Below are positions 1 through 64,000 of a stretch of 64,000 bases of DNA, in pieces; position 1 is the stretch's first letter, and the number at the start of each line of letters is the position of its first letter. The translations under genes and the position numbers were made by a program. Origin of the DNA: Chitinophaga sancti (GTDB lineage Bacteria; Bacteroidota; Bacteroidia; Chitinophagales; Chitinophagaceae); NCBI RefSeq assembly GCF_034087045.1, contig NZ_CP139247.1, positions 2,382,001 through 2,446,000 on the forward strand, in the 5' to 3' direction. The notes below the pieces were generated by a model that searched no databases, was not told the DNA's origin, and saw nothing but the letters and a program-made list of their open reading frames with translations.

Positions 1-8
1 GTATAATA

Positions 9-593
9 ATGTTATTACAAGAAACTCAACTAGACGTTGATGCTTTATATCTTAGTTGGAATAGAGCTACTCTAGCTGATATGAAGCATCAATTGCAAAG
101 TGTACCGGCTGAACAAAAAGAATGGTACCAAAATAACATTGACGCGCTCCATAGTACGGGCAATCTTAATACTGATAGTATTGATAAGGAATCACTGCGT
201 CACACGTTTCTAAGTCATTTAACATCCCGTTTTCCAAAGCTTTTTGACAATTTCCTTGTTATCGAGATTACAACATCAGGAGAAATACAAAAGATATTCA
301 AATTTGTACTTGATATCAGTGATTGCGCTCATCCTGTAATATATGGATATCAGTATAAAGGAGAATGGGAATCGATAGGCATTATAAAGGATACGAAGTT
401 GACAGTAAACAAGCATTTAGAACAGATACAAACGGCACCTCAAAAGGGATTTAATTTTGAGGATGTTATTGTAACAAGATTTATGAAGGGTAAAGTGGAA
501 TCTTCAAAATATCTTGCACATTTCACATTAGCTGAAAAAAGCTTTGTAACAGATGTGTTGTCGCGGTATATATCTTCATATATTAAAAAATAG
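9..593 (+). CDS. Putative RHS-associated immunity protein (paralogue of the 2751-3341 protein)
   Basis: A 194-residue soluble protein with no signal peptide and no membrane segment. I do not recognise a named family. It is clearly paralogous to the protein at 2751-3341: both start with an LxWxxAT-xxD(M/V)K motif, share a central VxDxSD/VxDVSD strand, and end with a (S/Q)SKYL block followed by a (T/A)(D/E)VL(S/D)R motif. It sits next to broken RHS toxin pieces, where immunity genes are typically found, so immunity against an RHS C-terminal toxin is the working idea, by context only. The start is the ATG at 9; the gene may extend to the left of the window, because only 8 bases precede it. AT-rich like its neighbours. 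Confidence 0.6.
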   Translation: MLLQETQLDVDALYLSWNRATLADMKHQLQSVPAEQKEWYQNNIDALHSTGNLNTDSIDKESLRHTFLSHLTSRFPKLFDNFLVIEITTSGEIQKIFKFVLDISDCAHPVIYGYQYKGEWESIGIIKDTKLTVNKHLEQIQTAPQKGFNFEDVIVTRFMKGKVESSKYLAHFTLAEKSFVTDVLSRYISSYIKK

Positions 594-622
594 AAATGAC
601 GTTAGTGGAAAAACCAAATTAG

Positions 623-913
623 ATGGCGCTAATTTTTGAAAATATAAGTATTTCCACCACTACTACTTATGGTTCCAGTTCCGCGACTCTTCCTGATACT
701 GCCGGCATTTACAGTACCGGGCAGCTCAATAAAAGCATTTCAATCGATAAAGCAGGGCACCAGGTGATAGAATACAAGGACAAAGACGGCCAACTCATTC
801 TCAAAAAAGTCCAATTGGCCGATAGTCCTGGTAAAGCCTATGATGGATGGTTATGCACCTACTATGTGTATGACGATCTGGGCAGTCTTCGCTTTGTAAT
901 ATTAAATTATTAA
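623..913 (+). pseudogene. RHS/YD-repeat core fragment, 3'-truncated
   Basis: A 96-residue open frame matching a short internal stretch of Bacteroidota RHS proteins: a GQLxKxIxxDxxGxxVxEYKDKxGQxxLKKVQ-type strand pair, then YYVYDDLGSLRFVI. In full-length proteins this stretch lies well inside a core of more than 1000 residues and continues after LRFVI. Here it ends after two further residues (NY) at a stop. There is no signal peptide and no toxin domain. It is therefore a decayed piece of an RHS core. The LRR gene begins immediately after it, at ATG 915, as expected for a toxin/immunity cassette boundary. Confidence 0.75.
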
Positions 914-1000
914 TATGTTAAAAATAGTTGAAGGGGGATTCCGTATTTCCACAGAAAATGGTAGAGAAATTCTGACCATTCAATCGGAGAGGATCAAGGA

Positions 1001-1795
1001 GTGTATGGATTTTTTTTTAAAAGAAAATATGATGGAATTAGAGTTGACCCGTTTTTTGGGTTTAATTTTACAAGTCTGAATTTTTTGAAGGATTATTCGG
1101 AGTTATGGAAAGAAATTAAATACATATCAATTGCTGAAGAGATAGTGGATATCACTGCAATGATGCTCCTAACTGAATTAAAATATATATCTATTGCACA
1201 AAAGAACCCTAAAGTAGATTTTTCTCATTTTCCAATGCTTGAAAATTTAATTACGGCAGGAGGTGGTAAGATTAAAAATTTAGAGCTTTGTGAAAAATTG
1301 GAGTCACTAGCTATTTATTACTATAATTCTAAAAGCAAAGATTTCTCTGAAATTCCTTCTGTTATTTGGATTAAGGAGATTCATATCTCTAATTCTTCTG
1401 TTATTAATCTTAATGGACTGGAAAAATTTAATGCTCTTGAAAAGGCGTCTTTTCATTATTGTACTAAATTGGAGGAGTTATGTTGCCTAGATAATGCTTC
1501 TAATACACTCACATTTTTGGAATTTGATAACTGCAAGAAAATTCTTAATCATGACTATATCAAAAATCTTAAAAATCTAAAAGTATTGGCTTTAAATGAT
1601 TGTGGTTCGATTCCTTCTTTTCAATTTGTGAGTAAGATGTTGGCATTGAAGAGCATTCGATTCGTTGGTACGAATGTTCTTGATGGGGATTTGATGCCTT
1701 TGTTGAGATTAGATTATGCTGGGTTTTCAAACAAACGTCATTTTTCTCATACCTTTGAAGAGATTAAGTTATTGAATGAGAAAAGAAATGGTTGA
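1001..1795 (+). CDS. Leucine-rich-repeat-like putative immunity protein, probably 5'-frameshifted
   Basis: The 264-residue frame has a repeated pattern of Leu/Ile at repeat-like spacing (ELKYISIAQ, MLENLITAGG, LESLAIYYYN, LKNLKVLALNDCG), typical of the short LRR solenoids found beside RHS tips. The listed start is a GTG at 1001, which is unlikely. A better start is the ATG at 915, directly after the RHS fragment, encoding MLKIVEGGFRIST and ending in ...CMDFFLKEN. That frame and the LRR frame differ by one base and meet in an oligo-T/oligo-A run at about 1010-1030. One base there would join them into one protein starting at 915. Either a real inactivating indel or a homopolymer sequencing error explains this. 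Confidence 0.65.
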   Translation: MYGFFFKRKYDGIRVDPFFGFNFTSLNFLKDYSELWKEIKYISIAEEIVDITAMMLLTELKYISIAQKNPKVDFSHFPMLENLITAGGGKIKNLELCEKLESLAIYYYNSKSKDFSEIPSVIWIKEIHISNSSVINLNGLEKFNALEKASFHYCTKLEELCCLDNASNTLTFLEFDNCKKILNHDYIKNLKNLKVLALNDCGSIPSFQFVSKMLALKSIRFVGTNVLDGDLMPLLRLDYAGFSNKRHFSHTFEEIKLLNEKRNG

Positions 1796-1854
1796 AAGCT
1801 GTTTGATTGAAATTTGAAATACTAATGTTAGTATGGCAAAGTCAATTATTATTT

Positions 1855-2511
1855 ATGATCGATTATACAAAAAGTGCTAAATTTTTCTGGGATTGGTTTT
1901 CAGGAAGGCAATTCGAATATTATGTCATTGAAAGCCTGGATGAATCTCAGCAGGAAAATTTAATAAATCAAATGTTGATTCAACTACAAGCATATTGTGC
2001 TAATTTGTATTTTGAAATTTCAAAAAACTTATATGGAAAACAGGAATTGATCATTTCGGCTGGAGGCGATCCATCTCTCTTTAATGTTGTCGATAGTTTG
2101 GTCCGGGCAGCACCTGAATTTGAAAAATGGAATATTATTTCATTAAAACCGCCAGTTTTAGAAAATTTTGAAATGAATTATGAAGGGATAGTTATTAATA
2201 CAGAAAATTTGTTTTTCGCTCCTTTGAAAATGAAGGATCCCTCTTCTAAAATTAGCCTTAGATTGTTTCTCGAAAATTATAAGATGGAGCGAAAAGAAGA
2301 CTATTTGGAGGCAGCCTGGAATATTATGGACAGTATGTTAGGTGAAAGATCTTGTGCCGAAGATATTGGTTACCTCGATATAGAGGGGATTCCCAATCCC
2401 CAAATGATTGAATTTAATATAAATTCAGGTGCGTTATTTCGTATTTCTGAGGTAAGAAAATATGTTGAAAAAAATAGACTAGTGTCAAGCCAAATTAATA
2501 ACGTCGTATAA
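1855..2511 (+). CDS. Hypothetical protein, putative immunity
   Basis: About 218 residues from ATG 1855 (MIDYTKSAKFFWDWF). The frame is open from a TTG at 1807 with another ATG at 1825, but 1855 gives the most natural N-terminus. Visible features are an aromatic FFWDWF segment, a YFEISK strand, and an ELIISAGGDPSLFNVVDSLV block followed by AAPEFEKWNIISLKPP. I have seen this architecture in uncharacterised Bacteroidota proteins beside RHS loci. No signal peptide, no TM segment and no catalytic motif are evident. It follows the LRR gene closely. Immunity is inferred from position only. Confidence 0.55.
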   Translation: MIDYTKSAKFFWDWFSGRQFEYYVIESLDESQQENLINQMLIQLQAYCANLYFEISKNLYGKQELIISAGGDPSLFNVVDSLVRAAPEFEKWNIISLKPPVLENFEMNYEGIVINTENLFFAPLKMKDPSSKISLRLFLENYKMERKEDYLEAAWNIMDSMLGERSCAEDIGYLDIEGIPNPQMIEFNINSGALFRISEVRKYVEKNRLVSSQINNVV

Positions 2512-2523
2512 AAACCCTAACTT

Positions 2524-2754
2524 TTGTTCCAAAAAGTTCTGGTAAGGTATAAAGTAACCCTTAGCCAGTCGGAACGCGAGGAACTGAAAGGGATAACTAT
2601 TAGTCAGGATGAATTAAATGTTAGTAAAAGGGAAAGAATTATTAGGAGTGAACTGGGAGTAACCCCAAGGGCAATCCCGATACCTAAATCATTTGAGTTC
2701 CATTATAACACTAAGCTATTAAAAGAACCCAAAAAACCAACATTACACCCATGA
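2524..2754 (+). CDS. Small hypothetical ORF, possible toxin-tip remnant
   Basis: A 76-residue frame open from 2521 with only a TTG start. It is Lys/Glu-rich (LSQSEREELKGITISQDEL) with a proline-rich C-terminus. Its stop overlaps the start of the next gene as ATGA at 2751-2754, the arrangement expected between an RHS toxin tip and its immunity gene. It could be the last piece of a toxin whose 5' part has been lost. No family recognised; it may not be expressed. Confidence 0.3.
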   Translation: MFQKVLVRYKVTLSQSEREELKGITISQDELNVSKRERIIRSELGVTPRAIPIPKSFEFHYNTKLLKEPKKPTLHP

Positions 2755-3341
2755 GTATGACGAGTGTTTGTCTATTAATAACAATCTTTTTCCATCAAAA
2801 TATAACTATACTGAAAGATTCAGTATGTCTGGACTGGGAAAACGCAACGATAAATGATGTAAAATGTCAATTAGAACAAAACCATTTACTTTCAGGAAAT
2901 GCTTATAAGGAATTATTAGCAGTTTTAGGAGATTCAGAAATAGAGCGATCCAGAATAGAATTGAGATGTGATCTCCTGAATAAAATAAAGGAATCTAATC
3001 CTTTATTTTTTAACAAATATTTTATCATTGAGACTAATACAAAAACAGATCCTACCAGAAGTCTTGCTTTGGTTGTAGATGTAAGTGATAGTAGCCATTT
3101 AGTATTGTATACTTACCAACGATTATCATACGACTGGAAACTAACCGAAGTTTTAAAGGACATGAAACTGCGATTAAACAATGATATATATTCGAAAAAT
3201 AAACGAGGCGTCAATATGGGCTACTTAATTGTCTCGCAATTTGAAAAAGAGAAGGTTAAACAGTCTAAATATCTCACTGGATTATCATTAAACGCAGACT
3301 CATGGGTAGCGGAAGTTTTAGATAGAAATGAGACTTTATAA
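2751..3341 (+). CDS. Putative RHS-associated immunity protein (paralogue of the 9-593 protein)
   Basis: A 196-residue protein that shares its layout with the 9-593 protein: an N-terminal VCLDWENATINDVKCQLEQ helix, a central ALVVDVSDSSHLVLYTYQ strand pair, and a C-terminal QSKYLTGLSL...EVLDRN segment. The first 20 residues are fairly hydrophobic (SVCLLITIFFHQNITIL), but a signal peptide is not convincing. The ATG at 2751 overlaps the preceding stop by four bases, indicating translational coupling. Two divergent copies about 2.7 kb apart suggest successive acquisition of related toxin/immunity cassettes. The function is unproven. Confidence 0.6.
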   Translation: MSMTSVCLLITIFFHQNITILKDSVCLDWENATINDVKCQLEQNHLLSGNAYKELLAVLGDSEIERSRIELRCDLLNKIKESNPLFFNKYFIIETNTKTDPTRSLALVVDVSDSSHLVLYTYQRLSYDWKLTEVLKDMKLRLNNDIYSKNKRGVNMGYLIVSQFEKEKVKQSKYLTGLSLNADSWVAEVLDRNETL

Positions 3342-3500
3342 AACATTGACATGTAAAATGCGAGAATAATAGAAAACGGTCTCCCTATAATTACGCATTT
3401 GTGATTGTGAAAAAACATGAATATGTTGAAAGAGGTAAAACTTCATTTGACAGGGTTACTTCACTGATTGTTTAAAGCGTGGATTGATTGAAGTATATTG

Positions 3501-3530
3501 GCTGCAGGCAAACGCCTGCGGCTTTTCATT
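3501..3530 (+). terminator. Rho-independent terminator
   Basis: GCAGGC at 3504-3509 pairs with GCCTGC at 3514-3519 around an AAAC loop. The stem extends outward with a GC pair and a wobble, then TTTTCATTTCTT. It probably ends transcription of the 2751-3341 gene. Confidence 0.7.
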
Positions 3531-3555
3531 TCTTGATTTAATCTGATTATTTTGC

Positions 3556-3611
3556 ATAATGACATGATATAAGCTTTGCCAGAAATGGTGAGGCTTATAT
3601 CATGTCATTAT
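3556..3611. repeat. 19-bp perfect inverted repeat
   Basis: Arms at 3556-3574 and 3593-3611 (ATAATGACATGATATAAGC and its exact complement) are separated by 18 bases that hold a small inner CCA/TGG pair. AT-rich and without a T-run, so not a standard terminator. It may be a small inserted palindrome. It lies in the gene-free stretch 3342-3850, which otherwise holds the terminator at 3501, a 14-bp palindrome at 3654-3667 and no supportable gene. Confidence 0.7.
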
Positions 3612-3850
3612 AAGCAGTTTTATTTTTAAAGTCCCGAATCATCATATCAGTTTGAGGATATATCCTCTTGCCTCTTTCGGGAGGGTGTTAATATCTTCCA
3701 ACTGTTTTCATGTAGCCTTATCCAAGATGAGGTTAGTTTTACCTACGAAGAAATCAATCGAAATGGCCAGCACATCTGCAGTTTTAATATATTCAATTGA
3801 AAAAAGGAACCGTTATTTTTAGGGTATTAGTAGTTCTTTGAAGATGGTGA

Positions 3851-4738
3851 GAGGAAGACGGTAATTATTACCCGTTTGGGTTGACGATGGCGGGGATTAG
3901 TAGTAATGCGCTGAAGGAGCTGGATATTACAAAAATTTGCTTCTACATAGAAGGATTAGTGTATGAACGGGACACCTTACGATATATTATTGACGAAGAA
4001 GGCCGTATTCGTCCGGAATACGATTCCGGCAAAGCCCTCGTTTATCATTGGGATTATTTTGAAAAAGATCACCTGGGCAATGTCAGGGTAGTATTGGGAG
4101 ATAATGCAGACACCAGCGTATACGCCGCTACCATGGAGACAGCCAGCAGTGCGACTGAAAATGCTTTATTCAGTAACATAGACAATACCCGCACGGCGCT
4201 TCCTGCTGGCTATCCTACGGATGAAACTACCAATCCAAATGCATATGTAGCCAGGCTGAATGCAGAAAGTGGTGAAAAAATAGGTCCATCCATTGTATTA
4301 CGGGTCATGGCGGGGGATACCCTGCAGCTGGGGGTCAAAGCATTTTACAAAAGCACGGCAGCCAGCACCTCCAGTACTACCACAAGCAGTATGCTAGCCG
4401 CACTTGTACAGGCATTCAGTTCTTCCACTATCTTTGATGGTACACATGCGGCTGCGGGTACAAATTCTGCTATTTCGTCAGCATATACATCCAGTGAGTA
4501 CGAAGAGTTGATCAGCAAGGATGCAGATGAGAATCTTTCTACTAAACCCAGGGCGTATCTCACCTATGTGCTTTTTGACGACCTGTTCAACATGGTAGAT
4601 GATAAAAGTGGTGTGAAACAGGTACAGGGAAATCCTGATGAATTGCAAACATTGACGGTAGAGAAGTTCGTTATTAAAAAAACAGGATTTGTTTATATTT
4701 ATACCAGCAATGAAAGTGGGGAGAATGTGTATTTATAA
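3851..4738 (+). pseudogene. RHS core C-terminal fragment, rearranged
   Basis: The frame is open from 3851 with no good start (a TTG at 3881 is possible). It begins EEDGNYYPFGLTMAGISSNAL, a motif that in intact Bacteroidota RHS proteins lies downstream of the DHLGNVRVVL block. Here DHLGNVRVVL comes after it (about 4064-4093), so two RHS pieces have been joined in the wrong order. The frame then reads through a Ser/Thr/Ala-rich stretch and a VYIYTSNESGENVY segment that would continue to FDNL in an intact core. It stops at 4736-4738 because a 388-bp duplication follows directly. No toxin domain is present. Confidence 0.75.
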
Positions 4739-5111
4739 AAGCACGGCAGCCAGCACCTCCAGTACGACCACAAGCAGTATGCTAGCCGCACTTGTACAGG
4801 CATTCAGTTCTTCCACTATCTCTGATGGTACACATGCGGCTGCAGGTACAAATTCCGCTATTTCGTCAGCATATACATCCAGTGAGTACGAAGAGTTGAT
4901 CAGCAAGGATGCGGATGAGAACCTTGCTACTAAACCAAAGGCGTATCTCACCTATGTACTTTTTGACGACCTGTTCAACATGGTAGATGATAATAGTGGT
5001 GTGAAACAGGTACAGGGAAATCCTGATGAATTGCAAACATTGACGGTAGAGAAGTTTGTTATTAAAAAAACAGGATTTGTTTATATTTATACAAGTAATG
5101 AAAGTGGGGAG
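4344..5111 (+). repeat. Tandem 388-bp direct repeat within the RHS core
   Basis: Copy 1 spans 4344-4731 and copy 2 spans 4732 to about 5111, at a constant offset of 388 bases. They differ at roughly 15 positions, about 96% identity by eye. The offset is not a multiple of three, so copy 2 lies in a different frame from copy 1. Copy 2 diverges from copy 1 directly after the GGGGAG at 5106-5111. Confidence 0.85.
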
Positions 5112-5132
5112 TATTATAATCGTCTGCTATGA
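4689..5132 (+). pseudogene. Second RHS core fragment (duplicated segment) with a very short tip
   Basis: Reads copy 2 of the 388-bp repeat: KSTAAS-type Ser/Thr stretch, SSAYTSSEYEELISKDADENL, YVLFDDLFNMVDD, then YIYTSNESGE. After the end of homology it adds only YYNRLL before the stop. The stop overlaps the ATG of the next gene as ATGA (5129-5132), as RHS tips do with their immunity genes. The TTG start at 4689 is unlikely to be used. This is best read as a remnant left when a toxin tip was exchanged or deleted. Confidence 0.65.
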
Positions 5133-5620
5133 GCAAAACAATTATTCTATTTAATGTTATTTATTATGCTATTATTATTGGCTTAATAAAATTAGGTCAA
5201 GACGATCCCAGCAGTTCTTTGGGTTATGACTACTTTATAATTATGTTTTGGGGTATAGCAGCATTCCTATTAGTTTTTTTCTTGATTAAGAGAATTATTT
5301 ACCCTAAAACAATATTTGAAAAGATTGGGGTTTTCACTGCAACGCCTTTAATAAGCATAATGGTTTTTATGATTATTATGTCATTTAAAGAAAATGTAAG
5401 TTCTGAATGGATTTTTAATAAAAATGGAAAACGGTATAAAGTGCTAACATTTGATAAAGATAAAAGTACAGGCGGCAAACGAATTGAATATTATAGGAGT
5501 ATTGATAGAAAAGGTACTAAAGAAGATATATGGATAAAGGATAGCACATGGGTTTATTTATCTAAAACAGGAGATACAATTAGAAAGGTAAAATACAAAG
5601 ACAACATCGAAGTAAAATAA
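5129..5620 (+). CDS. Small membrane protein, putative immunity
   Basis: A 163-residue protein with three predicted membrane segments, at about residues 5-21, 33-53 and 68-86. A charged C-terminal domain of about 75 residues follows (EWIFNKNGKRYKVLTFDKD... and IKDSTWVYLSKTGDTIRKVKY). It starts inside the stop codon of the upstream RHS fragment (ATGA) and is followed directly by a strong terminator, so it ends a transcription unit. Membrane immunity proteins of this size commonly pair with RHS toxins that act at or across the inner membrane. The cognate toxin is not visible here. Function inferred from context. Confidence 0.6.
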   Translation: MSKTIILFNVIYYAIIIGLIKLGQDDPSSSLGYDYFIIMFWGIAAFLLVFFLIKRIIYPKTIFEKIGVFTATPLISIMVFMIIMSFKENVSSEWIFNKNGKRYKVLTFDKDKSTGGKRIEYYRSIDRKGTKEDIWIKDSTWVYLSKTGDTIRKVKYKDNIEVK

Positions 5621-5623
5621 CTA

Positions 5624-5657
5624 AAAATTAAAGCCCCGTGAGGGGCTTTAATTTTTA
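5624..5657 (+). terminator. Strong bidirectional terminator
   Basis: Perfect stem AATTAAAGCCCC (5626-5637) with GGGGCTTTAATT, GTGA loop, flanked by A-runs on the left and T-runs on the right. It ends the membrane-protein gene at 5129-5620. Confidence 0.85.
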
Positions 5658-5660
5658 TGA

Positions 5661-6290
5661 GGCATACGCTTTTTTACAGTTATCCCCCTACCCGATGAAG
5701 GAGAACAAGAAAGCTGGACTCTATATCATTATACGGTTAATAACCCAATTAAGAATAGTGATATAGACGGGAAGAGATGGGGTAATATTATAGGTGCTAT
5801 AGTGGGAGCAGCTGTTGATTATGGAGAGCAAGTTGATTCAAACTACATTCAAGGAAACGATAATCCCTGGACCAATAATATTAATTTGCTATCAATTGGC
5901 ATAGCTGCAATAAGAGGTGCCGTTACAAGTGGCGGAAGTGTTGTATCTAGGATTGCAGCAAAAACGGCTTTAAAGGTAGGCGCAGCGGCAATTAACAATG
6001 CTTTAGAAGTAAAGACGTCTGAAGATGGATTGCAGGTTAAGGTGGAGAAAAATGCGGTTAATCTTGTTAAGAATACAGTAGTGGATTTAGCTGTTGACGC
6101 AGCAGCTGTGAGTTTGGCATATAAGGGCGGTAAGATTTTGTCTAAAGTTGGTGTTAATAAAGGCGAAATTGATAAAACCGCTAAAAGTGTAGTTAGGGCT
6201 GCTGGAGGAAGGGTTACAAGAAGCACTAATCAAGCCATTAAGAAAGTAGCAGAGGAAGTAAGAGTACCCTTGAAAGTACCGTTAAAATGA
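5661..6290 (+). pseudogene. RHS C-terminal tip fragment (pre-toxin region), frameshifted at its end
   Basis: Open from 5661 without a start; GTG 5802 is the first start-like codon. It reads ESWTLYHYTVNNPIKNSDIDGKRW, the end of an RHS core (an HYTxNNPIxxxDxDG motif), then Gly/Ala-rich hydrophobic helices (IIGAIVGAAVDYGEQV, SIGIAAIRGAVTSGG) and a Lys-rich region typical of pre-toxin linkers. It ends KVPLK at 6290. One frame over, sequence from 6287 continues as MTTNATKDKVKEKTGVK up to the IS3 element, so the original tip probably ran further and shifted frame near the CCC at 6267-6269. No recognisable toxin domain. Confidence 0.65.
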
Positions 6291-6335
6291 CTACTAATGC
6301 GACCAAGGATAAAGTAAAAGAGAAAACGGGGGTAA

Positions 6336-6783
6336 TGAGGTGTATTGAATTATCCGGACAGTGTATTTGTTTAGGTTAAAGTATTAGATTAATTCTATAG
6401 AATAGAGAAACATGTTTTGATGCTATGCCTACACAAACCTAATAAAAAAGATTCATGCGCGCAGCGCATACCTATTTTTCTTTTTTTTGCTTCTTTTTTT
6501 TCTTAAAACCACAACGCCTTAGAAACACTTATCCACATTGGCTTTTAGCCATTATTACATAGATGCTTTTGTAGGATAAATCATTATCTTTGTTTTGCCG
6601 GAAAGAAGCGGAATCAGGCGCTGCAGAGGTGCAACCTGCCAGGAATATTTCCGGACATCGGAGCATTATAGTTCTTTGAATAACAGACATAGCCGCCAGC
6701 AAAAAGAGCATTACGTTAACTATCTGTATAATTATCGTTATTAAGTGCATATCGCCGATATATTAGCTTTATCGTCATTAATT
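6336..6783. other. Gene-free tail inside the IS3 element
   Basis: 448 bases between the left terminal repeat and the orfB stop. It contains a GCGCGCAGCGC stretch at about 6457-6467, long T-runs at 6476-6502, and a 73-residue minus-strand frame (6529-6750) with biased composition and no family resemblance, which I do not call as a gene. Most IS3 elements have only tens of bases here. Confidence 0.5.
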
Positions 6784-7602
6784 TCATGTTGCTAGTTTTT
6801 GTTCAAATACATTTGGTGATAAATATCCAAGTGACGAGTGCAATCGTTTGGGATTGTAATACATTTCGATATACTCGAAAATTTCGGTACGGGAATCTTC
6901 AGCAGATTCAAATGCACCACCTTCCATTAGTTCTGCCTTAAATCGGCCAAAATAGGATTCCATGTGGGCATTATCATACGGGTTATCAGCATCACTCATA
7001 CTTTGGATGAGTTTATGTTTATTGATAAGCTGACGAAATTTAGTCCCGGCATATTGACCACCCCGATCAGAGTGTATGATCATTCCTTCGGGAATCGGTC
7101 GTCCTTTAAGGGCCTTTTTTAGCGATGTGATTACCAGAGACTCTTTCATGTGGTCCTGCTCTTCCCAGCCCACTATTTTACGTGAGTATAAGTCCATCCA
7201 TACAGACAAGTAACGGAAGCTTCCATCTGCCATCGGAATGTAGGTAATGTCACCAACCCAGGTTTCATTTATCTTACCTGGGAAGCCTCGTTGTTTATAT
7301 ACGTTCGGACTTATTAAGTAAGGATGACGACTATCGGTGGTTTTAGGCACAAAAGATCGCGGTTGAATTGCTTTTAATCCGTTCTTCAACATTGTCTTTC
7401 TGATCTTAAAAACGCTCGTTTTAACGCCTTCCTGGTTAAGAGCTTTGAGGATTCTTCGAGTGCCGTATCGACGCCTGTTTTCTTTAAAAACACTTACTAT
7501 CTGCTCCTCTAACCTCTTGCTGTCAGGGTTTGGTTGATAGGTCTTCTCTTTCTTCCATTCGTAATAACAACTTCGGCTTATTGACAACACATCGCAGAGC
7601 AA
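6784..7602 (-). CDS. IS3-family transposase OrfB (rve integrase core)
   Basis: 272 residues from the ATG at 7602, but the frame continues upstream to overlap orfA (reading GNFQPGESVKIYAFIDTLKGQYPL), so the functional product is an OrfAB fusion made by -1 frameshifting. Domain order: an HTH_21-like segment (FKENRRRYGTRRILKAL), then the DDE catalytic core with WVGDITYIP (first Asp), IIHSDRGGQY (second Asp) and NPYDNAHMESYFGRFKAE (Glu). All three catalytic residues are present and the frame is intact, so this copy may be active. It ends 448 bp from the left end of the element. Confidence 0.9.
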   Translation of the reverse strand: MLCDVLSISRSCYYEWKKEKTYQPNPDSKRLEEQIVSVFKENRRRYGTRRILKALNQEGVKTSVFKIRKTMLKNGLKAIQPRSFVPKTTDSRHPYLISPNVYKQRGFPGKINETWVGDITYIPMADGSFRYLSVWMDLYSRKIVGWEEQDHMKESLVITSLKKALKGRPIPEGMIIHSDRGGQYAGTKFRQLINKHKLIQSMSDADNPYDNAHMESYFGRFKAELMEGGAFESAEDSRTEIFEYIEMYYNPKRLHSSLGYLSPNVFEQKLAT

Positions 7603-7649
7603 TTGAAGTGGATATTGGCCTTTTAAAGTATCAATAAACGCATAGATCT

Positions 7650-7967
7650 TTACTGATTCCCCCGGCTGAAAATTCCCAAGGCTTTTTTTAGAATATCGCG
7701 CTCCTGTTCAGCGCGACGTAGCTCTGCTTTCAATCGCTCATTTTCCGATAATAAGTCTGGTTGGCCTGATACCTCGTTGCCGCCCTCTCTGGGCGTTTGA
7801 CGGGTGGCCTTCTCTGCATTCTTCCATTGATAGACCAGGTTCTCCCCAATACCCATGGCTTGGGCTACATCAGAAACTGAACGTCCTGAGGATACCATTT
7901 TGATCACTTCTGCCTTGAAGGTGGCATCATACTTCCTACGCGTCTTTTTTGTCTTTTTCGTTGTCAT
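7650..7967 (-). CDS. IS3-family transposase OrfA (HTH)
   Basis: 105 residues: a Lys/Arg-rich start (MTTKKTKKTRRKYDATFK), an HTH_8-type DNA-binding domain (EVIKMVSSGRSVSDVAQAMGIGENLVYQWKN), then a heptad-like coiled coil (LLSENERLKAELRRAEQERDILKKAL). Just before its end the minus strand has the slippery run AAAAAAAGCC (plus 7680-7689). A -1 slip there enters the orfB frame, as in most IS3 elements. The ATG lies 51 bases inside the right terminal repeat end. Confidence 0.9.
   Translation of the reverse strand: MTTKKTKKTRRKYDATFKAEVIKMVSSGRSVSDVAQAMGIGENLVYQWKNAEKATRQTPREGGNEVSGQPDLLSENERLKAELRRAEQERDILKKALGIFSRGNQ
7680..7689 (-). promoter_or_regulatory. Programmed -1 frameshift site (orfA to orfB)
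   Basis: Minus-strand heptamer A AAA AAA followed by GCC at the codons CTA AAA AAA GCC of orfA. Slipping back one base gives AAA AGC CTT GGG AAT TTT CAG, which continues into orfB without a stop. Known mechanism for IS3-family transposases. Confidence 0.75.
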
Positions 7968-8027
7968 TGCTTCGTAAAGTTAAGCAAATTGACTGTCCGG
8001 TTTTACTGGTGCATCTCATAAAACGCC

Positions 8028-8354
8028 ATGAATAAATTAAAGAGTATATTGACAATTATTGTTTTTTTAATAATGTTTGGTTATATCGTCTATAAGGTTG
8101 GTAAAGGGCAGCTAACTGGATATTTATTAAAGCATGATGCACAGCGGGCGAGGGCTGTAATTATTGATGAGAAAAATTATATGGGTAATAGCCCAGTAAG
8201 TCGTGAAAGCTCTTATTCATACCTTTTTTATGTTAATGGGGAAGCATATAAAAATGATTCAAAAGATCCTAAATTACAGGTAGGAGATTCCATAGATATT
8301 GAGTATGTGAAATATTGGCCTGGTTTGAGCCGACGGATTTCTGCATCCAATTAA
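8028..8354 (+). CDS. Small membrane-anchored protein, putative RHS immunity
   Basis: 108 residues: an N-terminal TM anchor at about residues 7-24 (ILTIIVFLIMFGYIVYKV), then a compact beta-rich domain (ARAVIIDEKNY, SYLFYVNGEAYKN, VGDSIDIEYVKYWPGLSRRI). Similar short single-TM proteins are frequent beside RHS tips in Bacteroidota. The IS3 element lies only 9 bases upstream of the ATG (its 3-bp TSD plus six bases). Removing the IS with one TSD copy makes the downstream end of the RHS tip frame (KTGVKRHE stop) overlap this ATG by eight bases, a toxin/immunity overlap. It is now separated from any native promoter by the IS. Confidence 0.65.
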   Translation: MNKLKSILTIIVFLIMFGYIVYKVGKGQLTGYLLKHDAQRARAVIIDEKNYMGNSPVSRESSYSYLFYVNGEAYKNDSKDPKLQVGDSIDIEYVKYWPGLSRRISASN

Positions 8355-8429
8355 TTAGTATACTGATAAATATAAGCACCTTCCGGCTGGTTCCTATAAA
8401 GTTAGCATTAGAAGGAACTGAGTAAAATA

Positions 8430-8460
8430 AAAACACCCACTCATTGAGTGGGTGTTTTGT
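8430..8460. terminator. Strong hairpin terminator, AAAACACCCACTC stem
   Basis: 13-bp perfect stem, 8430-8442 with 8446-8458, ATT loop, A-run on one side and T-run on the other, so usable on both strands. On the plus strand it ends the 8028-8354 gene. On the minus strand it lies directly behind the tRNA 3'-end-like fragment at 8459-8481, where a tRNA terminator would sit. Confidence 0.85.
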
Positions 8461-8481
8461 TGCCCGAATGAGATTTGAATC
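8459..8481 (-). other. tRNA 3'-end-like fragment, candidate island junction
   Basis: Read on the minus strand, TTCAAAT then CTCAT then TCGGGCA fits a T-loop, the 3' half of a T-stem and an acceptor strand. The 5' half of the T-stem (expected ATGAG) is missing and replaced by unrelated bases, so this is only the 3' end of a tRNA gene, as left behind at the far end of an integrated element. The acceptor sequence differs from tRNA-Gln at 26113 (TCAGGCA), so a simple duplication of that tRNA is not shown. Confidence 0.4.
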
Positions 8482-8511
8482 GGAATTGATAATCAATTTG
8501 TTGTAGAAAAG

Positions 8512-8531
8512 GTGTAAAACAAGGTGTAAAA
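8512..8531 (+). repeat. 20-bp direct repeat, left copy (candidate att-associated)
   Basis: Two GTGTAAAA octamers spaced 12 bases apart. The same arrangement is at 25884-25903 with one mismatch in 20. The copies flank the 17.4-kb block that holds the integrase. Confidence 0.5.
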
Positions 8532-8575
8532 GAGGGATAACAGTGTTTTAATCCGTTTTTAGAGTGAAAAACAAG

Positions 8576-8610
8576 AATTAATAGCATATACGGATTTTAA
8601 GCTATTAATT
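8576..8610. repeat. 10-bp inverted repeat AATTAATAGC
   Basis: Perfect arms at 8576-8585 and 8601-8610 around a 15-base loop, close to the left island edge. The function is unknown. The gene-free stretch 8355-8728 otherwise holds two terminators, the tRNA-like fragment and the direct repeat. Confidence 0.4.
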
Positions 8611-8692
8611 AATATCATGCCAGTTTTTTAGAAAGAAAGGGAAAGGAGGCTATTTCAGTGGATAACTTTTATAGCATAACTATATATTAGGC

Positions 8693-8730
8693 AAAACATG
8701 GGCTGACCTTTTCGGTCAGCTCATGTTTTT
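8693..8730 (-). terminator. Terminator of the HTH gene
   Basis: 16-bp stem with one GU pair: 8693-8708 (AAAACATGGGCTGACC) with 8714-8729, loop TTTTC. It overlaps the stop codon of the minus-strand gene at 8729-8998. Its A/T-rich outer arms provide a T-run in both directions. Confidence 0.8.
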
Positions 8731-8998
8731 AAGCACATTGTTTTTGACAAAAATTTATATTGGTCGTGATGTGCCAGGCTTGATAGCCGGTAATGGGGCA
8801 GTTGGACCGAAATACTTCCCATAGTAAACCTTTGCGTTCAAAATATCGCTTGTATCGGCACAGATTTTTTTGCATTATTCCAAGTGCCTGAGCAGCCTCC
8901 GAGCATGTACATATGCGGTTTGTAAGAAATGAATAAAACCGTTGTCTCTCTGTTACATGGTCGCCCATTTTTTTTGTCCGTTTGATGTTTTTGTTCAT
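8729..8998 (-). CDS. Helix-turn-helix domain protein
   Basis: 89 residues with a helix-turn-helix (RICTCSEAAQALGIMQKNLCRYKRYFERKGLLWEV) after a Lys/Arg-rich N-terminus (MNKNIKRTKKMGDHVTERQRFYSFL). The C-terminus (CPITGYQAWHITTN) resembles short Bacteroidota mobile-element proteins that contain the CTCSEAA motif. It probably binds DNA. Its place at the edge of the island suggests a role in element regulation or transfer, which is inference. It is the last gene before the left boundary features. Confidence 0.65.
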   Translation of the reverse strand: MNKNIKRTKKMGDHVTERQRFYSFLTNRICTCSEAAQALGIMQKNLCRYKRYFERKGLLWEVFRSNCPITGYQAWHITTNINFCQKQCA

Positions 8999-9076
8999 AT
9001 GAATGAAATTTCATCAAAGAGACACAGTGAAAAAAGGGATAAAAAAAATGATTTCGGGGAGATGAAAATTGTGGTT

Positions 9077-10273
9077 TTATACAGGGGAAATGAAATATTT
9101 ATATAGGTTAGAGCCTTTATATCCTGTTTCCTGGATGTCATATTTTGAAAGAACTGAGAACAGCCGTTTACACAAATTCAAATAAGAGAATGGAATTACT
9201 TCATTGTAGCTGTTTCTCCAGATTTCTCCCAAGGCAAATGATAATGTTTTGACGGATTTTTTCCGCATGAACACTTCTTGCACGTTCTTGTATTGCCGGT
9301 CAACCAAAAACTCAGAAAGGGTGACAACAGCGCGCTCAAACTCCTGCTCACTTTGAAACAGCGGCTGAAATGGTAGCAGGTGCTTTCGTACAGCTTGTTG
9401 TTGAGGGGAGGGGGAAATTGGCTCTGATTCACTGTCGATACAAGATGGCTCTGGATCATCCAAGCTCCAGAGGGCCTTTTGCGCATTAAACTGATTCGTC
9501 CTCAATAGCTCCTGTTCTCTGTCATATCGCAAGTATTCTATAAACGTCGAGCGATTGAGGTGAGGTTTATAAGCTTCCTCATCGCCCAGCAACCACCCTT
9601 TAAAGTCTGATAACCAGCTATTAAATCCGAACTCGTGCCGACTTTTGGCAGCCTGGTATTGAATTTCATTTTTGAAAGGCCCTAAGGAGGCTCCCATGAT
9701 GGTAGCGGCCGAGAATAAATCTTCAAATTGCTCATATTGCTTATCATGTTCTGCCTGATCCATATCGGTGAGCAATGTTGCCGCATCTAGGCCGTGATTG
9801 ATAGCTGTGGTAAGAGCTATACCCAGTTTCATAAACTGTTTTCGCTGGTTCATGTTAGCTAAGCAGAATGTATGCTCAGGAGAGTCGGGCTCATCATGTA
9901 AGAATATGGCCTCAATAACTTTTAAGGTTTTCTCCTGTTCTCTATCGGGGCAGTGAACGGGATAGCCGCCAGTCCATTTCAGAATAAATCCGGTTAAGAT
10001 GTGTTTTTCAAGCGTTGATAGTGGAAGGTTATCGAAGTGGTTTTTCACGGAGTCCGGTGTATAGATGTTTTCCATAACGAACTGACGCTGCTTGTATAGC
10101 AGGTTTAAAAATTCTAATGTTGTAAATGCTCTGCTTCCGGCGCCGGTTTCAAACCATTGGATAGTTGCCTGTACAAGCTGTTGGTTGGGTATATGAGTGG
10201 GATCAGTGAACCAAGTTAAGGGATAGTCGAAACACAGTTCCCGGGGTATCCTAGTTTTTTTCTGTTTTGCCAT
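9077..10273 (-). CDS. Uncharacterised 398-aa island protein
   Basis: I do not recognise the family. The protein is soluble and largely helical, with a basic start (MAKQKKTRIPRELCFDYPLTWF). A predicted helical N-terminal two thirds is followed by a Ser/Pro/Glu-rich linker at about residues 275-295 (SLDDPEPS...SPSPQQQ). A separate C-terminal domain of about 100 residues ends with PFSYLNLCKRLFSVLSKYDIQE. That helical end could bind DNA or protein, but no catalytic motif is visible. It lies upstream of the HTH gene on the same strand, 78 bp away, so the two may be co-transcribed. Codon use and length support a real gene. Confidence 0.7.
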   Translation of the reverse strand: MAKQKKTRIPRELCFDYPLTWFTDPTHIPNQQLVQATIQWFETGAGSRAFTTLEFLNLLYKQRQFVMENIYTPDSVKNHFDNLPLSTLEKHILTGFILKWTGGYPVHCPDREQEKTLKVIEAIFLHDEPDSPEHTFCLANMNQRKQFMKLGIALTTAINHGLDAATLLTDMDQAEHDKQYEQFEDLFSAATIMGASLGPFKNEIQYQAAKSRHEFGFNSWLSDFKGWLLGDEEAYKPHLNRSTFIEYLRYDREQELLRTNQFNAQKALWSLDDPEPSCIDSESEPISPSPQQQAVRKHLLPFQPLFQSEQEFERAVVTLSEFLVDRQYKNVQEVFMRKKSVKTLSFALGEIWRNSYNEVIPFSYLNLCKRLFSVLSKYDIQETGYKGSNLYKYFISPV

Positions 10274-11205
10274 AGTTTAATAACCAATTACTAGGTATAA
10301 AAATACAAACAACTGCTATTCAATTCTTCATTTAGACAGGTCGCAGCATCAAGAATGATGTTCTTTTTTAGCCAAATGGCTAATTGTTTTATATGTATAT
10401 AGTAAAGAGGTAAGTCGTTGAAAGGCATAGTCACCGAAGCCAAGGATTTCTGGCTTTTAATACTCCTAAAATAATTACTAATCGAAGGGACTCGGTGGGC
10501 CTGAGTGGTTCTGCCGTTTTTAGTGCAACTGGCTACCTCGTGGGTATGTTATGTGATCTGAAGGAAGGCTCCCTTTCAGTATGGGTAATGCCGCTCCAGT
10601 AGATCAAAAAAAAACTCATAGAGGTCGCAAGTCTTGAATGGTGTTCCGCTCGTTCCCGGCATCAAGTTAACGGCAGAAAGTTTGGCGCTTGTTTCATTAA
10701 ACTACCTGGGTCGCCACGAGCAGCCATGACTGGTGCATACCTCTCTGTTTAGATTTTGCCTTTTTATGTTACCCTATCCCGACTACTGCAATTTTAATTA
10801 ATAGTCAGGGACCTGCCAAGTCTTGCCTGTCGCTATATCCTAAGATTTCGGCTGTTACTTTAAACAGTTTTTTTCGTAGGCGAAGAAAAAAAGGGTGTTT
10901 TTCCCCTGCCGTATTTTTCTTTTCCCTTACCGCAATTAGCTAACTTCAAATGATCTATTAACATTTTGTCCAAATTGAGCTTTAATGACCACCGTTAGCG
11001 GTTATTGGTTACCAATTTCCTTTTCGCTCTAGGTCAGGCCTTTGCTGGCATGTGGCTTTCATATGCCTGGAAATCTTCCGGATGTCTTGAGGTTGCTAAA
11101 AAAATTAGTATTTTGTGGGTGTGATAACGTGGTCGCAATTCGGCTACCCGGAGGTTTAAAAGGTATGTTGAATCTAAGATACCCTTTGACTAAATTAAAA
11201 CCAGT
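10274..11205. other. 0.93-kb gene-free region with several possible RNA hairpins
   Basis: No convincing coding frame; the 69-aa frame at 11042-11251 overlaps the next gene and looks random. Several stems can be drawn: AAGCCA/TGGCTT at 10437-10456 followed by TTTAAT, ACTCGG/CTGAGT at about 10489-10507, a nested GATCT/AGATC domain at about 10555-10604 that encloses CTGAAGG/CCTTTCAG, and a T-run/A-run stem around CGTAGGCG at 10868-10892. The middle is richer in GC than the flanks. A structured RNA or the origin/regulatory region of a mobile element is possible; neither is shown. Confidence 0.35.
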
Positions 11206-12234
11206 ATGTTCGAGTTACATCGCGTTGTCATTCATGAGGTCAAAAAAATAGCACATGAAACCTTAACGACCCTTGACCTGTCGGCTACCATAGCTATCCA
11301 GGACCTTGAGATCTTCAAAAGCTTGGTGGAAAGCATTAACACCGTGTACAGTGTATCCTCCTCCCTGAAGAATACCCATTTCGCTCGGGATGCGGATACG
11401 GTATTCAGCACTCATTTAAAGCGTTATCTGGAGGAAGGTACTGACCAGAGCTTCTATACATTTTCTGTTGAGTCGATGCAGGCGTTAAAGGTGCTCATTG
11501 AGGAAGTGCTTTTAGCAACCGGTGGTTTTTACTGCTTTGCAGATTATACCGACCACGGCAGGCGTTGTGTTGCCGTGATCCTGCTACGGCATAAAAACGG
11601 ATTTAATTTTGTAAAGGTTGCCAATACGTTTACAGCTTCCGGGACAGAGTCGCTCAACTTTGATAAGATCGCCACAGGCTTCCGCTTGAATGTAGGAATC
11701 TATAAAGATGATACCGATGCGCGTAACAGTATTGCGTTGATCACCTCTCAACAAGATCAATTGTCTTCCTATTTTAAACGCTGGGTGTCCGTAGCTGAAA
11801 TTATTACCAATACAATAAACACTCGTGAACTGGTTAAACTTGTAAAGGAGTTGCCCATGCCGGTAGATGAGCAGGGGCGGGATCAGTTCCCGACTGTGGA
11901 TGCGTTTCGCAAAGCCTGTTACAATTTTGTTGAGCAGAGTCCCAATAAACGGGTAAGTTTGATGGATATGGGAGCCCATTTTTACGGTGAGGAACGCCGG
12001 CGAACATTGTTTGATGTAGCTGATCAGCATCGTATTGTTATCGACAATGAATTCAAGCGGGATAAGTCTGTATGGCAAAAAGTGATCAGTATAAAGGCCT
12101 CTATCCCTGGTGTACATTTAACTATCGATCTTGATAAAATAAACGGAGAATTGGTAAGGATACAAAACGATCAGATTGTGATTCGATCACCTGAGCTTGT
12201 TCAACAAATAACAACACAGCAAAATGGAGAGTAA
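11206..12234 (+). CDS. Nucleoid-associated protein, NdpA/YejK (37-kDa) family
   Basis: 342 residues, the family's usual length. Family features visible are the N-terminal HRVVIHEVKKI strand, an LLATGGFYCFADYTDHGRRCVAVILLRHKNG core, LNFDKIATGFRLNVGIY, and the late SVWQKVISIKASIPGVHLTIDLD strand. E. coli YejK binds the nucleoid. In islands such proteins often accompany uncharacterised partner genes. Here the stop (12234) overlaps the start of the downstream membrane-protein gene (12224) by 11 bases, so the two are translationally coupled and probably act together. The role in this island, possibly sensing in a defence pair, is inference. Confidence 0.8.
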   Translation: MFELHRVVIHEVKKIAHETLTTLDLSATIAIQDLEIFKSLVESINTVYSVSSSLKNTHFARDADTVFSTHLKRYLEEGTDQSFYTFSVESMQALKVLIEEVLLATGGFYCFADYTDHGRRCVAVILLRHKNGFNFVKVANTFTASGTESLNFDKIATGFRLNVGIYKDDTDARNSIALITSQQDQLSSYFKRWVSVAEIITNTINTRELVKLVKELPMPVDEQGRDQFPTVDAFRKACYNFVEQSPNKRVSLMDMGAHFYGEERRRTLFDVADQHRIVIDNEFKRDKSVWQKVISIKASIPGVHLTIDLDKINGELVRIQNDQIVIRSPELVQQITTQQNGE

Positions 12235-12547
12235 AACTGAGGAATTTTTAAAAATTCTCGGCGATAAAATAAAGCATCCACATGATTGGAACTCTAAAAT
12301 CTTAAGCGTTACCAATTTCGATAATGATACTTATAATCGTTTGAGTAACCTCCTGCAGGAATTACGGATTCAGGAAGATGGAGATAAGGATGAAATATTC
12401 TTTAACCTGAACAAGGATGCAGGACCAAGCAATTTGGTATTTTATGACCAGGTGCATTTTCAGTCAGAAAACAGTTATGTGCGCTATAAGGATTGCTGGC
12501 AGGAAGTTAATATTATTTTACTGATGCCCGGTGGCGAGATGGTCATC
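12224..12547 (+). pseudogene. N-terminal part of the membrane-protein gene split by the tandem IS110
   Basis: The first 108 codons (MESKTEEFLKILGDKIKH ... VNIILLMPGGEMVI) of a gene that overlaps the NdpA-like gene by 11 bases. After ATC at 12545-12547 the reading frame enters IS110 sequence and runs into a false C-terminus. The gene resumes at 15472. The N-terminal domain is soluble and acidic, with no known motif. Host sequence rejoined across the IS units reads ...CATC then AATGAAAAGAGG. Confidence 0.75.
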
Positions 12548-12618
12548 AAAGAAAACCCTCATGAACCGAATTCACAAACGACTATGAAAATGGTGGTACC
12601 TTCGACAAAAGTACTACC

Positions 12619-13848
12619 ATGGAACAATCACATATCAGTTTTGAACAGGTTGTGAGTCGTGGCTGTGGCCTCGATGTTCACCAGGAGAATGTAGTAGCTA
12701 CCATCAGGGGTGATAATTTGCAGGAACAAACCCGCACTTTTAGCACCTTCACAAGTTCACTTAAGGACCTGGTAGCCTGGTTGGAAGAATCGGGCATTAC
12801 ACATGTCGCAATGGAGAGCACGGGTGTTTACTGGAAGCCTGTTTTTAATATACTAGAACCTCACTTTGAACTTATTTTGGTCAATGCCCGGCATATTAAA
12901 TATGTGCCGGGTCATAAGACTGATCGTAATGACAGTGCCTGGATTGCAAAATTATTGCTAAGCGGGCTACTAAAAGGAAGTTTTATTCCACCCCAATACA
13001 CTCGTGAATTACGGGAATTGTACCGATACAAACGTAAAGTAATAGGCCAACGCTCCAGTGAATATAACCGATTACAGAACATTTTAGAGACTGCCAATAT
13101 CAAATTGAGCAGCGTTGTCAGTGATGTGTTCGGCATAAGCGGCTGGTCAATGATCTCTGCTATTATTGATGGAGAACAGGATCCCATGATATTGGCCAAT
13201 CTGGCCAAAGGTAGGCTCAAAATCAAGAAGCAAGAACTTATTCTTGCTTTAGAAGGTAATCTTAATGAGCATCACCGTTTTATGCTCAACCTGTCTAAAG
13301 CTGCTATCTTACAGCTAAATGAACTGCTTTGTCAGGTAGATAACCGTATTGATCAGTACTTAAGAAAATGGGAAGAAGAAGTAAAATTACTTCAGACTAT
13401 TCCCGGAGTACAAAAACAAACAGCTACAGCCATCTTAGCCGAAATAGGTACAGATATGCATGCCTTCCCAAATCAGCATCATTTAGCCAGTTGGTGTGGC
13501 TTATGTCCGGGTAATAATGAAAGTGCCGGAAAAAAGAAAAGTGAACGTATCAATCATGGCAACAGTTCTCTTAAAACAGCACTGGTGGAGGCGGCCTGGG
13601 CCGCTGTACATACAAAGGAATCTTATCTGAAAAGAAGATATTACTCTTTAAGTGTGCGAAGAGGTAAAAAACGTGCTCTTATCGCCATTGCACACAAAAT
13701 CCTCATTGCCACTTATTTTATACTCAAAAATAGAGTGCCATATATGGAACCGGATAATCAGGAGTGGCTTAAAAAAAGAAAGCAGGCGCAGATAAATAAT
13801 TATCTCAGGCGCCTGCGCGAGCTTGAGGCATTACCCCCATCTCAATAA
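12619..13848 (+). CDS. IS110-family transposase (DEDD), intact
   Basis: 409 residues. The N-terminal RuvC-like DEDD domain shows Asp19 (CGLDVHQENV), Glu66 (AMESTGVYW), and Asp102 and Asp105 (KTDRNDSAW). A coiled-coil middle follows. The C-terminal Transposase_20 domain has the helix-hairpin-helix-like IPGVQKQTATAILAEIG and the GNSSLKTALVEAAW segment with the candidate catalytic Ser. All expected residues are present. The start MEQSHISFEQ at 12619 is the first in-frame ATG inside the element. Confidence 0.9.
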   Translation: MEQSHISFEQVVSRGCGLDVHQENVVATIRGDNLQEQTRTFSTFTSSLKDLVAWLEESGITHVAMESTGVYWKPVFNILEPHFELILVNARHIKYVPGHKTDRNDSAWIAKLLLSGLLKGSFIPPQYTRELRELYRYKRKVIGQRSSEYNRLQNILETANIKLSSVVSDVFGISGWSMISAIIDGEQDPMILANLAKGRLKIKKQELILALEGNLNEHHRFMLNLSKAAILQLNELLCQVDNRIDQYLRKWEEEVKLLQTIPGVQKQTATAILAEIGTDMHAFPNQHHLASWCGLCPGNNESAGKKKSERINHGNSSLKTALVEAAWAAVHTKESYLKRRYYSLSVRRGKKRALIAIAHKILIATYFILKNRVPYMEPDNQEWLKKRKQAQINNYLRRLRELEALPPSQ

Positions 13849-14010
13849 GATTACTAAGTTACAAAAATCGACCTCTTATTGGTGCTTTTTAAGCCTGTAA
13901 AGAAAACTGATTTAAGACTCTAAGTACAAACGATTGTTGCTATAAGCACGAAATGAAAATTTTAAGCATATAGAGTCATATCAAAATTATGACACAGACT
14001 AACTATTTTC
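13849..14010 (-). ncRNA. Candidate IS110 bridge RNA region (copy A 3' end)
   Basis: 162 non-coding bases between the transposase stop and the element end, kept unchanged in copy B (15310-15471). IS110 elements encode a bridge RNA in one non-coding end. Here the 3' end is the only one long enough. On the minus strand a -33/-7 promoter crosses the copy A/copy B junction and would transcribe into this segment. Small hairpins can be drawn (for example TGCT/AGCA). Strand and RNA limits are inferred. Confidence 0.35.
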
Positions 14011-14013
14011 AAA
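13982..14013 (-). promoter_or_regulatory. Promoter formed at the IS110 copy A/copy B junction
   Basis: On the minus strand TTTG (14013-14010), 20 bases, then TAATTTTG (13989-13982): a full match to the Bacteroidota -33/-7 consensus. The -33 box comes mostly from the start of copy B and the -7 box from the end of copy A, so it exists only where element ends abut, as in a tandem or circular form. At the outer right end the -33 box reads ATTG instead. Confidence 0.45.
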
Positions 14014-15471
14014 GAAAACCCTCATGAACCGAATTCACAAACGACTATGAAAATGGTGGTACCTTCGACAAAAGTACTACCATGGAACAATCACATATCA
14101 GTTTTGAACAGGTTGTGAGTCGTGGCTGTGGCCTCGATGTTCACCAGGAGAATGTAGTAGCTACCATCAGGGGTGATAATTTGCAGGAACAAACCCGCAC
14201 TTTTAGCACCTTCACAAGTTCACTTAAGGACCTGGTAGCCTGGTTGGAAGAATCGGGCATTACACATGTCGCAATGGAGAGCACGGGTGTTTACTGGAAG
14301 CCTGTTTTTAATATACTAGAACCTCACTTTGAACTTATTTTGGTCAATGCCCGGCATATTAAATATGTGCCGGGTCATAAGACTGATCGTAATGACAGTG
14401 CCTGGATTGCAAAATTATTGCTAAGCGGGCTACTAAAAGGAAGTTTTATTCCACCCCAATACACTCGTGAATTACGGGAATTGTACCGATACAAACGTAA
14501 AGTAATAGGCCAACGCTCCAGTGAATATAACCGATTACAGAACATTTTAGAGACTGCCAATATCAAATTGAGCAGCGTTGTCAGTGATGTGTTCGGCATA
14601 AGCGGCTGGTCAATGATCTCTGCTATTATTGATGGAGAACAGGATCCCATGATATTGGCCAATCTGGCCAAAGGTAGGCTCAAAATCAAGAAGCAAGAAC
14701 TTATTCTTGCTTTAGAAGGTAATCTTAATGAGCATCACCGTTTTATGCTCAACCTGTCTAAAGCTGCTATCTTACAGCTAAATGAACTGCTTTGTCAGGT
14801 AGATAACCGTATTGATCAGTACTTAAGAAAATGGGAAGAAGAAGTAAAATTACTTCAGACTATTCCCGGAGTACAAAAACAAACAGCTACAGCCATCTTA
14901 GCCGAAATAGGTACAGATATGCATGCCTTCCCAAATCAGCATCATTTAGCCAGTTGGTGTGGCTTATGTCCGGGTAATAATGAAAGTGCCGGAAAAAAAA
15001 AGTGAACGTATCAATCATGGCAACAGTTCTCTTAAAACAGCACTGGTGGAGGCGGCCTGGGCCGCTGTACATACAAAGGAATCTTATCTGAAAAGAAGAT
15101 ATTACTCTTTAAGTGTGCGAAGAGGTAAAAAACGTGCTCTTATCGCCATTGCACACAAAATCCTCATTGCCACTTATTTTATACTCAAAAATAGAGTGCC
15201 ATATATGGAACCGGATAATCAGGAGTGGCTTAAAAAAAGAAAGCAGGCGCAGATAAATAATTATCTCAGGCGCCTGCGCGAGCTTGAGGCATTACCCCCA
15301 TCTCAATAAGATTACTAAGTTACAAAAATCGACCTCTTATTGGTGCTTTTTAAGCCTGTAAAGAAAACTGATTTAAGACTCTAAGTACAAACGATTGTTG
15401 CTATAAGCACGAAATGAAAATTTTAAGCATATAGAGTCATATCAAAATTATGACACAGACTAACTATTTTC
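14011..15471 (+). mobile_element. IS110-family element, copy B (1461 bp)
   Basis: Head-to-tail duplicate of copy A, which it appears to match except for a change in the A-run of the transposase gene that shortens it by two bases. It ends ...CTATTTTC at 15471, where host sequence AATGAAAAGAGG resumes. The near identity means the duplication is recent. Confidence 0.85.
14082..15309 (+). pseudogene. IS110-family transposase, frameshifted copy B
   Basis: Same protein as copy A up to about residue 305 (...NNESAGKKK). Copy A has six A, G, four A, G after CCGG at 13528-13541; copy B has nine A and G (14993-15002), two bases fewer. This causes a stop at 15003-15005. The remaining 100 codons (SERINHGNSSLKTALVEAAW...) continue in another frame to 15309. 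The RuvC-like domain is intact, but the Transposase_20 domain with its Ser is cut off, so copy B is probably dependent on copy A. Confidence 0.85.
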
Positions 15472-16514
15472 AATGAAAAGAGGAGCAGCCTGCCGCCCGG
15501 AATTTACCGATCTTTAATTATATATACTACCGGAAGATTCTGGCTTTTCTATTAAGCAAACCTGAATTTACGTCCTTGCATTATGTGATGGACCATCAGT
15601 TTGCTATTCTCTCTGCCGAAAAAGGGCCTTACCATATCGGATACTCACTTTCCGAGGCCCGGGTAGCAACTGTCGGTAGTCTGATTTTGGAATATGAGGA
15701 ACTCGTCAAAGGGTTTGATAAAATAGAGTTTGCTGCTTTTTTCAAAGATGTGGTCATTGAAGGAACGCATTCTGCAGTGGTTAGTGACCGGTTTTGGAAA
15801 CTTGTATCTGGACTGGCAGCACTGATTTCTCTAGCTAACCGGGACTTACAAATCTATCTGCAGAAATTTGCGTTTGAAAAGATCAAATCCAAATTTAAGG
15901 AAGAGAAGGTAAAGTATTTTGAAAGCCTAGAAAAAAACATCGAATCACTCAATAAACAAGTACTGGCTTTTCCGCTCACATTTGCAGCATCTGTATTTGC
16001 AGGCTTTCAGGTAAAAGATAGTGCATGGATTCTATTTGTAATATTAATATCCTACGGCTTGTATACATATGTGGCATGGAAGATTCTGGGCATTATTAAA
16101 TACAATATTGATACAACAGACCAGGATGTAACGGCTGAGTCTAACCGGATCAGGACAACTTATCAGGTAGTCTACAGCGAATTTGAAGGTGACTTTAATA
16201 AGATTAAGGGAAAAATTTTGTTGATTAAGAAATTGCGAACATTACTCAGTGGTGTTTTAATTGGACTGCTTGTTTTATTTTTACTTTTTACCATCGGTTA
16301 TAGTGTTAAACTCGAAACAGTAGCTCGGGAGGCTGCAGCAGCTGCACTAAAGGCGAAAGAGGATTCTCTGCAACACTCCCACAATAAAGTAATTGATACT
16401 TTTCAGGTAAGGATTATTCCATCACCAAATAAACCAGTGACTGCCGTTATAGATACGACTGCAAATATAAAAGCGGATGCAGCTCACGCTGCAAGCAAAA
16501 GCAAAAAGCGCTGA
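15472..16514 (+). pseudogene. C-terminal part of the membrane-protein gene split by IS110
   Basis: Continuation of the gene started at 12224. The open frame (EEQPAARNLPIFNYIYYRKILAF... then HYVMDHQFAIL from TTG 15576) reaches back almost to the IS edge, but is one base out of frame with the N-terminal part. One extra A in the AAAA run at 15476-15479 would restore one gene of about 455 codons. Features are a coiled-coil segment (FEKIKSKFKEEKVKYFESLEKNIESLNKQ), two adjacent TM helices (LAFPLTFAASVFAGF and WILFVILISYGLYTYVAW), a further TM (LLSGVLIGLLVLFLLFTIGY), and an Ala/Lys-rich tail. A membrane effector is plausible; no family recognised. Confidence 0.65.
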
Positions 16515-16933
16515 CTGGCCGGTTGGGACACATCCAATGCAAATGCTTTTTGATAAATAATTTCCTGCGACCAGTAAACACCGTCTTTGGGGTACTCTGT
16601 GAAGTGGTATCGGTTACGCATTTAAGTCTATATTCGCAAGTAAACAAATTAGAGTCCGGAAATACTCGATTGTTTCATTAGGTCTTTTAAATAAATTTTT
16701 ATCTGCTGCGAGGATAATATGAATGCCTTTATTATTTTTTGGCCAATTTGGTTATGTTTGACTAGTCCAGCATCAAACTAAATCGTGCAGATGGACTGTG
16801 TGTAAGAAAGATTAGACCAACCCCAAGCTAATGGTATTAGGGGCATTATGTGAAGCTTTTGTACACAAAAAAATTATTTTCCAAGGTTACAATATTATTA
16901 CTATGTCGCAGGACTACACTAAATTACTTTGTA
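16515..16933 (+). promoter_or_regulatory. Intergenic region with a -7 element
   Basis: 419 bases before the HExxH gene. It contains TATGTTTG (16753-16760), a match to the TAnnTTTG -7 element, but no clear -33 box 19-21 bases upstream. A GTG-initiated extension of the downstream frame (from 16850) is unlikely. Nothing else supportable. Confidence 0.3.
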
Positions 16934-18682
16934 ATGTATTTTAATTTTACCGAAGGTTCTTACAATCTTTCTCTGTTTAGTATTTACGTTGATACAGATC
17001 ACTCATTTGCTGAACTAAAAGATTTACCGCCTGAAGTACTGGCTGCGTTTTACCATGAATATTTTCATTTTCTTCAGGATGTTACTTCTCCCTTTACTGT
17101 TAATGTCATGTGGCAGCTTTACGGTAGTACTGTTCAATTGATCCAATATGCCCAGACGCATGGAAGTGTTATCCGGCTTCCATTGGGGGAGGTGGCTGAG
17201 CTAAAGTACTTGGAACGGCAGAAGAGGTTTATCGACCTGATTTTCGGCGGTCAGTACTGCGGGTTCGACAATGAACCGGCAGCTGTTCCTTACGAGGTGG
17301 TTCAGGTGAAAATTGAAGCAAGAACCGATTTCTCGGATATCTCGGAGAGCGAAAATGTGAAGTTTGTAGAACTGGAAATAGCGGATGCAAATGGACAAAA
17401 ATCTGAATATGGTTTTGGCGCCTTGGCAGTCATTGAAACGATGACTTATCTTATTCAAAAAAAGTTTTTTGGCGAGAGTGCTGTACCGGAGGTGCCTTAT
17501 ATAATCGCTGTAAGGGTTGCAGCATTAATTTGTCCAGGTATAGGTAGTAATGAAGAGTATGTGTTTTCTGTTTGTGACCTCGCATTAAAAACACCGTATC
17601 CTGGCTGGATGTTTGTTTTTTTGTTGACAGAGCTGGGTAAGGCTATGCCGGATCCGAAGTCAGCTTCGGCTATCTATGAATTCTGTCTGCCCATTCTAGA
17701 AGAAATGTGGAGATGTCAGGAAAGTTTCGCTCATTATAAGAAAAAAGTACTGCATTGTTTGGGGCAGCTACAGGGCCATGCTGCTTTTATAGATAACCTG
17801 AACTGGATAACAACCTTAATTGAACAGGGGTACAACAGGCAGACAAATGAGCCAATGATGATGCTGAAGCTTTATCAGCAGGAGAAACCTTTTAATGAAT
17901 ATCTGCTTGGATTCAGAGATGATCTGGGCATGCCGGAAATAATAAACAATCTGCGAAATCGGTGGTTTCATGTACCGGCTTCATTACAGAATACAGCCGG
18001 GGGCATTGATCCTACAATTTTAGGCGCTGCAATACAGCTACACGCAACACTGCTGGAGGCGGATACATGTTGCGCTCTGCAGCCCCAGTGTGCTAAATCT
18101 CATCGGAAGATGCCTTTAGATACTGATTGTTCAACCGCCCCTTGGAAAAAGGCCCATCTCGATCCATCCTGTGCATTTGGTGCCATCTGGGCATCTTTTG
18201 GTCTTCATAATTTTACCATTGAACAGGACGAATGGATTTTAGAGGAGATGGAAATAGTTACCAATAATGAAACTGTCAATAAGCTCTGGATCAGAGGTTA
18301 TCCCAATAACCAATGGGTTGATGCTCCTTTTGGAAACTATAAAGTTAGAGTTGACCCCGCAGGACCGGCAGGGCAGATACATATCCATATCTCCCATCCG
18401 CAGCACAGGCAATCCAAAAAAGAGCAGGTTTCCTGGAACATTGACGGAACCCGGCATGATGCGGGCTCCTTTAATGAGAATTTTGTTGGAATGAAGCAAG
18501 CTCGCAGGATCGCTAGAGAAGTATTGAGAATTCCAGATAATGTGGTATTACAGTATAAGACTCGCTTGGCCTACACGCAGACTTTGTTGAAAGAAGGTGA
18601 TTTTCCACTGGATATAATCTCCTGCAAAATTACTCCTCTGACCAAAGAAGTAAGACCTGAAGATGTGGAAGCGGGACTCTGA
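16934..18682 (+). CDS. Putative zinc metalloprotease-like protein (HEYFH)
   Basis: 582 residues from ATG 16934 (MYFNFTEGSYNL); the frame is open from GTG 16850, but the added residues look like non-coding sequence. Near the N-terminus (about residues 40-60) is AAFYHEYFHFLQDVTSP, an HExxH zinc-binding and catalytic motif in a helix. Large proteins with an HEYxHxLQ motif occur in bacterial accessory islands and are uncharacterised. A cysteine-rich middle (TCCALQPQCAKSH ... TDCS ... DPSCAFG) could bind metal. The C-terminal 150 residues are beta-rich. No signal peptide, so cytoplasmic. It lies downstream of the NdpA/membrane module on the same strand and may be a protease effector. The function is inferred from the motif only. 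Confidence 0.65.
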   Translation: MYFNFTEGSYNLSLFSIYVDTDHSFAELKDLPPEVLAAFYHEYFHFLQDVTSPFTVNVMWQLYGSTVQLIQYAQTHGSVIRLPLGEVAELKYLERQKRFIDLIFGGQYCGFDNEPAAVPYEVVQVKIEARTDFSDISESENVKFVELEIADANGQKSEYGFGALAVIETMTYLIQKKFFGESAVPEVPYIIAVRVAALICPGIGSNEEYVFSVCDLALKTPYPGWMFVFLLTELGKAMPDPKSASAIYEFCLPILEEMWRCQESFAHYKKKVLHCLGQLQGHAAFIDNLNWITTLIEQGYNRQTNEPMMMLKLYQQEKPFNEYLLGFRDDLGMPEIINNLRNRWFHVPASLQNTAGGIDPTILGAAIQLHATLLEADTCCALQPQCAKSHRKMPLDTDCSTAPWKKAHLDPSCAFGAIWASFGLHNFTIEQDEWILEEMEIVTNNETVNKLWIRGYPNNQWVDAPFGNYKVRVDPAGPAGQIHIHISHPQHRQSKKEQVSWNIDGTRHDAGSFNENFVGMKQARRIAREVLRIPDNVVLQYKTRLAYTQTLLKEGDFPLDIISCKITPLTKEVRPEDVEAGL

Positions 18683-18824
18683 TCAGTTGCTGCGATATAT
18701 TCTCGGTTTAGAACCGTGGCCTATTAATATCATAGTGGGAGGGGCGCGGAGTAAAGACAATTTTGACATAGCCTGTCTTAAAAGACTATCCGATCCGGAT
18801 GCCTACATTAGTATTGTTATATAA
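18663..18824 (+). CDS. Small ORF overlapping the metalloprotease gene, interrupted by one stop
   Basis: 53 codons (MWKRDSDQLLRYILGLEPWP...) from an ATG 20 bases inside the end of the 16934-18682 gene. After the TAA at 18822-18824 the same frame stays open (GMSLSERFGVDFTVNLYSFYYQE) to a TAG at 18906-18908. One nonsense change in an 81-codon gene is the simplest reading. The overlap suggests coupling. No family recognised. Confidence 0.35.
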   Translation: MWKRDSDQLLRYILGLEPWPINIIVGGARSKDNFDIACLKRLSDPDAYISIVI

Positions 18825-19007
18825 GGCATGTCGTTATCTGAAAGGTTCGGGGTAGATTTTACGGTTAATTTGTATTCTTTCTACTATCAGGAAGTATCAT
18901 TGACTTAGGTGCTTGCTTTTACAGGTAATACTGTTGTCGTATCTGCCATTAAGCGAAACTGATCAATTGTTTTGGACCCGGTTCTGAAAAATATGCAACC
19001 GGTAATG

Positions 19008-19862
19008 CTAATGTTGCTTGCTATCTTCGTTGGACTCCCCAGAGGTTTGCCATTTTTCATCAAAAAGCCTGCTGATACGCATAAACCGGTTCTCAAATTT
19101 GCTGCCATTGTCCGTTTCTGTAAAAGTAAGATAGGCCATAGGTTCACGTACATTATCTAAGTGCATGGGATATTGCTTAAAATAATCTGTGTAGACTTTA
19201 AAATCCTGCCATTTTCCCCAAAGCACAGTGATCAGTTCGAAGGGAAGCTGGGTTTGCTTACTTTTAAGTTTTTTTGACAGGCGATGAGTAAAGAATGCCT
19301 TAATCAACTCAGGATTTGTCTGCACTTTATCAGAATCAATATGTATGTTAACTACTTCTACCAAATGAGATTCATTTGTTTTTAGGTCCCTGACTTTAAA
19401 ATCAATTGTGTTAAGGCTGTCGGTAAGAGAGGCCTCTACTGTCTCCAGTCGGTACTTTTTTGTTGACATGATATTATTTAACACCGCCAGTTCACCAACG
19501 AAGTTTATATACGATAAATCAAGTTTTTTTAAAATGGTTTTAAAGGTCTTTTTTACCATTGTCCGTTCGTCTGGTTGTAGGTTATTAAAAAGGTGTGAGA
19601 ACATTTTGCGTACAAAGTTTAAAAACCGGAATGCCTCAATGTTTCCCTGTTTAACCAAAAATATTATATCAAATATGGTAATCTCTACTTGGATGTTTTC
19701 ACCTGCGGCAAGTGTTAATCTTTCCTGGATTTTATTTTTAAACCTTTTATCAGCATCATTCCAGAAAGATTCACTTTCTGGAATAAACTCAAATAGTTGT
19801 GGTAAGTAAAAGGCAACATTTCCTTTTACTGCGTTTATAAACTCTCCGTTATTGGTGTTCAT
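19008..19862 (-). CDS. Hypothetical protein with a possible degenerate nuclease-like core
   Basis: 284 residues, soluble. The N-terminal half is helical. The C-terminal half has a strand pattern reminiscent of restriction-endonuclease-like folds: NTIDFKVRDL, then SHLVEVVNIHID, then LPFELITVLWGKWQDFKVYTDYF. The DxK and ExK residues expected for an active PD-(D/E)xK site are not clear (VEVVN in place of ExK), so it may be inactive or belong elsewhere. It is downstream of the 20031-21581 gene on the same strand, 168 bp away, and both proteins have a VEhhN strand, suggesting a two-gene module. Confidence 0.55.
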   Translation of the reverse strand: MNTNNGEFINAVKGNVAFYLPQLFEFIPESESFWNDADKRFKNKIQERLTLAAGENIQVEITIFDIIFLVKQGNIEAFRFLNFVRKMFSHLFNNLQPDERTMVKKTFKTILKKLDLSYINFVGELAVLNNIMSTKKYRLETVEASLTDSLNTIDFKVRDLKTNESHLVEVVNIHIDSDKVQTNPELIKAFFTHRLSKKLKSKQTQLPFELITVLWGKWQDFKVYTDYFKQYPMHLDNVREPMAYLTFTETDNGSKFENRFMRISRLFDEKWQTSGESNEDSKQH

Positions 19863-20030
19863 ATTAAAATTATATTAGTGTAATATATGATGATATAGCA
19901 TTTCATTGGTAGTGATGGAAACGACAATTCCTGCAATAAAATGGTTGAGTGATTTTTTAAAAATATTTCGGTTTCCTACTAGGAGTACCTGTTTTTCTTA
20001 TCACTTTTCCTGCTTTGATGATTTTATCGG

Positions 20031-21581
20031 TTAACTCACAACGGGCATTTTTATAAGTATGTGGTGTAAAAAGACATTTTTATTTTCCCGTTTATGACAT
20101 GTTTTTAAAACGCGCATATTTGTATAATGGGTATCCATATCAACGGTCTCTTTTAAAATAAATTGAAATTCGAGTTCTCCTGTTATGTAGGCTTTATAGT
20201 CAACATGTAGCTGGTTAAATTTTCCGTCTTCAACGTTACAATAAATTATTACGTACTTATAGGGAAGACCTTTTGAATCGTAGTTGCTTTCCAGCTTGTG
20301 TATATGGTTTTTGATAACTTTTCTGTTCATCCCTTCTAAGTTAAAAGCTTCAACGAAATGTTCTGTTTGATTGCTGTCTGTTATCACCCCATCGACCTCA
20401 CCTTGTTTTTTACCGGTCCCGGATACACCATACATGGATTGGTCTTTAGTAAAAAAGTTAGTCGACAACAGATCTAAAATCTGTCTGGTTCTTGTATTTT
20501 CATCGGCATTCCAGAATACTTTGTTTTCCTGCATTTTACAGCAGGCCATCAATATTGCGTCAAGTAATGCCATTTCTTTTTTTGCTATTCGCTCAGCTAC
20601 CGGGCGGATTTTTTGAATGAAACTGATTTCGTCTTTAAACCACTCTTTTAAAATTTTTCGGTATTGTGTATCAGAGCTTTTAGATGAATTCCGGTAACCT
20701 TCTTTTAGTTTTTGTTTTCTTTCCTGAAGTACCAATTCCATTTCCGTTTTATCAAAATCAGTTATTACCCCAAGTTCATACAACTTTTGGGTATTTACTT
20801 CTAATAAGATTGTTTCGGTTATACTAATCAGCAAATTGATGAGCTCCTGTTGGGTTTTAAGTCTGGCTTTGGTTAACCCTAAATATTTATTGGTGTGAAG
20901 GTTATCTACGATCGGGATATTGTTTTCGAAATGCTCTTTTAATTTTGAAAAAAAACTAAGTTCAAAGGGAAATGTTTTATGCCATTTATTATATATGGCC
21001 ACCAAAATATTAAAATCAGACTTGCTCTTAGGCGTTGGATTTCTAAAACCTGTGATGAACTTTAATATCTCTTCTTTTTTAGATTGATCGGTAATTCCAT
21101 TATCAATGAGACTCACCAGATTATCGGCAAAATCACCAAAGAATAAAGATTCACCATAGTCAACCGGAAAACTGCCAAAGGTGTTAAACATATATTCCAA
21201 GAAGTCGAAAACTTCCTGTCTCCATCTATCATTGTACACAAATTGCAGGATATGATGGTAAGTATATATCAATTTCTCTGCATTTAGGCTAGGGACAGAT
21301 TCGAAATCTTTTCTGTTGAACCATTTTTCGTTGGCTAAACGACTATGGGCTGCGCAACAAAGAGGAAATCTTTCAAATTTTTTGGTAAGCCTTGCCAATT
21401 CATTTTCATAGGTCGCTTTGCAATTTTCACAGTTTTCCATATTATGGTCATACTGTAACCGCTGAAAATCGGTGGGCAAACTGAATTCGGACCCCAAGAC
21501 ATGCCAGATTTTCTGGCCGCAAACCTCCATTTCAGTGACATCTTTTATGAAAAAGGTTTTATGTTTACTATTCAATCCCAT
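20031..21581 (-). CDS. Putative defence protein with a C-terminal restriction-endonuclease-like domain
   Basis: 516 residues. Near the N-terminus is a Cys/His cluster (CENCKATYEN ... FPLCCAAHSRLA), a possible zinc site. A helical middle with a coiled coil follows (MELVLQERKQKLKEGYRN). The C-terminal 150 residues read DENTRTRQILDLLSTNF, then QSMYGVSGTGKKQGEVDGVI and HFVEAFNLEGMNRK, then YKYVIIYCNVEDGKF. This matches the pattern ENxTR...G.S..GK..GE.D...(V/I)EA.(N/L) seen in C-terminal domains of bacterial defence proteins with a PD-(D/E)xK-like fold. The Glu-Val-Asp and Val-Glu-Ala strands are present; the catalytic Lys is not obvious. First gene of a two-gene minus-strand unit. Confidence 0.6.
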   Translation of the reverse strand: MGLNSKHKTFFIKDVTEMEVCGQKIWHVLGSEFSLPTDFQRLQYDHNMENCENCKATYENELARLTKKFERFPLCCAAHSRLANEKWFNRKDFESVPSLNAEKLIYTYHHILQFVYNDRWRQEVFDFLEYMFNTFGSFPVDYGESLFFGDFADNLVSLIDNGITDQSKKEEILKFITGFRNPTPKSKSDFNILVAIYNKWHKTFPFELSFFSKLKEHFENNIPIVDNLHTNKYLGLTKARLKTQQELINLLISITETILLEVNTQKLYELGVITDFDKTEMELVLQERKQKLKEGYRNSSKSSDTQYRKILKEWFKDEISFIQKIRPVAERIAKKEMALLDAILMACCKMQENKVFWNADENTRTRQILDLLSTNFFTKDQSMYGVSGTGKKQGEVDGVITDSNQTEHFVEAFNLEGMNRKVIKNHIHKLESNYDSKGLPYKYVIIYCNVEDGKFNQLHVDYKAYITGELEFQFILKETVDMDTHYTNMRVLKTCHKRENKNVFLHHILIKMPVVS

Positions 21582-21791
21582 TATCTAATTTGTAAGTAGT
21601 TTCTCCTAAGTTAAGGATTTACATAATCAGAATAGGTGCATTCACCAGATTGATATTAGAAGTAGACATTAGTGTAGACCTCGTTCTGGTATCCTTTTAA
21701 ATATCTAATTGGTTGGTGACATACCAGATATAGAAATATGTATTGGTAGCGGTAATTTTGGATATTTATTATAGGCAGCCACATGTCTGAA

Positions 21792-21822
21792 TTGATACCT
21801 TTTTTACTAGAAAAGGTATCAA
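21792..21822. terminator. 12-bp perfect hairpin, probable bidirectional terminator
   Basis: TTGATACCTTTT (21792-21803) and its exact complement (21811-21822) around a 7-base loop. It lies in the gene-free 21582-22007 stretch between the integrase 3' end and the start of the nuclease-like module. The rest of that AT-rich stretch shows nothing supportable. Confidence 0.5.
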
Positions 21823-22007
21823 TGGTGTATTGTTAAATAATGTATAATAAAATGATTTTTAATTAAATATATAGCTTTTGCCGATGGTTGAAAAATCAAT
21901 ATCTAAAATAGGTTCTCTTTTAAAAATAATATGTCAGCTGGCTTTCCAGAAAAAACTAGGATTTCAAAGATGAAAAATATAAAACCTTCTTCTTCCTAGT
22001 TCTCATT

Positions 22008-22900
22008 CTAGCAAATACCTAATTGTTCAAAATTAATGCTCCGGGTCCCTTCAATCACATCAGCAAGGCTTACCTCAAAGTATTCACTTGTAGTTTCCTG
22101 CTTTTGATGCCCCAACATACGGGATAGTACAGGAATATTAGCACCATAACGGATATAAAGCTGACTGTTAGTTTGGCGAGCTAGCTTATTTCGCACATTC
22201 CGCCGCCATTGTAACAGGCTGGCTATTTCTTTGAGTTGTCGGTTGTATACTTGGTCCTCAGTGAAGACATCTCGATCCAGTAAATATGGGTCGCTGGGAT
22301 GAAGGCTATAATATTTCTTAATAAGTTCTATTGCATAAGGGAATTTCCAGAGGGGAACAATTGCAAGGTTTCCGTTTTTAAACCGTCCTCGGTATATAAA
22401 GTAACCGTATTCCTGATCCTTATGTAATTCGGATTTCTGAAGGGCTTTAAGATCACTGTAATAAAATCCGGTGTAAACCTGCAACAGGAAAATATCCTGA
22501 ACCTTAACCAGTTCCTGCTTGTCGTTATCAAATTTATATTCCTTCCATGCTCTTATTTCATTCACATCCAAGTGATCTTTGATAGTCTTACCCCTGGAAA
22601 TATGAATATTTGAAAAGATAGCATCCTCCTGTAAAGGACTTATATATCCATCCAACTGTGCCCAATGAATTACTTTCCTATAAGCATTAAAATAACCAAA
22701 GATCGTAGATGCTTTAAGGCTCATTTCTCTTTTCATAAACTTACAAAGCTCCAAAAACAATTTTTCATCTAAGTCATAAAAAAATAACTCATGCCGGAAC
22801 TTATTTAGAGCAATAAGCGCAGATTTATAGCGACCAATGGTAGCTGGTTGAAGCGCTTCTGGAGGATCGATGACGATTTGGTGGAAATAGGTGTTTAAAA
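22008..22900 (-). pseudogene. Tyrosine recombinase (integrase), C-terminal part split by IS66
   Basis: About 297 codons of host-derived frame, starting in the TSD and reading TYFHQIVIDPPEALQPATIGRYKSAL: a SAM-like core-binding domain, then the catalytic domain. The usual first Arg position reads TGFYYSDLKAL (Tyr for Arg) and the HxxR box reads KLARQT (Lys for His, Arg kept). LGHQ and the nucleophile Tyr (EYFEVS) are present. Such variants occur among Bacteroidota integrases, but activity is uncertain. Eleven upstream codons (MGIPLFKLLGG) come from IS66. It joins the 25430-25825 part across the TSD as CSSILNTYFHQIV. Confidence 0.85.
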
Positions 22901-22953
22901 GTGTACCTCCGAGTAGCTTAAATAAGGGTATTCCCATTATTGCTAACTTTGCC

Positions 22954-24497
22954 TTAAGCGGTAGTGTTGCTTTCTTGTTTTTCCCAGCGGTGAGGCAATA
23001 AAGATTTAAGTTTTGAGGTAGTCAGCTCATTGATGTTGTGACTTAACATATCCTTCAACCATTCATAGGGATTAACATTATTCAGTTTGCAGCTAACCAG
23101 TAACGAGTATAAAAGGCCTGCTCTTTTGGCTGCTTCGTGAGAGCCGCAGAACAAGTAATTTTTGCGTCCGACAGCCAGATTTTTCATACAGCGTTCAATC
23201 GGATTGTTGTCTATATGAAGATGCCCGGTAGTAGCATAGAGACTTAGTCCTTCCCAACGTTTGATACTATAAGCCATAGCTTGGGCAATTGGACTTTTGG
23301 GGCGAAGCTTTACATATTCCTGCTTCATCCATTCACCCAAAGACTTCAATATGGGCAAAGACTTCTCCGCGCGCCGTATTTTGATCTGCTCCTCATCAAG
23401 TCGTTGTTCTTTACATTCCTCTTCCACCTTGTATAATTTGGCTATTTCAGTCAGCACATGTTCAGCCCGCGCCTTATCATTTTCTTTACTATCGTAAAAT
23501 TTACGGCGCGCATGAGACATGCAAAAGAATATAATCATTCCTTTGATGTTCAGCTTGTCATAGACTTCATAGCCGTCCACCTGCAGGTGTCCTTTAAAGT
23601 GTTGCAATATATTTTCGGCTGCGGGTTTATCCCTTCCGCGGTGATAGTCAAAGTAGATTAAACGTCCATCTCCGGTCAGGTATGTCCAATAGTAGCCCTG
23701 GTGTGTGTCTTTTTTCACCTGGCTGTCCAGTACCGCTATGCCGGTTTCATCTCCGTGCCAATACTGCTGCTGATACATTTCATGTAATTGAAGATGGCCT
23801 AATGGCGTTACAACGTTCGCTACCTGGCGTACCCAATCAGTAATAGTAGAATATGCAATGCTGATGTTACTTCGTTTGAAGCTGTCCAGTTGGCGATTCA
23901 GGGGCTTATGATCAATAAACTTATCGATGATGATCTGTGCCAGCAACTCAGGTGTTGCTATGCTTTTTGGCAATGCCTGTGCCGGTTGTCTGGCTGCTAC
24001 TATACGGTGCTGGCCAGGTTGGCCGGGAATCGGGCATTTATAACAGGGACGAACTGTACGTTTGATAAATATCTCGCCCGGTTTCCAGCCGAGTTGCTCT
24101 TTAATGTCCTCTCCGTCCTTCTCACAATGGCTTACATCTTCATCCGGTTCGATGATCTGTTCTTCTACGCGTAAATGTTCCGGGAAAGGGTTTTGTAAGC
24201 CGTTTTCCCGGGGGCTTGTCTGGCCTTGACGTAGCTTATTTTTTGAACATCAGACAGGTTAGTAGTAGCAAAAGCTGTTTCAAAATTCAGTCCCAACTCT
24301 TGCTGTACTTGTGCCCCGGAAGGGATGAAACGCTCAGACTTAAAACCACCTAATAACTTCGTGAGTTGGTGCAACTGGTATTGTAGCTGGGTTACCTGGT
24401 TTTGTAATTGAAGGTTGCTTTCCTGTTGAGATTTTAAAAGCGGCAGCAGTTGCTCATAGAGCACTTTGTAATCTATATTTTCCGTTGCTGCTGACAT
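22954..24497 (-). pseudogene. IS66-family transposase (TnpC type), frameshifted
   Basis: The start (MSAATENIDYKVLYEQLLPLL) and a leucine-rich coiled coil are in frame to a stop at 24165. The frame then shifts by one base near 24175-24215 and continues NPFPEHLRVEEQI, a zinc-binding segment (RPCYKCPIPGQPGQ) and the DDE_Tnp_IS66 core: WHGDETGIAV, QVDGYEVYDKL, HARRKFYD, and a C-terminal HIDNNPIERCMKNLAVGRKNYLFCGS with the catalytic Glu. Restoring one base gives a full-length protein of about 515 residues. Either natural decay or a sequencing error in the homopolymers there. Confidence 0.85.
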
Positions 24498-24647
24498 GGT
24501 GCAAAGATAATACAGTACTGTATTTTAGCATATAGCCTACAACCGAAAGTTATACAGTCTAAAGTGAATAAACCCACCCTGAAAAATGATTTTAAAAAAG
24601 GGCACCGAAAAATGTTAATAACCCGACATGTTTTTCTTAAAATAAAA

Positions 24648-24680
24648 AAACGTTGCCATTTTTTATAGATGGCAACGTCA
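24648..24680 (-). terminator. Hairpin between tnpB and the IS66 transposase gene
   Basis: ACGTTGCCAT (24650-24659) pairs with ATGGCAACGT (24669-24678). On the minus strand it is followed by a seven-T run, so it looks like a terminator or attenuator after tnpB. Confidence 0.55.
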
Positions 24681-24708
24681 AATATATTCACACAATGATC
24701 CTGATGGA

Positions 24709-25062
24709 TCACATCGTACCAATGTATCGCTTGCGCAGAAACGCTTTCTTCAAAGAGATACCCTGTAAGATCATACTTAACTGTTTAGCTGTAATGCTAC
24801 TGTGAGTGCCTTCCATAATACCTGTCGGTAACTCAAAGGTGCCTTCCTCTAATCGCTTATAGTATAAGCTAAAACCATCCCCTTCCCATTCTAATGCCTT
24901 CAGGTGCGTTTGCCGCTTGTTCAAAAAAATAAACACATCCCCCGTCTGAATTTCCATCCCCAGTTCGTTGGTAACAAGCCCGCTCAAGCCGTCAAAACTC
25001 TTGCGAACATCTGCCCATTTGTGATACAACCAGTAATGGGTGCCGTTGTTAATCTGTAACAT
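24709..25062 (-). CDS. tnpB: IS66 accessory protein TnpB
   Basis: 117 residues, the family's usual length. The diagnostic pattern is present: YWLYHKWADVRKSFDGLSGLV, GDVFIFLNKRQTHLKALEWEGDGFSLYYKRLEEGTF. TnpB of IS66 elements is needed for transposition together with TnpA and TnpC, by an unclear mechanism. The frame is intact. It starts 30 bp downstream of tnpA. Confidence 0.9.
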   Translation of the reverse strand: MLQINNGTHYWLYHKWADVRKSFDGLSGLVTNELGMEIQTGDVFIFLNKRQTHLKALEWEGDGFSLYYKRLEEGTFELPTGIMEGTHSSITAKQLSMILQGISLKKAFLRKRYIGTM

Positions 25063-25091
25063 AAATTAACTGATTAAGGCTTTTAAAAAAC

Positions 25092-25382
25092 TTACAGATG
25101 GCTCCCGGTAAAACGGATTCCACGGTATTCCGCAAAGAGATCCTGGGCGGTGGACTCTTCCTGGGGCTCTGTTACTTTAAGCAATGTGAAACTACTTTGG
25201 TGCTCTATCGGCTTATCTCGCAACTGGGCGTGATACTTCTTTTGCCAGTAGTGATATGTTCCTGGCGAAAGATCATACAGCTCACAAAAATCTTTCACCG
25301 TCATCGAACTGCCTTCATGTTCGCCTATCAGTGCAAACATCTTTTGCTCCTTCGATAACCCATTTGATTGTTTCTGTTCCAT
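25092..25382 (-). CDS. tnpA: IS66 accessory protein TnpA (HTH)
   Basis: 96 residues with a helix-turn-helix segment (SSMTVKDFCELYDLSPGTYHYWQKKYHA), the IS66 TnpA/OrfA pattern. First gene of the element, 74 bp inside its right end. The frame is intact. Confidence 0.8.
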   Translation of the reverse strand: MEQKQSNGLSKEQKMFALIGEHEGSSMTVKDFCELYDLSPGTYHYWQKKYHAQLRDKPIEHQSSFTLLKVTEPQEESTAQDLFAEYRGIRFTGSHL

Positions 25383-25429
25383 TTGTTTATTTTTTTGATA
25401 AACCCGGAAAGTAAACTTTTTTAAACAGC

Positions 25430-25825
25430 CTAATTTTTAACTACTCGGAGGTACACGTTTAAAATGGATGAACAAGCTTCCTTTTGAAGTTCCTTAAAGA
25501 TGATCGCAAAGGTCAACTGTCGTTTAGCAGTGTAGTACCTTTTATTTAGTTCACGCAATAATGTGAGTGTGTTATCAATAGCATTATTGATTTCAAAGTG
25601 GTAAGGATGACCTGGTTTAACCCAGGCATTCTCTTTCCCACTCCATTCGTCTACCGTCACTTTTTGAGGCAGCTTTACGTCGTGGTAACGACAACTTTTT
25701 CCAATACGTATCCGGATGTGAATTTTATAGCGCCCGTTTTGGTTAATATGATTTCGCCAATTATGTACGGGACGAAAATCAGGTATTTCCATAAAGGCCT
25801 CCTTTCTTGCGCTAATGCAGTACAA
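25430..25825 (-). pseudogene. Tyrosine recombinase (integrase), N-terminal part split by IS66
   Basis: From the likely start ATG 25792 (MEIPDFRPVHNW) it reads an arm-type DNA-binding domain (RYKIHIRIRIGKSCRYHDVKLPQKVTVDEWSGKENAWV) and the beginning of the core-binding domain (TAKRQLTFAIIFKELQKEACSSILN), then runs into IS66 (VYLRVVKN stop). Without the insertion the protein would be about 410 residues, normal for Bacteroidota integrases. It is placed next to tRNA-Gln, as integrase genes of tRNA-targeting elements are. Confidence 0.85.
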
Positions 25826-25883
25826 ATTTCGTCAAAAAGGATAGATTTTGATTAAGTGATTCTATTAACAGATTACCGATAAA

Positions 25884-25903
25884 GTGTAAAAAAAGGTGTA
25901 AAA
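25884..25903 (+). repeat. 20-bp direct repeat, right copy (candidate att-associated)
   Basis: Two GTGTAAAA octamers spaced 12 bases apart, 19/20 identical to 8512-8531. It lies just upstream of the integrase start and 210 bp from tRNA-Gln. Confidence 0.5.
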
Positions 25904-26057
25904 CAATACAAGGCTAATGAGATGAAAAAGGAAGGGCATCAAAAGAACAGGTTGTGAGAGGACGTTTGATAATTAAATAGATACAAAGAAGAACTGATTA
26001 TAAAGCATCGAAAAAATGAATATTCGACTTTTTGAGCGGTTAGAATCTAAAAAAAAT

Positions 26058-26088
26058 AAACCGCTGAGAATGAATTCTTCAGCGGTTT
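26058..26088 (-). terminator. Terminator downstream of tRNA-Gln
   Basis: AAACCGCTGA with TCAGCGGTTT, extended by GAAT/ATTC with a one-base bulge. On the minus strand an eight-T run follows. It terminates the tRNA transcript before the integrase region. Confidence 0.8.
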
Positions 26089-26112
26089 AAAAAAAGGTTT
26101 GTTTTTTCGAGT

Positions 26113-26182
26113 TGCCTGACCTGGATTCGAACCAAGACAAACAGAGTCAGAGTCTGTCGTACTACCGTTATACTATCAGGCA
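26113..26182 (-). tRNA. tRNA-Gln (anticodon CTG)
   Basis: The minus strand folds as a full tRNA: acceptor TGCCTGA/TCAGGCA, D-arm GTAT...GTAC, anticodon stem ACAGA/TCTGT with loop CTCTGAC (anticodon CTG, for CAG codons), and T-arm CTTGG/CCAGG with loop TTCGAAT. The CCA end is not encoded. It marks the right edge of the island. Confidence 0.93.
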
Positions 26183-26334
26183 ATAGTTATTCGTTGTTCG
26201 GGACGGCAAAATTATAACTTTCTAAAATAAAAAGCAAAATTTATTTTAGAAAGTTCTGAACCTTTCCAAAAACACTCGCTATAACTGTCACTGACGGGGA
26301 TATAACCCCGCGCTTACCACTAAAATCAGGCAAT

Positions 26335-26365
26335 AAAAAAGCCCCGCTTATTAAGCAGGGCTTTC
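26335..26365 (-). terminator. Terminator of the subtilase gene
   Basis: AAAGCCCCGCTT pairs with AAGCAGGGCTTT with one mismatch, followed on the minus strand by a T-run. It lies 20 bp after the stop of the S8 gene. Confidence 0.75.
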
Positions 26366-26382
26366 CTTATAAAAAGAAGAAA

Positions 26383-27945
26383 TTATTTATAAGTCGCAGC
26401 CAGTTGCAGTGCTTTGTAAGCATTTACTACACCACCTGTTCTACACAGATTTTCCATATATGTTTCTTTAGGCTGACCATTTTCATCACCAATCGTTACG
26501 GGATGCGCTACTTTCACTACAGACTTTAAGATGATCTCTTTCACCTGTAATGCAGTCAGTTTAGGATAATAAGAACGGATCAGCGCAGCCAGACCTGTTA
26601 CTACCGGTGCCGCCATACTGGTACCATCATGGTAATCATATTTAGAACCAGGAATAGAAGAATATATGGCTACACCAGGTGCAAATACATCTACCGCAGT
26701 CTTACCATAGTTAGAGAAAGAAGCTGGCAGGCTCTCATCATCTTCCGGACCGGAAGCACCTACTTCGATCCAGGCCTCAGCAGTACCACCACCCAGGTAA
26801 GTACGGTTAGGATAGTTAGCCACAGAATCTGTGTTCTGACCATCATTGCCTGCTGCGTGTACCAGCAGTACATCTTTAGACATGGCGTATTTCACCGCAT
26901 CGTCTACTACTTTCTTATTTGGAGAGTAAGGTTTACCAAAGCTCATGTTGATCACTTTAGCACCATTGTCTACTGCATAACGCAGTGCATTGGCCACATC
27001 CTTATCTCTTTCATCTCCATTAGGTACCGCACGCACTGACATAAGCAATACATTGTTAGCAACACCATTGATACCGAGGTTATTATTCCGGCCAGCACCG
27101 ATGATACCTGCTACGTGGGTACCGTGATCCGCATCCGGACCAGTTACATCGTTATTGCCATAATAGTGTTCTTCAGGATTTGCATAATTGTCACCTACGA
27201 TGGCGCGATTATCATAATCAAGGTTCAGCTGGTAATCTACCTGTTCCTTGAAGTGATCGTATGCCCTATCCAGTTCACTCTCTTTGAATGTTTTATAATC
27301 AGGGTAGCGCAGCAGCTGCTGACTTACGATCTGCTTAATCTGTGCTTCTACCGGATTGTCTGCATTAAATGTCTGGAAATCAGCAGCAGTAGGATTTTCC
27401 TTGTTCATTTTTGTCACCATTGTATCCAGCATGCCTTTGAAACGGGACACACCGTAGAGTGACTTTTTAGCTTCGTCCAGCTCGTCCTCGTATTTATCGA
27501 GCAGTCTTTTGTATTGGTAAAGACCGTTGGTGTCTGCAGAGGGATTGGCAAAACGGGCCTTTCCTGCACGTACCAGGCGGGTCAGCTCCAGGTTGTCATA
27601 ATCTACATTGCCTTTGGCAGAACCGATGAAGTCCCAGCCATTCATATCATCAATATAGTGATTCTTATCGTCGTCTTTACCATTACCTCTTTTCTCCTTG
27701 AGGTTCACCCAGAGGGCAGATTTCAGGTCTTCATGAGCGGTATCAACGCCGCTATCGATAATGGCTACTACTACAGGTTTAGATTTCTTGTCTTTCAGCA
27801 GTTCGTTGTACGCCTTTTCTACACTGATACCGAAAACGGAATCTTTTTGCAGGTCCATATTTTGCCAGTTGGGCATCTGTGCATGCACCAAGGAGGCTGA
27901 CAGTAACAGTGCGGCGGCGATGGCTGCGTTTTTGAAAATATTCAT
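26383..27945 (-). CDS. Secreted S8 family serine peptidase (subtilase)
   Basis: 520 residues with a signal peptide (MNIFKNAAIAAALLLSASLVHA). The catalytic triad is visible: Asp64 (VVAIIDSGVDTAHEDL), His274 (DADHGTHVAGI) and Ser443 (HDGTSMAAPVVTG), with the oxyanion Asn in HAAGNDGQ. A large insertion of about 150 residues, rich in charged helix, separates the Asp and His blocks, as in a Bacteroidota subgroup of periplasmic or surface subtilases. No C-terminal sorting domain follows, so it is probably periplasmic or released. Single gene with its own terminator. Confidence 0.93.
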   Translation of the reverse strand: MNIFKNAAIAAALLLSASLVHAQMPNWQNMDLQKDSVFGISVEKAYNELLKDKKSKPVVVAIIDSGVDTAHEDLKSALWVNLKEKRGNGKDDDKNHYIDDMNGWDFIGSAKGNVDYDNLELTRLVRAGKARFANPSADTNGLYQYKRLLDKYEDELDEAKKSLYGVSRFKGMLDTMVTKMNKENPTAADFQTFNADNPVEAQIKQIVSQQLLRYPDYKTFKESELDRAYDHFKEQVDYQLNLDYDNRAIVGDNYANPEEHYYGNNDVTGPDADHGTHVAGIIGAGRNNNLGINGVANNVLLMSVRAVPNGDERDKDVANALRYAVDNGAKVINMSFGKPYSPNKKVVDDAVKYAMSKDVLLVHAAGNDGQNTDSVANYPNRTYLGGGTAEAWIEVGASGPEDDESLPASFSNYGKTAVDVFAPGVAIYSSIPGSKYDYHDGTSMAAPVVTGLAALIRSYYPKLTALQVKEIILKSVVKVAHPVTIGDENGQPKETYMENLCRTGGVVNAYKALQLAATYK

Positions 27946-28088
27946 ATGCTTTGTTCATTGACTCCACAGTAGCAGTTCAATAGTAGAGATGTGCTCCCGG
28001 GGTAGATTTTATTGTTTATTGATAAAGTTGTCTGAGCGCAAAGGGGATTTAAAGGGCCGAAAATAGCCAATATAAACCTTTAAAAATG

Positions 28089-28469
28089 TTAAAAATTGAA
28101 GTACCCAATCACTGCCAGCCACACTACTGCCATGATAATCAATGGTATCCACGCGGGTAATAATTTGTAGGGAGGTATGCCTCTCAAAAGCAGGCGCCAT
28201 ACCGGGAAGCTCAATAGAAAAGCAAAAATAAGGGAGGGTACAAAAATGACGTCAGTTCTGCCGGTCCTGTTCTGCAGTATCATCTGCAAATGGAAATATT
28301 CAAAAACCATGGCACCCAGCATGACAAAGGGAATGCTCTTTAACCGGCCTGTGTTTCGGAGGTTTACACAAAAAAGAATGGCGCCACCAATGGGCGTCAT
28401 CAATATTGTATAGATGGCAATAAAGATCCTTGAATAAAGCGCCGTTCTTTGATCACTGCTTGCTGTCAT
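28089..28469 (-). CDS. Small polytopic membrane protein
   Basis: 126 residues with about four TM segments: LYSRIFIAIYTILMTPIGGAI, SIPFVMLGAMVFEYF, VIFVPSLIFAFLLSFPVW and WIPLIIMAVVWLAVIGYF. No conserved charged motif suggests a transport or enzyme role, and I do not recognise the family. It stands alone between the subtilase and the RND operon, on the same strand. The function is unknown. Confidence 0.7.
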   Translation of the reverse strand: MTASSDQRTALYSRIFIAIYTILMTPIGGAILFCVNLRNTGRLKSIPFVMLGAMVFEYFHLQMILQNRTGRTDVIFVPSLIFAFLLSFPVWRLLLRGIPPYKLLPAWIPLIIMAVVWLAVIGYFNF

Positions 28470-28500
28470 ACATTAAAAAATATGCCGCAAGATAGTATAA

Positions 28501-28536
28501 AAAGAAAGAGGTCCACTATTGCGGACCTCTTTCTTT
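28501..28536 (-). terminator. Terminator of the RND efflux operon
   Basis: 14-bp perfect stem AAAGAAAGAGGTCC (28501-28514) with its complement (28523-28536). The T-rich arm follows on either strand. It lies 2 bp from the stop of the outer-membrane factor gene. Confidence 0.85.
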
Positions 28537-28538
28537 GA

Positions 28539-29939
28539 TTATTTCCATCCTCCACCAAGGCTTCGGTACAGTGTTACAACGGCTTGCAGCTGTTGTAGTT
28601 TGTCGCTGATACTGTTCAGCTGGGCGGTGAGCAGGCTTTGTTCTGACGTGAGTACATCCGTATAGTTGGTATTGGATGTATATTTCAGCAGTTCTTTTGT
28701 ATAGTCTACTGACTTTTGCAGGTAAGCGATCTGCTTATTTCTGATGGCAGCCTTATCTACGGCGGCATTGTAGTCAAACAGGGCGTTGGTGACTTCCTGG
28801 CCAGCGGTGAGCAGGGTAGATTTGTAGGTAGCCATATACTCTTCCTGGTTGGCTTCCGCTACCCGTAACCGTTGCTTGTTCTGACCCTGCTGGAAAATAG
28901 GCTGGGTCAGACTTCCTACGATGCTGCCGAAAAAGTGAGAGGCATCGAAAAAGCTATTCAGGGTAGTACTATTCAAACCACCAGTTGCCGTAATAGACAG
29001 GCTTGGGTAGAAGTAGGTTCTGGCTACATTGGTCAGTTCATAGTAATAACGAAGCTGGTATTCAGCCTGTTGTACATCCGGACGATTGGCCAGTAACTGT
29101 GCTGGTACCCCTGTTTTCAGGTCTGCATTCACAGATTGATCTGCCAGGGTACCTCTTTCGATGGCGCTGGAAGGGCGGCCCAGGTATAAGCTGATGGTGT
29201 TTTCTGTTTCGCGGATGTTTTGCAACAGATCCGGAATAGTCACTTCGGCAGAGTAGCGGTTGGCTTCACTCTGTACCACGTCGGCCCCGGTTACCACATC
29301 ACTTTCTTTCAGCGTCTTCATGGTTTCCACATCGGCTTTGCGATTTTCTATGGTCTGGCGGGTGAGCTTCAGTTGTTCGTCATATGCCAGCAATGCATAG
29401 TAATTGGTGGCAATATTGGCGATTAGCTGGGTCAGTACGGCCCTTCGGTATGCTTCACTTTGCAGAAAGGCGGCCATGTAAGCGCGCTTTGTACTACGCA
29501 GTTTTCCCCATATATCAGCTTCCCAGCTGGCGGTAGCGGAGAGCTGGTAGGTACGGTTGTAAGTGATAAAGCTACCACCCTGAGAGATAGCCACCTTTTG
29601 CTGGGTTACAGAAGCAGTAGCTTCCGCTGTAGGCAGAAAAGCTTGTTTGCTCTGGCGAAGATTGGCCGCTGCCGCATTCATACGGGCATTGGCAACCTTC
29701 AGGTCCAGGTTATTTTCTATGCCTTCTTTGATGAGGGCCTGTAAATGTGGATCTGTGAATAATTGCGTCCATGGAAGATCGGCCATGGTCGTACTATCGG
29801 TAGTCGTACTGTCGCGGTACAACTTACTGTCTGCCACATTCTCCGGTTGTTTGTAAGGTTTGGTAACTCTGCACGAAACAGCAAAGGTCGCAGCAGTCAA
29901 TATGACCAACAGTGCTTGTTGTTTATTATTGGATTTCAT
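28539..29939 (-). CDS. RND efflux outer-membrane factor (NodT/OprM type lipoprotein)
   Basis: 466 residues. A lipoprotein signal (MKSNNKQQALLVILTAATFAVSC) is followed by two OEP (TolC) domains with long coiled-coil helices, for example NLDLKVANARMNAAAANLRQSKQAFLPTAEATASVT and its repeat in the second half (LRVAEANQEEYMATYKSTLLTAGQEVTNAL). The RPDVQQAEYQLRYYYE motif is typical of NodT-type factors. It forms the outer-membrane channel for the pump encoded just upstream; only 3 bp separate it from the RND gene. Last gene of the tetR-adaptor-pump-OMF operon. Confidence 0.93.
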   Translation of the reverse strand: MKSNNKQQALLVILTAATFAVSCRVTKPYKQPENVADSKLYRDSTTTDSTTMADLPWTQLFTDPHLQALIKEGIENNLDLKVANARMNAAAANLRQSKQAFLPTAEATASVTQQKVAISQGGSFITYNRTYQLSATASWEADIWGKLRSTKRAYMAAFLQSEAYRRAVLTQLIANIATNYYALLAYDEQLKLTRQTIENRKADVETMKTLKESDVVTGADVVQSEANRYSAEVTIPDLLQNIRETENTISLYLGRPSSAIERGTLADQSVNADLKTGVPAQLLANRPDVQQAEYQLRYYYELTNVARTYFYPSLSITATGGLNSTTLNSFFDASHFFGSIVGSLTQPIFQQGQNKQRLRVAEANQEEYMATYKSTLLTAGQEVTNALFDYNAAVDKAAIRNKQIAYLQKSVDYTKELLKYTSNTNYTDVLTSEQSLLTAQLNSISDKLQQLQAVVTLYRSLGGGWK

Positions 29940-29942
29940 GTG

Positions 29943-32900
29943 TTACGCTTTTATTGTAGTATCCTCATCTTCTTCTTCATGCTTTTTGGTACTTACTTTT
30001 TCCTGTAAGGTCTGGAAGATGATGAATAATACAGGGATCATGAATACGCCTATCACGGTACCAAAGAGCATCCCGCCTACTGCCGCTGTACCAATAGAGC
30101 GGTTACCATTCGCACCGGCGCCGGTAGCGAACATCAGTGGCATCAGACCAAAGATGAAGGCAAAAGATGTCATGAGGATGGGTCGGAAACGGGCTTTCGC
30201 ACCTTCTACCGCCGAATCCAGCATAGTCATACCGTGTCGTCGTCTTTCCACCGCATACTCTACGATCAGGATGGCGTTTTTAGACAGTAGACCTATCAGC
30301 ATGATCAGGGAAATCTGGAGATAGATATTATTGTCAATACCAAAGATGCGGGCAAAGAGGAAGGTCCCTGTAAGCCCAAACGGCAGTGACAACAGAACTG
30401 CGAATGGCAGCAGGTAACTTTCATACTGAGCACTCAGCAGGAAGTATACGAATACCAGGCAGAGGATGAACACATATGTCGACTGGGAACCACTGGATTG
30501 TTCTTCACGGCTGATACCGGAAAACTCATATCCATAGCCCGGTGGCAGTTTCTCTGCAGCCACTTCCTGGATCGCTTTTAATGCCTGACCGGAGCTATAA
30601 CCTGCATTTGGAGCACCATTTACTGCCATGGCGGTGAACAGGTTGAAGCGTGCTATACTTTCCGGACCATATGCCCTGGTAAGGGTAACAAACTCACTGA
30701 TCGGCGCCATTTTGGCATCAGAGGTCCGTACATATATCTTGTTCAATCCCTCAATATTCGCCCTGTAGGCGGTATCTGCCTGTATCATTACGCGGTATTG
30801 TTTACCATACAGGTTGAAGTTGGAAGCATAATAACCACCATAATAAACCTGCATCGCATTCATCACATTGTTCACAGTCAGACCTGCTTCTTTCACTTTA
30901 GCCACATTTACTTCCATCAGGTATTGAGGAAAGTTCGGGTTGAAGGTGGTAGAAGCATACTGGATTTCAGGGCGTTTGCTCAGTTGTGCCAGGAAATCCT
31001 GTGCTACTTTATAGAACTCAGCGGTCGAATGTCCACCTTTATCCTGCAGCTGGAAGGAGAAACCACCAGCAATACCGAAACCAGTAATGGTAGGCAGTGA
31101 CATCGGCATAATCTGCGCTTCCCTGATATGAGCTGTTTTTTGCATCAGGGCGCCAATTACATCGTTATTGCTCATCGTACGATCACTCCATTTTTTTAGT
31201 TCCAGGATGATCATACCATATGAACTACCGCTACCTGCCAGCAGGTTCTGACCTGCCATACGAAGGGTATTGTTCACCGCCGGAATAGTATGGCAGATGC
31301 TATCCAGTTCATTGGCGATAACAGTGGTACGCTCCATACTGGTAGCGGGTGGCATACTAATGTTTACGAATATGGTACCCATGTCCTCATCCGGCACAAA
31401 GCTGCTGGAAGTGGAAGTCATCAGGTAATAAAGCCCACCGCCAAATGCTGCAACACCTAATAACACCAGCCACAGTTTCTTTGAAAGGAAGGTAACAGAG
31501 CGCGTATATTTAGTAGTAACAGTATCAAAAGCGGTATTGAATGAAGTATAAAACCGTTGTAATACATTCTTTTTCTTGTGTTCTTCTGAATGTGGTTTCA
31601 GAAAAAGGGCTGCCAGTGCAGGGCTGAGCGTCAATGCGTTGATAGCGGAAAGTATGATGGCAATAGCGAGGGTAATGCCAAATTGCTTATAGAACACACC
31701 CGAAGAACCACTGATGAAAGTAACAGGTACGAATACCGCTGACATTACAAGGGTAATGGAAACGATCGCGCCGGAGATTTCACTCATCGCATCAATAGAG
31801 GCCTTCCTGGCAGATTTATATCCCGTATCCAGTTTGGCGTGTACGGCCTCGACGACGACGATCGCATCATCCACCACGATACCAATGGCCAGTACCAATG
31901 CGAAGAGGGTCAGCAGATTGATACTGAACCCAAACAGATTTAGGAAGAAGAAGGTACCAATAATCGCCACTGGTACGGAAATCGCAGGAATGAGGGTAGA
32001 CCTGAAGTCCTGCAGGAAGATGAATACCACAATGAATACCAGCACAAATGCTTCGATCAGGGTATGAATTACCTTCTCGATACTGGCATCCAGGAATTTA
32101 TTGATATCTACCAGGTTGGTAGTATGTATTCCTTTCGGGAAATTCTTTTCCGCTTCAGCAATCACTGCTTTACAATCATTAATAACCTGGCTTGCATTGG
32201 AACCTGCCGTTTGGCTAACAGATACGTTGGTAGCAGGATAGCCGTTCACAGTAGCCATACTGCTGTAAGACTGGGCACCCAGTTCAATGCGAGCAATATC
32301 TTTGAGGCGTAGAAATTGTCCGTTGCCGGTCGACTTGATAATAATATTCCCAAATTCATCGATGCTTTTCAGTTTGCCGGAATAGCGGATTACGTACTGA
32401 AAGCTTTGATTACCCTGTTCACCAAATTTACCAGGCGCGGCTTCTATGTTCTGGTCACTCATCGCATCGGTTACATCAGCAGGCGTAAGTCCGTAAACGG
32501 ACATGACATCAGGTTTCAGCCAGATACGCATGGAGTAGTTCATGCTACCGAAGGCGCTTGCATTACCTACCCCGTTCACCCTTTTCAGGGCAGGGATCAG
32601 GTTAATTTCTACATAGTTTTGCAGGAAAGTCTGGTCATAAGCAGGGTTCTCGCTATAAAAAGCGGAGATGAGCAGATTACTACTCTGTTGCTTTTTCACT
32701 GTTACGCCTGCCTGTGTTACTTCAGCTGGCAGGAGGCTGGAAGCGGTAGATACGCGGTTTTGCACGTCTACAGCTGCCTGGTCGGCGTCCCTTCCCACTT
32801 TAAAATATACGTTGATGGTGGCGCTACCATCGTTGGTAGCAGTGGAGGTCATGTAAGTCATCCCTTCCACACCATTGATCTGTTCTTCCAGCGGCACGAT

Positions 32901-33083
32901 CACACTATTCAATACCACGTCGGCATTAGCTCCCGTATAACTGGCGGACACCTGTACTGTAGGAGGAGCGATATCCGGGTATTGCGCTATCGGAAGCGAT
33001 ACGAGTCCCAGGATACCCAATATGACAATGATCACCGAGATCACGGTACTGAGTACAGGACGTTCTATAAATGTCTTTAGCAT
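29943..33083 (-). CDS. RND multidrug efflux permease (HAE1, AcrB/MexB type)
   Basis: 1046 residues, the usual length. It starts MLKTFIERPVLSTVISVIIVI (TM1), then LPIAQYPDIAPPTVQVSASYTGANADVV, the HAE1 signature. The proton-relay Asp pair is present in TM4 (GIVVDDAIVVVEAVHAKL). Twelve TM helices and two large periplasmic loops are evident. The C-terminus is short and charged. It exports drugs, dyes or detergents by proton antiport with the adaptor and OMF encoded beside it. The 21-bp gap to the adaptor gene indicates one transcript. Confidence 0.95.
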   Translation of the reverse strand: MLKTFIERPVLSTVISVIIVILGILGLVSLPIAQYPDIAPPTVQVSASYTGANADVVLNSVIVPLEEQINGVEGMTYMTSTATNDGSATINVYFKVGRDADQAAVDVQNRVSTASSLLPAEVTQAGVTVKKQQSSNLLISAFYSENPAYDQTFLQNYVEINLIPALKRVNGVGNASAFGSMNYSMRIWLKPDVMSVYGLTPADVTDAMSDQNIEAAPGKFGEQGNQSFQYVIRYSGKLKSIDEFGNIIIKSTGNGQFLRLKDIARIELGAQSYSSMATVNGYPATNVSVSQTAGSNASQVINDCKAVIAEAEKNFPKGIHTTNLVDINKFLDASIEKVIHTLIEAFVLVFIVVFIFLQDFRSTLIPAISVPVAIIGTFFFLNLFGFSINLLTLFALVLAIGIVVDDAIVVVEAVHAKLDTGYKSARKASIDAMSEISGAIVSITLVMSAVFVPVTFISGSSGVFYKQFGITLAIAIILSAINALTLSPALAALFLKPHSEEHKKKNVLQRFYTSFNTAFDTVTTKYTRSVTFLSKKLWLVLLGVAAFGGGLYYLMTSTSSSFVPDEDMGTIFVNISMPPATSMERTTVIANELDSICHTIPAVNNTLRMAGQNLLAGSGSSYGMIILELKKWSDRTMSNNDVIGALMQKTAHIREAQIMPMSLPTITGFGIAGGFSFQLQDKGGHSTAEFYKVAQDFLAQLSKRPEIQYASTTFNPNFPQYLMEVNVAKVKEAGLTVNNVMNAMQVYYGGYYASNFNLYGKQYRVMIQADTAYRANIEGLNKIYVRTSDAKMAPISEFVTLTRAYGPESIARFNLFTAMAVNGAPNAGYSSGQALKAIQEVAAEKLPPGYGYEFSGISREEQSSGSQSTYVFILCLVFVYFLLSAQYESYLLPFAVLLSLPFGLTGTFLFARIFGIDNNIYLQISLIMLIGLLSKNAILIVEYAVERRRHGMTMLDSAVEGAKARFRPILMTSFAFIFGLMPLMFATGAGANGNRSIGTAAVGGMLFGTVIGVFMIPVLFIIFQTLQEKVSTKKHEEEDEDTTIKA

Positions 33084-33104
33084 AATTCCTTTTTTAATAA
33101 TAGG

Positions 33105-34256
33105 CTAGTCAATCTTCTGGTAGAGGCTGTCGGCATTTACTATGCGGGGTTTGATCAGCGTGCTGTCGCGCAGGTTGCTGGCGCCTTCGATCACTATTTG
33201 GTCACCGGCTTTCAGGCCACTTTTTACAATGAAGAACTGCCCGTTGTCATTGGCGGTTGTGGTGATGGGCTTACTTATTGCATAATTATCTTTGGTCACG
33301 ATGTAAGTAAAGCGTTTGTCCTGCAGTTCGTAAGTAGCGCCTTGTGGAATCACAAGTGCAGAGTCTTCAGACCTTGGGATCCTTAGAATGGCACTGGCAC
33401 CGCTTTTAATGATGCCCAATGGATTGGGGAAAGTAGCTTTGAACTGAACGGTACCGGTAGTAGTAGCAATGAGGCCACTGGCTGTTTCTACTTTACCTTT
33501 CAGTGAATATTCACTACCATTGGCCAGTACCAGTGTTACTGCAGGCAGCTGTTTCACTTTTTCTTCCAGCGTATTACCCGGGACCATCTCGGAGAAATCA
33601 AGCAGTTGCTTTTCGTTCAGGGAAAAGTAGGCGTATACATTACTTATATTAGAAAGGGTAGTCAGTGCTTCGGTGCTGGTGCTGCTTACCAGGGCGCCGA
33701 TCTTGTAAGGGATGGTACCGATTACACCATCAGCAGGCGCTTTGATAATGGTGTAGCCCACATTGGTTTCAGCGTTGGCCAATGTGGCCTGTGCCTGTGC
33801 CAGTGAGGCCTGTTTGGATTGCAGTGTATACTGTGCAGATTCCAGTTGGTACTTACTCACGATATCTTTCTCTACCAGCGGACGTACTTTATTTACATCC
33901 ATCTGTGCTGCATTCACATCTGCAACAGCGCTTTTGATGGAAGCTCTTGCAGTTATAACTGCTTGTTCATACTCAGGGTTGCTAATAGTAAACAACAGTT
34001 GGCCTTTCTTCACATTGGCGCCTTCATTGACATAGATCTCTTTCACATACCCATCTACTTTGGGGCGGATTTCTATGACCTGTTGCCCCTGGATGGTAGC
34101 AGGAAAGTCATAGTGTATCGTGGCCTTGATAGGGGCTAACGAAATGACAGCATAGTCCTTTGCCGCGTCGGCCGGGTTCGGAGTCCCTTTTTTATTATTG
34201 CCACAGGACAGCAGTAGAAGTGCTGCGCCGGCGACCGGTAAATACATCTTCGACAT
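33105..34256 (-). CDS. RND efflux periplasmic adaptor (AcrA/MexA type lipoprotein)
   Basis: 383 residues from ATG 34256 (MSKMYLPVAGAALLLLSC); the frame opens nine codons earlier, at 34283, but that extension would spoil the lipoprotein signal. The lipobox Cys is in LLLLSCGNN. Domain order: lipoyl/barrel-sandwich half (QQVIEIRPKVDGYVKEIYVNEGANVKKGQLLFTI), helical hairpin (ARASIKSAVADVNAAQMDVNKVR...), second lipoyl half (YTIIKAPADGVIGTIPYKIGALV), then beta-barrel and membrane-proximal domains. It links pump and OMF. It lies between tetR and the pump gene, all on one strand. Confidence 0.93.
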   Translation of the reverse strand: MSKMYLPVAGAALLLLSCGNNKKGTPNPADAAKDYAVISLAPIKATIHYDFPATIQGQQVIEIRPKVDGYVKEIYVNEGANVKKGQLLFTISNPEYEQAVITARASIKSAVADVNAAQMDVNKVRPLVEKDIVSKYQLESAQYTLQSKQASLAQAQATLANAETNVGYTIIKAPADGVIGTIPYKIGALVSSTSTEALTTLSNISNVYAYFSLNEKQLLDFSEMVPGNTLEEKVKQLPAVTLVLANGSEYSLKGKVETASGLIATTTGTVQFKATFPNPLGIIKSGASAILRIPRSEDSALVIPQGATYELQDKRFTYIVTKDNYAISKPITTTANDNGQFFIVKSGLKAGDQIVIEGASNLRDSTLIKPRIVNADSLYQKID

Positions 34257-34323
34257 ATAAATATATAATTTTGTACATGACAAAAAAAAGTTCAGCTGAT
34301 CACAGGGGTATATAGCTTGCGGA

Positions 34324-34908
34324 TTAGTTGTTAAAGAGTGTGTTCAGTATCACAGTCTTCCTTTCTTTAACAATATTTTCATATTCCTGTTCATTCAGTC
34401 CAAACAAATGCTGATTAAGGGGTTTTACAATAAATGGATAGACGACAAGCGAAAAGAGATTCATAATAAAATGTACCGGGTTGGAGCGCTGAATGGTGCC
34501 TTTATCCATTTCCTGTTGTACTTCGGTAATGAACTGCTGCATGAACACTTCCGGTTTATCTTTCAGATAAATACCTTCCTGGATAGAGGCAGTCATGGAT
34601 ATTTCCAGGAAAGGATAGGTCTGCAGGCGTAGCAGTAATATCTCTACGAATTGCTCTATCTTATTCCGGAAGGGCAGTGCAGTACATAGTACAGACTGGG
34701 TTTCCCTGATGGATTCCAGTCTGGCTCTTTCAAATACGGTGTCAAACAGCTGGTCACGTGACTTGAAATAATAATGTATCAGGGTCCGGTTTACCCTCGC
34801 TGTATCGGCAATATCCTGTGTAGTGGCGTGCAGACGGCCTTCTGTGAAGAAGACATGCATAGCAGTATCAATGATGTGCTGCTCTGTTTTTTTATCTTTG
34901 GACGCCAT
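34324..34908 (-). CDS. TetR-family repressor of the RND operon
   Basis: 194 residues from ATG 34908 (MASKDKKTEQHIIDTAMHVFF). The N-terminal TetR HTH is clear (TTQDIADTARVNRTLIHYYFKSRDQLFDTVF). The ligand-binding domain is all-helical and variable. First gene of the efflux operon. A 20-bp palindrome directly abuts its ATG and overlaps the -7 box, so autorepression of the whole operon is likely, with release by a pump substrate (inference from the AcrR/TetR family). Confidence 0.92.
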   Translation of the reverse strand: MASKDKKTEQHIIDTAMHVFFTEGRLHATTQDIADTARVNRTLIHYYFKSRDQLFDTVFERARLESIRETQSVLCTALPFRNKIEQFVEILLLRLQTYPFLEISMTASIQEGIYLKDKPEVFMQQFITEVQQEMDKGTIQRSNPVHFIMNLFSLVVYPFIVKPLNQHLFGLNEQEYENIVKERKTVILNTLFNN

Positions 34909-34935
34909 GTTTAACAAAATTGTTAAACAAAAGTA
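34909..34935 (-). promoter_or_regulatory. TetR operator overlapping the efflux operon promoter
   Basis: GTTTAACAA (34909-34917) and TTGTTAAAC (34920-34928) form a perfect palindrome with a 2-bp spacer. The minus-strand -7 element TACTTTTG (34935-34928) overlaps it by one base, so the operator covers the transcription start. Confidence 0.75.
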
Positions 34936-34965
34936 AGGAGAGGGGTGCTTCGATTTGAGACATTA

Positions 34966-34982
34966 CGCCAAATTGGCGATTT
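34966..34982. promoter_or_regulatory. CGCCAA/TTGGCG palindrome with an AATTGGCGATTT motif
   Basis: A 13-bp palindrome (34966-34978) between the AraC gene end and the tetR promoter. The overlapping AATTGGCGATTT (34971-34982) recurs as AATTGGCAATTT upstream of the AraC gene (35820-35831). It may be a shared regulator site. Confidence 0.35.
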
Positions 34983-35002
34983 TCTGAGATGTAATCGGAA
35001 AT

Positions 35003-35800
35003 TTATACGGACATCACTTCCTGTTGAAAGGTACTGGGTCTTTTGTTGGTAATCTGGTAGAATACCTTGCTGAAGGCGGCGATATTACTATATCCTGTTT
35101 GATATGCGATCTCGCTCAGGGTCTGGTTTGTCTGCAAGATCATCTCTATCCCTTTCACAACCCGGAGCATTTTCAGGTATTGAACAAAGGACATATCGAG
35201 TATGTTCGTAAATAAACGGGAAAGGGTCCGGGGGCTGATATCAAATTCATTACTGAGAGACTCGAGGGTGATCTCCTGATCAAAATGGCGGCTGATAAAT
35301 TGAAGTATGGGGGCCAGTCGTTCATGTGTAGTAGTAGGCAGGGCCACAGGCAGGGTAGTCGTACTTACTTCCGGCAATATATCCTTCAGCGATGCCAGAA
35401 ACCGGAAGCCTGGGTCGCCAGGTCGGATATGTCCTTTCCAGCGGGTGGTATAATTGATCATCTGCAACAACAGCTCATTTACAGGATAAATGCCCATTTT
35501 ATTATAAAAAGGGGATTGCTGGTCATCTGAATTATAAAAATAGATGTTACGGGTAGCCGTGAACCTGGAGTGCCGGACCTGGATATAGTGTTCCTGGTGT
35601 TTGGGTATCCATATATAATGGCGGGCGGGTATGACAAATGATCTGTCCGGCAGGTTACAATAGGCGATGCCGCCTTCCACGTAGGTGAGCTGTCCTTTAT
35701 GATGAGCATGCATCGGCCATTTACGCTCAACCTTATCAATCATGACAAATACAGAATCGGGAATAGTATCAATATCGGCTAAATACTCTTCGAGGAACAT
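35003..35800 (-). CDS. AraC-family transcriptional regulator
   Basis: 265 residues from ATG 35800 (MFLEEYLADIDTIPDSVFVM). The frame is open to 35890, but that start would overlap the divergent gene. N-terminal cupin-type sensor domain (WPMHAHHKGQLTYVEGGIAYC, IPARHYIWIPKHQEHYIQ) and C-terminal double HTH (EITLESLSNEFDISPRTLSRLF and QTLSEIAYQTGYSNIAAFSKVFYQITNKRPSTF). Divergent from the TolC-EmrA-MFS operon and separated by about 80 bp, so it is probably the local activator or repressor of that efflux system. Confidence 0.92.
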   Translation of the reverse strand: MFLEEYLADIDTIPDSVFVMIDKVERKWPMHAHHKGQLTYVEGGIAYCNLPDRSFVIPARHYIWIPKHQEHYIQVRHSRFTATRNIYFYNSDDQQSPFYNKMGIYPVNELLLQMINYTTRWKGHIRPGDPGFRFLASLKDILPEVSTTTLPVALPTTTHERLAPILQFISRHFDQEITLESLSNEFDISPRTLSRLFTNILDMSFVQYLKMLRVVKGIEMILQTNQTLSEIAYQTGYSNIAAFSKVFYQITNKRPSTFQQEVMSV

Positions 35801-35819
35801 GTGGCGCGTTTGGATAAAT

Positions 35820-35867
35820 AATTGGCAATTTAGATAAAATGGCTCATTCCCCATAATCCTAACTTTG
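35820..35867 (+). promoter_or_regulatory. Divergent araC/efflux promoter region
   Basis: Contains the -7 element TAACTTTG (35860-35867) 11 bases before the ATG at 35879, implying a very short leader, and the AATTGGCAATTT motif (35820-35831), a candidate binding site. No clear -33 box at the usual spacing, consistent with activator dependence. Confidence 0.5.
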
Positions 35868-35878
35868 CATGCAGAATA

Positions 35879-37222
35879 ATGATTATGCAACCGAATACCA
35901 AAAGGGTATGTGCATTACTGCCTGTTTTAATTTTTTCGATGTGTGCAGTAGCACAAAAACCTTCCGATACTACAGCCCCAATTCATTTAACACTTGAACA
36001 AGTATGGGATAAAGCCGCACAGCACAACAAAAAGGTTCAGATGGCGCATATCCGTGTACAAACCAGTGAAGAATCTCTGAAAGATGCAAAGGCAGAAAGG
36101 CTGCCGGAGATGGATGTGAGTGGCGCTTATGCAAGGGTAACAAATATGCCTATGTATGAAGATGGATTTTTTCATACACCTACGCAATATCCAGTGTTAC
36201 ACAACTACTACAAGGTTGGGGGGGATGCTTATTTCAATATATATAATGGAAATAAGACCAACCTTGAAATTCAGAAAGGACAAACGGAACATGCTATAAC
36301 GAAAGAACAAGAGAATCTGACGCTGTCTGAAGTAAAGTTCAGCGCAGCGGTATGTTACCTGGATCTGGTGCGCAGCTGCCGGTTCAAAGAATTAATAGCA
36401 AAGGATATAGAAGACCAGCAGAAACAGTTGGCCCACATCCAGGAACTACAGAAGAATGGTGTTGTACTAAAGAGCGATGTGCTGAGAGCACAATTGAGAT
36501 TATCCCGGCAACAGATGGGGATGGTGCAGATAGATAATGATATTGCAATTGCCCGTCAGCGGTTGGCTATCCTGATTGGAGATGATGAAAATGAGCGGAT
36601 AGATGCAGATAGTATGCTTACTGATGGCAATGCAATACCGGGGTCTTATGAAGAATACCTGAATATAGCAGGTACACATGCTTTCCAACTGAAGATTTCA
36701 GCAGGAGAATCAGAACTGAAAAAGCTATCGTTGAAGCGTGTAAAGGCAAACGTCTCGCCAAAGGTAGGACTGTTTGCAGAATACAATTTTTCGTATCCGC
36801 AGATCATGTTCTACCCTTACGCAGATGCGGCTTATGGATTAGGAATGTATGGTGTAAAAGCAAGCTTTCCTATTTCCTCCTTCTATCATAACAAGCACAA
36901 AGAAAAGGCCGCTGTTCTTGAATTAAAAAGAGAAGAAGTAGCGCACGAAGAAACCGGAGATGTAATCAGACAACAGGTAAAGGAAGCTTACCTCCGTTAT
37001 AAGGAGGCACTGACGAGAATAGATGTGGCAGAGACCAATATCAAACAGGCAACAGAGAACGCACGGATTGTAAACAACACTTATTTTAACCAGTTATCCC
37101 TCGTGACCGACCTGCTGGATGCAAACACACAAATGCTCCAGACCCGTTTTGACCTCGTTTCAGCAAAGATCGCAGCACGCGTACAATACTATCAATTACA
37201 AAAAGTAATAGGCAATCTATAA
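35879..37222 (+). CDS. TolC-family outer-membrane factor
   Basis: 447 residues. Signal peptide (RVCALLPVLIFSMCAVAQ), then the OEP architecture: repeated long helices (VQMAHIRVQTSEESLKDAKAERLPEMDVSGAYARV; later ISAGESELKKLSLKRVKANVSPKVGLFAEYNF) and a terminal FDLVSAKIAARVQYYQLQKVIGNL. Unlike the OMF at 28539 it has no lipobox. First gene of a three-gene operon with an EmrA-type adaptor and an MFS pump; the next gene starts 5 bp later. Confidence 0.9.
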   Translation: MIMQPNTKRVCALLPVLIFSMCAVAQKPSDTTAPIHLTLEQVWDKAAQHNKKVQMAHIRVQTSEESLKDAKAERLPEMDVSGAYARVTNMPMYEDGFFHTPTQYPVLHNYYKVGGDAYFNIYNGNKTNLEIQKGQTEHAITKEQENLTLSEVKFSAAVCYLDLVRSCRFKELIAKDIEDQQKQLAHIQELQKNGVVLKSDVLRAQLRLSRQQMGMVQIDNDIAIARQRLAILIGDDENERIDADSMLTDGNAIPGSYEEYLNIAGTHAFQLKISAGESELKKLSLKRVKANVSPKVGLFAEYNFSYPQIMFYPYADAAYGLGMYGVKASFPISSFYHNKHKEKAAVLELKREEVAHEETGDVIRQQVKEAYLRYKEALTRIDVAETNIKQATENARIVNNTYFNQLSLVTDLLDANTQMLQTRFDLVSAKIAARVQYYQLQKVIGNL

Positions 37223-37227
37223 TTATT

Positions 37228-38280
37228 ATGGCAAATTATGCAAAGACCGATAAGGTGATAACCACTATCACCGGATGGGTAGCCGGTTTAATATTAGTGG
37301 GATTGGCGATATGGGGCATCATCACGCTCATGACCTTATATAAATTCGAAGAGACGAATGATGCCCAGGTGGAAGAATACATTAACCCTATCACAAACCG
37401 GGTAGTGGGATATGTAACAAAGATTAACTACGAAGAAAACCAGGATGTGAAGAAAGGGGATACCCTGCTCCTGATTGACGACAGTGAATATAAATTACAG
37501 CAGCAGGAAGCGAATGCTGCACTGCTGAATGCAAAGGCACAGATCCAGGTAATGGAATCAAGTATCTCTACAACAGCGAAAACAGCAACGGTAACACAGG
37601 CTCAAATTGCGGCAGCGAAGGCAAAATTGTGGAAGCAACAGCAGGAAATGGACCGATATCAGAAACTGTACGATGTGGAATCAGCGACCAAACAACAATT
37701 GGAGAATGTACAGACTGCACTGGATGTAGCGAAAGCTGATTACCAGGCAGCGCTGAACAACTATGCAGCGTCTGAATCGAAAGTAGGTGATATCAAAGCA
37801 CAGAAGCAGGCGTTGCTGGCCGAAATAGAGCGCAGAGAAGCCATGTTGGGCAGAAATACACTGGATATATCCTACACCGTCATTAAAGCCCCATATGATG
37901 GCAAAATGGGCCGCCGTACCATCGAAGAAGGCCAGCTGGTACAGGCCGGGCAAACACTGGCATTCATCGTGAACCAGACTGCCGGTAAATGGATAGTGGC
38001 CAACTTCAAGGAAACACAGGTGCGCCACATGCACATAGGACAGGAGGCAAAAATTGAGATAGATGCTTACCCCGGAAAGATATTTAATGGCCAGGTAGCA
38101 TCTTTATCTCCTGCTACTGGTTCCAGATTTTCATTGTTACCTCCGGATAACTCAACGGGTAACTTTGTGAAGATCGTACAACGTATACCAGTACGCATCA
38201 AATTGACTGACAAAGCAGATGCTGATTTATTACTTCGCGCAGGTATGAATGCAACTGTGAAGATTGCAAAAGCACAATGA
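37228..38280 (+). CDS. HlyD/EmrA-family efflux adaptor
   Basis: 350 residues with an N-terminal membrane anchor (TTITGWVAGLILVGLAIWGIITLM), then a lipoyl half (TNRVVGYVTKINYEENQDVKKGDTLLLIDDSEY), a long coiled-coil hairpin (QQQEANAALLNAKAQIQVMES ... AQKQALLAEIERREAML) and the second half (YTVIKAPYDGKMGRRTIEEGQLVQAGQTL). This is the EmrA layout, bridging an inner-membrane MFS pump to TolC. Its stop overlaps the start of the MFS gene (ATGA). Confidence 0.92.
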   Translation: MANYAKTDKVITTITGWVAGLILVGLAIWGIITLMTLYKFEETNDAQVEEYINPITNRVVGYVTKINYEENQDVKKGDTLLLIDDSEYKLQQQEANAALLNAKAQIQVMESSISTTAKTATVTQAQIAAAKAKLWKQQQEMDRYQKLYDVESATKQQLENVQTALDVAKADYQAALNNYAASESKVGDIKAQKQALLAEIERREAMLGRNTLDISYTVIKAPYDGKMGRRTIEEGQLVQAGQTLAFIVNQTAGKWIVANFKETQVRHMHIGQEAKIEIDAYPGKIFNGQVASLSPATGSRFSLLPPDNSTGNFVKIVQRIPVRIKLTDKADADLLLRAGMNATVKIAKAQ

Positions 38281-39878
38281 CAAAAAAACTGACGATATTC
38301 AAACCCTGGGCTACGGCTTCGGAATGGTTTATCAGGTTTGTGATATTTCTGAACCTGTTACCCAACCTGCTGATGTTCGGTATCTCTGTATCCAGTGGCC
38401 CCGGTTCTGCGGGTTATTATGGCATAGAGCCGCCGGATGTGCAGTATTCCATGGTATTGTTCTATGCTTCACTGGCAGGGTTCTTTGCACTGGAAAGGCG
38501 ATTCTTTCAATACATTGCAACGAAAGAGTACCTGTTGATGGGAGCGGTGATACAGATCCTTACTTCTTATGGATGTTATAAAACGCATAACCTTTATATC
38601 TTACTGAGTCTGCGTTTTATACAGGGCATGGCGAACTGTATTTCATCATCTGTATGTATTACATTAATCTTTAGCCGGCTGCGGAGCAACCGCCAAAGAG
38701 AGATCGGGTATTCACTTTTTTACATGAACCTGTTGTGTATTACAGCAGTCAGTGCACTGGTTACAGCGCCGTTATTAGATGCGTTTGATTACAATGTACT
38801 GTACAAGTGGATGATCTTTACTTATATACCTGGCACCTTGTTGTTGTTTGTGATGATGAACCCGGTGCGGTTGAATAAGCGGTTCCCGCTGTATCAGCTG
38901 GATTGGGCGAGTTTTGTGATATATACTACGGGACTGAGTTTATTAGGATATGTACTATTGTATGGGCAGCAGTATTACTGGTTTAGTGATAGCAGGATAT
39001 TGCTGGCGGCTATTGGTGTAGTGGTATTGGGTGTGTTGCATGTGATCAGGCAGAAATATTTGAAACGGCCCTACCTTAGTCTGGATGTGTTTAAGAACAG
39101 GAACTATGTGGTGGGGATGGTGTTGATCTTCGTGTTGTACATCTGTAGAGGGGCATTGAATATTACGAATAACTACTTTACGGGGGTATTGGGTATGGAT
39201 CCAACACATCTGTCTTATATCCTGATGGCGAATGTAGCGGGGATTGTATTGGGCGTATTAGTGAGTTCACGTATGATTACCACGAATGTGAAGATGAGAT
39301 GGATCTGGTTGATTGGGTTTAGTTTATTGCTGGTGTTTCATTTGTGGATGAATTTCCTGTTTGCCACGATGGCGGATACGGAGACTTTCATTGTGCCATT
39401 GATCACGCAGGGGATGGGGGCGGGTATGCTGATGGCGCCGTTGATTATCTTTTGTATTTCTTCAGTACCGGCGCATCTGGGTAGTACGGCTTCGGCTACG
39501 GGGGTATTTTTCCGTTTTGCTGGTTTTTGTAGCAGTATTGCGCTGGTCAATTATTTCCAGTTGTATGATAAGAGCAGGCATTATAACCGTTTTCTGGATA
39601 AGTTGACTACATTGGATCCTTTGGTGAATGCCAAATTGGGTGTGTATAGAGCAGGTTTAATGGCGAAGGGATTGCCTGCGGACAGGGCCACGAAAGCTGC
39701 AACAGGGATGTTGTATCGTTCTGCAGATATACAGGCGCAGATCAGGTTTTCGATGGATTATTATTATCTGATCAGTATAATGATCATTGGGGTGATATTG
39801 TTGATAGCGTGGATTCCATATTTGAATAAGACGGTGATAGATTTGAGGAGGAACCAACCGGCGCCGGCGGCTTATTAA
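38277..39878 (+). CDS. MFS efflux transporter (EmrB/DHA2-like)
   Basis: 533 residues with about 14 TM helices, as in DHA2 pumps. Recognisable segments are RFIQGMANCISSSVCITLIFSRL, SLFYMNLLCITAVSALVTAPLLD and GMGAGMLMAPLIIFCISSVPAHLGSTASATGVFFRFAG, the last being the motif of EmrB-type proteins near TM11. Motif C is not typical. With the EmrA-type adaptor and TolC-type channel encoded upstream it forms a tripartite pump; the substrate is unknown. Four-base overlap with the adaptor gene. Confidence 0.88.
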   Translation: MTKKLTIFKPWATASEWFIRFVIFLNLLPNLLMFGISVSSGPGSAGYYGIEPPDVQYSMVLFYASLAGFFALERRFFQYIATKEYLLMGAVIQILTSYGCYKTHNLYILLSLRFIQGMANCISSSVCITLIFSRLRSNRQREIGYSLFYMNLLCITAVSALVTAPLLDAFDYNVLYKWMIFTYIPGTLLLFVMMNPVRLNKRFPLYQLDWASFVIYTTGLSLLGYVLLYGQQYYWFSDSRILLAAIGVVVLGVLHVIRQKYLKRPYLSLDVFKNRNYVVGMVLIFVLYICRGALNITNNYFTGVLGMDPTHLSYILMANVAGIVLGVLVSSRMITTNVKMRWIWLIGFSLLLVFHLWMNFLFATMADTETFIVPLITQGMGAGMLMAPLIIFCISSVPAHLGSTASATGVFFRFAGFCSSIALVNYFQLYDKSRHYNRFLDKLTTLDPLVNAKLGVYRAGLMAKGLPADRATKAATGMLYRSADIQAQIRFSMDYYYLISIMIIGVILLIAWIPYLNKTVIDLRRNQPAPAAY

Positions 39879-39942
39879 CATTTTCGTTAAATTCGGGTTT
39901 TTAAAGAGTACCCGACCCCCAAAGTCGACGATTATCCCCAAT

Positions 39943-42165
39943 ATGATCAAGAAACTTTTATTCTGCCTGTTTTTGCTGACCGCAACGGCTGTATCGGGAC
40001 AATCCATTTTTCAATCTGCAAAATGGATTGTCCCTGGTTTTAAGGAAGATACATTGCTCCGGCCCTGCCCGGTATATACCAAAACGATCGATGTACAGAA
40101 AGGATTGCGCTCCGCAACCTTGTACATAACTGCACATGGCCTGTATGAGGCAAATATCAATACACAGAGAGTCGGGGATGCTTACTTCACCCCAGGTTTT
40201 ACCAGTTATAACAGAAGATTACAATACCAGCAATACGATGTGAAGGCGCTTTTGAAAAAAGGACGTAATGCGATCGCTGTGACCATAGGTGAAGGCTGGT
40301 ATAGAGGTGTTTTTGGAGGTAATCTGGCACATGATATTTATGGCAATGATGCAGGTCTGCTTTTTCAGCTGGATCTTACCTATAATGATGGCAGCCATCG
40401 GTCTGTTTTGTCAGACAGTAGCTGGCAGTGCACCACGGGCCCTATTCGTTATTCCAGTTTATATGATGGTGAATTGTATGATGCCCGTATTCAGCTGCGT
40501 CAGCCAGGACCTGTGGCAATTGCTGACTTCCGGAAAGATATATTGGTAGCAGACAATACTCCTCCGGTAAGAGAAAAGGAGAATTTTCACCCCATTAAAG
40601 TATGGACTACACCTAAAGGAGAACAGGTCTTAGATTTTGGACAAAATATGGCTGGTTGGGTTCGCTGTCAACTTGAAGGTAAAGGTGGTGATACGATTCG
40701 ATTATATCATGCAGAAATGCTGGATAAAGAGGGAAATTTCTATACTGGTAATTTGAGAGAAGCCAAAGCAACTGATACCTATATTCTGCCTGGAAAAGGG
40801 AAGGGCACCTTTCAGCCTCACTTTACCTGGCATGGGTTCCGATATGTAAAGGTAGAAGGCTGTAAGGTGAATGCAAACGATTTTACGGCAGTTGCATTAT
40901 ATTCAGACCTTGCACCAGCTGGTACCTTTTCCTGTTCTAACCCTATGCTGAACCAGTTATGTCACAATATTACCTGGAGTTTTAAAGGGAACTCTCTGGA
41001 CATTCCTACCGATTGCCCACAGCGTAGTGAGCGCCTGGGCTGGACTGGCGATGCACAGGTTTTTTGCAGAACCGCCAGTTATCTCTTTCATGTCGATGCT
41101 TTTTTTAGTAAATGGTTGCAGGATTTGGAGGCCGATCAGGCGGTGAATGGAGCTGTTCCCAGTATAATTCCGGATGTGTATGAAAAGCTTCGTAAAGATC
41201 CCCGTGCCGGTGCTGCTGGTTGGGCCGATGCAGCTGCTATCATTCCCTGGACATTGTATTGGGTATATGGAGATACAGCTGTTTTAAACAGGCAATACAC
41301 CAGTATGAAGGCCTGGGTTGATTATATTAACAGCGTGAGCAAAGACGGTCTCTGGACGGCGAATGGGTATGGTGACTGGCTGGCTCCCGGTGATTCTACC
41401 TCGTTACCTTATATTGATCAGTGTTACTGGGCCAATTCTACCCAGTTATTGATCAATACTGCTAAAGTTTTAGGTAAAACAGCAGATGTGGAAAAGTATT
41501 CTCCTTTACTACAAAATATCAAATCTGCTTTTTTAAAGCACTACATCTCTCCCGAAGGCGTAGCCATTACAAATACGCAAACGGCCTACATCCTGGCATT
41601 GCAGTTTGACATGCTGCCCGATTGTATGAAAAAGAATGCTGCAGATAGACTGGCTACACTCGTCAGGAACAACAATGATCACTTAGCCACCGGCTTTCTG
41701 GGTACACCTTACCTGTTGCATGCCCTGAGTGAAAATGGCTATACAGCGATTGCTTACAAGGTATTGAATCAGGAGACTTATCCTTCCTGGTTGTATCCTT
41801 TGAAGATGGGAGCCACTACTATCTGGGAAAAATGGAATGCCATCAAACCGGATAGTACCATACAGGCGACCTCCTTCAATCACTATTCATACGGCGCGGT
41901 TGGAGAGTGGTTATACAGGGTAGTGGCAGGCATTGATGCCGCGAGTCCGGGATATGAAAAGATCACAATTCATCCTCAGCCTGGCGGAGGTCTGGAATGG
42001 GTAAATGCAGGTTATACCTGTCCTTATGGAAGGATCGTTTCCAACTGGAAAATAACCAATGGCAAATTCACCATGCATGTGGAAATCCCTGCCGGCACCC
42101 GGGCCACAATCATGATTCCCGGTAAGGAAAGTGTGGAGGTAGCAGCAGGGACGTATGATTTTTAA
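39943..42165 (+). CDS. Alpha-L-rhamnosidase (GH78)
   Basis: 740 residues, signal peptide (MIKKLLFCLFLLTATAVSG). N-terminal beta-sandwich domains (ATLYITAHGLYEANINTQRVGDAYFTPGFTSYNRRLQYQQYDV, EGWYRGVFGGN) lead to the Bac_rhamnosid domain (VLDFGQNMAGWVRCQL). The (alpha/alpha)6 barrel carries DCPQRSERLGWTGDAQVF, with the acidic residues of the active site, and GDWLAPGDSTSLPYI. MGATTIWEKWNAI and the C-terminal beta domain follow. It cleaves terminal L-rhamnose from glycans such as pectin RG-I or plant glycosides. It converges with the next gene by a 4-bp overlap, without a terminator between. Confidence 0.95.
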   Translation: MIKKLLFCLFLLTATAVSGQSIFQSAKWIVPGFKEDTLLRPCPVYTKTIDVQKGLRSATLYITAHGLYEANINTQRVGDAYFTPGFTSYNRRLQYQQYDVKALLKKGRNAIAVTIGEGWYRGVFGGNLAHDIYGNDAGLLFQLDLTYNDGSHRSVLSDSSWQCTTGPIRYSSLYDGELYDARIQLRQPGPVAIADFRKDILVADNTPPVREKENFHPIKVWTTPKGEQVLDFGQNMAGWVRCQLEGKGGDTIRLYHAEMLDKEGNFYTGNLREAKATDTYILPGKGKGTFQPHFTWHGFRYVKVEGCKVNANDFTAVALYSDLAPAGTFSCSNPMLNQLCHNITWSFKGNSLDIPTDCPQRSERLGWTGDAQVFCRTASYLFHVDAFFSKWLQDLEADQAVNGAVPSIIPDVYEKLRKDPRAGAAGWADAAAIIPWTLYWVYGDTAVLNRQYTSMKAWVDYINSVSKDGLWTANGYGDWLAPGDSTSLPYIDQCYWANSTQLLINTAKVLGKTADVEKYSPLLQNIKSAFLKHYISPEGVAITNTQTAYILALQFDMLPDCMKKNAADRLATLVRNNNDHLATGFLGTPYLLHALSENGYTAIAYKVLNQETYPSWLYPLKMGATTIWEKWNAIKPDSTIQATSFNHYSYGAVGEWLYRVVAGIDAASPGYEKITIHPQPGGGLEWVNAGYTCPYGRIVSNWKITNGKFTMHVEIPAGTRATIMIPGKESVEVAAGTYDF

Positions 42166-43658
42166 TCCTGTGGTTCAAATTGCTTTTCTGTTAGTATCAG
42201 TGCAAATGTGAGCAACACGATCATGGGTACGATCTGATAGCGCAATACTACTGGTGTGGCAAATACACTGAACCCAAAATTGATGATCAGGAAGGCTAGT
42301 GCTGCCAGCAAGGCAATAAATACGGGTTTATTCGCCTGTCTGAGTTTTTTGTTAGTCAAAAAGAAGATAACACAGCCAGCAAAGAAGATATTTAATGCCA
42401 TAAAGAAGAGCGGGAAAATGAAGAAGATATACCCCTGGAATTGAATAGATGGGATCAGCGTAATCTGGTTACTCTTCATATTAAACCATATTTTGGCAGG
42501 ATCCCATACTTCACGCATTCCAATATTATAAGAGCCAAATTTTTCAAGGTGAGGAATGAAATAGTTCTTCACATTGAGCCACATGTAGTGACGTGCAAAT
42601 TCAAGCGGATAATGTTTTATCAGCCATTTCCCATATGCATTATATATCGGTGAAACTGATCCCCATGCCTGGAATCCACCCGGGGCGCCGGGTAGGTTAG
42701 CCCAGCCATGTTTGCTTAAATAAGGTTTTAAAATAGCGGTAGGTACTTTGATGAAAAATGTACCGGGCAATTCTGCCAGATCTTCGGCAGTAGGGGGTGT
42801 CTTTTTCCAGAAAGCCCGGGCTTCCCTATCCAGTTCCAGCGTACCGGGAGGCAGTTTGGTACTATCTACGTCAATGCTGCCGTACATGTACAATGCATTG
42901 TTGGCGATCTGCCATCCTCCAAATACGGAGAACTCCGCTGTACCTGTCAGCTTTTTTGTCTCCTGTTGTGTATACCAGATGAATGGAAAAATCAACAACC
43001 ACGGCAATACCATCCCTATCAGTTTTATGGGCCATTTATACCCTCCGAGTAAAATCGCAAATACACTGACTATAGGATAATATATCGCAGTATATCGGAT
43101 CACAAATGCAGCCCCAATCAATAATGCCTGAAAAACGATATTGGAGAGGGTAGGCTTGTAATACATCCATAAGTACTGTGTAAACAGGATAAGGCTGATG
43201 GAACAAAAAATAGCATCGCTCAGTACGCAATTCGCCAGTACAAGAAACATTGGGTTGAAGAACAAAAAGATATACAATATGAGTGCATATCGACGGGGTA
43301 ACCCATATAGATACAGTATTGAGAAGAAGAAGTATAGAAATGTAACGATTAGTATGATATACTGTACATATACGAGAAATACATGCGATGATGAGAACAG
43401 GTGAATAAAAGCGATAAATTTAGAATATCCTATCGGCCACAGATTCACATTCATGTTGTACAGATTCGTATCTATATAACTATAGGAATCTGAAATAAAA
43501 TCCGGGTAGGGATATAGTATTTTAAAGAGGGTGAGCTGTATGAGCCCGGCAATAAAAGCTACAAGTATGTATTTTCTGTTAATACTGTTTTTGAATACAT
43601 ACTGTAAGAAGGGTGAGGAAGCACCGTAAGCGTTCAAGTTTTTCGCAATAGTGGTCAT
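42162..43658 (-). CDS. Polytopic membrane protein, probably GT-C-type glycosyltransferase
   Basis: 498 residues with about 11 TM helices. The first loop carries DFISDSYSYID, resembling the acidic first-loop motif of GT-C (PMT/ArnT-like) glycosyltransferases. A large soluble loop lies at about residues 255-370 (GWQIANNALYMYGSID ... MREVWDPAKIW). The C-terminus has four more helices (FIALLAALAFLIINFGFSVFA). Such proteins use polyprenyl-phosphate sugars on the outer face of the inner membrane, but donor and acceptor are unknown here. Convergent with the rhamnosidase gene; not obviously in an operon. Confidence 0.6.
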   Translation of the reverse strand: MTTIAKNLNAYGASSPFLQYVFKNSINRKYILVAFIAGLIQLTLFKILYPYPDFISDSYSYIDTNLYNMNVNLWPIGYSKFIAFIHLFSSSHVFLVYVQYIILIVTFLYFFFSILYLYGLPRRYALILYIFLFFNPMFLVLANCVLSDAIFCSISLILFTQYLWMYYKPTLSNIVFQALLIGAAFVIRYTAIYYPIVSVFAILLGGYKWPIKLIGMVLPWLLIFPFIWYTQQETKKLTGTAEFSVFGGWQIANNALYMYGSIDVDSTKLPPGTLELDREARAFWKKTPPTAEDLAELPGTFFIKVPTAILKPYLSKHGWANLPGAPGGFQAWGSVSPIYNAYGKWLIKHYPLEFARHYMWLNVKNYFIPHLEKFGSYNIGMREVWDPAKIWFNMKSNQITLIPSIQFQGYIFFIFPLFFMALNIFFAGCVIFFLTNKKLRQANKPVFIALLAALAFLIINFGFSVFATPVVLRYQIVPMIVLLTFALILTEKQFEPQD

Positions 43659-43832
43659 GTTGTTAGAATAGTTTATCAGGTATGGAGCATATTGAGGAAA
43701 ACTAAAATTCTGAGTGGTTAAAAGGGGTTGAACTAAAGATAATGAAAAAACTGTAAAACTGAAACTATGAAACAGATTATCATTTTCTACTGCTAAATAG
43801 TTGCGGCCCGGGGGCGTGAGAGGCCATTGGCG

Positions 43833-45308
43833 TTAACCGCCGGCCTCCCGTTCAAATTTCTCTTTCAATATCTCCTTTAATGGCTTTCTCAGGATCCTCG
43901 ATTCTGTCCATGCCGAAAAATCAAAAAGCTGTAGCTGGTGTTTTTCATAAGGATCCTGCCTGATCTGCTGAAACACTGTCTGCAGCTTTTTCCATAATGT
44001 AATTCTATGTACCATCACAGGAGATAACTCTCCTGCACTGAGAAATTTGATCATCGTCCGTTCTAACAAAAACGCATGTTTATTATCCGGTCGCAGATAC
44101 CGCCTGAAGGCACGTGTTTCGTACCTGATGTATTCATAGTTGCCCAGTTCATATTGAATGAGCAGATGTACCAGCCGGAAAGTGCGGTAGAGGGGAAGTG
44201 TGCTGTACAAACTGCTTTGTTGTAATACCTGGTCCAGTACATTGTGCGCATTGTTGATGTCTCCATTACCAAGATATACCAGTGCACGTGATAAATAAAT
44301 TTCTGCACGTTGTACAAGGGTGAGTAATTGCAGATGTAAGGAAGGTAGTAGTTCCTGTTGTAAAGTGAGTGCGTGGTTAAACTCTCCACTATCAATGTGT
44401 ATAGCTGGTGAATAGATAAATAACAACCGTACAACCATCACACTGAAATAACCGGAAGTAGCTTTGAATCGTAATACCTTATCCAAAAACAGTGACAATT
44501 CTTTATATCTTCTTGCCGCCCGCAGACTATACAAAATTCCTTCTATCACCATCAGCTGTTCTCCCGGTGCCTCATACAAAGGCGCCGATTCATAAAAGTA
44601 TTGCAACGCAGTCGTAAACTCTCCCGCCATCAAAAAATAATTTGCCTGAAATAGCAGATGTAATTTCTGATCTGTATTCACCAGCGCTTCCCGCGCAGCC
44701 ATTTCATCTAATACCTGTCTTTCTGCAGGCGTGCGTGCTGGTCCGCTGTAGAGCCATTGATAACGTAGTTGTTCATAGAGCGCCTGTTGTTCCTGGTAGT
44801 TGTCCAACTGTTTGATGGTAGTAGAAATCTCTGCCTGTTTTTCTTTCAGTTCAATTTCATTGATCTCAGGGAAATTCAATAACTGCAGCAATTGCATTTC
44901 CTGTTGCCGGCTCCATAGTGATAATATCCATTGTGCTTTCCTGTCTGCCTGTTCTGTCGTTTTTTGTAACTGCTTCAATGCATCTTCATATAAGGATCGT
45001 TCTACCAGTATCTCTGCTTTCAGCAAACCAGCTATCAGTGGTTCTCTCTGTAGCCGCATGTGAAGCAGACAATCCAGTAATACCTTATACAAGTACTTTC
45101 CTGATACGTCATAACTACTACCAGTATATTGTTGCTGAAAGGCAACTTTTGCTGCAGCAGGCCCGGAAAAAGAATGTCTGTCCAGCAGGTCAAATAGATT
45201 GACATAGTCTTTGTTCCCCTGTTGCATGGATGAATATAAACGGAAATACCTTTTTTCCGCTTTGGTAAGTGTACTAACAAGCCTGCCAAGCATATCAGCT
45301 TTAGCCAT
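43833..45308 (-). CDS. Uncharacterised helical-repeat (TPR-like) protein
   Basis: 491 residues, no signal peptide, no membrane helices. It starts MAKADMLGRLVSTLTKAEKRYFRLYSSMQQGNKDYVNLFDLLDRH, a conserved opening of a Bacteroidota family of unknown function. The rest is alpha-helical with Ala/Leu/Tyr spacing like tetratricopeptide repeats (YEQLRYQWLYSG, LLFQANYFLMAGEFTTALQYFYESAPLY, LYLGNGDINNAHNVLDQVLQ-type units). Probably a scaffold. It lies divergent from the SusC/D locus across 594 bp. A regulatory link is possible but not shown. Confidence 0.6.
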   Translation of the reverse strand: MAKADMLGRLVSTLTKAEKRYFRLYSSMQQGNKDYVNLFDLLDRHSFSGPAAAKVAFQQQYTGSSYDVSGKYLYKVLLDCLLHMRLQREPLIAGLLKAEILVERSLYEDALKQLQKTTEQADRKAQWILSLWSRQQEMQLLQLLNFPEINEIELKEKQAEISTTIKQLDNYQEQQALYEQLRYQWLYSGPARTPAERQVLDEMAAREALVNTDQKLHLLFQANYFLMAGEFTTALQYFYESAPLYEAPGEQLMVIEGILYSLRAARRYKELSLFLDKVLRFKATSGYFSVMVVRLLFIYSPAIHIDSGEFNHALTLQQELLPSLHLQLLTLVQRAEIYLSRALVYLGNGDINNAHNVLDQVLQQSSLYSTLPLYRTFRLVHLLIQYELGNYEYIRYETRAFRRYLRPDNKHAFLLERTMIKFLSAGELSPVMVHRITLWKKLQTVFQQIRQDPYEKHQLQLFDFSAWTESRILRKPLKEILKEKFEREAGG

Positions 45309-45902
45309 AATTCAAGGTGTTTTTTAAATGTTCAGGGCATTTTAACGGTTGCTCAACGTGATTATAAGAGGGTAGATGATTCGTCTCTACAGCATCATTA
45401 ACGTGATCAAGGTTGATGTCGGAGACAAAATAAGTTAGATTTTCCTAAGGCAATAATAATGCAGCCTTCTTTCACATAGCATTGTCTGAATTGTATAGGT
45501 GTAAAACCTAATTTGATACTGAATATCAAATAGATATGAACCTTTAGTAGCCACCAAAAACGATTTTGGGAATGTCTGAACAGGTAGAAAAATGGTATAT
45601 TTTTTATCATACAGCTAACTATATTTGAGCTGTTATTCAGTGTTCCCGTTAAGTACTATGAGCGTTTGTATTTCAACCTTAATCTAAAACATTTAAACTG
45701 TAGCCGAATCATAAGTCCATTTCAGCAAACCTAAATAACCTTTAAAAAAATGTATTTAAACTAAAAACGCTAAATCGTTTTACAATCTTTTCCACGTTTT
45801 TGTATTCACGGGTCAGGTTCGTGTTGTTCACCCTATTATACTCCACGTATAACATTTAGCGCCAGGTGTAATCGATTACATCTTCTTTAAACATATTCTC
45901 AT
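45309..45902 (+). promoter_or_regulatory. Intergenic region upstream of the SusC/D locus
   Basis: 594 bases without a supportable gene. It contains a TATATTTG (45620-45627) match to the -7 consensus, which would give a leader of about 270 nt. No clear -33 box, no obvious sigma-factor gene and no terminator seen. The short minus frame at 45407-45610 looks random. Confidence 0.35.
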
Positions 45903-48752
45903 ATGCATCTAACTGTACGGATCATCATCACGTGCCTGGTATTGTATGGCCATAACGTACACTCACAGTCATTCCGAAAGGATTCCCTGCCTCTCAGCGC
46001 CGATAGTATGCGCATAGAAAGGGAAGTTCTCTACCCTTATAATAGCCTGCAACAATTGCTCAAAGGCAATGCTGCCGGTGTTTATATCCAGGAACCATCT
46101 GCCGAACCGGCATCCATGAGCAGCATTGTATTGCGCGGTACTGCGGTTCCTTATATCAGTGCACGCAATAATTATGAAGCACAGCCTACCATCTTTTTAG
46201 ATGGTATTCCATTGATCGCTGATCATCCTTTTACTTTCGATATACAGGAGTTTCAGTACAATCATTTAGGCCCGGCCAGCAATGTATTTGCAGCCATTGA
46301 TCCGAATAATATAGAGAGCATTGAAGTGCTTAAAGACTTTGGACAGGCGGCCATTTACGGCCCAAGAGCCGCGAACGGCGGGGTTATTCTGATAAATACA
46401 AAAAAGCCTGTAATCGGTAAAAGAAAAATAAGTTTCAACACCTGGTTTGGGATGGTACAGCGTCCACACCTCTATACCACCAATGCTAAATTTGAAAACG
46501 ATTTCAGGCAGGTATTTTACGATAAATATGCAACTGAGGAAGAAGGCCAGAACTATCCATTATACCTCCGGGATTCGACTAATAATGCCTATTACGGGCC
46601 AGGTAACTGGACAGATCTCTATTTCAAAAATACACCTGTCTATGGCATCAATGCCAGCCTTTCCAGCGGCACTGACAGGGCGAATTTCCTCTTTGCAGCC
46701 GGCAACCAGCGTTCCGCCAATGCTGCCGATGCGACAAAGTCAGACCGCTACAATGCCATGTTTAAGATCAACATGGTGCCGCTGAAAAACTTTACGGTCA
46801 GTGCTATGCTCAGCGCCACCCGGCTGGAAAGAAAACGCAACCGCTGGCTCCGCGACCGCTTTGCCGAAATGCAATACCTGCCGGACCTGAGTAATCCGCT
46901 ACCTCCCAATAAAACATTCTACGCACAATACCTGAAAGAATGGGACAAATCGTTCGATGATAATAAGACGAATGAAGTGAATGGCTACTTCTCCATAAAT
47001 TTAAAAATCGCTGACAACTGGCAGTTTACCTCTCTCTCAGGATTTGATTACAATGAAGGGCTGCGCGATGTATTCTACCCCAGCACCCTGCTGGAAACAG
47101 TAAATTATCTCTCTAACTACTTCGGGTATAATCAACGTGTGTTTGTGAATAACACCATTCAGTTTCAACACAAGTGGGGTAAACACGGTGTGAAAATCGA
47201 AGCAGGCGAAAACTTTCAGGCAGACTTCAACCGCTATAACTACTCATACGCCTACAAAGGGCCCAATGACCTGATCAGGGTAAACCTCCTGTATTCTGAT
47301 AATACAAAAGACAATTACCTGTCGCCCAAGTCATTCAACCACGCACTGATATTCACTTTTCTGGACAAAGAAAAACATCGCCTGCTGTCATTCTATGGCC
47401 GCATGGCTTATCAATACGATAACCTTTTTGACTTTTCCCTCATGATGAGAGCCGATGGCTCTTCCAGTGCGCAACCGGACAACTGGTGGTTCTATTCACC
47501 CACCTTTACCGCCGGATGGCAACTGAGTACCACATCCAGGCTTCACGCCAGCTGGGGAAGGGTAGGCCGGTTGATGCCGGATGACCGCTTTGGTGAAGGG
47601 CCACAGTATACCTCCGACCTTTCATTTAGCAATAACCCTGTTCGCTTTTCATACAACGGGTTTCCGGGCATCAGCCGTGCCTATTCTTCAGGTTATATCG
47701 GCTATGGTATCCGATGGCCATTTACCGACCAACTGGACATTGGCTGGAACACAACTTTATTACATGACAGGATCAACCTCGCTGTCGATGTGTATCACAA
47801 AACGGATCACAACATGCTGCTGGAAGTGCCTTTCTCTGCTGAATATGGCTATGCCTACCAGTTTAAGAATGGGATGAAAGTCCGCAATATGGGCGTAGAC
47901 CTGAGCGCCAATGCCATCATCGCTACAAACCACATCAGCTGGGAACCAGGCATCAACCTGAATTACAACCGCAATACACTCATGGCATTGCCAGGGGGCT
48001 TGCAGCAACTCGTAGTAGCAGATGGTACCCGCATGCTGAAAGTAGGTAGTAGCATCGACCAGTTCTGGGTATTGGAAAATAACGGGATCTACAACCGCGA
48101 TACCGATATTCCTATCAATCACTCTACGGGCAAGACATTGAACTATAAAGGCATTCCTCTGCAGGCAGGTGATCCTAAATGGAAAGATCAGAATGAAGAC
48201 GGCGTGATCGACGATAAAGACAAGGTGCTGAAAGGACATATACTCCCGGTCATTTCCGGTGGTTTCACAAACGATATCAGGTGGAAAGGGCTTACCCTGG
48301 GTGTCAACTTTTACTTCACCGCTTTCAGAAAAGTGATGAACGCAGAAATGGCCAACCACTTTGACTTCGTAAACAGAGAGGGGAAGATAGACATGAGTGC
48401 TGTAAAGGAAATCACCTTCTGGACCAAAGCCGGTGACTATGATAAATACCCACGTTATAATCCATGGAGTACAGTAGATCCTTATCGCACCGACCAGGAC
48501 CTCTTTCTTGAAAACGGCGCTTTCCTGAAACTACGTACGCTGTCGCTCACCTACGATATTACGACCGCTAAGTGGTGGAAAAAAAAGAGCCCGGTTCATA
48601 ACCTGGCGGTATACGCCACTGCCAGCAACCTGTTTACCCTTACCCCTTACACAGGTGGTGATCCTGAACTCGTAGACTACAGCGGCTTTGATACCGGCTA
48701 CTCGCTGCCTTTCTCTAAAACCTACACCATCGGCATAAAAATGGATTTGTAA
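45903..48752 (+). CDS. SusC-like TonB-dependent transporter without N-terminal CarboxypepD_reg domain
   Basis: 949 residues, shorter than the 1000-1100 usual for SusC. Signal peptide (MHLTVRIIITCLVLYGHNVHSQ), then almost directly the plug domain (YNSLQQLLKGNAAGVYIQEPSAEP, PTIFLDGIPLIADHPF, NNIESIEVLKDFGQAAIYGPRAANGGVILINTKKP). The N-terminal extension common to SusC proteins is absent. The beta-barrel ends LPFSKTYTIGIKMDL with the expected terminal aromatic/hydrophobic strand. It imports a glycan or other large ligand with the SusD encoded next; stop and start overlap (TAATG). Confidence 0.9.
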   Translation: MHLTVRIIITCLVLYGHNVHSQSFRKDSLPLSADSMRIEREVLYPYNSLQQLLKGNAAGVYIQEPSAEPASMSSIVLRGTAVPYISARNNYEAQPTIFLDGIPLIADHPFTFDIQEFQYNHLGPASNVFAAIDPNNIESIEVLKDFGQAAIYGPRAANGGVILINTKKPVIGKRKISFNTWFGMVQRPHLYTTNAKFENDFRQVFYDKYATEEEGQNYPLYLRDSTNNAYYGPGNWTDLYFKNTPVYGINASLSSGTDRANFLFAAGNQRSANAADATKSDRYNAMFKINMVPLKNFTVSAMLSATRLERKRNRWLRDRFAEMQYLPDLSNPLPPNKTFYAQYLKEWDKSFDDNKTNEVNGYFSINLKIADNWQFTSLSGFDYNEGLRDVFYPSTLLETVNYLSNYFGYNQRVFVNNTIQFQHKWGKHGVKIEAGENFQADFNRYNYSYAYKGPNDLIRVNLLYSDNTKDNYLSPKSFNHALIFTFLDKEKHRLLSFYGRMAYQYDNLFDFSLMMRADGSSSAQPDNWWFYSPTFTAGWQLSTTSRLHASWGRVGRLMPDDRFGEGPQYTSDLSFSNNPVRFSYNGFPGISRAYSSGYIGYGIRWPFTDQLDIGWNTTLLHDRINLAVDVYHKTDHNMLLEVPFSAEYGYAYQFKNGMKVRNMGVDLSANAIIATNHISWEPGINLNYNRNTLMALPGGLQQLVVADGTRMLKVGSSIDQFWVLENNGIYNRDTDIPINHSTGKTLNYKGIPLQAGDPKWKDQNEDGVIDDKDKVLKGHILPVISGGFTNDIRWKGLTLGVNFYFTAFRKVMNAEMANHFDFVNREGKIDMSAVKEITFWTKAGDYDKYPRYNPWSTVDPYRTDQDLFLENGAFLKLRTLSLTYDITTAKWWKKKSPVHNLAVYATASNLFTLTPYTGGDPELVDYSGFDTGYSLPFSKTYTIGIKMDL

Positions 48753-50257
48753 TGAAACGACTATTTATACTGTTGCTCCTGTTCTGCAGTACCAGTTGTA
48801 AGAAACTACTGGATATAGATTCCACGCATGCTGTTTCGGAAGAAAACTTCTGGAATTCACACGAAGATACCCGTACGGCCCTTATTGGTGTGTATGGTTT
48901 ACTACGCGCCGCCATGGCAGATAACGATGCCTGGTGGATGTATGGAGAACTACGCATGGGCGACTTTCAATCTGTACAGCGTCAGGACCTGAAAGCAATT
49001 GTCAAAGGCAATCTCCGGGCTTCTTATCCGTTATTGCAGACATTGTCTAACTGGCGCCGGTTTTATGCCGTGATCAATGCCGCCAATATTTTCATGGAAC
49101 ACGTAGGAGAAGTAAAGGAACGCGACCCTAAGTATTCCGATCAGAATATGAAAGTGGATATTGCTCAGATGCGCTTTATGCGGGCGTATACCTATTTCTT
49201 CCTCGTATCTGTCTGGGGCGATGTGCCTTTAATTACCTCCTCCCACGATGGGGAATTCGGGAATAAAGCAAGAGATGACAAAGCAACTGTACTGGCTTTT
49301 GTAGAAAAAGAATTGCTGGAAGCCGCTCCCGATCTGCCTTATAAATACAGCGTAGACGATCCGCAGCAGCTGGGTCAATACTACAATGAAACCAGCACCC
49401 GCTGGGCAGGTGTGCTGGCCCGCAAACTCACGGCCTACGCTATTCTCGCACACGTAGCCGCCTACCAGGGAAAATATGTGGATGCCACTGTGTACGGTCA
49501 GTTTATACTGGACAACTATTCCAAAGGCGGCAGTTATTATGTAGGCACTGACGAACTGGTAAGAGGCACCGGTTTCTTCCACTGGAAACAGGACAACCAC
49601 ATCCTGGGTTTCAACTTTGATTGGGGCCATGTGGATGCGACTTTCTCCGGTCACCTGGAAGAACTTACCCTCGCCAAACCTGTTGTAGACAAAGCATTAC
49701 CTGATATCTATGTACCCAAGGATACTATCCTCTCTGTATTTGATAAACCACTGGACGAGCGTTTCAGTCTGGATACCCTGACAGGTATACCTACCTCTGA
49801 GCGTTACTTTACCAGCTTCAATACCCAGGTACCCATCTTCAATAAAGTGAAGGTGATACAGGATGGCAATACATCTGATCCTTCATTCAGGATATTTTCC
49901 AGCACCATCATCATTACCCGTCTTGAAAATATCACGTTGCTACAGGCAGAATCGCAGGCCGTGATCGGTCAGCAACAAAAGGCAATTGACCTGTTGAACA
50001 CTATTCGCGATCTGCGAAAAATAAAACGTTACGATGCTTCCACCGAAGGCGACCTGATCGACGCTATTTTCAGAGAAAGACGCAAAGAACTGATGGGAGA
50101 GGGGTGGCGCTGGTTTGACCTGATTCGTTACAACAAAATCAAACAAAACGATCCATCGTTTATGACTCTCATCAACAATGGTGGTATTTACTGGCCGGTA
50201 GCGGATGAAGTCATCACACAAAACCCATTGATCACACAAAATCCTTACTGGCAATGA
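48752..50257 (+). CDS. SusD-like surface lipoprotein (RagB/SusD)
   Basis: 501 residues, lipoprotein signal (MKRLFILLLLFCSTSC) with KKLLDIDS after the Cys. SusD pattern: VSEENFWNSHEDTRTALIGVYGLLRAAM near the start, IAQMRFMRAYTYFFLVSVWGDVPLI, and the C-terminal LLQAESQAVIGQQQKAIDLLNTIRDLRKIK plus IFRERRKELMGEGWRWFDLIRYNK. It caps the SusC barrel and binds ligand at the cell surface. Its stop overlaps the next start (ATGA). Confidence 0.93.
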   Translation: MKRLFILLLLFCSTSCKKLLDIDSTHAVSEENFWNSHEDTRTALIGVYGLLRAAMADNDAWWMYGELRMGDFQSVQRQDLKAIVKGNLRASYPLLQTLSNWRRFYAVINAANIFMEHVGEVKERDPKYSDQNMKVDIAQMRFMRAYTYFFLVSVWGDVPLITSSHDGEFGNKARDDKATVLAFVEKELLEAAPDLPYKYSVDDPQQLGQYYNETSTRWAGVLARKLTAYAILAHVAAYQGKYVDATVYGQFILDNYSKGGSYYVGTDELVRGTGFFHWKQDNHILGFNFDWGHVDATFSGHLEELTLAKPVVDKALPDIYVPKDTILSVFDKPLDERFSLDTLTGIPTSERYFTSFNTQVPIFNKVKVIQDGNTSDPSFRIFSSTIIITRLENITLLQAESQAVIGQQQKAIDLLNTIRDLRKIKRYDASTEGDLIDAIFRERRKELMGEGWRWFDLIRYNKIKQNDPSFMTLINNGGIYWPVADEVITQNPLITQNPYWQ

Positions 50258-51819
50258 GTAAATACACCTTGTTTTTTCTGCTGCTCGCCTTCGCTGCCTG
50301 TAAAAAGGATAAAGGATATTATGACTATACTAACGAGCTGAAGAAATATGATGGTAATACCTACGACTTTCTGTATAGTCAGCAGCAATACGATTCATTC
50401 CTGCTGGCAGTAGACCGCGTTGGATTAACAGATAGTCTCAAGTCAGGTAGCTACACGGTATTCGCACCATCTGATGCCAGCTTTAAGCAGTCTATCGAAA
50501 ACATGAATACCCTGCGTACCATTCAGGGACGTGGCCCTATGTACATCAGTACACTACCCCTGGAACAACTGGATACACTGGTCTGCCGCTACATAGCTAG
50601 GGATACTGTTTCAGCAGGTAGAATGCAGCTACAGGATGGGCTGGATCTGCCTGCCATCCGTTATGGTTATCCTATGCATGGGAAATTTAGTCGTACAGAT
50701 GCGGAAGGGCATGTGAACGGTGGCCCCGGCATTATTACCTACAGCGATACCAAAGGTGTGATCTATACAGATCGCTGGTCTAATGCAACAACGGTGGCTA
50801 TTGACATTGTGACCAACAATGGTTTTGTGAACATACTTGAAAAAGATCACCAGTTCGGCTTCGACGAATTCATTGGTCGTATGAACCCGACTACCTCTAC
50901 CTCCTGGAATGACTATCCCTTCTTTATTCCTGGTGTCATTGGCTTAGAGCAATTTAATCGTGGGGGTAACAAAGTCGCTTACCTCGATTTCTCTATTAAC
51001 AATCAAGGAGGCCAGTACCGCCCTGCAGAAAACGTCGACATCGCTTCTGCTGAAGGCGGTTTCAAAATAGGCTGGACAGAAACAGATGAATGGATGGATT
51101 ACAGTGTAGACGTGACAGAAACCGGTAGTTATCAAATGATGCTGCGTTATGGTACTTCTGCCGACAATGGGAAACTGCACCTGCTGCTTGATGGGGTGAC
51201 AGTAACAGGTAGTGCCATGACAACAAAATCTACCGGTGGCTATAGCACTTATACTGATATATATGCCAGCGGTGTGCAGCTGAAAGCCGGTAAGCACCTG
51301 TTGCGCCTCTATTTTGACTTTGCAATCTACGACTTACGATTTATAAAACTCATACCCGAAGGCCGTCCTCTCCCCATACCCGGTGTGATTACGCTGGAAG
51401 ACTATGATCCGGGAGGCGAGGGCGTAGGTTACCACGATGTGACTACCGAAAACTCAGGTGGTAAATACAGACCCAATGAAAGTGTGGATATCGACTATTC
51501 CAGAAATGAAGGTGGTGGTTACCAGGTAGGCTGGACAGATACAGGGGAATGGATGAACTATACGGTAGATGTAAAGCAAACCGGCTACTACGTGGCATCT
51601 ACGTTAATGGGTAGTCCTAACGACGGCGGTAAATTCCATATAGAATTCGATGGGGTGAACGTCACTGGTTCCGTAGCTGTACCCAATACTACTGATTATC
51701 ACAAGCGGCAGAATGCCACTGCTACCATCTATCTCACCAAAGGCGTCCACGTGATGCGTTTTTATGAAGAAACCGGTGGTTACGATGTAAAGTCCGTCAC
51801 TTTCAGACCCTTGAACTAA
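50254..51819 (+). CDS. Surface lipoprotein with fasciclin domain and two CBM6/35-like domains
   Basis: 521 residues, lipobox Cys in LLLAFAACKKDKGYYDY. Residues about 25-205 form a fasciclin (FAS1) domain: FLYSQQQYDSFLLAVDRVGLTDSLKSGSYTVFAPSDASFKQ ... IDIVTNNGFVNILEKDH. Two repeated beta-sandwich modules follow: GVIGLEQFNRGGNKVAYLDF...GQYRPAENVDI...GWTETDEWMDYSVDV and GVITLEDYDPGGEGVGYHDV...GKYRPNESVDI...GWTDTGEWMNYTVDV, matching CBM6/CBM35-type carbohydrate binding. Probably an accessory glycan-binding protein of the SusC/D system; it lies between SusD and the DUF5007 gene with overlaps on both sides. Confidence 0.82.
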   Translation: MSKYTLFFLLLAFAACKKDKGYYDYTNELKKYDGNTYDFLYSQQQYDSFLLAVDRVGLTDSLKSGSYTVFAPSDASFKQSIENMNTLRTIQGRGPMYISTLPLEQLDTLVCRYIARDTVSAGRMQLQDGLDLPAIRYGYPMHGKFSRTDAEGHVNGGPGIITYSDTKGVIYTDRWSNATTVAIDIVTNNGFVNILEKDHQFGFDEFIGRMNPTTSTSWNDYPFFIPGVIGLEQFNRGGNKVAYLDFSINNQGGQYRPAENVDIASAEGGFKIGWTETDEWMDYSVDVTETGSYQMMLRYGTSADNGKLHLLLDGVTVTGSAMTTKSTGGYSTYTDIYASGVQLKAGKHLLRLYFDFAIYDLRFIKLIPEGRPLPIPGVITLEDYDPGGEGVGYHDVTTENSGGKYRPNESVDIDYSRNEGGGYQVGWTDTGEWMNYTVDVKQTGYYVASTLMGSPNDGGKFHIEFDGVNVTGSVAVPNTTDYHKRQNATATIYLTKGVHVMRFYEETGGYDVKSVTFRPLN

Positions 51820-52847
51820 TGCACATGAAACGACTGATATTAATATTGTTATTATTCATTTCCTGCCGCAAATGGGCACCAGATGACCTGGATTATCTGA
51901 GTGCCAGGGCTGTGTACAATCAGACCGTATTTGCACCTATAATGGGCAGGACCACGTTGTATTCCCAGATCTTCAATACTGACAATTCCAGTACGCCTAT
52001 CCAGTTTAAAATACTGAACGTACGCATAAAGAAAACCGGGGAGGCAGTTACCGACCTGGATCAGACGGTAGATGCGCTGGTATGGAAGCAAGCCTATACA
52101 GGCTATGAGACCTCGCTGGATGAGATCAATGCCAAGCGTACAATAGAAAAACATACTGTATGGGAAATCAGACCTGAATCCGGTGATTTTGTATTGTGGT
52201 CAGCGACCGGGTTGCGGGCGCAACCTGATTCAGGTTACCTCTTTGATGTGGAAGCGACGAACTCCGGTGGTAAAAATGTGTATAAGGATATGAGCCTGAT
52301 GCCCTTAAGTGAACAGCCATATTCACCGTATGAATACGACCCTGTCACTGGTTTACAAAAGGCTACCTATCCCAACACGAATGATTCTTCCATATTCGTA
52401 TTGCAATACAATCACCCGGGCATCAGCAACATCACCAACGATGATAATAACCTGGACCTGAAATCAGATAGTGTACGTGTATTGTTTCACAAAGCAGGCA
52501 ATGGTCACAGCGTCACCTTTAAGTTTATGGACAAGGATTCCCTGCCTATAGATCCGGCTCAATTCAACCTCACACCCTGGGATAGCCTGATGCACGGATT
52601 TGATATACAGCGCACCACGACAGGTGTGACCTATCAGGTAGCTTATCCCATTCCATTGATGCGGTACAAGACCCGTTTTACCAATGGAGACGGTTCGCAG
52701 GCATATGTGAAATTCAGTTTTACAAGAGTGGGCTTTGGCAATTTAAGGGAGACAGGCAGCATGGATCTTTCCTTCAATATCTATCAGGAAGGAGATTGGG
52801 AAATTATCTTCTATTTCAGGAACAACCCCCGGTTCAGGGACGAATAA
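51819..52847 (+). CDS. DUF5007 domain surface lipoprotein
   Basis: 342 residues; start ATG 51819 or 51825 (MKRLILILLLFISC, lipobox). It reads WAPDDLDYLSARAVYNQTVFAPIMGRTTLYSQIFNTDNSSTPIQFKI, LVWKQAYTGYETSLDEINAKRTIEKHTVWEIR, then SGYLFDVEATNSGGKNVYKDMSLMPL, which I recognise as the DUF5007 family that accompanies SusC/D pairs. The role is unknown; its position implies glycan binding or complex assembly. Overlaps the previous stop by one base; 12 bp before the second SusC. Confidence 0.8.
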   Translation: MHMKRLILILLLFISCRKWAPDDLDYLSARAVYNQTVFAPIMGRTTLYSQIFNTDNSSTPIQFKILNVRIKKTGEAVTDLDQTVDALVWKQAYTGYETSLDEINAKRTIEKHTVWEIRPESGDFVLWSATGLRAQPDSGYLFDVEATNSGGKNVYKDMSLMPLSEQPYSPYEYDPVTGLQKATYPNTNDSSIFVLQYNHPGISNITNDDNNLDLKSDSVRVLFHKAGNGHSVTFKFMDKDSLPIDPAQFNLTPWDSLMHGFDIQRTTTGVTYQVAYPIPLMRYKTRFTNGDGSQAYVKFSFTRVGFGNLRETGSMDLSFNIYQEGDWEIIFYFRNNPRFRDE

Positions 52848-52859
52848 ACAAAGAAAATT

Positions 52860-55800
52860 ATGAAACAAACTATACTGTTGCTTTTTTGTCTGCTGACCGT
52901 TGCTTTCCTACAGGCGCAGGACAAGGTTCCCATTTCGGGGCAGGTCAGGGATGCAGTTACCAATGAGCCTTTGGTGGGGGTAAGTATCATGGCGGGTGCA
53001 CCGCTCAAAGCAGTAGGTATCACCGATGCCAATGGGCGTTTCTCTGCCAGTGTGTTGCCTAATTCCCCACTGGTGTTCCGCTATATTGGTTATTCCGATT
53101 ATCGCATTACCCTGAAGGATAAGAAAGAACTGGTGATCCGCCTGGTGGTTACTGAGAATAAACTGAATGAAACGGTGATCATCGGTTACCAGAAAAAGAC
53201 GCGTGAGATCACCACCGGTTCTGCTGTGATCGTGAGTGGAAAGGAATTGCAGGATGTACCGGTTTCGAATGTAGAACAATTGTTACAGGGCCGTGTAGCT
53301 GGTTTGAATATCCAGAATAATACCGGTGCACCAGGTGGCCGTGGTATGATCCAGATCAGAGGCCTGTCTAATATCACAGTGACAGGTAGTGGGAATGATG
53401 CCTTTCTATCGCCTACTTCTCCTTTGTATGTGATCGATGGGGTGCCAATTGATGCAGATGCAAACTTTGAATATGGGTACCAGTCAGCAGGTCCCGGTGT
53501 AAGTCCCATGTCTTTGATTCCTCCTGAAGATATTGAAAGTATGGAGATCCTGAAAGATGCACAGGCCACAGCGCTGTATGGCTCCCGTGGTGCATATGGT
53601 GTGATTCTGCTTACTACCCGCAGAGGTAGTTCGCCTATACCATTAGTGCGCTATACAGGTAATTTCTTTGTGAATACACCGCCACAGTTGCGCAAGACGA
53701 TTGGTGGCGCCGCAGAGCGGGAATTACGCCTGCAGCAGATATACAATAGTGGCAATATCAATGATATCTACAACATCACCACTACCCACTTCCTGGCAGA
53801 TAGTCTCAATCCTTATTATAACAATTCTACTAACTGGCAGGATGTTTTTTATGCTGCTACTTACAACCAGACACACAATATCAACATCAGTGGCGGAGAT
53901 CCTAAATTCAACTACAAGGTGGATCTGGGATATTACCACGAGAATGGTGTGATCCGCAATACGGGCTTTGACCGGTACTCTGTGAATACGAATATGCTGT
54001 ACCAGCCTAATCCAAAGTTCAGGGTATTCACCAGCTTAACCACACAGGTTGGTAAAAGGAACAAAGGTGATGGTAATGGCCTTACACAAAGTGGCGTAGC
54101 TGCCAATGCATCTGCCTCTTCTTTGCTGCCTGGTCCTTCATTTTATCAAAGTACTTCCGGCGTATTGTCATCATTAGATACGAAGAATGATAACAAGACT
54201 GCCAATGTGAGAGCAAGTATAGATGCCAGTTACCAGTTGTTAAAAGGCCTGAGCCTGGGTTCAAGTGTGAGCTATGATTACGCCAGTAATACAGAAGACA
54301 GGTTCACGCCAGCCGCTGCCCATGGTGACTTTTCACAGGTGTATGCATACGATGACCGCAAGTTTACTTTGTACAACAGGAATACGTTGTCTTACTTCAC
54401 CACTATCAAAAATAACCACAACTTCTTCATCTCTGCTTTCAATGAAATCTACAGCAAAGGGTTTCAGGCGCAGGTGATACAGCAGGAGAAAACACCCAAC
54501 GATCAGTACCAGGGGCCATTGGGGTATGACGGCTATGCGTCACTGGGTGGAGGTTTGCTGGACAACTACAGCAAGCAGCACATTGCCAGCTTTGCAGGTA
54601 CTTTCTCTTACAACTACAAGCAGAAGTATGTGATGGATCTAAGCTACCGTATGGATGGTACATCCAGCAGCGGTTTTGAAGATCCTTATTCTAAAAATCC
54701 GGCAGTGGGTGTGAGGTGGAACTTTAACAAAGAAGGTTTCCTCAGTGAAAAGAAATGGCTCACCTACGGTTCACTGAGAGGTAGCTGGGGACAGAACATT
54801 GTACCATCCGGCGATATCTTTTCTATCTATGGTACATTCGATCCCCGTGGTACGTACAATGCCAATCAGCGACTGGGTATTAACTATTCACTCCTGCCGA
54901 ATACAACCTTACAACCCACGGCAACCACGCAATACAACTTTGGTTTTGAAGCGGGGTTCTTTGAGAGCCGGTTAGAAGTGATCTTTGACGCTTATTACAA
55001 AACGGTGAAGAACCTGTTAAGAACAAAGAACCTATCTAACATCACCGGCTTTGATCAGATCACCACGAACGAAACTTCACTCATTGACTACGGTTATGAG
55101 CTGACCCTGACCTTCCGTCCTCTACCGCGTACCAGCAAGGTACAATGGACCGTGTCTGTGAATGCAGCTCTCAATAAAGACATCCTGACCCATTTACCCA
55201 ATGGCGCCAGACAACTCATAGAATACGATTATACCAACAGTCAGCATACCTTATTCCGTGTGGGTAGAAATAGTCTCACAAACTACCTGTTCAAAACAGA
55301 GGGAGTATATGCCACAGATAATGACGTGCCGGTAGATCCCGCTACAGGACAACGTTACCGCACAGCAGATGGTACGTACTTCAAAGCGGGGGATCCTATT
55401 TTTAAAGACGTAGATCATAACTATATACTGGATAATAACGACTATGTAGCTGCGGGCAATTCACAACCGCTCATTACTGGTGGTCTGCAATCTTATGTGA
55501 ACTATAAGAGCTGGTCACTGAACCTCAGCACATCTTATACACTGATCCGTAAAATTCTCAACAACGCATTTGCAGAAAGAATGCAGTACCTGGGCGATCC
55601 TTACAGTGCAAAGGCGGTAGTAGATGTGAGCGATGTGGATTACTGGAAACCGGATCATACAAATGCAAAGTACCCGAACCCATTCGATTATACCCGTTAT
55701 TCTTCCATAAAGCCGTACAGGTATGATCAGACATTGATAGAGGAGGATGGCTCTTACTGGAAAATAAACACCATCACACTGGCTTATTTACTCAACAGGA

Positions 55801-55979
55801 AGTTTACCAACCGCTATGGCGTGAATTCAGTGAGGACATATCTCTCCTGCAATAACCTGATCACGTTTTCGCCCTATAGCGGTCCGAACCCGGAAAACGT
55901 ATCCGCGCTGGGGCGTGATCAGTCCAGTGGTTATCCCGTGCCACGCAGTTACAATTTCGGGGTGAATATAGAATTCTAA
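52860..55979 (+). CDS. SusC-like TonB-dependent transporter (full length)
   Basis: 1039 residues. Signal peptide (MKQTILLLFCLLTVAFLQA), CarboxypepD_reg-like domain (VPISGQVRDAVTNEPLVGVSIMAG ... ITDANGRFSASV), then the plug with LNETVIIGYQKKTREITTGSAVIV and VPVSNVEQLLQGRVAGLNI, SPLYVIDGVPID and DIESMEILKDAQATALYGSRGAYGVILLTTRRG, and a barrel ending SYNFGVNIEF. It forms the second SusC/D pair of the locus with the SusD at 55989. No LTxxE TonB-extension with an anti-sigma domain is seen. Confidence 0.95.
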   Translation: MKQTILLLFCLLTVAFLQAQDKVPISGQVRDAVTNEPLVGVSIMAGAPLKAVGITDANGRFSASVLPNSPLVFRYIGYSDYRITLKDKKELVIRLVVTENKLNETVIIGYQKKTREITTGSAVIVSGKELQDVPVSNVEQLLQGRVAGLNIQNNTGAPGGRGMIQIRGLSNITVTGSGNDAFLSPTSPLYVIDGVPIDADANFEYGYQSAGPGVSPMSLIPPEDIESMEILKDAQATALYGSRGAYGVILLTTRRGSSPIPLVRYTGNFFVNTPPQLRKTIGGAAERELRLQQIYNSGNINDIYNITTTHFLADSLNPYYNNSTNWQDVFYAATYNQTHNINISGGDPKFNYKVDLGYYHENGVIRNTGFDRYSVNTNMLYQPNPKFRVFTSLTTQVGKRNKGDGNGLTQSGVAANASASSLLPGPSFYQSTSGVLSSLDTKNDNKTANVRASIDASYQLLKGLSLGSSVSYDYASNTEDRFTPAAAHGDFSQVYAYDDRKFTLYNRNTLSYFTTIKNNHNFFISAFNEIYSKGFQAQVIQQEKTPNDQYQGPLGYDGYASLGGGLLDNYSKQHIASFAGTFSYNYKQKYVMDLSYRMDGTSSSGFEDPYSKNPAVGVRWNFNKEGFLSEKKWLTYGSLRGSWGQNIVPSGDIFSIYGTFDPRGTYNANQRLGINYSLLPNTTLQPTATTQYNFGFEAGFFESRLEVIFDAYYKTVKNLLRTKNLSNITGFDQITTNETSLIDYGYELTLTFRPLPRTSKVQWTVSVNAALNKDILTHLPNGARQLIEYDYTNSQHTLFRVGRNSLTNYLFKTEGVYATDNDVPVDPATGQRYRTADGTYFKAGDPIFKDVDHNYILDNNDYVAAGNSQPLITGGLQSYVNYKSWSLNLSTSYTLIRKILNNAFAERMQYLGDPYSAKAVVDVSDVDYWKPDHTNAKYPNPFDYTRYSSIKPYRYDQTLIEEDGSYWKINTITLAYLLNRKFTNRYGVNSVRTYLSCNNLITFSPYSGPNPENVSALGRDQSSGYPVPRSYNFGVNIEF

Positions 55980-55988
55980 CACACTAAA

Positions 55989-57527
55989 ATGAGAACGATT
56001 ATGTATCGCAGGATATATCTCATCGCTTGTTTACTATTGATTACACAGGGAAGCTGTAAGAAGTTCCTGGATGTAAAGGCACTGGACAAACTGTCTGGCA
56101 ATGCTTTTTTTCAGAGTGCCAGCGATGTAGAAGATAATATGTGGGATATCTATGGCCTCTTCAGAGATGTAGTCGGCTCCTGTCCTTTGTATGCAGTAGC
56201 AGGAGAGGTGAGGGGCGGTATGCTGGGGTATTCACCACAGAAGAACGATGGCAATGATCGCAGCTTTGTCGAATATGCCGCAAAAAATGATTTGATTCCA
56301 TTAATCTATACCCCTTCAGGCAAGGATTTCTGGAACATATTTGACCTGGCAAACCTGTCGGACTGGAAACCGTTTTACAAGGTGATACAAGCCTGTAATA
56401 TCCTTCAGTACGAAATAGGTCGCCGTAGTATACCGGACCTCTCTAATGAACAGAAACTGGAATACCAGGCAGAAGCCAGCTTTATGCGTTGCCTCACTTA
56501 CTGGACCATGGTACGCCTGTGGGGCGATGTCGCATACTATACTGATGCGTATCATGAAGCACCGCTACCCAGAGAAAAAATGGTCACCGTAATGAAGAAT
56601 TGCATTGCTGACCTGAGTGGTGTAATGGATAACCTGCCATGGACATTTACAGACCCTGCCAACCGTGGTGCACGTGCCAGCAAGGGTGCCGCCATTGGTC
56701 TTATCATGGAAATGAATATGTGGAATGCAGGGTTTGATAAAGCCAATGCACAACAATACTATAAATCCACGGCCGATCTGGGAAATGACCTGATCCAGAG
56801 TGCGGCGTATGAATTGTTGCCCATAGATCAGTCCTTCACCATCTTCAAAGGTCGTAGTAAAGAAAGCCTGTTTGATATCGTGATCAGCAGCAACTATGGG
56901 GAAACCTTAACAGAGAAATGGAATGACCTCTCAGAGCTGGTGGTGCACTATCCATATAAGCGCCCGGCAGCCAATCACCAATACAGCTTTTGCTATTTCA
57001 GGGCCGAATACCTGCGTCGGTTATATCCCACAGGTGTTCCGGATGCCCGCATAGAAATGTGGTTTGACTCCCAGATGTTTGCCAACGACGGCACCTTCCT
57101 GTTCCTGAAATACAACAGTGTGTACGAGCAGGGAAATGACGATGTGAATGTGGATAACAACCTCATTGTACTCCGCTATGCAGGTGCGATCCTGCTCAGG
57201 GCAGAAGCGCTGGCAGAGATGGGGGAAGATGCAGAAGCGATTCGCATGATGAACCTGATCAGGGATAGAGCGAAAACTACGCTCTATCAGGGAGCCGGCG
57301 GTACCGCCCTGAAGGAAGCCATCTTCACAGAAAGGGCCAAGGAACTGATGATGGAAGGACACTATTACTTCGATCTGGTAAGAACAGGCAGAGTGACGAA
57401 TACAAACTGGTGTTATTACGCCCTGACACAATCCCAGGTTGACAATGGCGGATGGACCTGGCCTGTATCCACAGCTTCGCTGGATAACAACCCTTACATG
57501 CAATTAAATAATTACTGGTTAAGATAA
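55989..57527 (+). CDS. SusD-like surface lipoprotein (RagB/SusD)
   Basis: 512 residues; lipoprotein signal (MYRRIYLIACLLLITQGSC, ATG 56001 or the upstream ATG 55989) followed by KKFLDVKALDKLSG. SusD hallmarks are NAFFQSASDVEDNMWDIYGLFRD, EASFMRCLTYWTMVRLWGDVAYYT, AEALAEMGEDAEAIRMMNLIRDRA and FTERAKELMMEGHYYFDLVRTGRV. It pairs with the preceding SusC; 9 bp separate them. Confidence 0.92.
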   Translation: MRTIMYRRIYLIACLLLITQGSCKKFLDVKALDKLSGNAFFQSASDVEDNMWDIYGLFRDVVGSCPLYAVAGEVRGGMLGYSPQKNDGNDRSFVEYAAKNDLIPLIYTPSGKDFWNIFDLANLSDWKPFYKVIQACNILQYEIGRRSIPDLSNEQKLEYQAEASFMRCLTYWTMVRLWGDVAYYTDAYHEAPLPREKMVTVMKNCIADLSGVMDNLPWTFTDPANRGARASKGAAIGLIMEMNMWNAGFDKANAQQYYKSTADLGNDLIQSAAYELLPIDQSFTIFKGRSKESLFDIVISSNYGETLTEKWNDLSELVVHYPYKRPAANHQYSFCYFRAEYLRRLYPTGVPDARIEMWFDSQMFANDGTFLFLKYNSVYEQGNDDVNVDNNLIVLRYAGAILLRAEALAEMGEDAEAIRMMNLIRDRAKTTLYQGAGGTALKEAIFTERAKELMMEGHYYFDLVRTGRVTNTNWCYYALTQSQVDNGGWTWPVSTASLDNNPYMQLNNYWLR

Positions 57528-57537
57528 AATATGTCTT

Positions 57538-58239
57538 ATGCTGCGAATGATTTTATTTTCTACCCTGATATTGATGAGTTTATTCGCCTGTAAAAAGGAT
57601 GAATACTACCGTGACTCCGGTACACAGGATCCGCATTTCAATGGCAATGCCCTGGCATACCTGGATGCTGTTCCTTTTTTCTTTGATTCACTGGCGCAGA
57701 TAGTGCGGCTGTCAGGTATGGAAGATGTATTTACAAAAGATACACTCACCTTCTTTGCACCCACTGACCGTAGTATAATGAACCTCGTAGAGTTGATGAA
57801 CGACAACCTCTATATGTACGGATATGATACGATCAAGACGCTTTCAGATGTACCACAGGTCGTGTGGCAAAAATATCTGCAGCGATATATGTTCCATGGT
57901 GCAAATCAATTAAAGGATTATCCACAGATTGACTTCAGTCTTAAATCTATTTACCCCGGTCAGGATTATTTATCCTGGAACAATACCACGATGAATATAG
58001 GTGCGATTTATACAGATGATAATGGGGTGAAGTACGTAGGCTACCGGCAGCTCACCATTTCCTACATACCGGATCTGACTTACCCATATGATAACTGGAA
58101 CACAGCGATGGTTTCTTCCTCCAATATTCTCACAGACAATGGAGTGGTACATACGCTGGATAAAGATCACAATTATTTCGGTTTTGATATCGAGGCTTTC
58201 CTGTACGATATGATATCAGTAATGCAAACCGGTGGATGA
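57538..58239 (+). CDS. Fasciclin-domain surface lipoprotein
   Basis: 233 residues, lipobox in LILMSLFACKKDEYYRDSG. One FAS1-like domain: ALAYLDAVPFFFDSLAQIVRLSGMEDVFTKDTLTFFAPTDRSIMNLVELM ... VSSSNILTDNGVVHTLDKDHNYFGFD. It parallels the FAS1 part of the 50254 protein but lacks the CBM-like modules. Third gene of the second SusC/D set; probably a binding or adhesion protein at the cell surface. Confidence 0.82.
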   Translation: MLRMILFSTLILMSLFACKKDEYYRDSGTQDPHFNGNALAYLDAVPFFFDSLAQIVRLSGMEDVFTKDTLTFFAPTDRSIMNLVELMNDNLYMYGYDTIKTLSDVPQVVWQKYLQRYMFHGANQLKDYPQIDFSLKSIYPGQDYLSWNNTTMNIGAIYTDDNGVKYVGYRQLTISYIPDLTYPYDNWNTAMVSSSNILTDNGVVHTLDKDHNYFGFDIEAFLYDMISVMQTGG

Positions 58240-58257
58240 TAAAAAATAGCACACGAT

Positions 58258-59832
58258 ATGAAAATACCCGCTTATATACTGGCTGTCAGCATAGCACTTA
58301 GTGCCTGTAGTAAAAAGGATAAAGTCTACCCGGATCCCTATGCGGGCGGACGTGCGCCACTGGGAGTGACACTCAGTACAGATGCACCTGCTCCTTCAGA
58401 AGCAACGGTTGGCACCGTTATTACTTTCAAAGGCAAAGGATTGCTGCCACACAAGGATAGTATTCATTTCAACTTCAATGGCGAAGCAGGTGAAATAGTC
58501 GCTGTAGATACTACCGGCATCCAGGTGAAAGTGCCTGCTACTGGTAGTACAGGGGTGACCAGTGTATCGATTGGGGATCAGGTCTTTATCGGACCGGTAT
58601 TCAAAGTAAAGGGCAACCTTGATATTGATAATACGTGGAAAGGGGTAGTAGGTAGCAGCAGCTGGGTGAATGATCTATACCGTTTTTCAGACGGCCGCAT
58701 ACTCCTTATTGGCGACTTCCTGGATTATGAACACAAAGGTGTGGTAAAACCTATAGGTCGTATAGTACTTATCTCCAAAGATGGTGAAATAGATCGCTCG
58801 CTGCAATCAGGCAGAGGGTCCGATGGTTCACTCAGCACGATCGCAGCACTGCCCAGTGGCAAGCTGGTAGTGGGTGGCAGCTTTGCATCGTACGATATAC
58901 ACCTGGCAGAAATGCACAACATTACGGTATTGAATGCGAATGGTTCAATAGATTCTACAGTCGTAAATACATTTGAAGGGAAAGATACAGTGCCTGCATT
59001 CAATGGTGGAACAGATGGCAATATCTCCAGGGTGTTTGTACATGAAAATAAGATCACTGCAATTGGATCATTCAGTTATTATGAGCAATACGTGTATGGA
59101 ATATCCGACTATTTGCATGAGCGGGATTCGCTGGTGGTAGACAGTGTTCCTGTCAGGAACCTGATACGCTTTTTCCCGGATGGGTCGCTTGACTCTTCCT
59201 TCAACTACAATACAGCCCTGCACAAAAGTAATAATGGTCCAAACGGACCTATTGCCGATGCATTCATGCAGGACGATGGTAAACTGATTATTGTAGGGCG
59301 CTTTACCCGTTACAATGGTATGGATGCTCCCTACATTGCCCGTATCAATACCGATGGCAGTCTTGATCAGGGATTTGGTGGTGCCGGTGCAGACAATACC
59401 ATCGCCAGTATCCGCTACAATGCCACTACCCAACGATTTGTACTGGCGGGTGCGTTCCGCAAATTTGACGGAGTTGATCATCATGGATTGGTCATGCTGA
59501 AAACAGATGGTACGGTCGATCCGCAACTGACGCCGTTGCCTATGGGAACTGATGTGAGTTACAGGCAGGCGCAGCAACTGAACAATGGATTGATTGTAGT
59601 GAGTGGTTATTTCAATAAGTATGGCAATGTTCATCGTAGTGGATTCATGGTATTAAACCCTGATGGCTCGCTTGCGGCAGGCTATAACAATACGGCTGAT
59701 TTTAGTGGCAGTCTGACCAGAGTATTTGAAACTACCAATTCTTCCGGTCAGACGCAGACCCTCATCACAGGGCTTTTCAGTACGTTCAACAGGGTACAGA
59801 TCACCAATGTAGTAAGGTTACTCTTTAAGTAA
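58258..59832 (+). CDS. DUF5008/IPT-TIG lipoprotein with a delta-60-repeat propeller
   Basis: 524 residues, lipobox in SIALSACSKKDKVYPDPYAGGRAPLGV, the DPYAGGxxPLG start of DUF5008 proteins. Residues about 35-125 form an IPT/TIG fold (PSEATVGTVITFKGKGLLPHKDSIHFNFNGE). Repeated propeller-like units follow: GRILLIGDFLDY, GKLVVGGSFASYD, GKLIIVGRFTRYNGMDAPYIARINTDGSLDQGFG and NGLIVVSGYFNKYG, matching delta-60/WD-like repeats. Likely a ligand-binding surface protein. Only 18 bp follow the upstream gene. Confidence 0.8.
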   Translation: MKIPAYILAVSIALSACSKKDKVYPDPYAGGRAPLGVTLSTDAPAPSEATVGTVITFKGKGLLPHKDSIHFNFNGEAGEIVAVDTTGIQVKVPATGSTGVTSVSIGDQVFIGPVFKVKGNLDIDNTWKGVVGSSSWVNDLYRFSDGRILLIGDFLDYEHKGVVKPIGRIVLISKDGEIDRSLQSGRGSDGSLSTIAALPSGKLVVGGSFASYDIHLAEMHNITVLNANGSIDSTVVNTFEGKDTVPAFNGGTDGNISRVFVHENKITAIGSFSYYEQYVYGISDYLHERDSLVVDSVPVRNLIRFFPDGSLDSSFNYNTALHKSNNGPNGPIADAFMQDDGKLIIVGRFTRYNGMDAPYIARINTDGSLDQGFGGAGADNTIASIRYNATTQRFVLAGAFRKFDGVDHHGLVMLKTDGTVDPQLTPLPMGTDVSYRQAQQLNNGLIVVSGYFNKYGNVHRSGFMVLNPDGSLAAGYNNTADFSGSLTRVFETTNSSGQTQTLITGLFSTFNRVQITNVVRLLFK

Positions 59833-59841
59833 AGATCAATT

Positions 59842-61566
59842 ATGCAGCACAGAATATACCTCCTCCTGCTACTGGTCGGCTTCATCGCCTGCAATAAAGG
59901 CTACGACCGTATGCTGGATAAGAAAGATTATAATGACAGTACCGGGGTTATAGCACGCACCCCCAAAATATTGTTCCTCACCATCGACGGTGCGCGGGGA
60001 GAATCTGTGAGAGATGCCGGTGCCCCCAACCTGCTGGCATTGTCAGAGCACGCCATCTACTCCTGGAACAGCATCAGTGATACCATTGCCTTGCGCAGTA
60101 CCGGTTGGGCAGATCTGCTCACCGGGGTACACAAAGAAAAGCATGGTGTGATAAAAGAGGATTTCAGCAACAACCACCTGCAGGCATACCCTGTATTTTT
60201 CAAATATATCAAAGATAGGGAGCCTAAGTTCCGTATTGCAGCATACAGCTCCTCAGATAGTCTTGGTCAATATTTAATCACAGATACTGACGTCAATCAA
60301 ACCTTTGCGGATGATGATGCAGCTGCTACCCAGGCTATCCTGCAGGAGTTAACGATCGATACTGCCAGTATGATATTTGGTCAGTTCTCGCAGGTGGAGC
60401 TGGCCGGACGCCAGTATGGATATGATGTGAGTGTACCCGAATATAAAGCGGCTATCTTACAGGCAGATGAAAATATCGGAAAGATCATCACGGTTCTCAG
60501 GCAGCGTAAGACGTATGCTTCCGAAGACTGGCTAGTGATCATTACTGCCGGTAATGGCGGGAATTACACCATCGATCCTTCAAATGATGATGGTACCATC
60601 CTGAGCAATACAAAGGTGAATACCTTCACGATCTATTACTCTCCCCGCTATGCGCCAAGTTTTTTAGACCGCCCATATACCGGTAACCGTTATACCGGCA
60701 AGGCGGTGCGTCTGTATGGAAATACTGCAGCCAGTGCAGTATATGCCATTGTTGACAGCGGAAAGGAAGATTATAACTTAGGCAAAGATGCAGAAGCGAC
60801 GATAGAATTAAAAATCAAAAAGAACAAGACGTCCGCAGGTGATTATTCTTACACCTATCCTTCCGTCATAGGTAACAATATGTCGCTGGACTGGTGGAAC
60901 AATACCGGGTGGAACATTTCGCTGGAAGTAAATGCCTGGGGTGTACACTTTGGTCAAAACGGTGCAGGATTTAATATGGCGACAGCCAGCAATATCAGTG
61001 ATGGTAAATGGCATGACATTGCCGCTGTGTTTGTAAACAGGGATAATAAGCGGTACCTCCGCCTGCTAACAGATGGTAACTTCAGCACAGAAGCAGACAT
61101 TACCAGCTATGGCAATTTCGATACAGATGCACCGCTTACATTAGGCTATATGCCTGGCAATATTGTGAATAACCGCTGGCTGGACGCTTATATCACAGAG
61201 GTGAAGTTCTGGAAAGCGGCGATTCCTGACAATATCATCAGTGAATATGTATGTGCGGCAGAATTGCCTTCCTCACATCCTTACCACGATTACCTTGTGG
61301 GTTACTGGTCATGCAAAGATGGGTATGGCAATGTGTTCAGGGATCAGAGTGAATGGGCGCATGACTTCCAGATCAAAGGTAGTTATCAGTGGGATGACTT
61401 CAGTGACCTGATGTGCCCAAGTAGTGCCAATAACCTTGCCCAGCTGGTGCCCCAGCCGGTAGATCCTGTACGTCAGATACTGAACTGGTTGCAGATAGCT
61501 GCTGATACCAAATGGGACCTGGATGGAAAAGTATGGGTCACTTCTTATGTAGATATTAACAAATAA
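59842..61566 (+). CDS. Alkaline-phosphatase-fold lipoprotein with C-terminal LamG-like (DUF4983) domain
   Basis: 574 residues, lipobox in LLLVGFIACNKGYDRMLDK. Residues about 35-300 follow the alkaline phosphatase/phosphodiesterase superfamily (KILFLTIDGARGESVRD ... LRSTGWADLLTGVHKEKHGV). The Asp-His-Gly metal motif expected near residue 235 reads ITAGNGGNY, so one metal-binding site is lost and the protein is probably not an active hydrolase. The C-terminal 270 residues are a concanavalin/LamG-like beta-sandwich (ATIELKIKKNKTS ... GKWHDIAAVFVNRDNKRYLRLL), the DUF4983 part. Glycan binding is the likelier role. Confidence 0.8.
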   Translation: MQHRIYLLLLLVGFIACNKGYDRMLDKKDYNDSTGVIARTPKILFLTIDGARGESVRDAGAPNLLALSEHAIYSWNSISDTIALRSTGWADLLTGVHKEKHGVIKEDFSNNHLQAYPVFFKYIKDREPKFRIAAYSSSDSLGQYLITDTDVNQTFADDDAAATQAILQELTIDTASMIFGQFSQVELAGRQYGYDVSVPEYKAAILQADENIGKIITVLRQRKTYASEDWLVIITAGNGGNYTIDPSNDDGTILSNTKVNTFTIYYSPRYAPSFLDRPYTGNRYTGKAVRLYGNTAASAVYAIVDSGKEDYNLGKDAEATIELKIKKNKTSAGDYSYTYPSVIGNNMSLDWWNNTGWNISLEVNAWGVHFGQNGAGFNMATASNISDGKWHDIAAVFVNRDNKRYLRLLTDGNFSTEADITSYGNFDTDAPLTLGYMPGNIVNNRWLDAYITEVKFWKAAIPDNIISEYVCAAELPSSHPYHDYLVGYWSCKDGYGNVFRDQSEWAHDFQIKGSYQWDDFSDLMCPSSANNLAQLVPQPVDPVRQILNWLQIAADTKWDLDGKVWVTSYVDINK

Positions 61567-61576
61567 ACCTGCTGCT

Positions 61577-62938
61577 ATGCGCCATTATATATTTCTACTG
61601 TTAATTTTGTTTGCCTGTAAAAAAAATGACCGGTTTAAGGATGAGCAGTTAAGCCCTGTCAATGTCGCTATCAGCAGTGAGAATGGGATTGTGAATATAC
61701 CGGGATCGGATAACTATACCAAGGCGACAGATGATATTACCATTCCGGTTAAGCTCGTATTTTCTGCTGCCGCACCAAAGATCTTTACGGTGAATATTGG
61801 TGTGGATAACGATACTGTCAATACCCTGATTAATCACCAGCAACTGGGTGATGCTGTATTACTGGATGAATCTTATTACACACTGCCACGTTCTGCTGAA
61901 ATCCGCTTTGGACTGGATACATTCAGTGTTCCGGTAAAGGTAAGTATGCAGGCGATAGAACGGTATTATGGTCATGATCTGGCACTGGCAGTTCGTTTGT
62001 CTGACGCTACCAAGGGGAATACGCTGGATGCATCAGGGCAAATGGCGATCATTCTCATTCATACGGATAAGGTGATTGCTGCATCGGAGATCCACTATCT
62101 TTATTTCACCAAAGCAGGATCAGTATTATTAGAACCAGATGGTACAGATCATACACTGGGTAATACAGAAGTGACATTGCCAGTTAGTGTTACGCTGGGT
62201 GGTACAGCTGGTGGCGCATTCTCCATCAACCTCTCTGCTGCACCCGATACGGCACAGGCGCTTATTGATAATGGTACGTTGCCTGGATCTGTGCTGTTGG
62301 CATCAGGAACAGATTATACATTGCCAGCCACGGTGAATTTTCCAGCCAATACCAATGTGGCAAAATTCAATCTCACAGTGAAGACAGCTTCCATCACCAA
62401 TAATGTTAACAACAAACCTGTATTGGCGATTCAACTCAGTGATCCTACCCGTCACCTGCTGGACTCTTCCAAAAGTGTCATTGTGTTAGAACTGGATCCT
62501 TCCAAACTGATAGAAACTGATATTACCAATCAAAATATCAAATACACAACACAGTACGATAATGGCAATGCCAATGAGAATTCTCCAAAATTGATCGATA
62601 ATAATATCAATACAAAGTTCCTGTTAGGTAGTTTCTCTACTGTATGGGCGATGCTGGAATTTGATACACCACAGACCACTGGTGCTTACACCATGACTTC
62701 AGCGAACGATGCTCCTGATCGTGATCCTAAAGACTGGACGATAGAAGGTTCCAACAATGGTACAGACTGGGTGGTAGTAGATAAGCGGGTAAATCAGAAC
62801 TTTGGCTCCCGGTTCCTGACGGTGAAATACTCCTTCTCCAACCAGGATGCATACAAGTTCTACCGCCTGTATGTAACTGCGACAAATGGTAGTTCTCTCT
62901 GGCAACAGGCAGAATGGCGGCTGATAAAACGGCCCTGA
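61577..62938 (+). CDS. DUF1735 lipoprotein with C-terminal F5/8-type C (discoidin) domain
   Basis: 453 residues, lipobox in [18 protein letters not shown]. Two DUF1735/BT_3987-type modules: [33 protein letters not shown] and [32 protein letters not shown]. Then [66 protein letters not shown], a discoidin sandwich that binds glycans. Last gene of the locus; a strong terminator follows 7 bp after the stop. Confidence 0.85.
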
Positions 62939-62945
62939 GAAATTA

Positions 62946-62978
62946 AAAAAAGCTTCTGTCTTTGGCAGAAGCTTTTTT
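62946..62978 (+). terminator. Terminator of the SusC/D locus
   Basis: 13-bp stem AAAAAAGCTTCTG (62946-62958) with its complement (62966-62978), loop TCTTTGG, ending in a T-run. The TTTG of the loop is also the -33 box of the next promoter. Confidence 0.85.
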
Positions 62979-62991
62979 CGTCCTATTTTTG
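62961..62991 (+). promoter_or_regulatory. Promoter of the macro-domain gene (-33 TTTG, -7 TATTTTTG)
   Basis: TTTG at 62961-62964, a 19-base spacer, then TATTTTTG at 62984-62991: a complete Bacteroidota housekeeping promoter. The ATG at 62997 is five bases after it, so the transcript is probably leaderless. Confidence 0.7.
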
Positions 62992-62996
62992 ACCCA

Positions 62997-63503
62997 ATGA
63001 AACTCGAACTCATTCAGGGAGATATCACTAAAATTGAAGCAGATGCAATCGTAAATGCCGCCAATACTTCCCTTATGGGAGGTGGAGGTGTAGACGGCGC
63101 TATTCATCGCGCCGGCGGCACTGCCATACTCGAAGACTGCCGGAAGATCATTGCCCGCCAGGGCAAATGTGCTACCGGACAGGCGGTGACGACCACAGCC
63201 GGAAATCTGCCAGCCAAATATGTTATCCACACAGTAGGGCCTGTATGGAATGGCAAACCGAAAGAAGAAGAATTACTGGCCAATGCTTATCGCAATAGTT
63301 TGGAACAGGCTGTGGCACACGATGTGAAAACCATCGCGTTTCCTAATATCAGCACAGGTATTTACCACTTTCCAAAAGATAAAGCAGCACAAATAGCTAT
63401 CACTACAGTAAGAGAATTTTCCGCAAAAAATAGTACAATCGAAAAGGTAATCTTTGTATGTTTCGACCGGGAAAATTACGACCTGTATAAATCCCTATTA
63501 TAA
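62997..63503 (+). CDS. Macro-domain protein (O-acetyl-ADP-ribose deacetylase, YmdB-like)
   Basis: 168 residues, the size of a stand-alone macro domain. It starts [41 protein letters not shown], with the QGDIT and NAANxxLxGGGGVDxAIH ADP-ribose-binding motifs. [22 protein letters not shown] and [23 protein letters not shown] (the STGIYxxP phosphate loop) follow. Expected to bind ADP-ribose and deacetylate O-acetyl-ADP-ribose or remove ADP-ribose from proteins, in the cytoplasm. Its own promoter overlaps the upstream terminator, so it is not part of the SusC/D operon. Confidence 0.93.
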
Positions 63504-63511
63504 TAAAATCT

Positions 63512-64000
63512 ATGAGAAGAATCAGCATCCTAATGGCCCTTGCAATAGCAGGATGTCATCAGGAAAACAAGACATCACAACGAGAAGACACAGCCACAGC
63601 AACCAGCACAACTACATCCGGCTCAGCGACTTCGCCAGCCGTATTCGAAGGGGAAAAAGTACAGGAAGGGGTAAAGGTACTGTTCGATACAGTGATCGCT
63701 ACCAAACAAACGGATGCCTTTATCAGGGCTAAGTATCCTTACAATACACCCGGCATTCCTTTCACACACAAAGATGAAGACATCACCGGTGATAGTACGA
63801 CCACCCGTGTTTCAGTTTTCCACATTCCGGGGTATGATATTACCTACAAGTTCGAATTCAAAGAAGAGTTTGAAGGTGGTAGCAGCACCATTATGGTCAA
63901 TAAAAAGCAGATCACCCGCATCATCGACGAAAGTGGCAGCACTGTAAATGATTGCGGATATTTCAGCTGGGGTGGATCACCAATGGAGACCTGCACCATC
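63512..64000 (+). CDS. Lipoprotein, 3'-truncated by the window edge
   Basis: ATG at 63512, 8 bp after the macro-domain stop; the frame is open to the end of the window (163 codons). It starts MRRISILMALAIAGCHQENK, a short lipoprotein signal with lipobox AIAGC, then a Thr/Ser-rich linker (TATATSTTTSGSATSP) and a domain reading FIRAKYPYNTPGIPFTHKDEDI, HIPGYDITYKFEFKEEFEGGSSTIM and QITRIIDESGSTVND. I do not recognise the family. Probably periplasmic or surface-exposed, co-transcribed with the macro-domain gene. Confidence 0.7.
   Translation, partial: MRRISILMALAIAGCHQENKTSQREDTATATSTTTSGSATSPAVFEGEKVQEGVKVLFDTVIATKQTDAFIRAKYPYNTPGIPFTHKDEDITGDSTTTRVSVFHIPGYDITYKFEFKEEFEGGSSTIMVNKKQITRIIDESGSTVNDCGYFSWGGSPMETCTI

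Follow-up and report, generated by a model that had tools for sequence, protein, structure and literature searches.

In the window, that is, the whole stretch of 64 000 nucleotides of Chitinophaga sancti DNA analyzed here, a gene for an NA37 (YejK/NdpA-like) protein runs into the start of a gene for a membrane protein, which raises the question of whether the two genes are chance neighbours or form a unit with a function of its own. NA37 proteins elsewhere are regulators or nucleoid proteins, such as NdpA2 of an ICE (excerpts of PMC8565334), and the fold is poorly understood. An earlier note on the same DNA had described an NdpA-like gene overlapping a membrane-protein gene by 11 bases and had proposed a possible undescribed defence pair; the overlap was confirmed, with the NA37 gene at 11206–12234 and its partner starting at 12224.

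In this study, both protein families were traced through Bacteroidota genomes, phages and prophages, and their neighbours, phylogeny and predicted structures were compared. With a probability of about 0.6, the locus is considered to be the remnant of a two-gene phage-exclusion cassette, comprising a cytosolic DNA-binding sensor and a membrane effector in the manner of RexAB or Kiwa and, judging from sequence comparisons, built from families other than those of these two systems. If this is correct, the NA37/YejK fold would gain a clear role and a further family pair would be added to RexAB- and Kiwa-style defence. The pair spans Bacteroidota and enterobacterial prophages, and the proposal is directly testable.

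Structure of the locus

The pair and the elements inserted in it are arranged as follows.

11206..12234, + strand: NA37/YejK-like protein of the paired subtype, 342 amino acids, intact (PF04245 match)
12224..12545, + strand: membrane partner gene, N-terminal piece, about 107 codons
12546..14008, + strand: IS110-family element, copy 1 (transposase 12619–13848; NF033542 IS110, E = 9.5e-83)
14009..15469, + strand: IS110-family element, copy 2, in tandem (transposase frame broken, 14082–15005 and 14959–15309)
15470..16514, + strand: membrane partner gene, C-terminal piece, with the rest of the soluble domain, the stalk helix, hydrophobic segments and a tail (62 homologues, one of them this piece itself)

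The NA37 protein matches PF04245 over its whole length (84.1 bits against a curated cut-off of 24.6, E = 1.6e-23) and phrog_3767 with E = 2e-31. The membrane gene is split by two head-to-tail IS110 copies (12546–15469), and the window copy of the pair is therefore most likely non-functional. Its two pieces can be matched to intact relatives: the ORF of the N-terminal piece shows 69% identity across 114 residues with the N-terminal part of the Chitinophaga tropicalis gene (locus L003), which is uninterrupted, and a 455-residue database protein (P0001), near-identical to the C-terminal piece, matches phrog_5023 with E = 2.7e-12. Neither piece, nor any of the relatives scanned, gave a Pfam or NCBIfam match above the cut-off, and at E ≤ 1 neither the window NA37 protein nor either partner piece matched a PADLOC model. 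The IS110 element is present in ten near-identical copies in the window genome; two stand in tandem at this locus and four at G000:C1:2111021-2116869.

The pair lies in an island, the integrase end of which contains the following features.

22008..22937, − strand: tyrosine integrase (island integrase), C-terminal piece (PF00589, E = 5.4e-8)
22954..23973: IS66 transposase gene, between the two integrase pieces
25430..25825, − strand: integrase N-terminal piece (Arm-DNA-bind_5)
26111..26182, − strand: tRNA-Gln gene adjoining the integrase

From its position, the tRNA-Gln gene is the probable integration site of the island; a search for flanking or attachment repeats around the window island found none. 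The C. tropicalis island L003 shares this end, as its integrase (15072–16322) is 93% identical to the window C-terminal piece over 299 amino acids and 96% identical to the N-terminal piece over 129 amino acids, and the DNA next to the tRNA-Gln gene (25457–26021) is 98% identical to L003. The same pair is carried by L003 with 80–84% DNA identity, and the cargo genes between pair and integrase differ from those of the window. One L003 gene matches OLD-family nucleases (E = 1.1e-9) and adjoins a weak PcrA helicase match (E = 3.5e-6), which on these matches may be read as a Gabija-like arrangement.

Co-occurrence and distribution of the pair

Whether the two families co-occur in other genomes had been set as a test by the earlier note. 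The NA37 gene lies directly upstream of the membrane gene in 27 of the 29 loci examined, corresponding to phrog_3767 and phrog_5023 families that are adjacent with NA37 first, and in the remaining two, L010 and L019, the contig begins within the membrane gene. The genes overlap in 24 of the 27 paired loci, with starts called mechanically, and lie 3–27 nt apart in the other three. Most of these loci (22 of 27) came from searches with the membrane protein alone; L066, L067 and L069–L071 were retrieved by NA37 or pair queries and are thus not independent. Of the latter, L070 and L071 hold intact E. coli prophage pairs, at 11981–14352 and 9987–12357, respectively. The count of 29 leaves out L032, a weak membrane-family match with an internal stop, and L068, a phage NA37 found through NA37 that has no such membrane partner. 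At L006 the gene order is NA37, membrane protein, second NA37.

The distribution of the membrane family is patchy. Among 59 genomes searched, it was present in the window genome only; a genome scan added 19 further Bacteroidota loci, and a phrog_5023 search of the phylum Bacteroidota gave more distant members in six of 395 genomes, including the window genome and the weak, stop-bearing match L032. Both families are also found in Klebsiella phage P7641, in an accessory position, in two faecal phage contigs and one Acinetobacter phage contig, and in E. coli prophages. The E. coli form, used as a protein query, retrieved 59 proteins, those with a name being from Enterobacterales (for example, Salmonella, Klebsiella, Serratia and Pantoea), and its DNA was detected in 40 of 5426 complete genomes, with at least 80% of the pair covered in 35, although not all copies are intact. 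An IS1 insertion breaks the membrane gene in one E. coli strain, and a second strain carries an NA37 gene with an annotated frameshift.

The Bacteroidota and phage/prophage sets were linked by hhalign with a probability of 100 for NA37 and 99.7 for the membrane protein (E = 1.1e-25). Furthermore, the two genes are inherited together: the NA37 and membrane-protein distance matrices correlate with r = 0.97 for 22 pairs and 0.87 for the 12 Bacteroidota pairs, a value reached by none of 5000 permutations in either set and to which shared host ancestry partly contributes. Five of the 27 pairs (L005, L007, L009, L013 and L014) had been dropped as near-duplicate or truncated.

Paired and solitary NA37 genes

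An overlapping downstream gene was found at none of the 29 solitary NA37 loci examined, which comprise the 30 best-scoring loci and two of the window genome, less L034 and L056 (paired) and L062 (no centred ORF). In a 40-row tree, in which every second solitary sequence was omitted (15 of 29 used), the 15 solitary Bacteroidota sequences are split from the 23 paired rows with a support of 100/100. E. coli YejK is placed with the paired rows in this tree, which has long branches and a midpoint root rather than a true one. At least two NA37 matches are present in 16 of the 17 genomes with the membrane gene, and the paired copy is therefore usually an extra one; the window genome has another NA37 gene at G000:C1:1350547 (L033) without an overlapping downstream gene. 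By hhalign, paired and solitary Bacteroidota NA37 proteins are related with a probability of only 0.4, and the link was found only via the phage set (94.3). Negative hhalign results against KwaB and RexA are consequently weak, because this link was also missed although both groups match PF04245.

Protein structures

The NA37 protein has the same fold as E. coli YejK/NdpA (PDB 9be2) over 301 residues. The weak fold matches after YejK include KwaB, which resembles the N-terminal domain weakly, and chain L of the human kinetochore CCAN complex; CD1/MHC chains equal KwaB in score. Chain L is presumably CENP-L, the counterpart of IML3.

The membrane partner comprises about 400–460 amino acids with a large soluble domain, and proline 276 is invariant in all 23 sequences. 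In the predicted topology, the stalk helix probably leads into a membrane hairpin bearing this proline. The fold matches of the membrane-protein model are generic helical bundles, so that pore formation is without structural support.

Genomic setting

The 106 neighbours of paired loci, retained from 126 after removal of near-duplicate loci, short ORFs and one 1532-residue ORF (20 in all), matched 395 PADLOC models at E ≤ 1e-8 and 37 at 1e-75. The models listed include JetA and JetC of Wadjet and GajA and GajB of Gabija, and further ones for type I RM, type IIG and AbiEii. As a control, 106 neighbours of solitary NA37 genes from 15 genomes (two of 108 dropped to equalize the numbers) matched 12 models, the best with E = 2.2e-31. 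Of the control genomes, 14 also host paired loci and the other is the window genome, and 15 of the 16 control loci gave an NA37 match (L088 gave none). One protein can match many models, so that model counts overstate the neighbours matched and the contrast between paired and solitary loci is one of kind and strength, not of gene number. When ten neighbours were analyzed individually, three were matched, namely JetA at L004, a WYL-type regulator at L006 and, at L020, a PDC-S73 candidate that partly matches a TIR model; the other seven matched nothing.

In E. coli prophages, the pair is located between the lysis-gene side and the antiterminator gene Q, on the opposite strand, and in a P2-like prophage it lies beside the late control gene D. 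This position and strand are those of accessory genes.

Discussion

These results are most readily accommodated by a phage-exclusion cassette with a RexAB-like sensor and membrane effector. We infer that the NA37 protein would act as a cytosolic sensor that binds DNA and recognizes phage DNA or a disturbed nucleoid, and that it would signal to the membrane protein through the soluble domain of its partner. Once triggered, the partner may damage or block the membrane, or hold DNA there, and infection would then fail. How DNA binding would lead to action at the membrane is a proposal, as are the DNA binding itself, contact between the two proteins, the trigger and the outcome; the mechanism may be abortive, as the earlier note had suggested.

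The main rival is a direct block at the membrane as in Kiwa, in which the membrane protein would sit at injection sites and NA37 would coat the incoming phage DNA, stopping replication and transcription without cell death. This is somewhat unlikely. The hhalign probability is 1.3 between KwaB and NA37 and 0.1–0.2 between KwaB and the membrane protein, by a method that also missed the relation of paired to solitary NA37; the fold score of KwaB is equalled by CD1/MHC chains; and KwaB is preceded by a small membrane ORF in ten of ten loci, whereas the membrane protein here is much larger and encoded downstream. A pair that maintains or regulates mobile elements, with NA37 shaping island or prophage DNA, the membrane protein tethering it and no direct anti-phage role, is decidedly unlikely. 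It would suit the occurrence of NA37 relatives on plasmids and phages, the ICE-borne NdpA2 being reported as regulatory (excerpts of PMC8565334), and the mobile nature of the window island and of the phage and prophage loci. However, defence genes are abundant around paired loci and not around solitary NA37 genes, the E. coli prophage copies have the placement and orientation of accessory genes, and the cargo between pair and integrase has been exchanged behind an integrase/tRNA end common to the window and C. tropicalis.

Chance adjacency of a housekeeping nucleoid protein and an unrelated membrane gene is highly improbable. NA37 is indeed frequent among Bacteroidota, being present in 59 of 296 genomes, and mostly a solitary gene among the loci examined, but the membrane family always stands beside NA37 in the loci examined, apart from the contig edges of L010 and L019 and the weak L032, while the solitary loci lack an overlapping downstream gene and nearly all host genomes hold more than one NA37 match. 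The co-occurrence of the two families rules this explanation out. A known housekeeping role of the second protein, the other refuting condition set by the earlier note, was looked for and did not emerge, given the absence of Pfam and NCBIfam matches, the patchy distribution and the locations in defence islands and prophages.

A broader idea, that NA37, KwaB and RexA share or have converged on one DNA-clamp fold repeatedly paired with unrelated membrane partners, is rather unlikely. It is hinted at by CCAN chain L and KwaB among the weak fold matches, by the reported similarity of RexA to RdgC and IML3/CHL4 (excerpt of PMC11077077) and by the grouping of E. coli YejK with the paired sequences. 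Against it stand the lack of sequence support in tests that are weak, the equal CD1/MHC scores and a long-branched tree without a true root. If it held, 'DNA clamp plus membrane partner' would be a general class of phage exclusion, and YejK, as a housekeeping protein of E. coli, would be a domesticated member that has no partner.

Comparison with known systems

The phage-exclusion cassette proposed here resembles RexAB of lambda and the RexAB-type PP_5643-5644 of P. putida, each of which consists, in the excerpts of PMC11077077 and PMC12894663, of two adjacent prophage genes for a soluble protein that binds DNA non-specifically and a membrane protein. RexA has been proposed to sense infection and open the effector RexB (excerpt of PMC12894663) and is reported to be similar to RdgC and the kinetochore subunits IML3/CHL4 (excerpt of PMC11077077). 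With a single RexA query, hhalign gave a probability of 0.9 or less against NA37 and phmmer found none among 51 NA37 sequences; one RexB sequence showed no sequence relation to the membrane-protein profiles. Lambda RexB has 144 amino acids and four predicted helices, whereas the present partner is far larger and has a soluble domain. Membership of RexAB was rejected, as the partner is not a small four-helix RexB.

Kiwa likewise combines a membrane protein (KwaA) with a DNA-binding partner (KwaB), which are proposed to bind DNA at the membrane as it is injected (excerpt of PMC12904381), and the NA37 N-terminal domain has a weak fold similarity to KwaB; the gene order is opposite and the sizes differ. 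At E ≤ 1, the window NA37 protein has no Pfam match to KwaB (PF16162), and membership of Kiwa was rejected on this ground and on the location of the membrane gene downstream rather than upstream. The yejK gene of E. coli K-12 encodes the same NA37 fold, but no such partner adjoins it.

Among the titles and abstract openings covered, none names such a pair. In the DefensePredictor work of PMC13092281, the available text lists the YejK nucleoid-associated domain among 42 validated E. coli units, and at least one unit with this domain protects in plaque assays; the passage is silent on whether the YejK domain itself is needed. The defence-island setting and the co-occurrence favour the 'defence pair' of the earlier note, while 'undescribed' is doubtful because this text reports a validated E. 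coli YejK-domain defence unit. Transmembrane and coiled-coil labels, among others, in a figure legend of the same source would fit the partner in a non-specific manner. The protective E. coli transcription unit contains a YejK/NA37 domain, as the pair does; its genes are unnamed in the text available, and it plausibly represents the present pair in E. coli, the protein of the window being a distant form from Bacteroidota.

Genes near the pair and other NA37 arrangements

The pair of an NA37 gene and its overlapping membrane partner is adjoined by a further gene:
window 16850-18682, 610 aa protein

This protein carries an HEYFH stretch close to its N-terminal start and a C-terminal DUF6367. Elsewhere in the window, the ORF at 1807-2511, for which no Pfam family was found, has counterparts of 27-29% identity immediately upstream of the pair in two other loci (L007 and L008).

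NA37 genes also occur in other arrangements. At L006:4928-8186 they flank the membrane-partner gene on both sides, and all genes of this set overlap. At L061:1486-3523 the gene that begins 61 nt after a solo-type NA37 gene encodes an unrelated protein of 320 aa containing four hydrophobic segments; this may be a different type of pairing. In the E. coli prophage region that bears the pair at L070, a SLATT-domain gene overlaps a reverse transcriptase gene close to an integrase (4296-6195).

Insertion elements

The same IS110-family element forms two tandem arrays in the C. sancti genome:
window 12546-15469, tandem dimer
G000:C1:2111021-2116869, tandem tetramer

Ten copies were found in this genome and, because they are near-identical to one another, their sequences suggest recent activity of the element. 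A second insertion break in a membrane-partner gene was observed in a prophage of E. coli 268.2, where IS1 interrupts it (L102, 2848-3545). The integrase gene of the island is itself split by an IS66 transposase gene (window 22008-25825), whereas in the homologous island of C. tropicalis the integrase gene lies in one frame.
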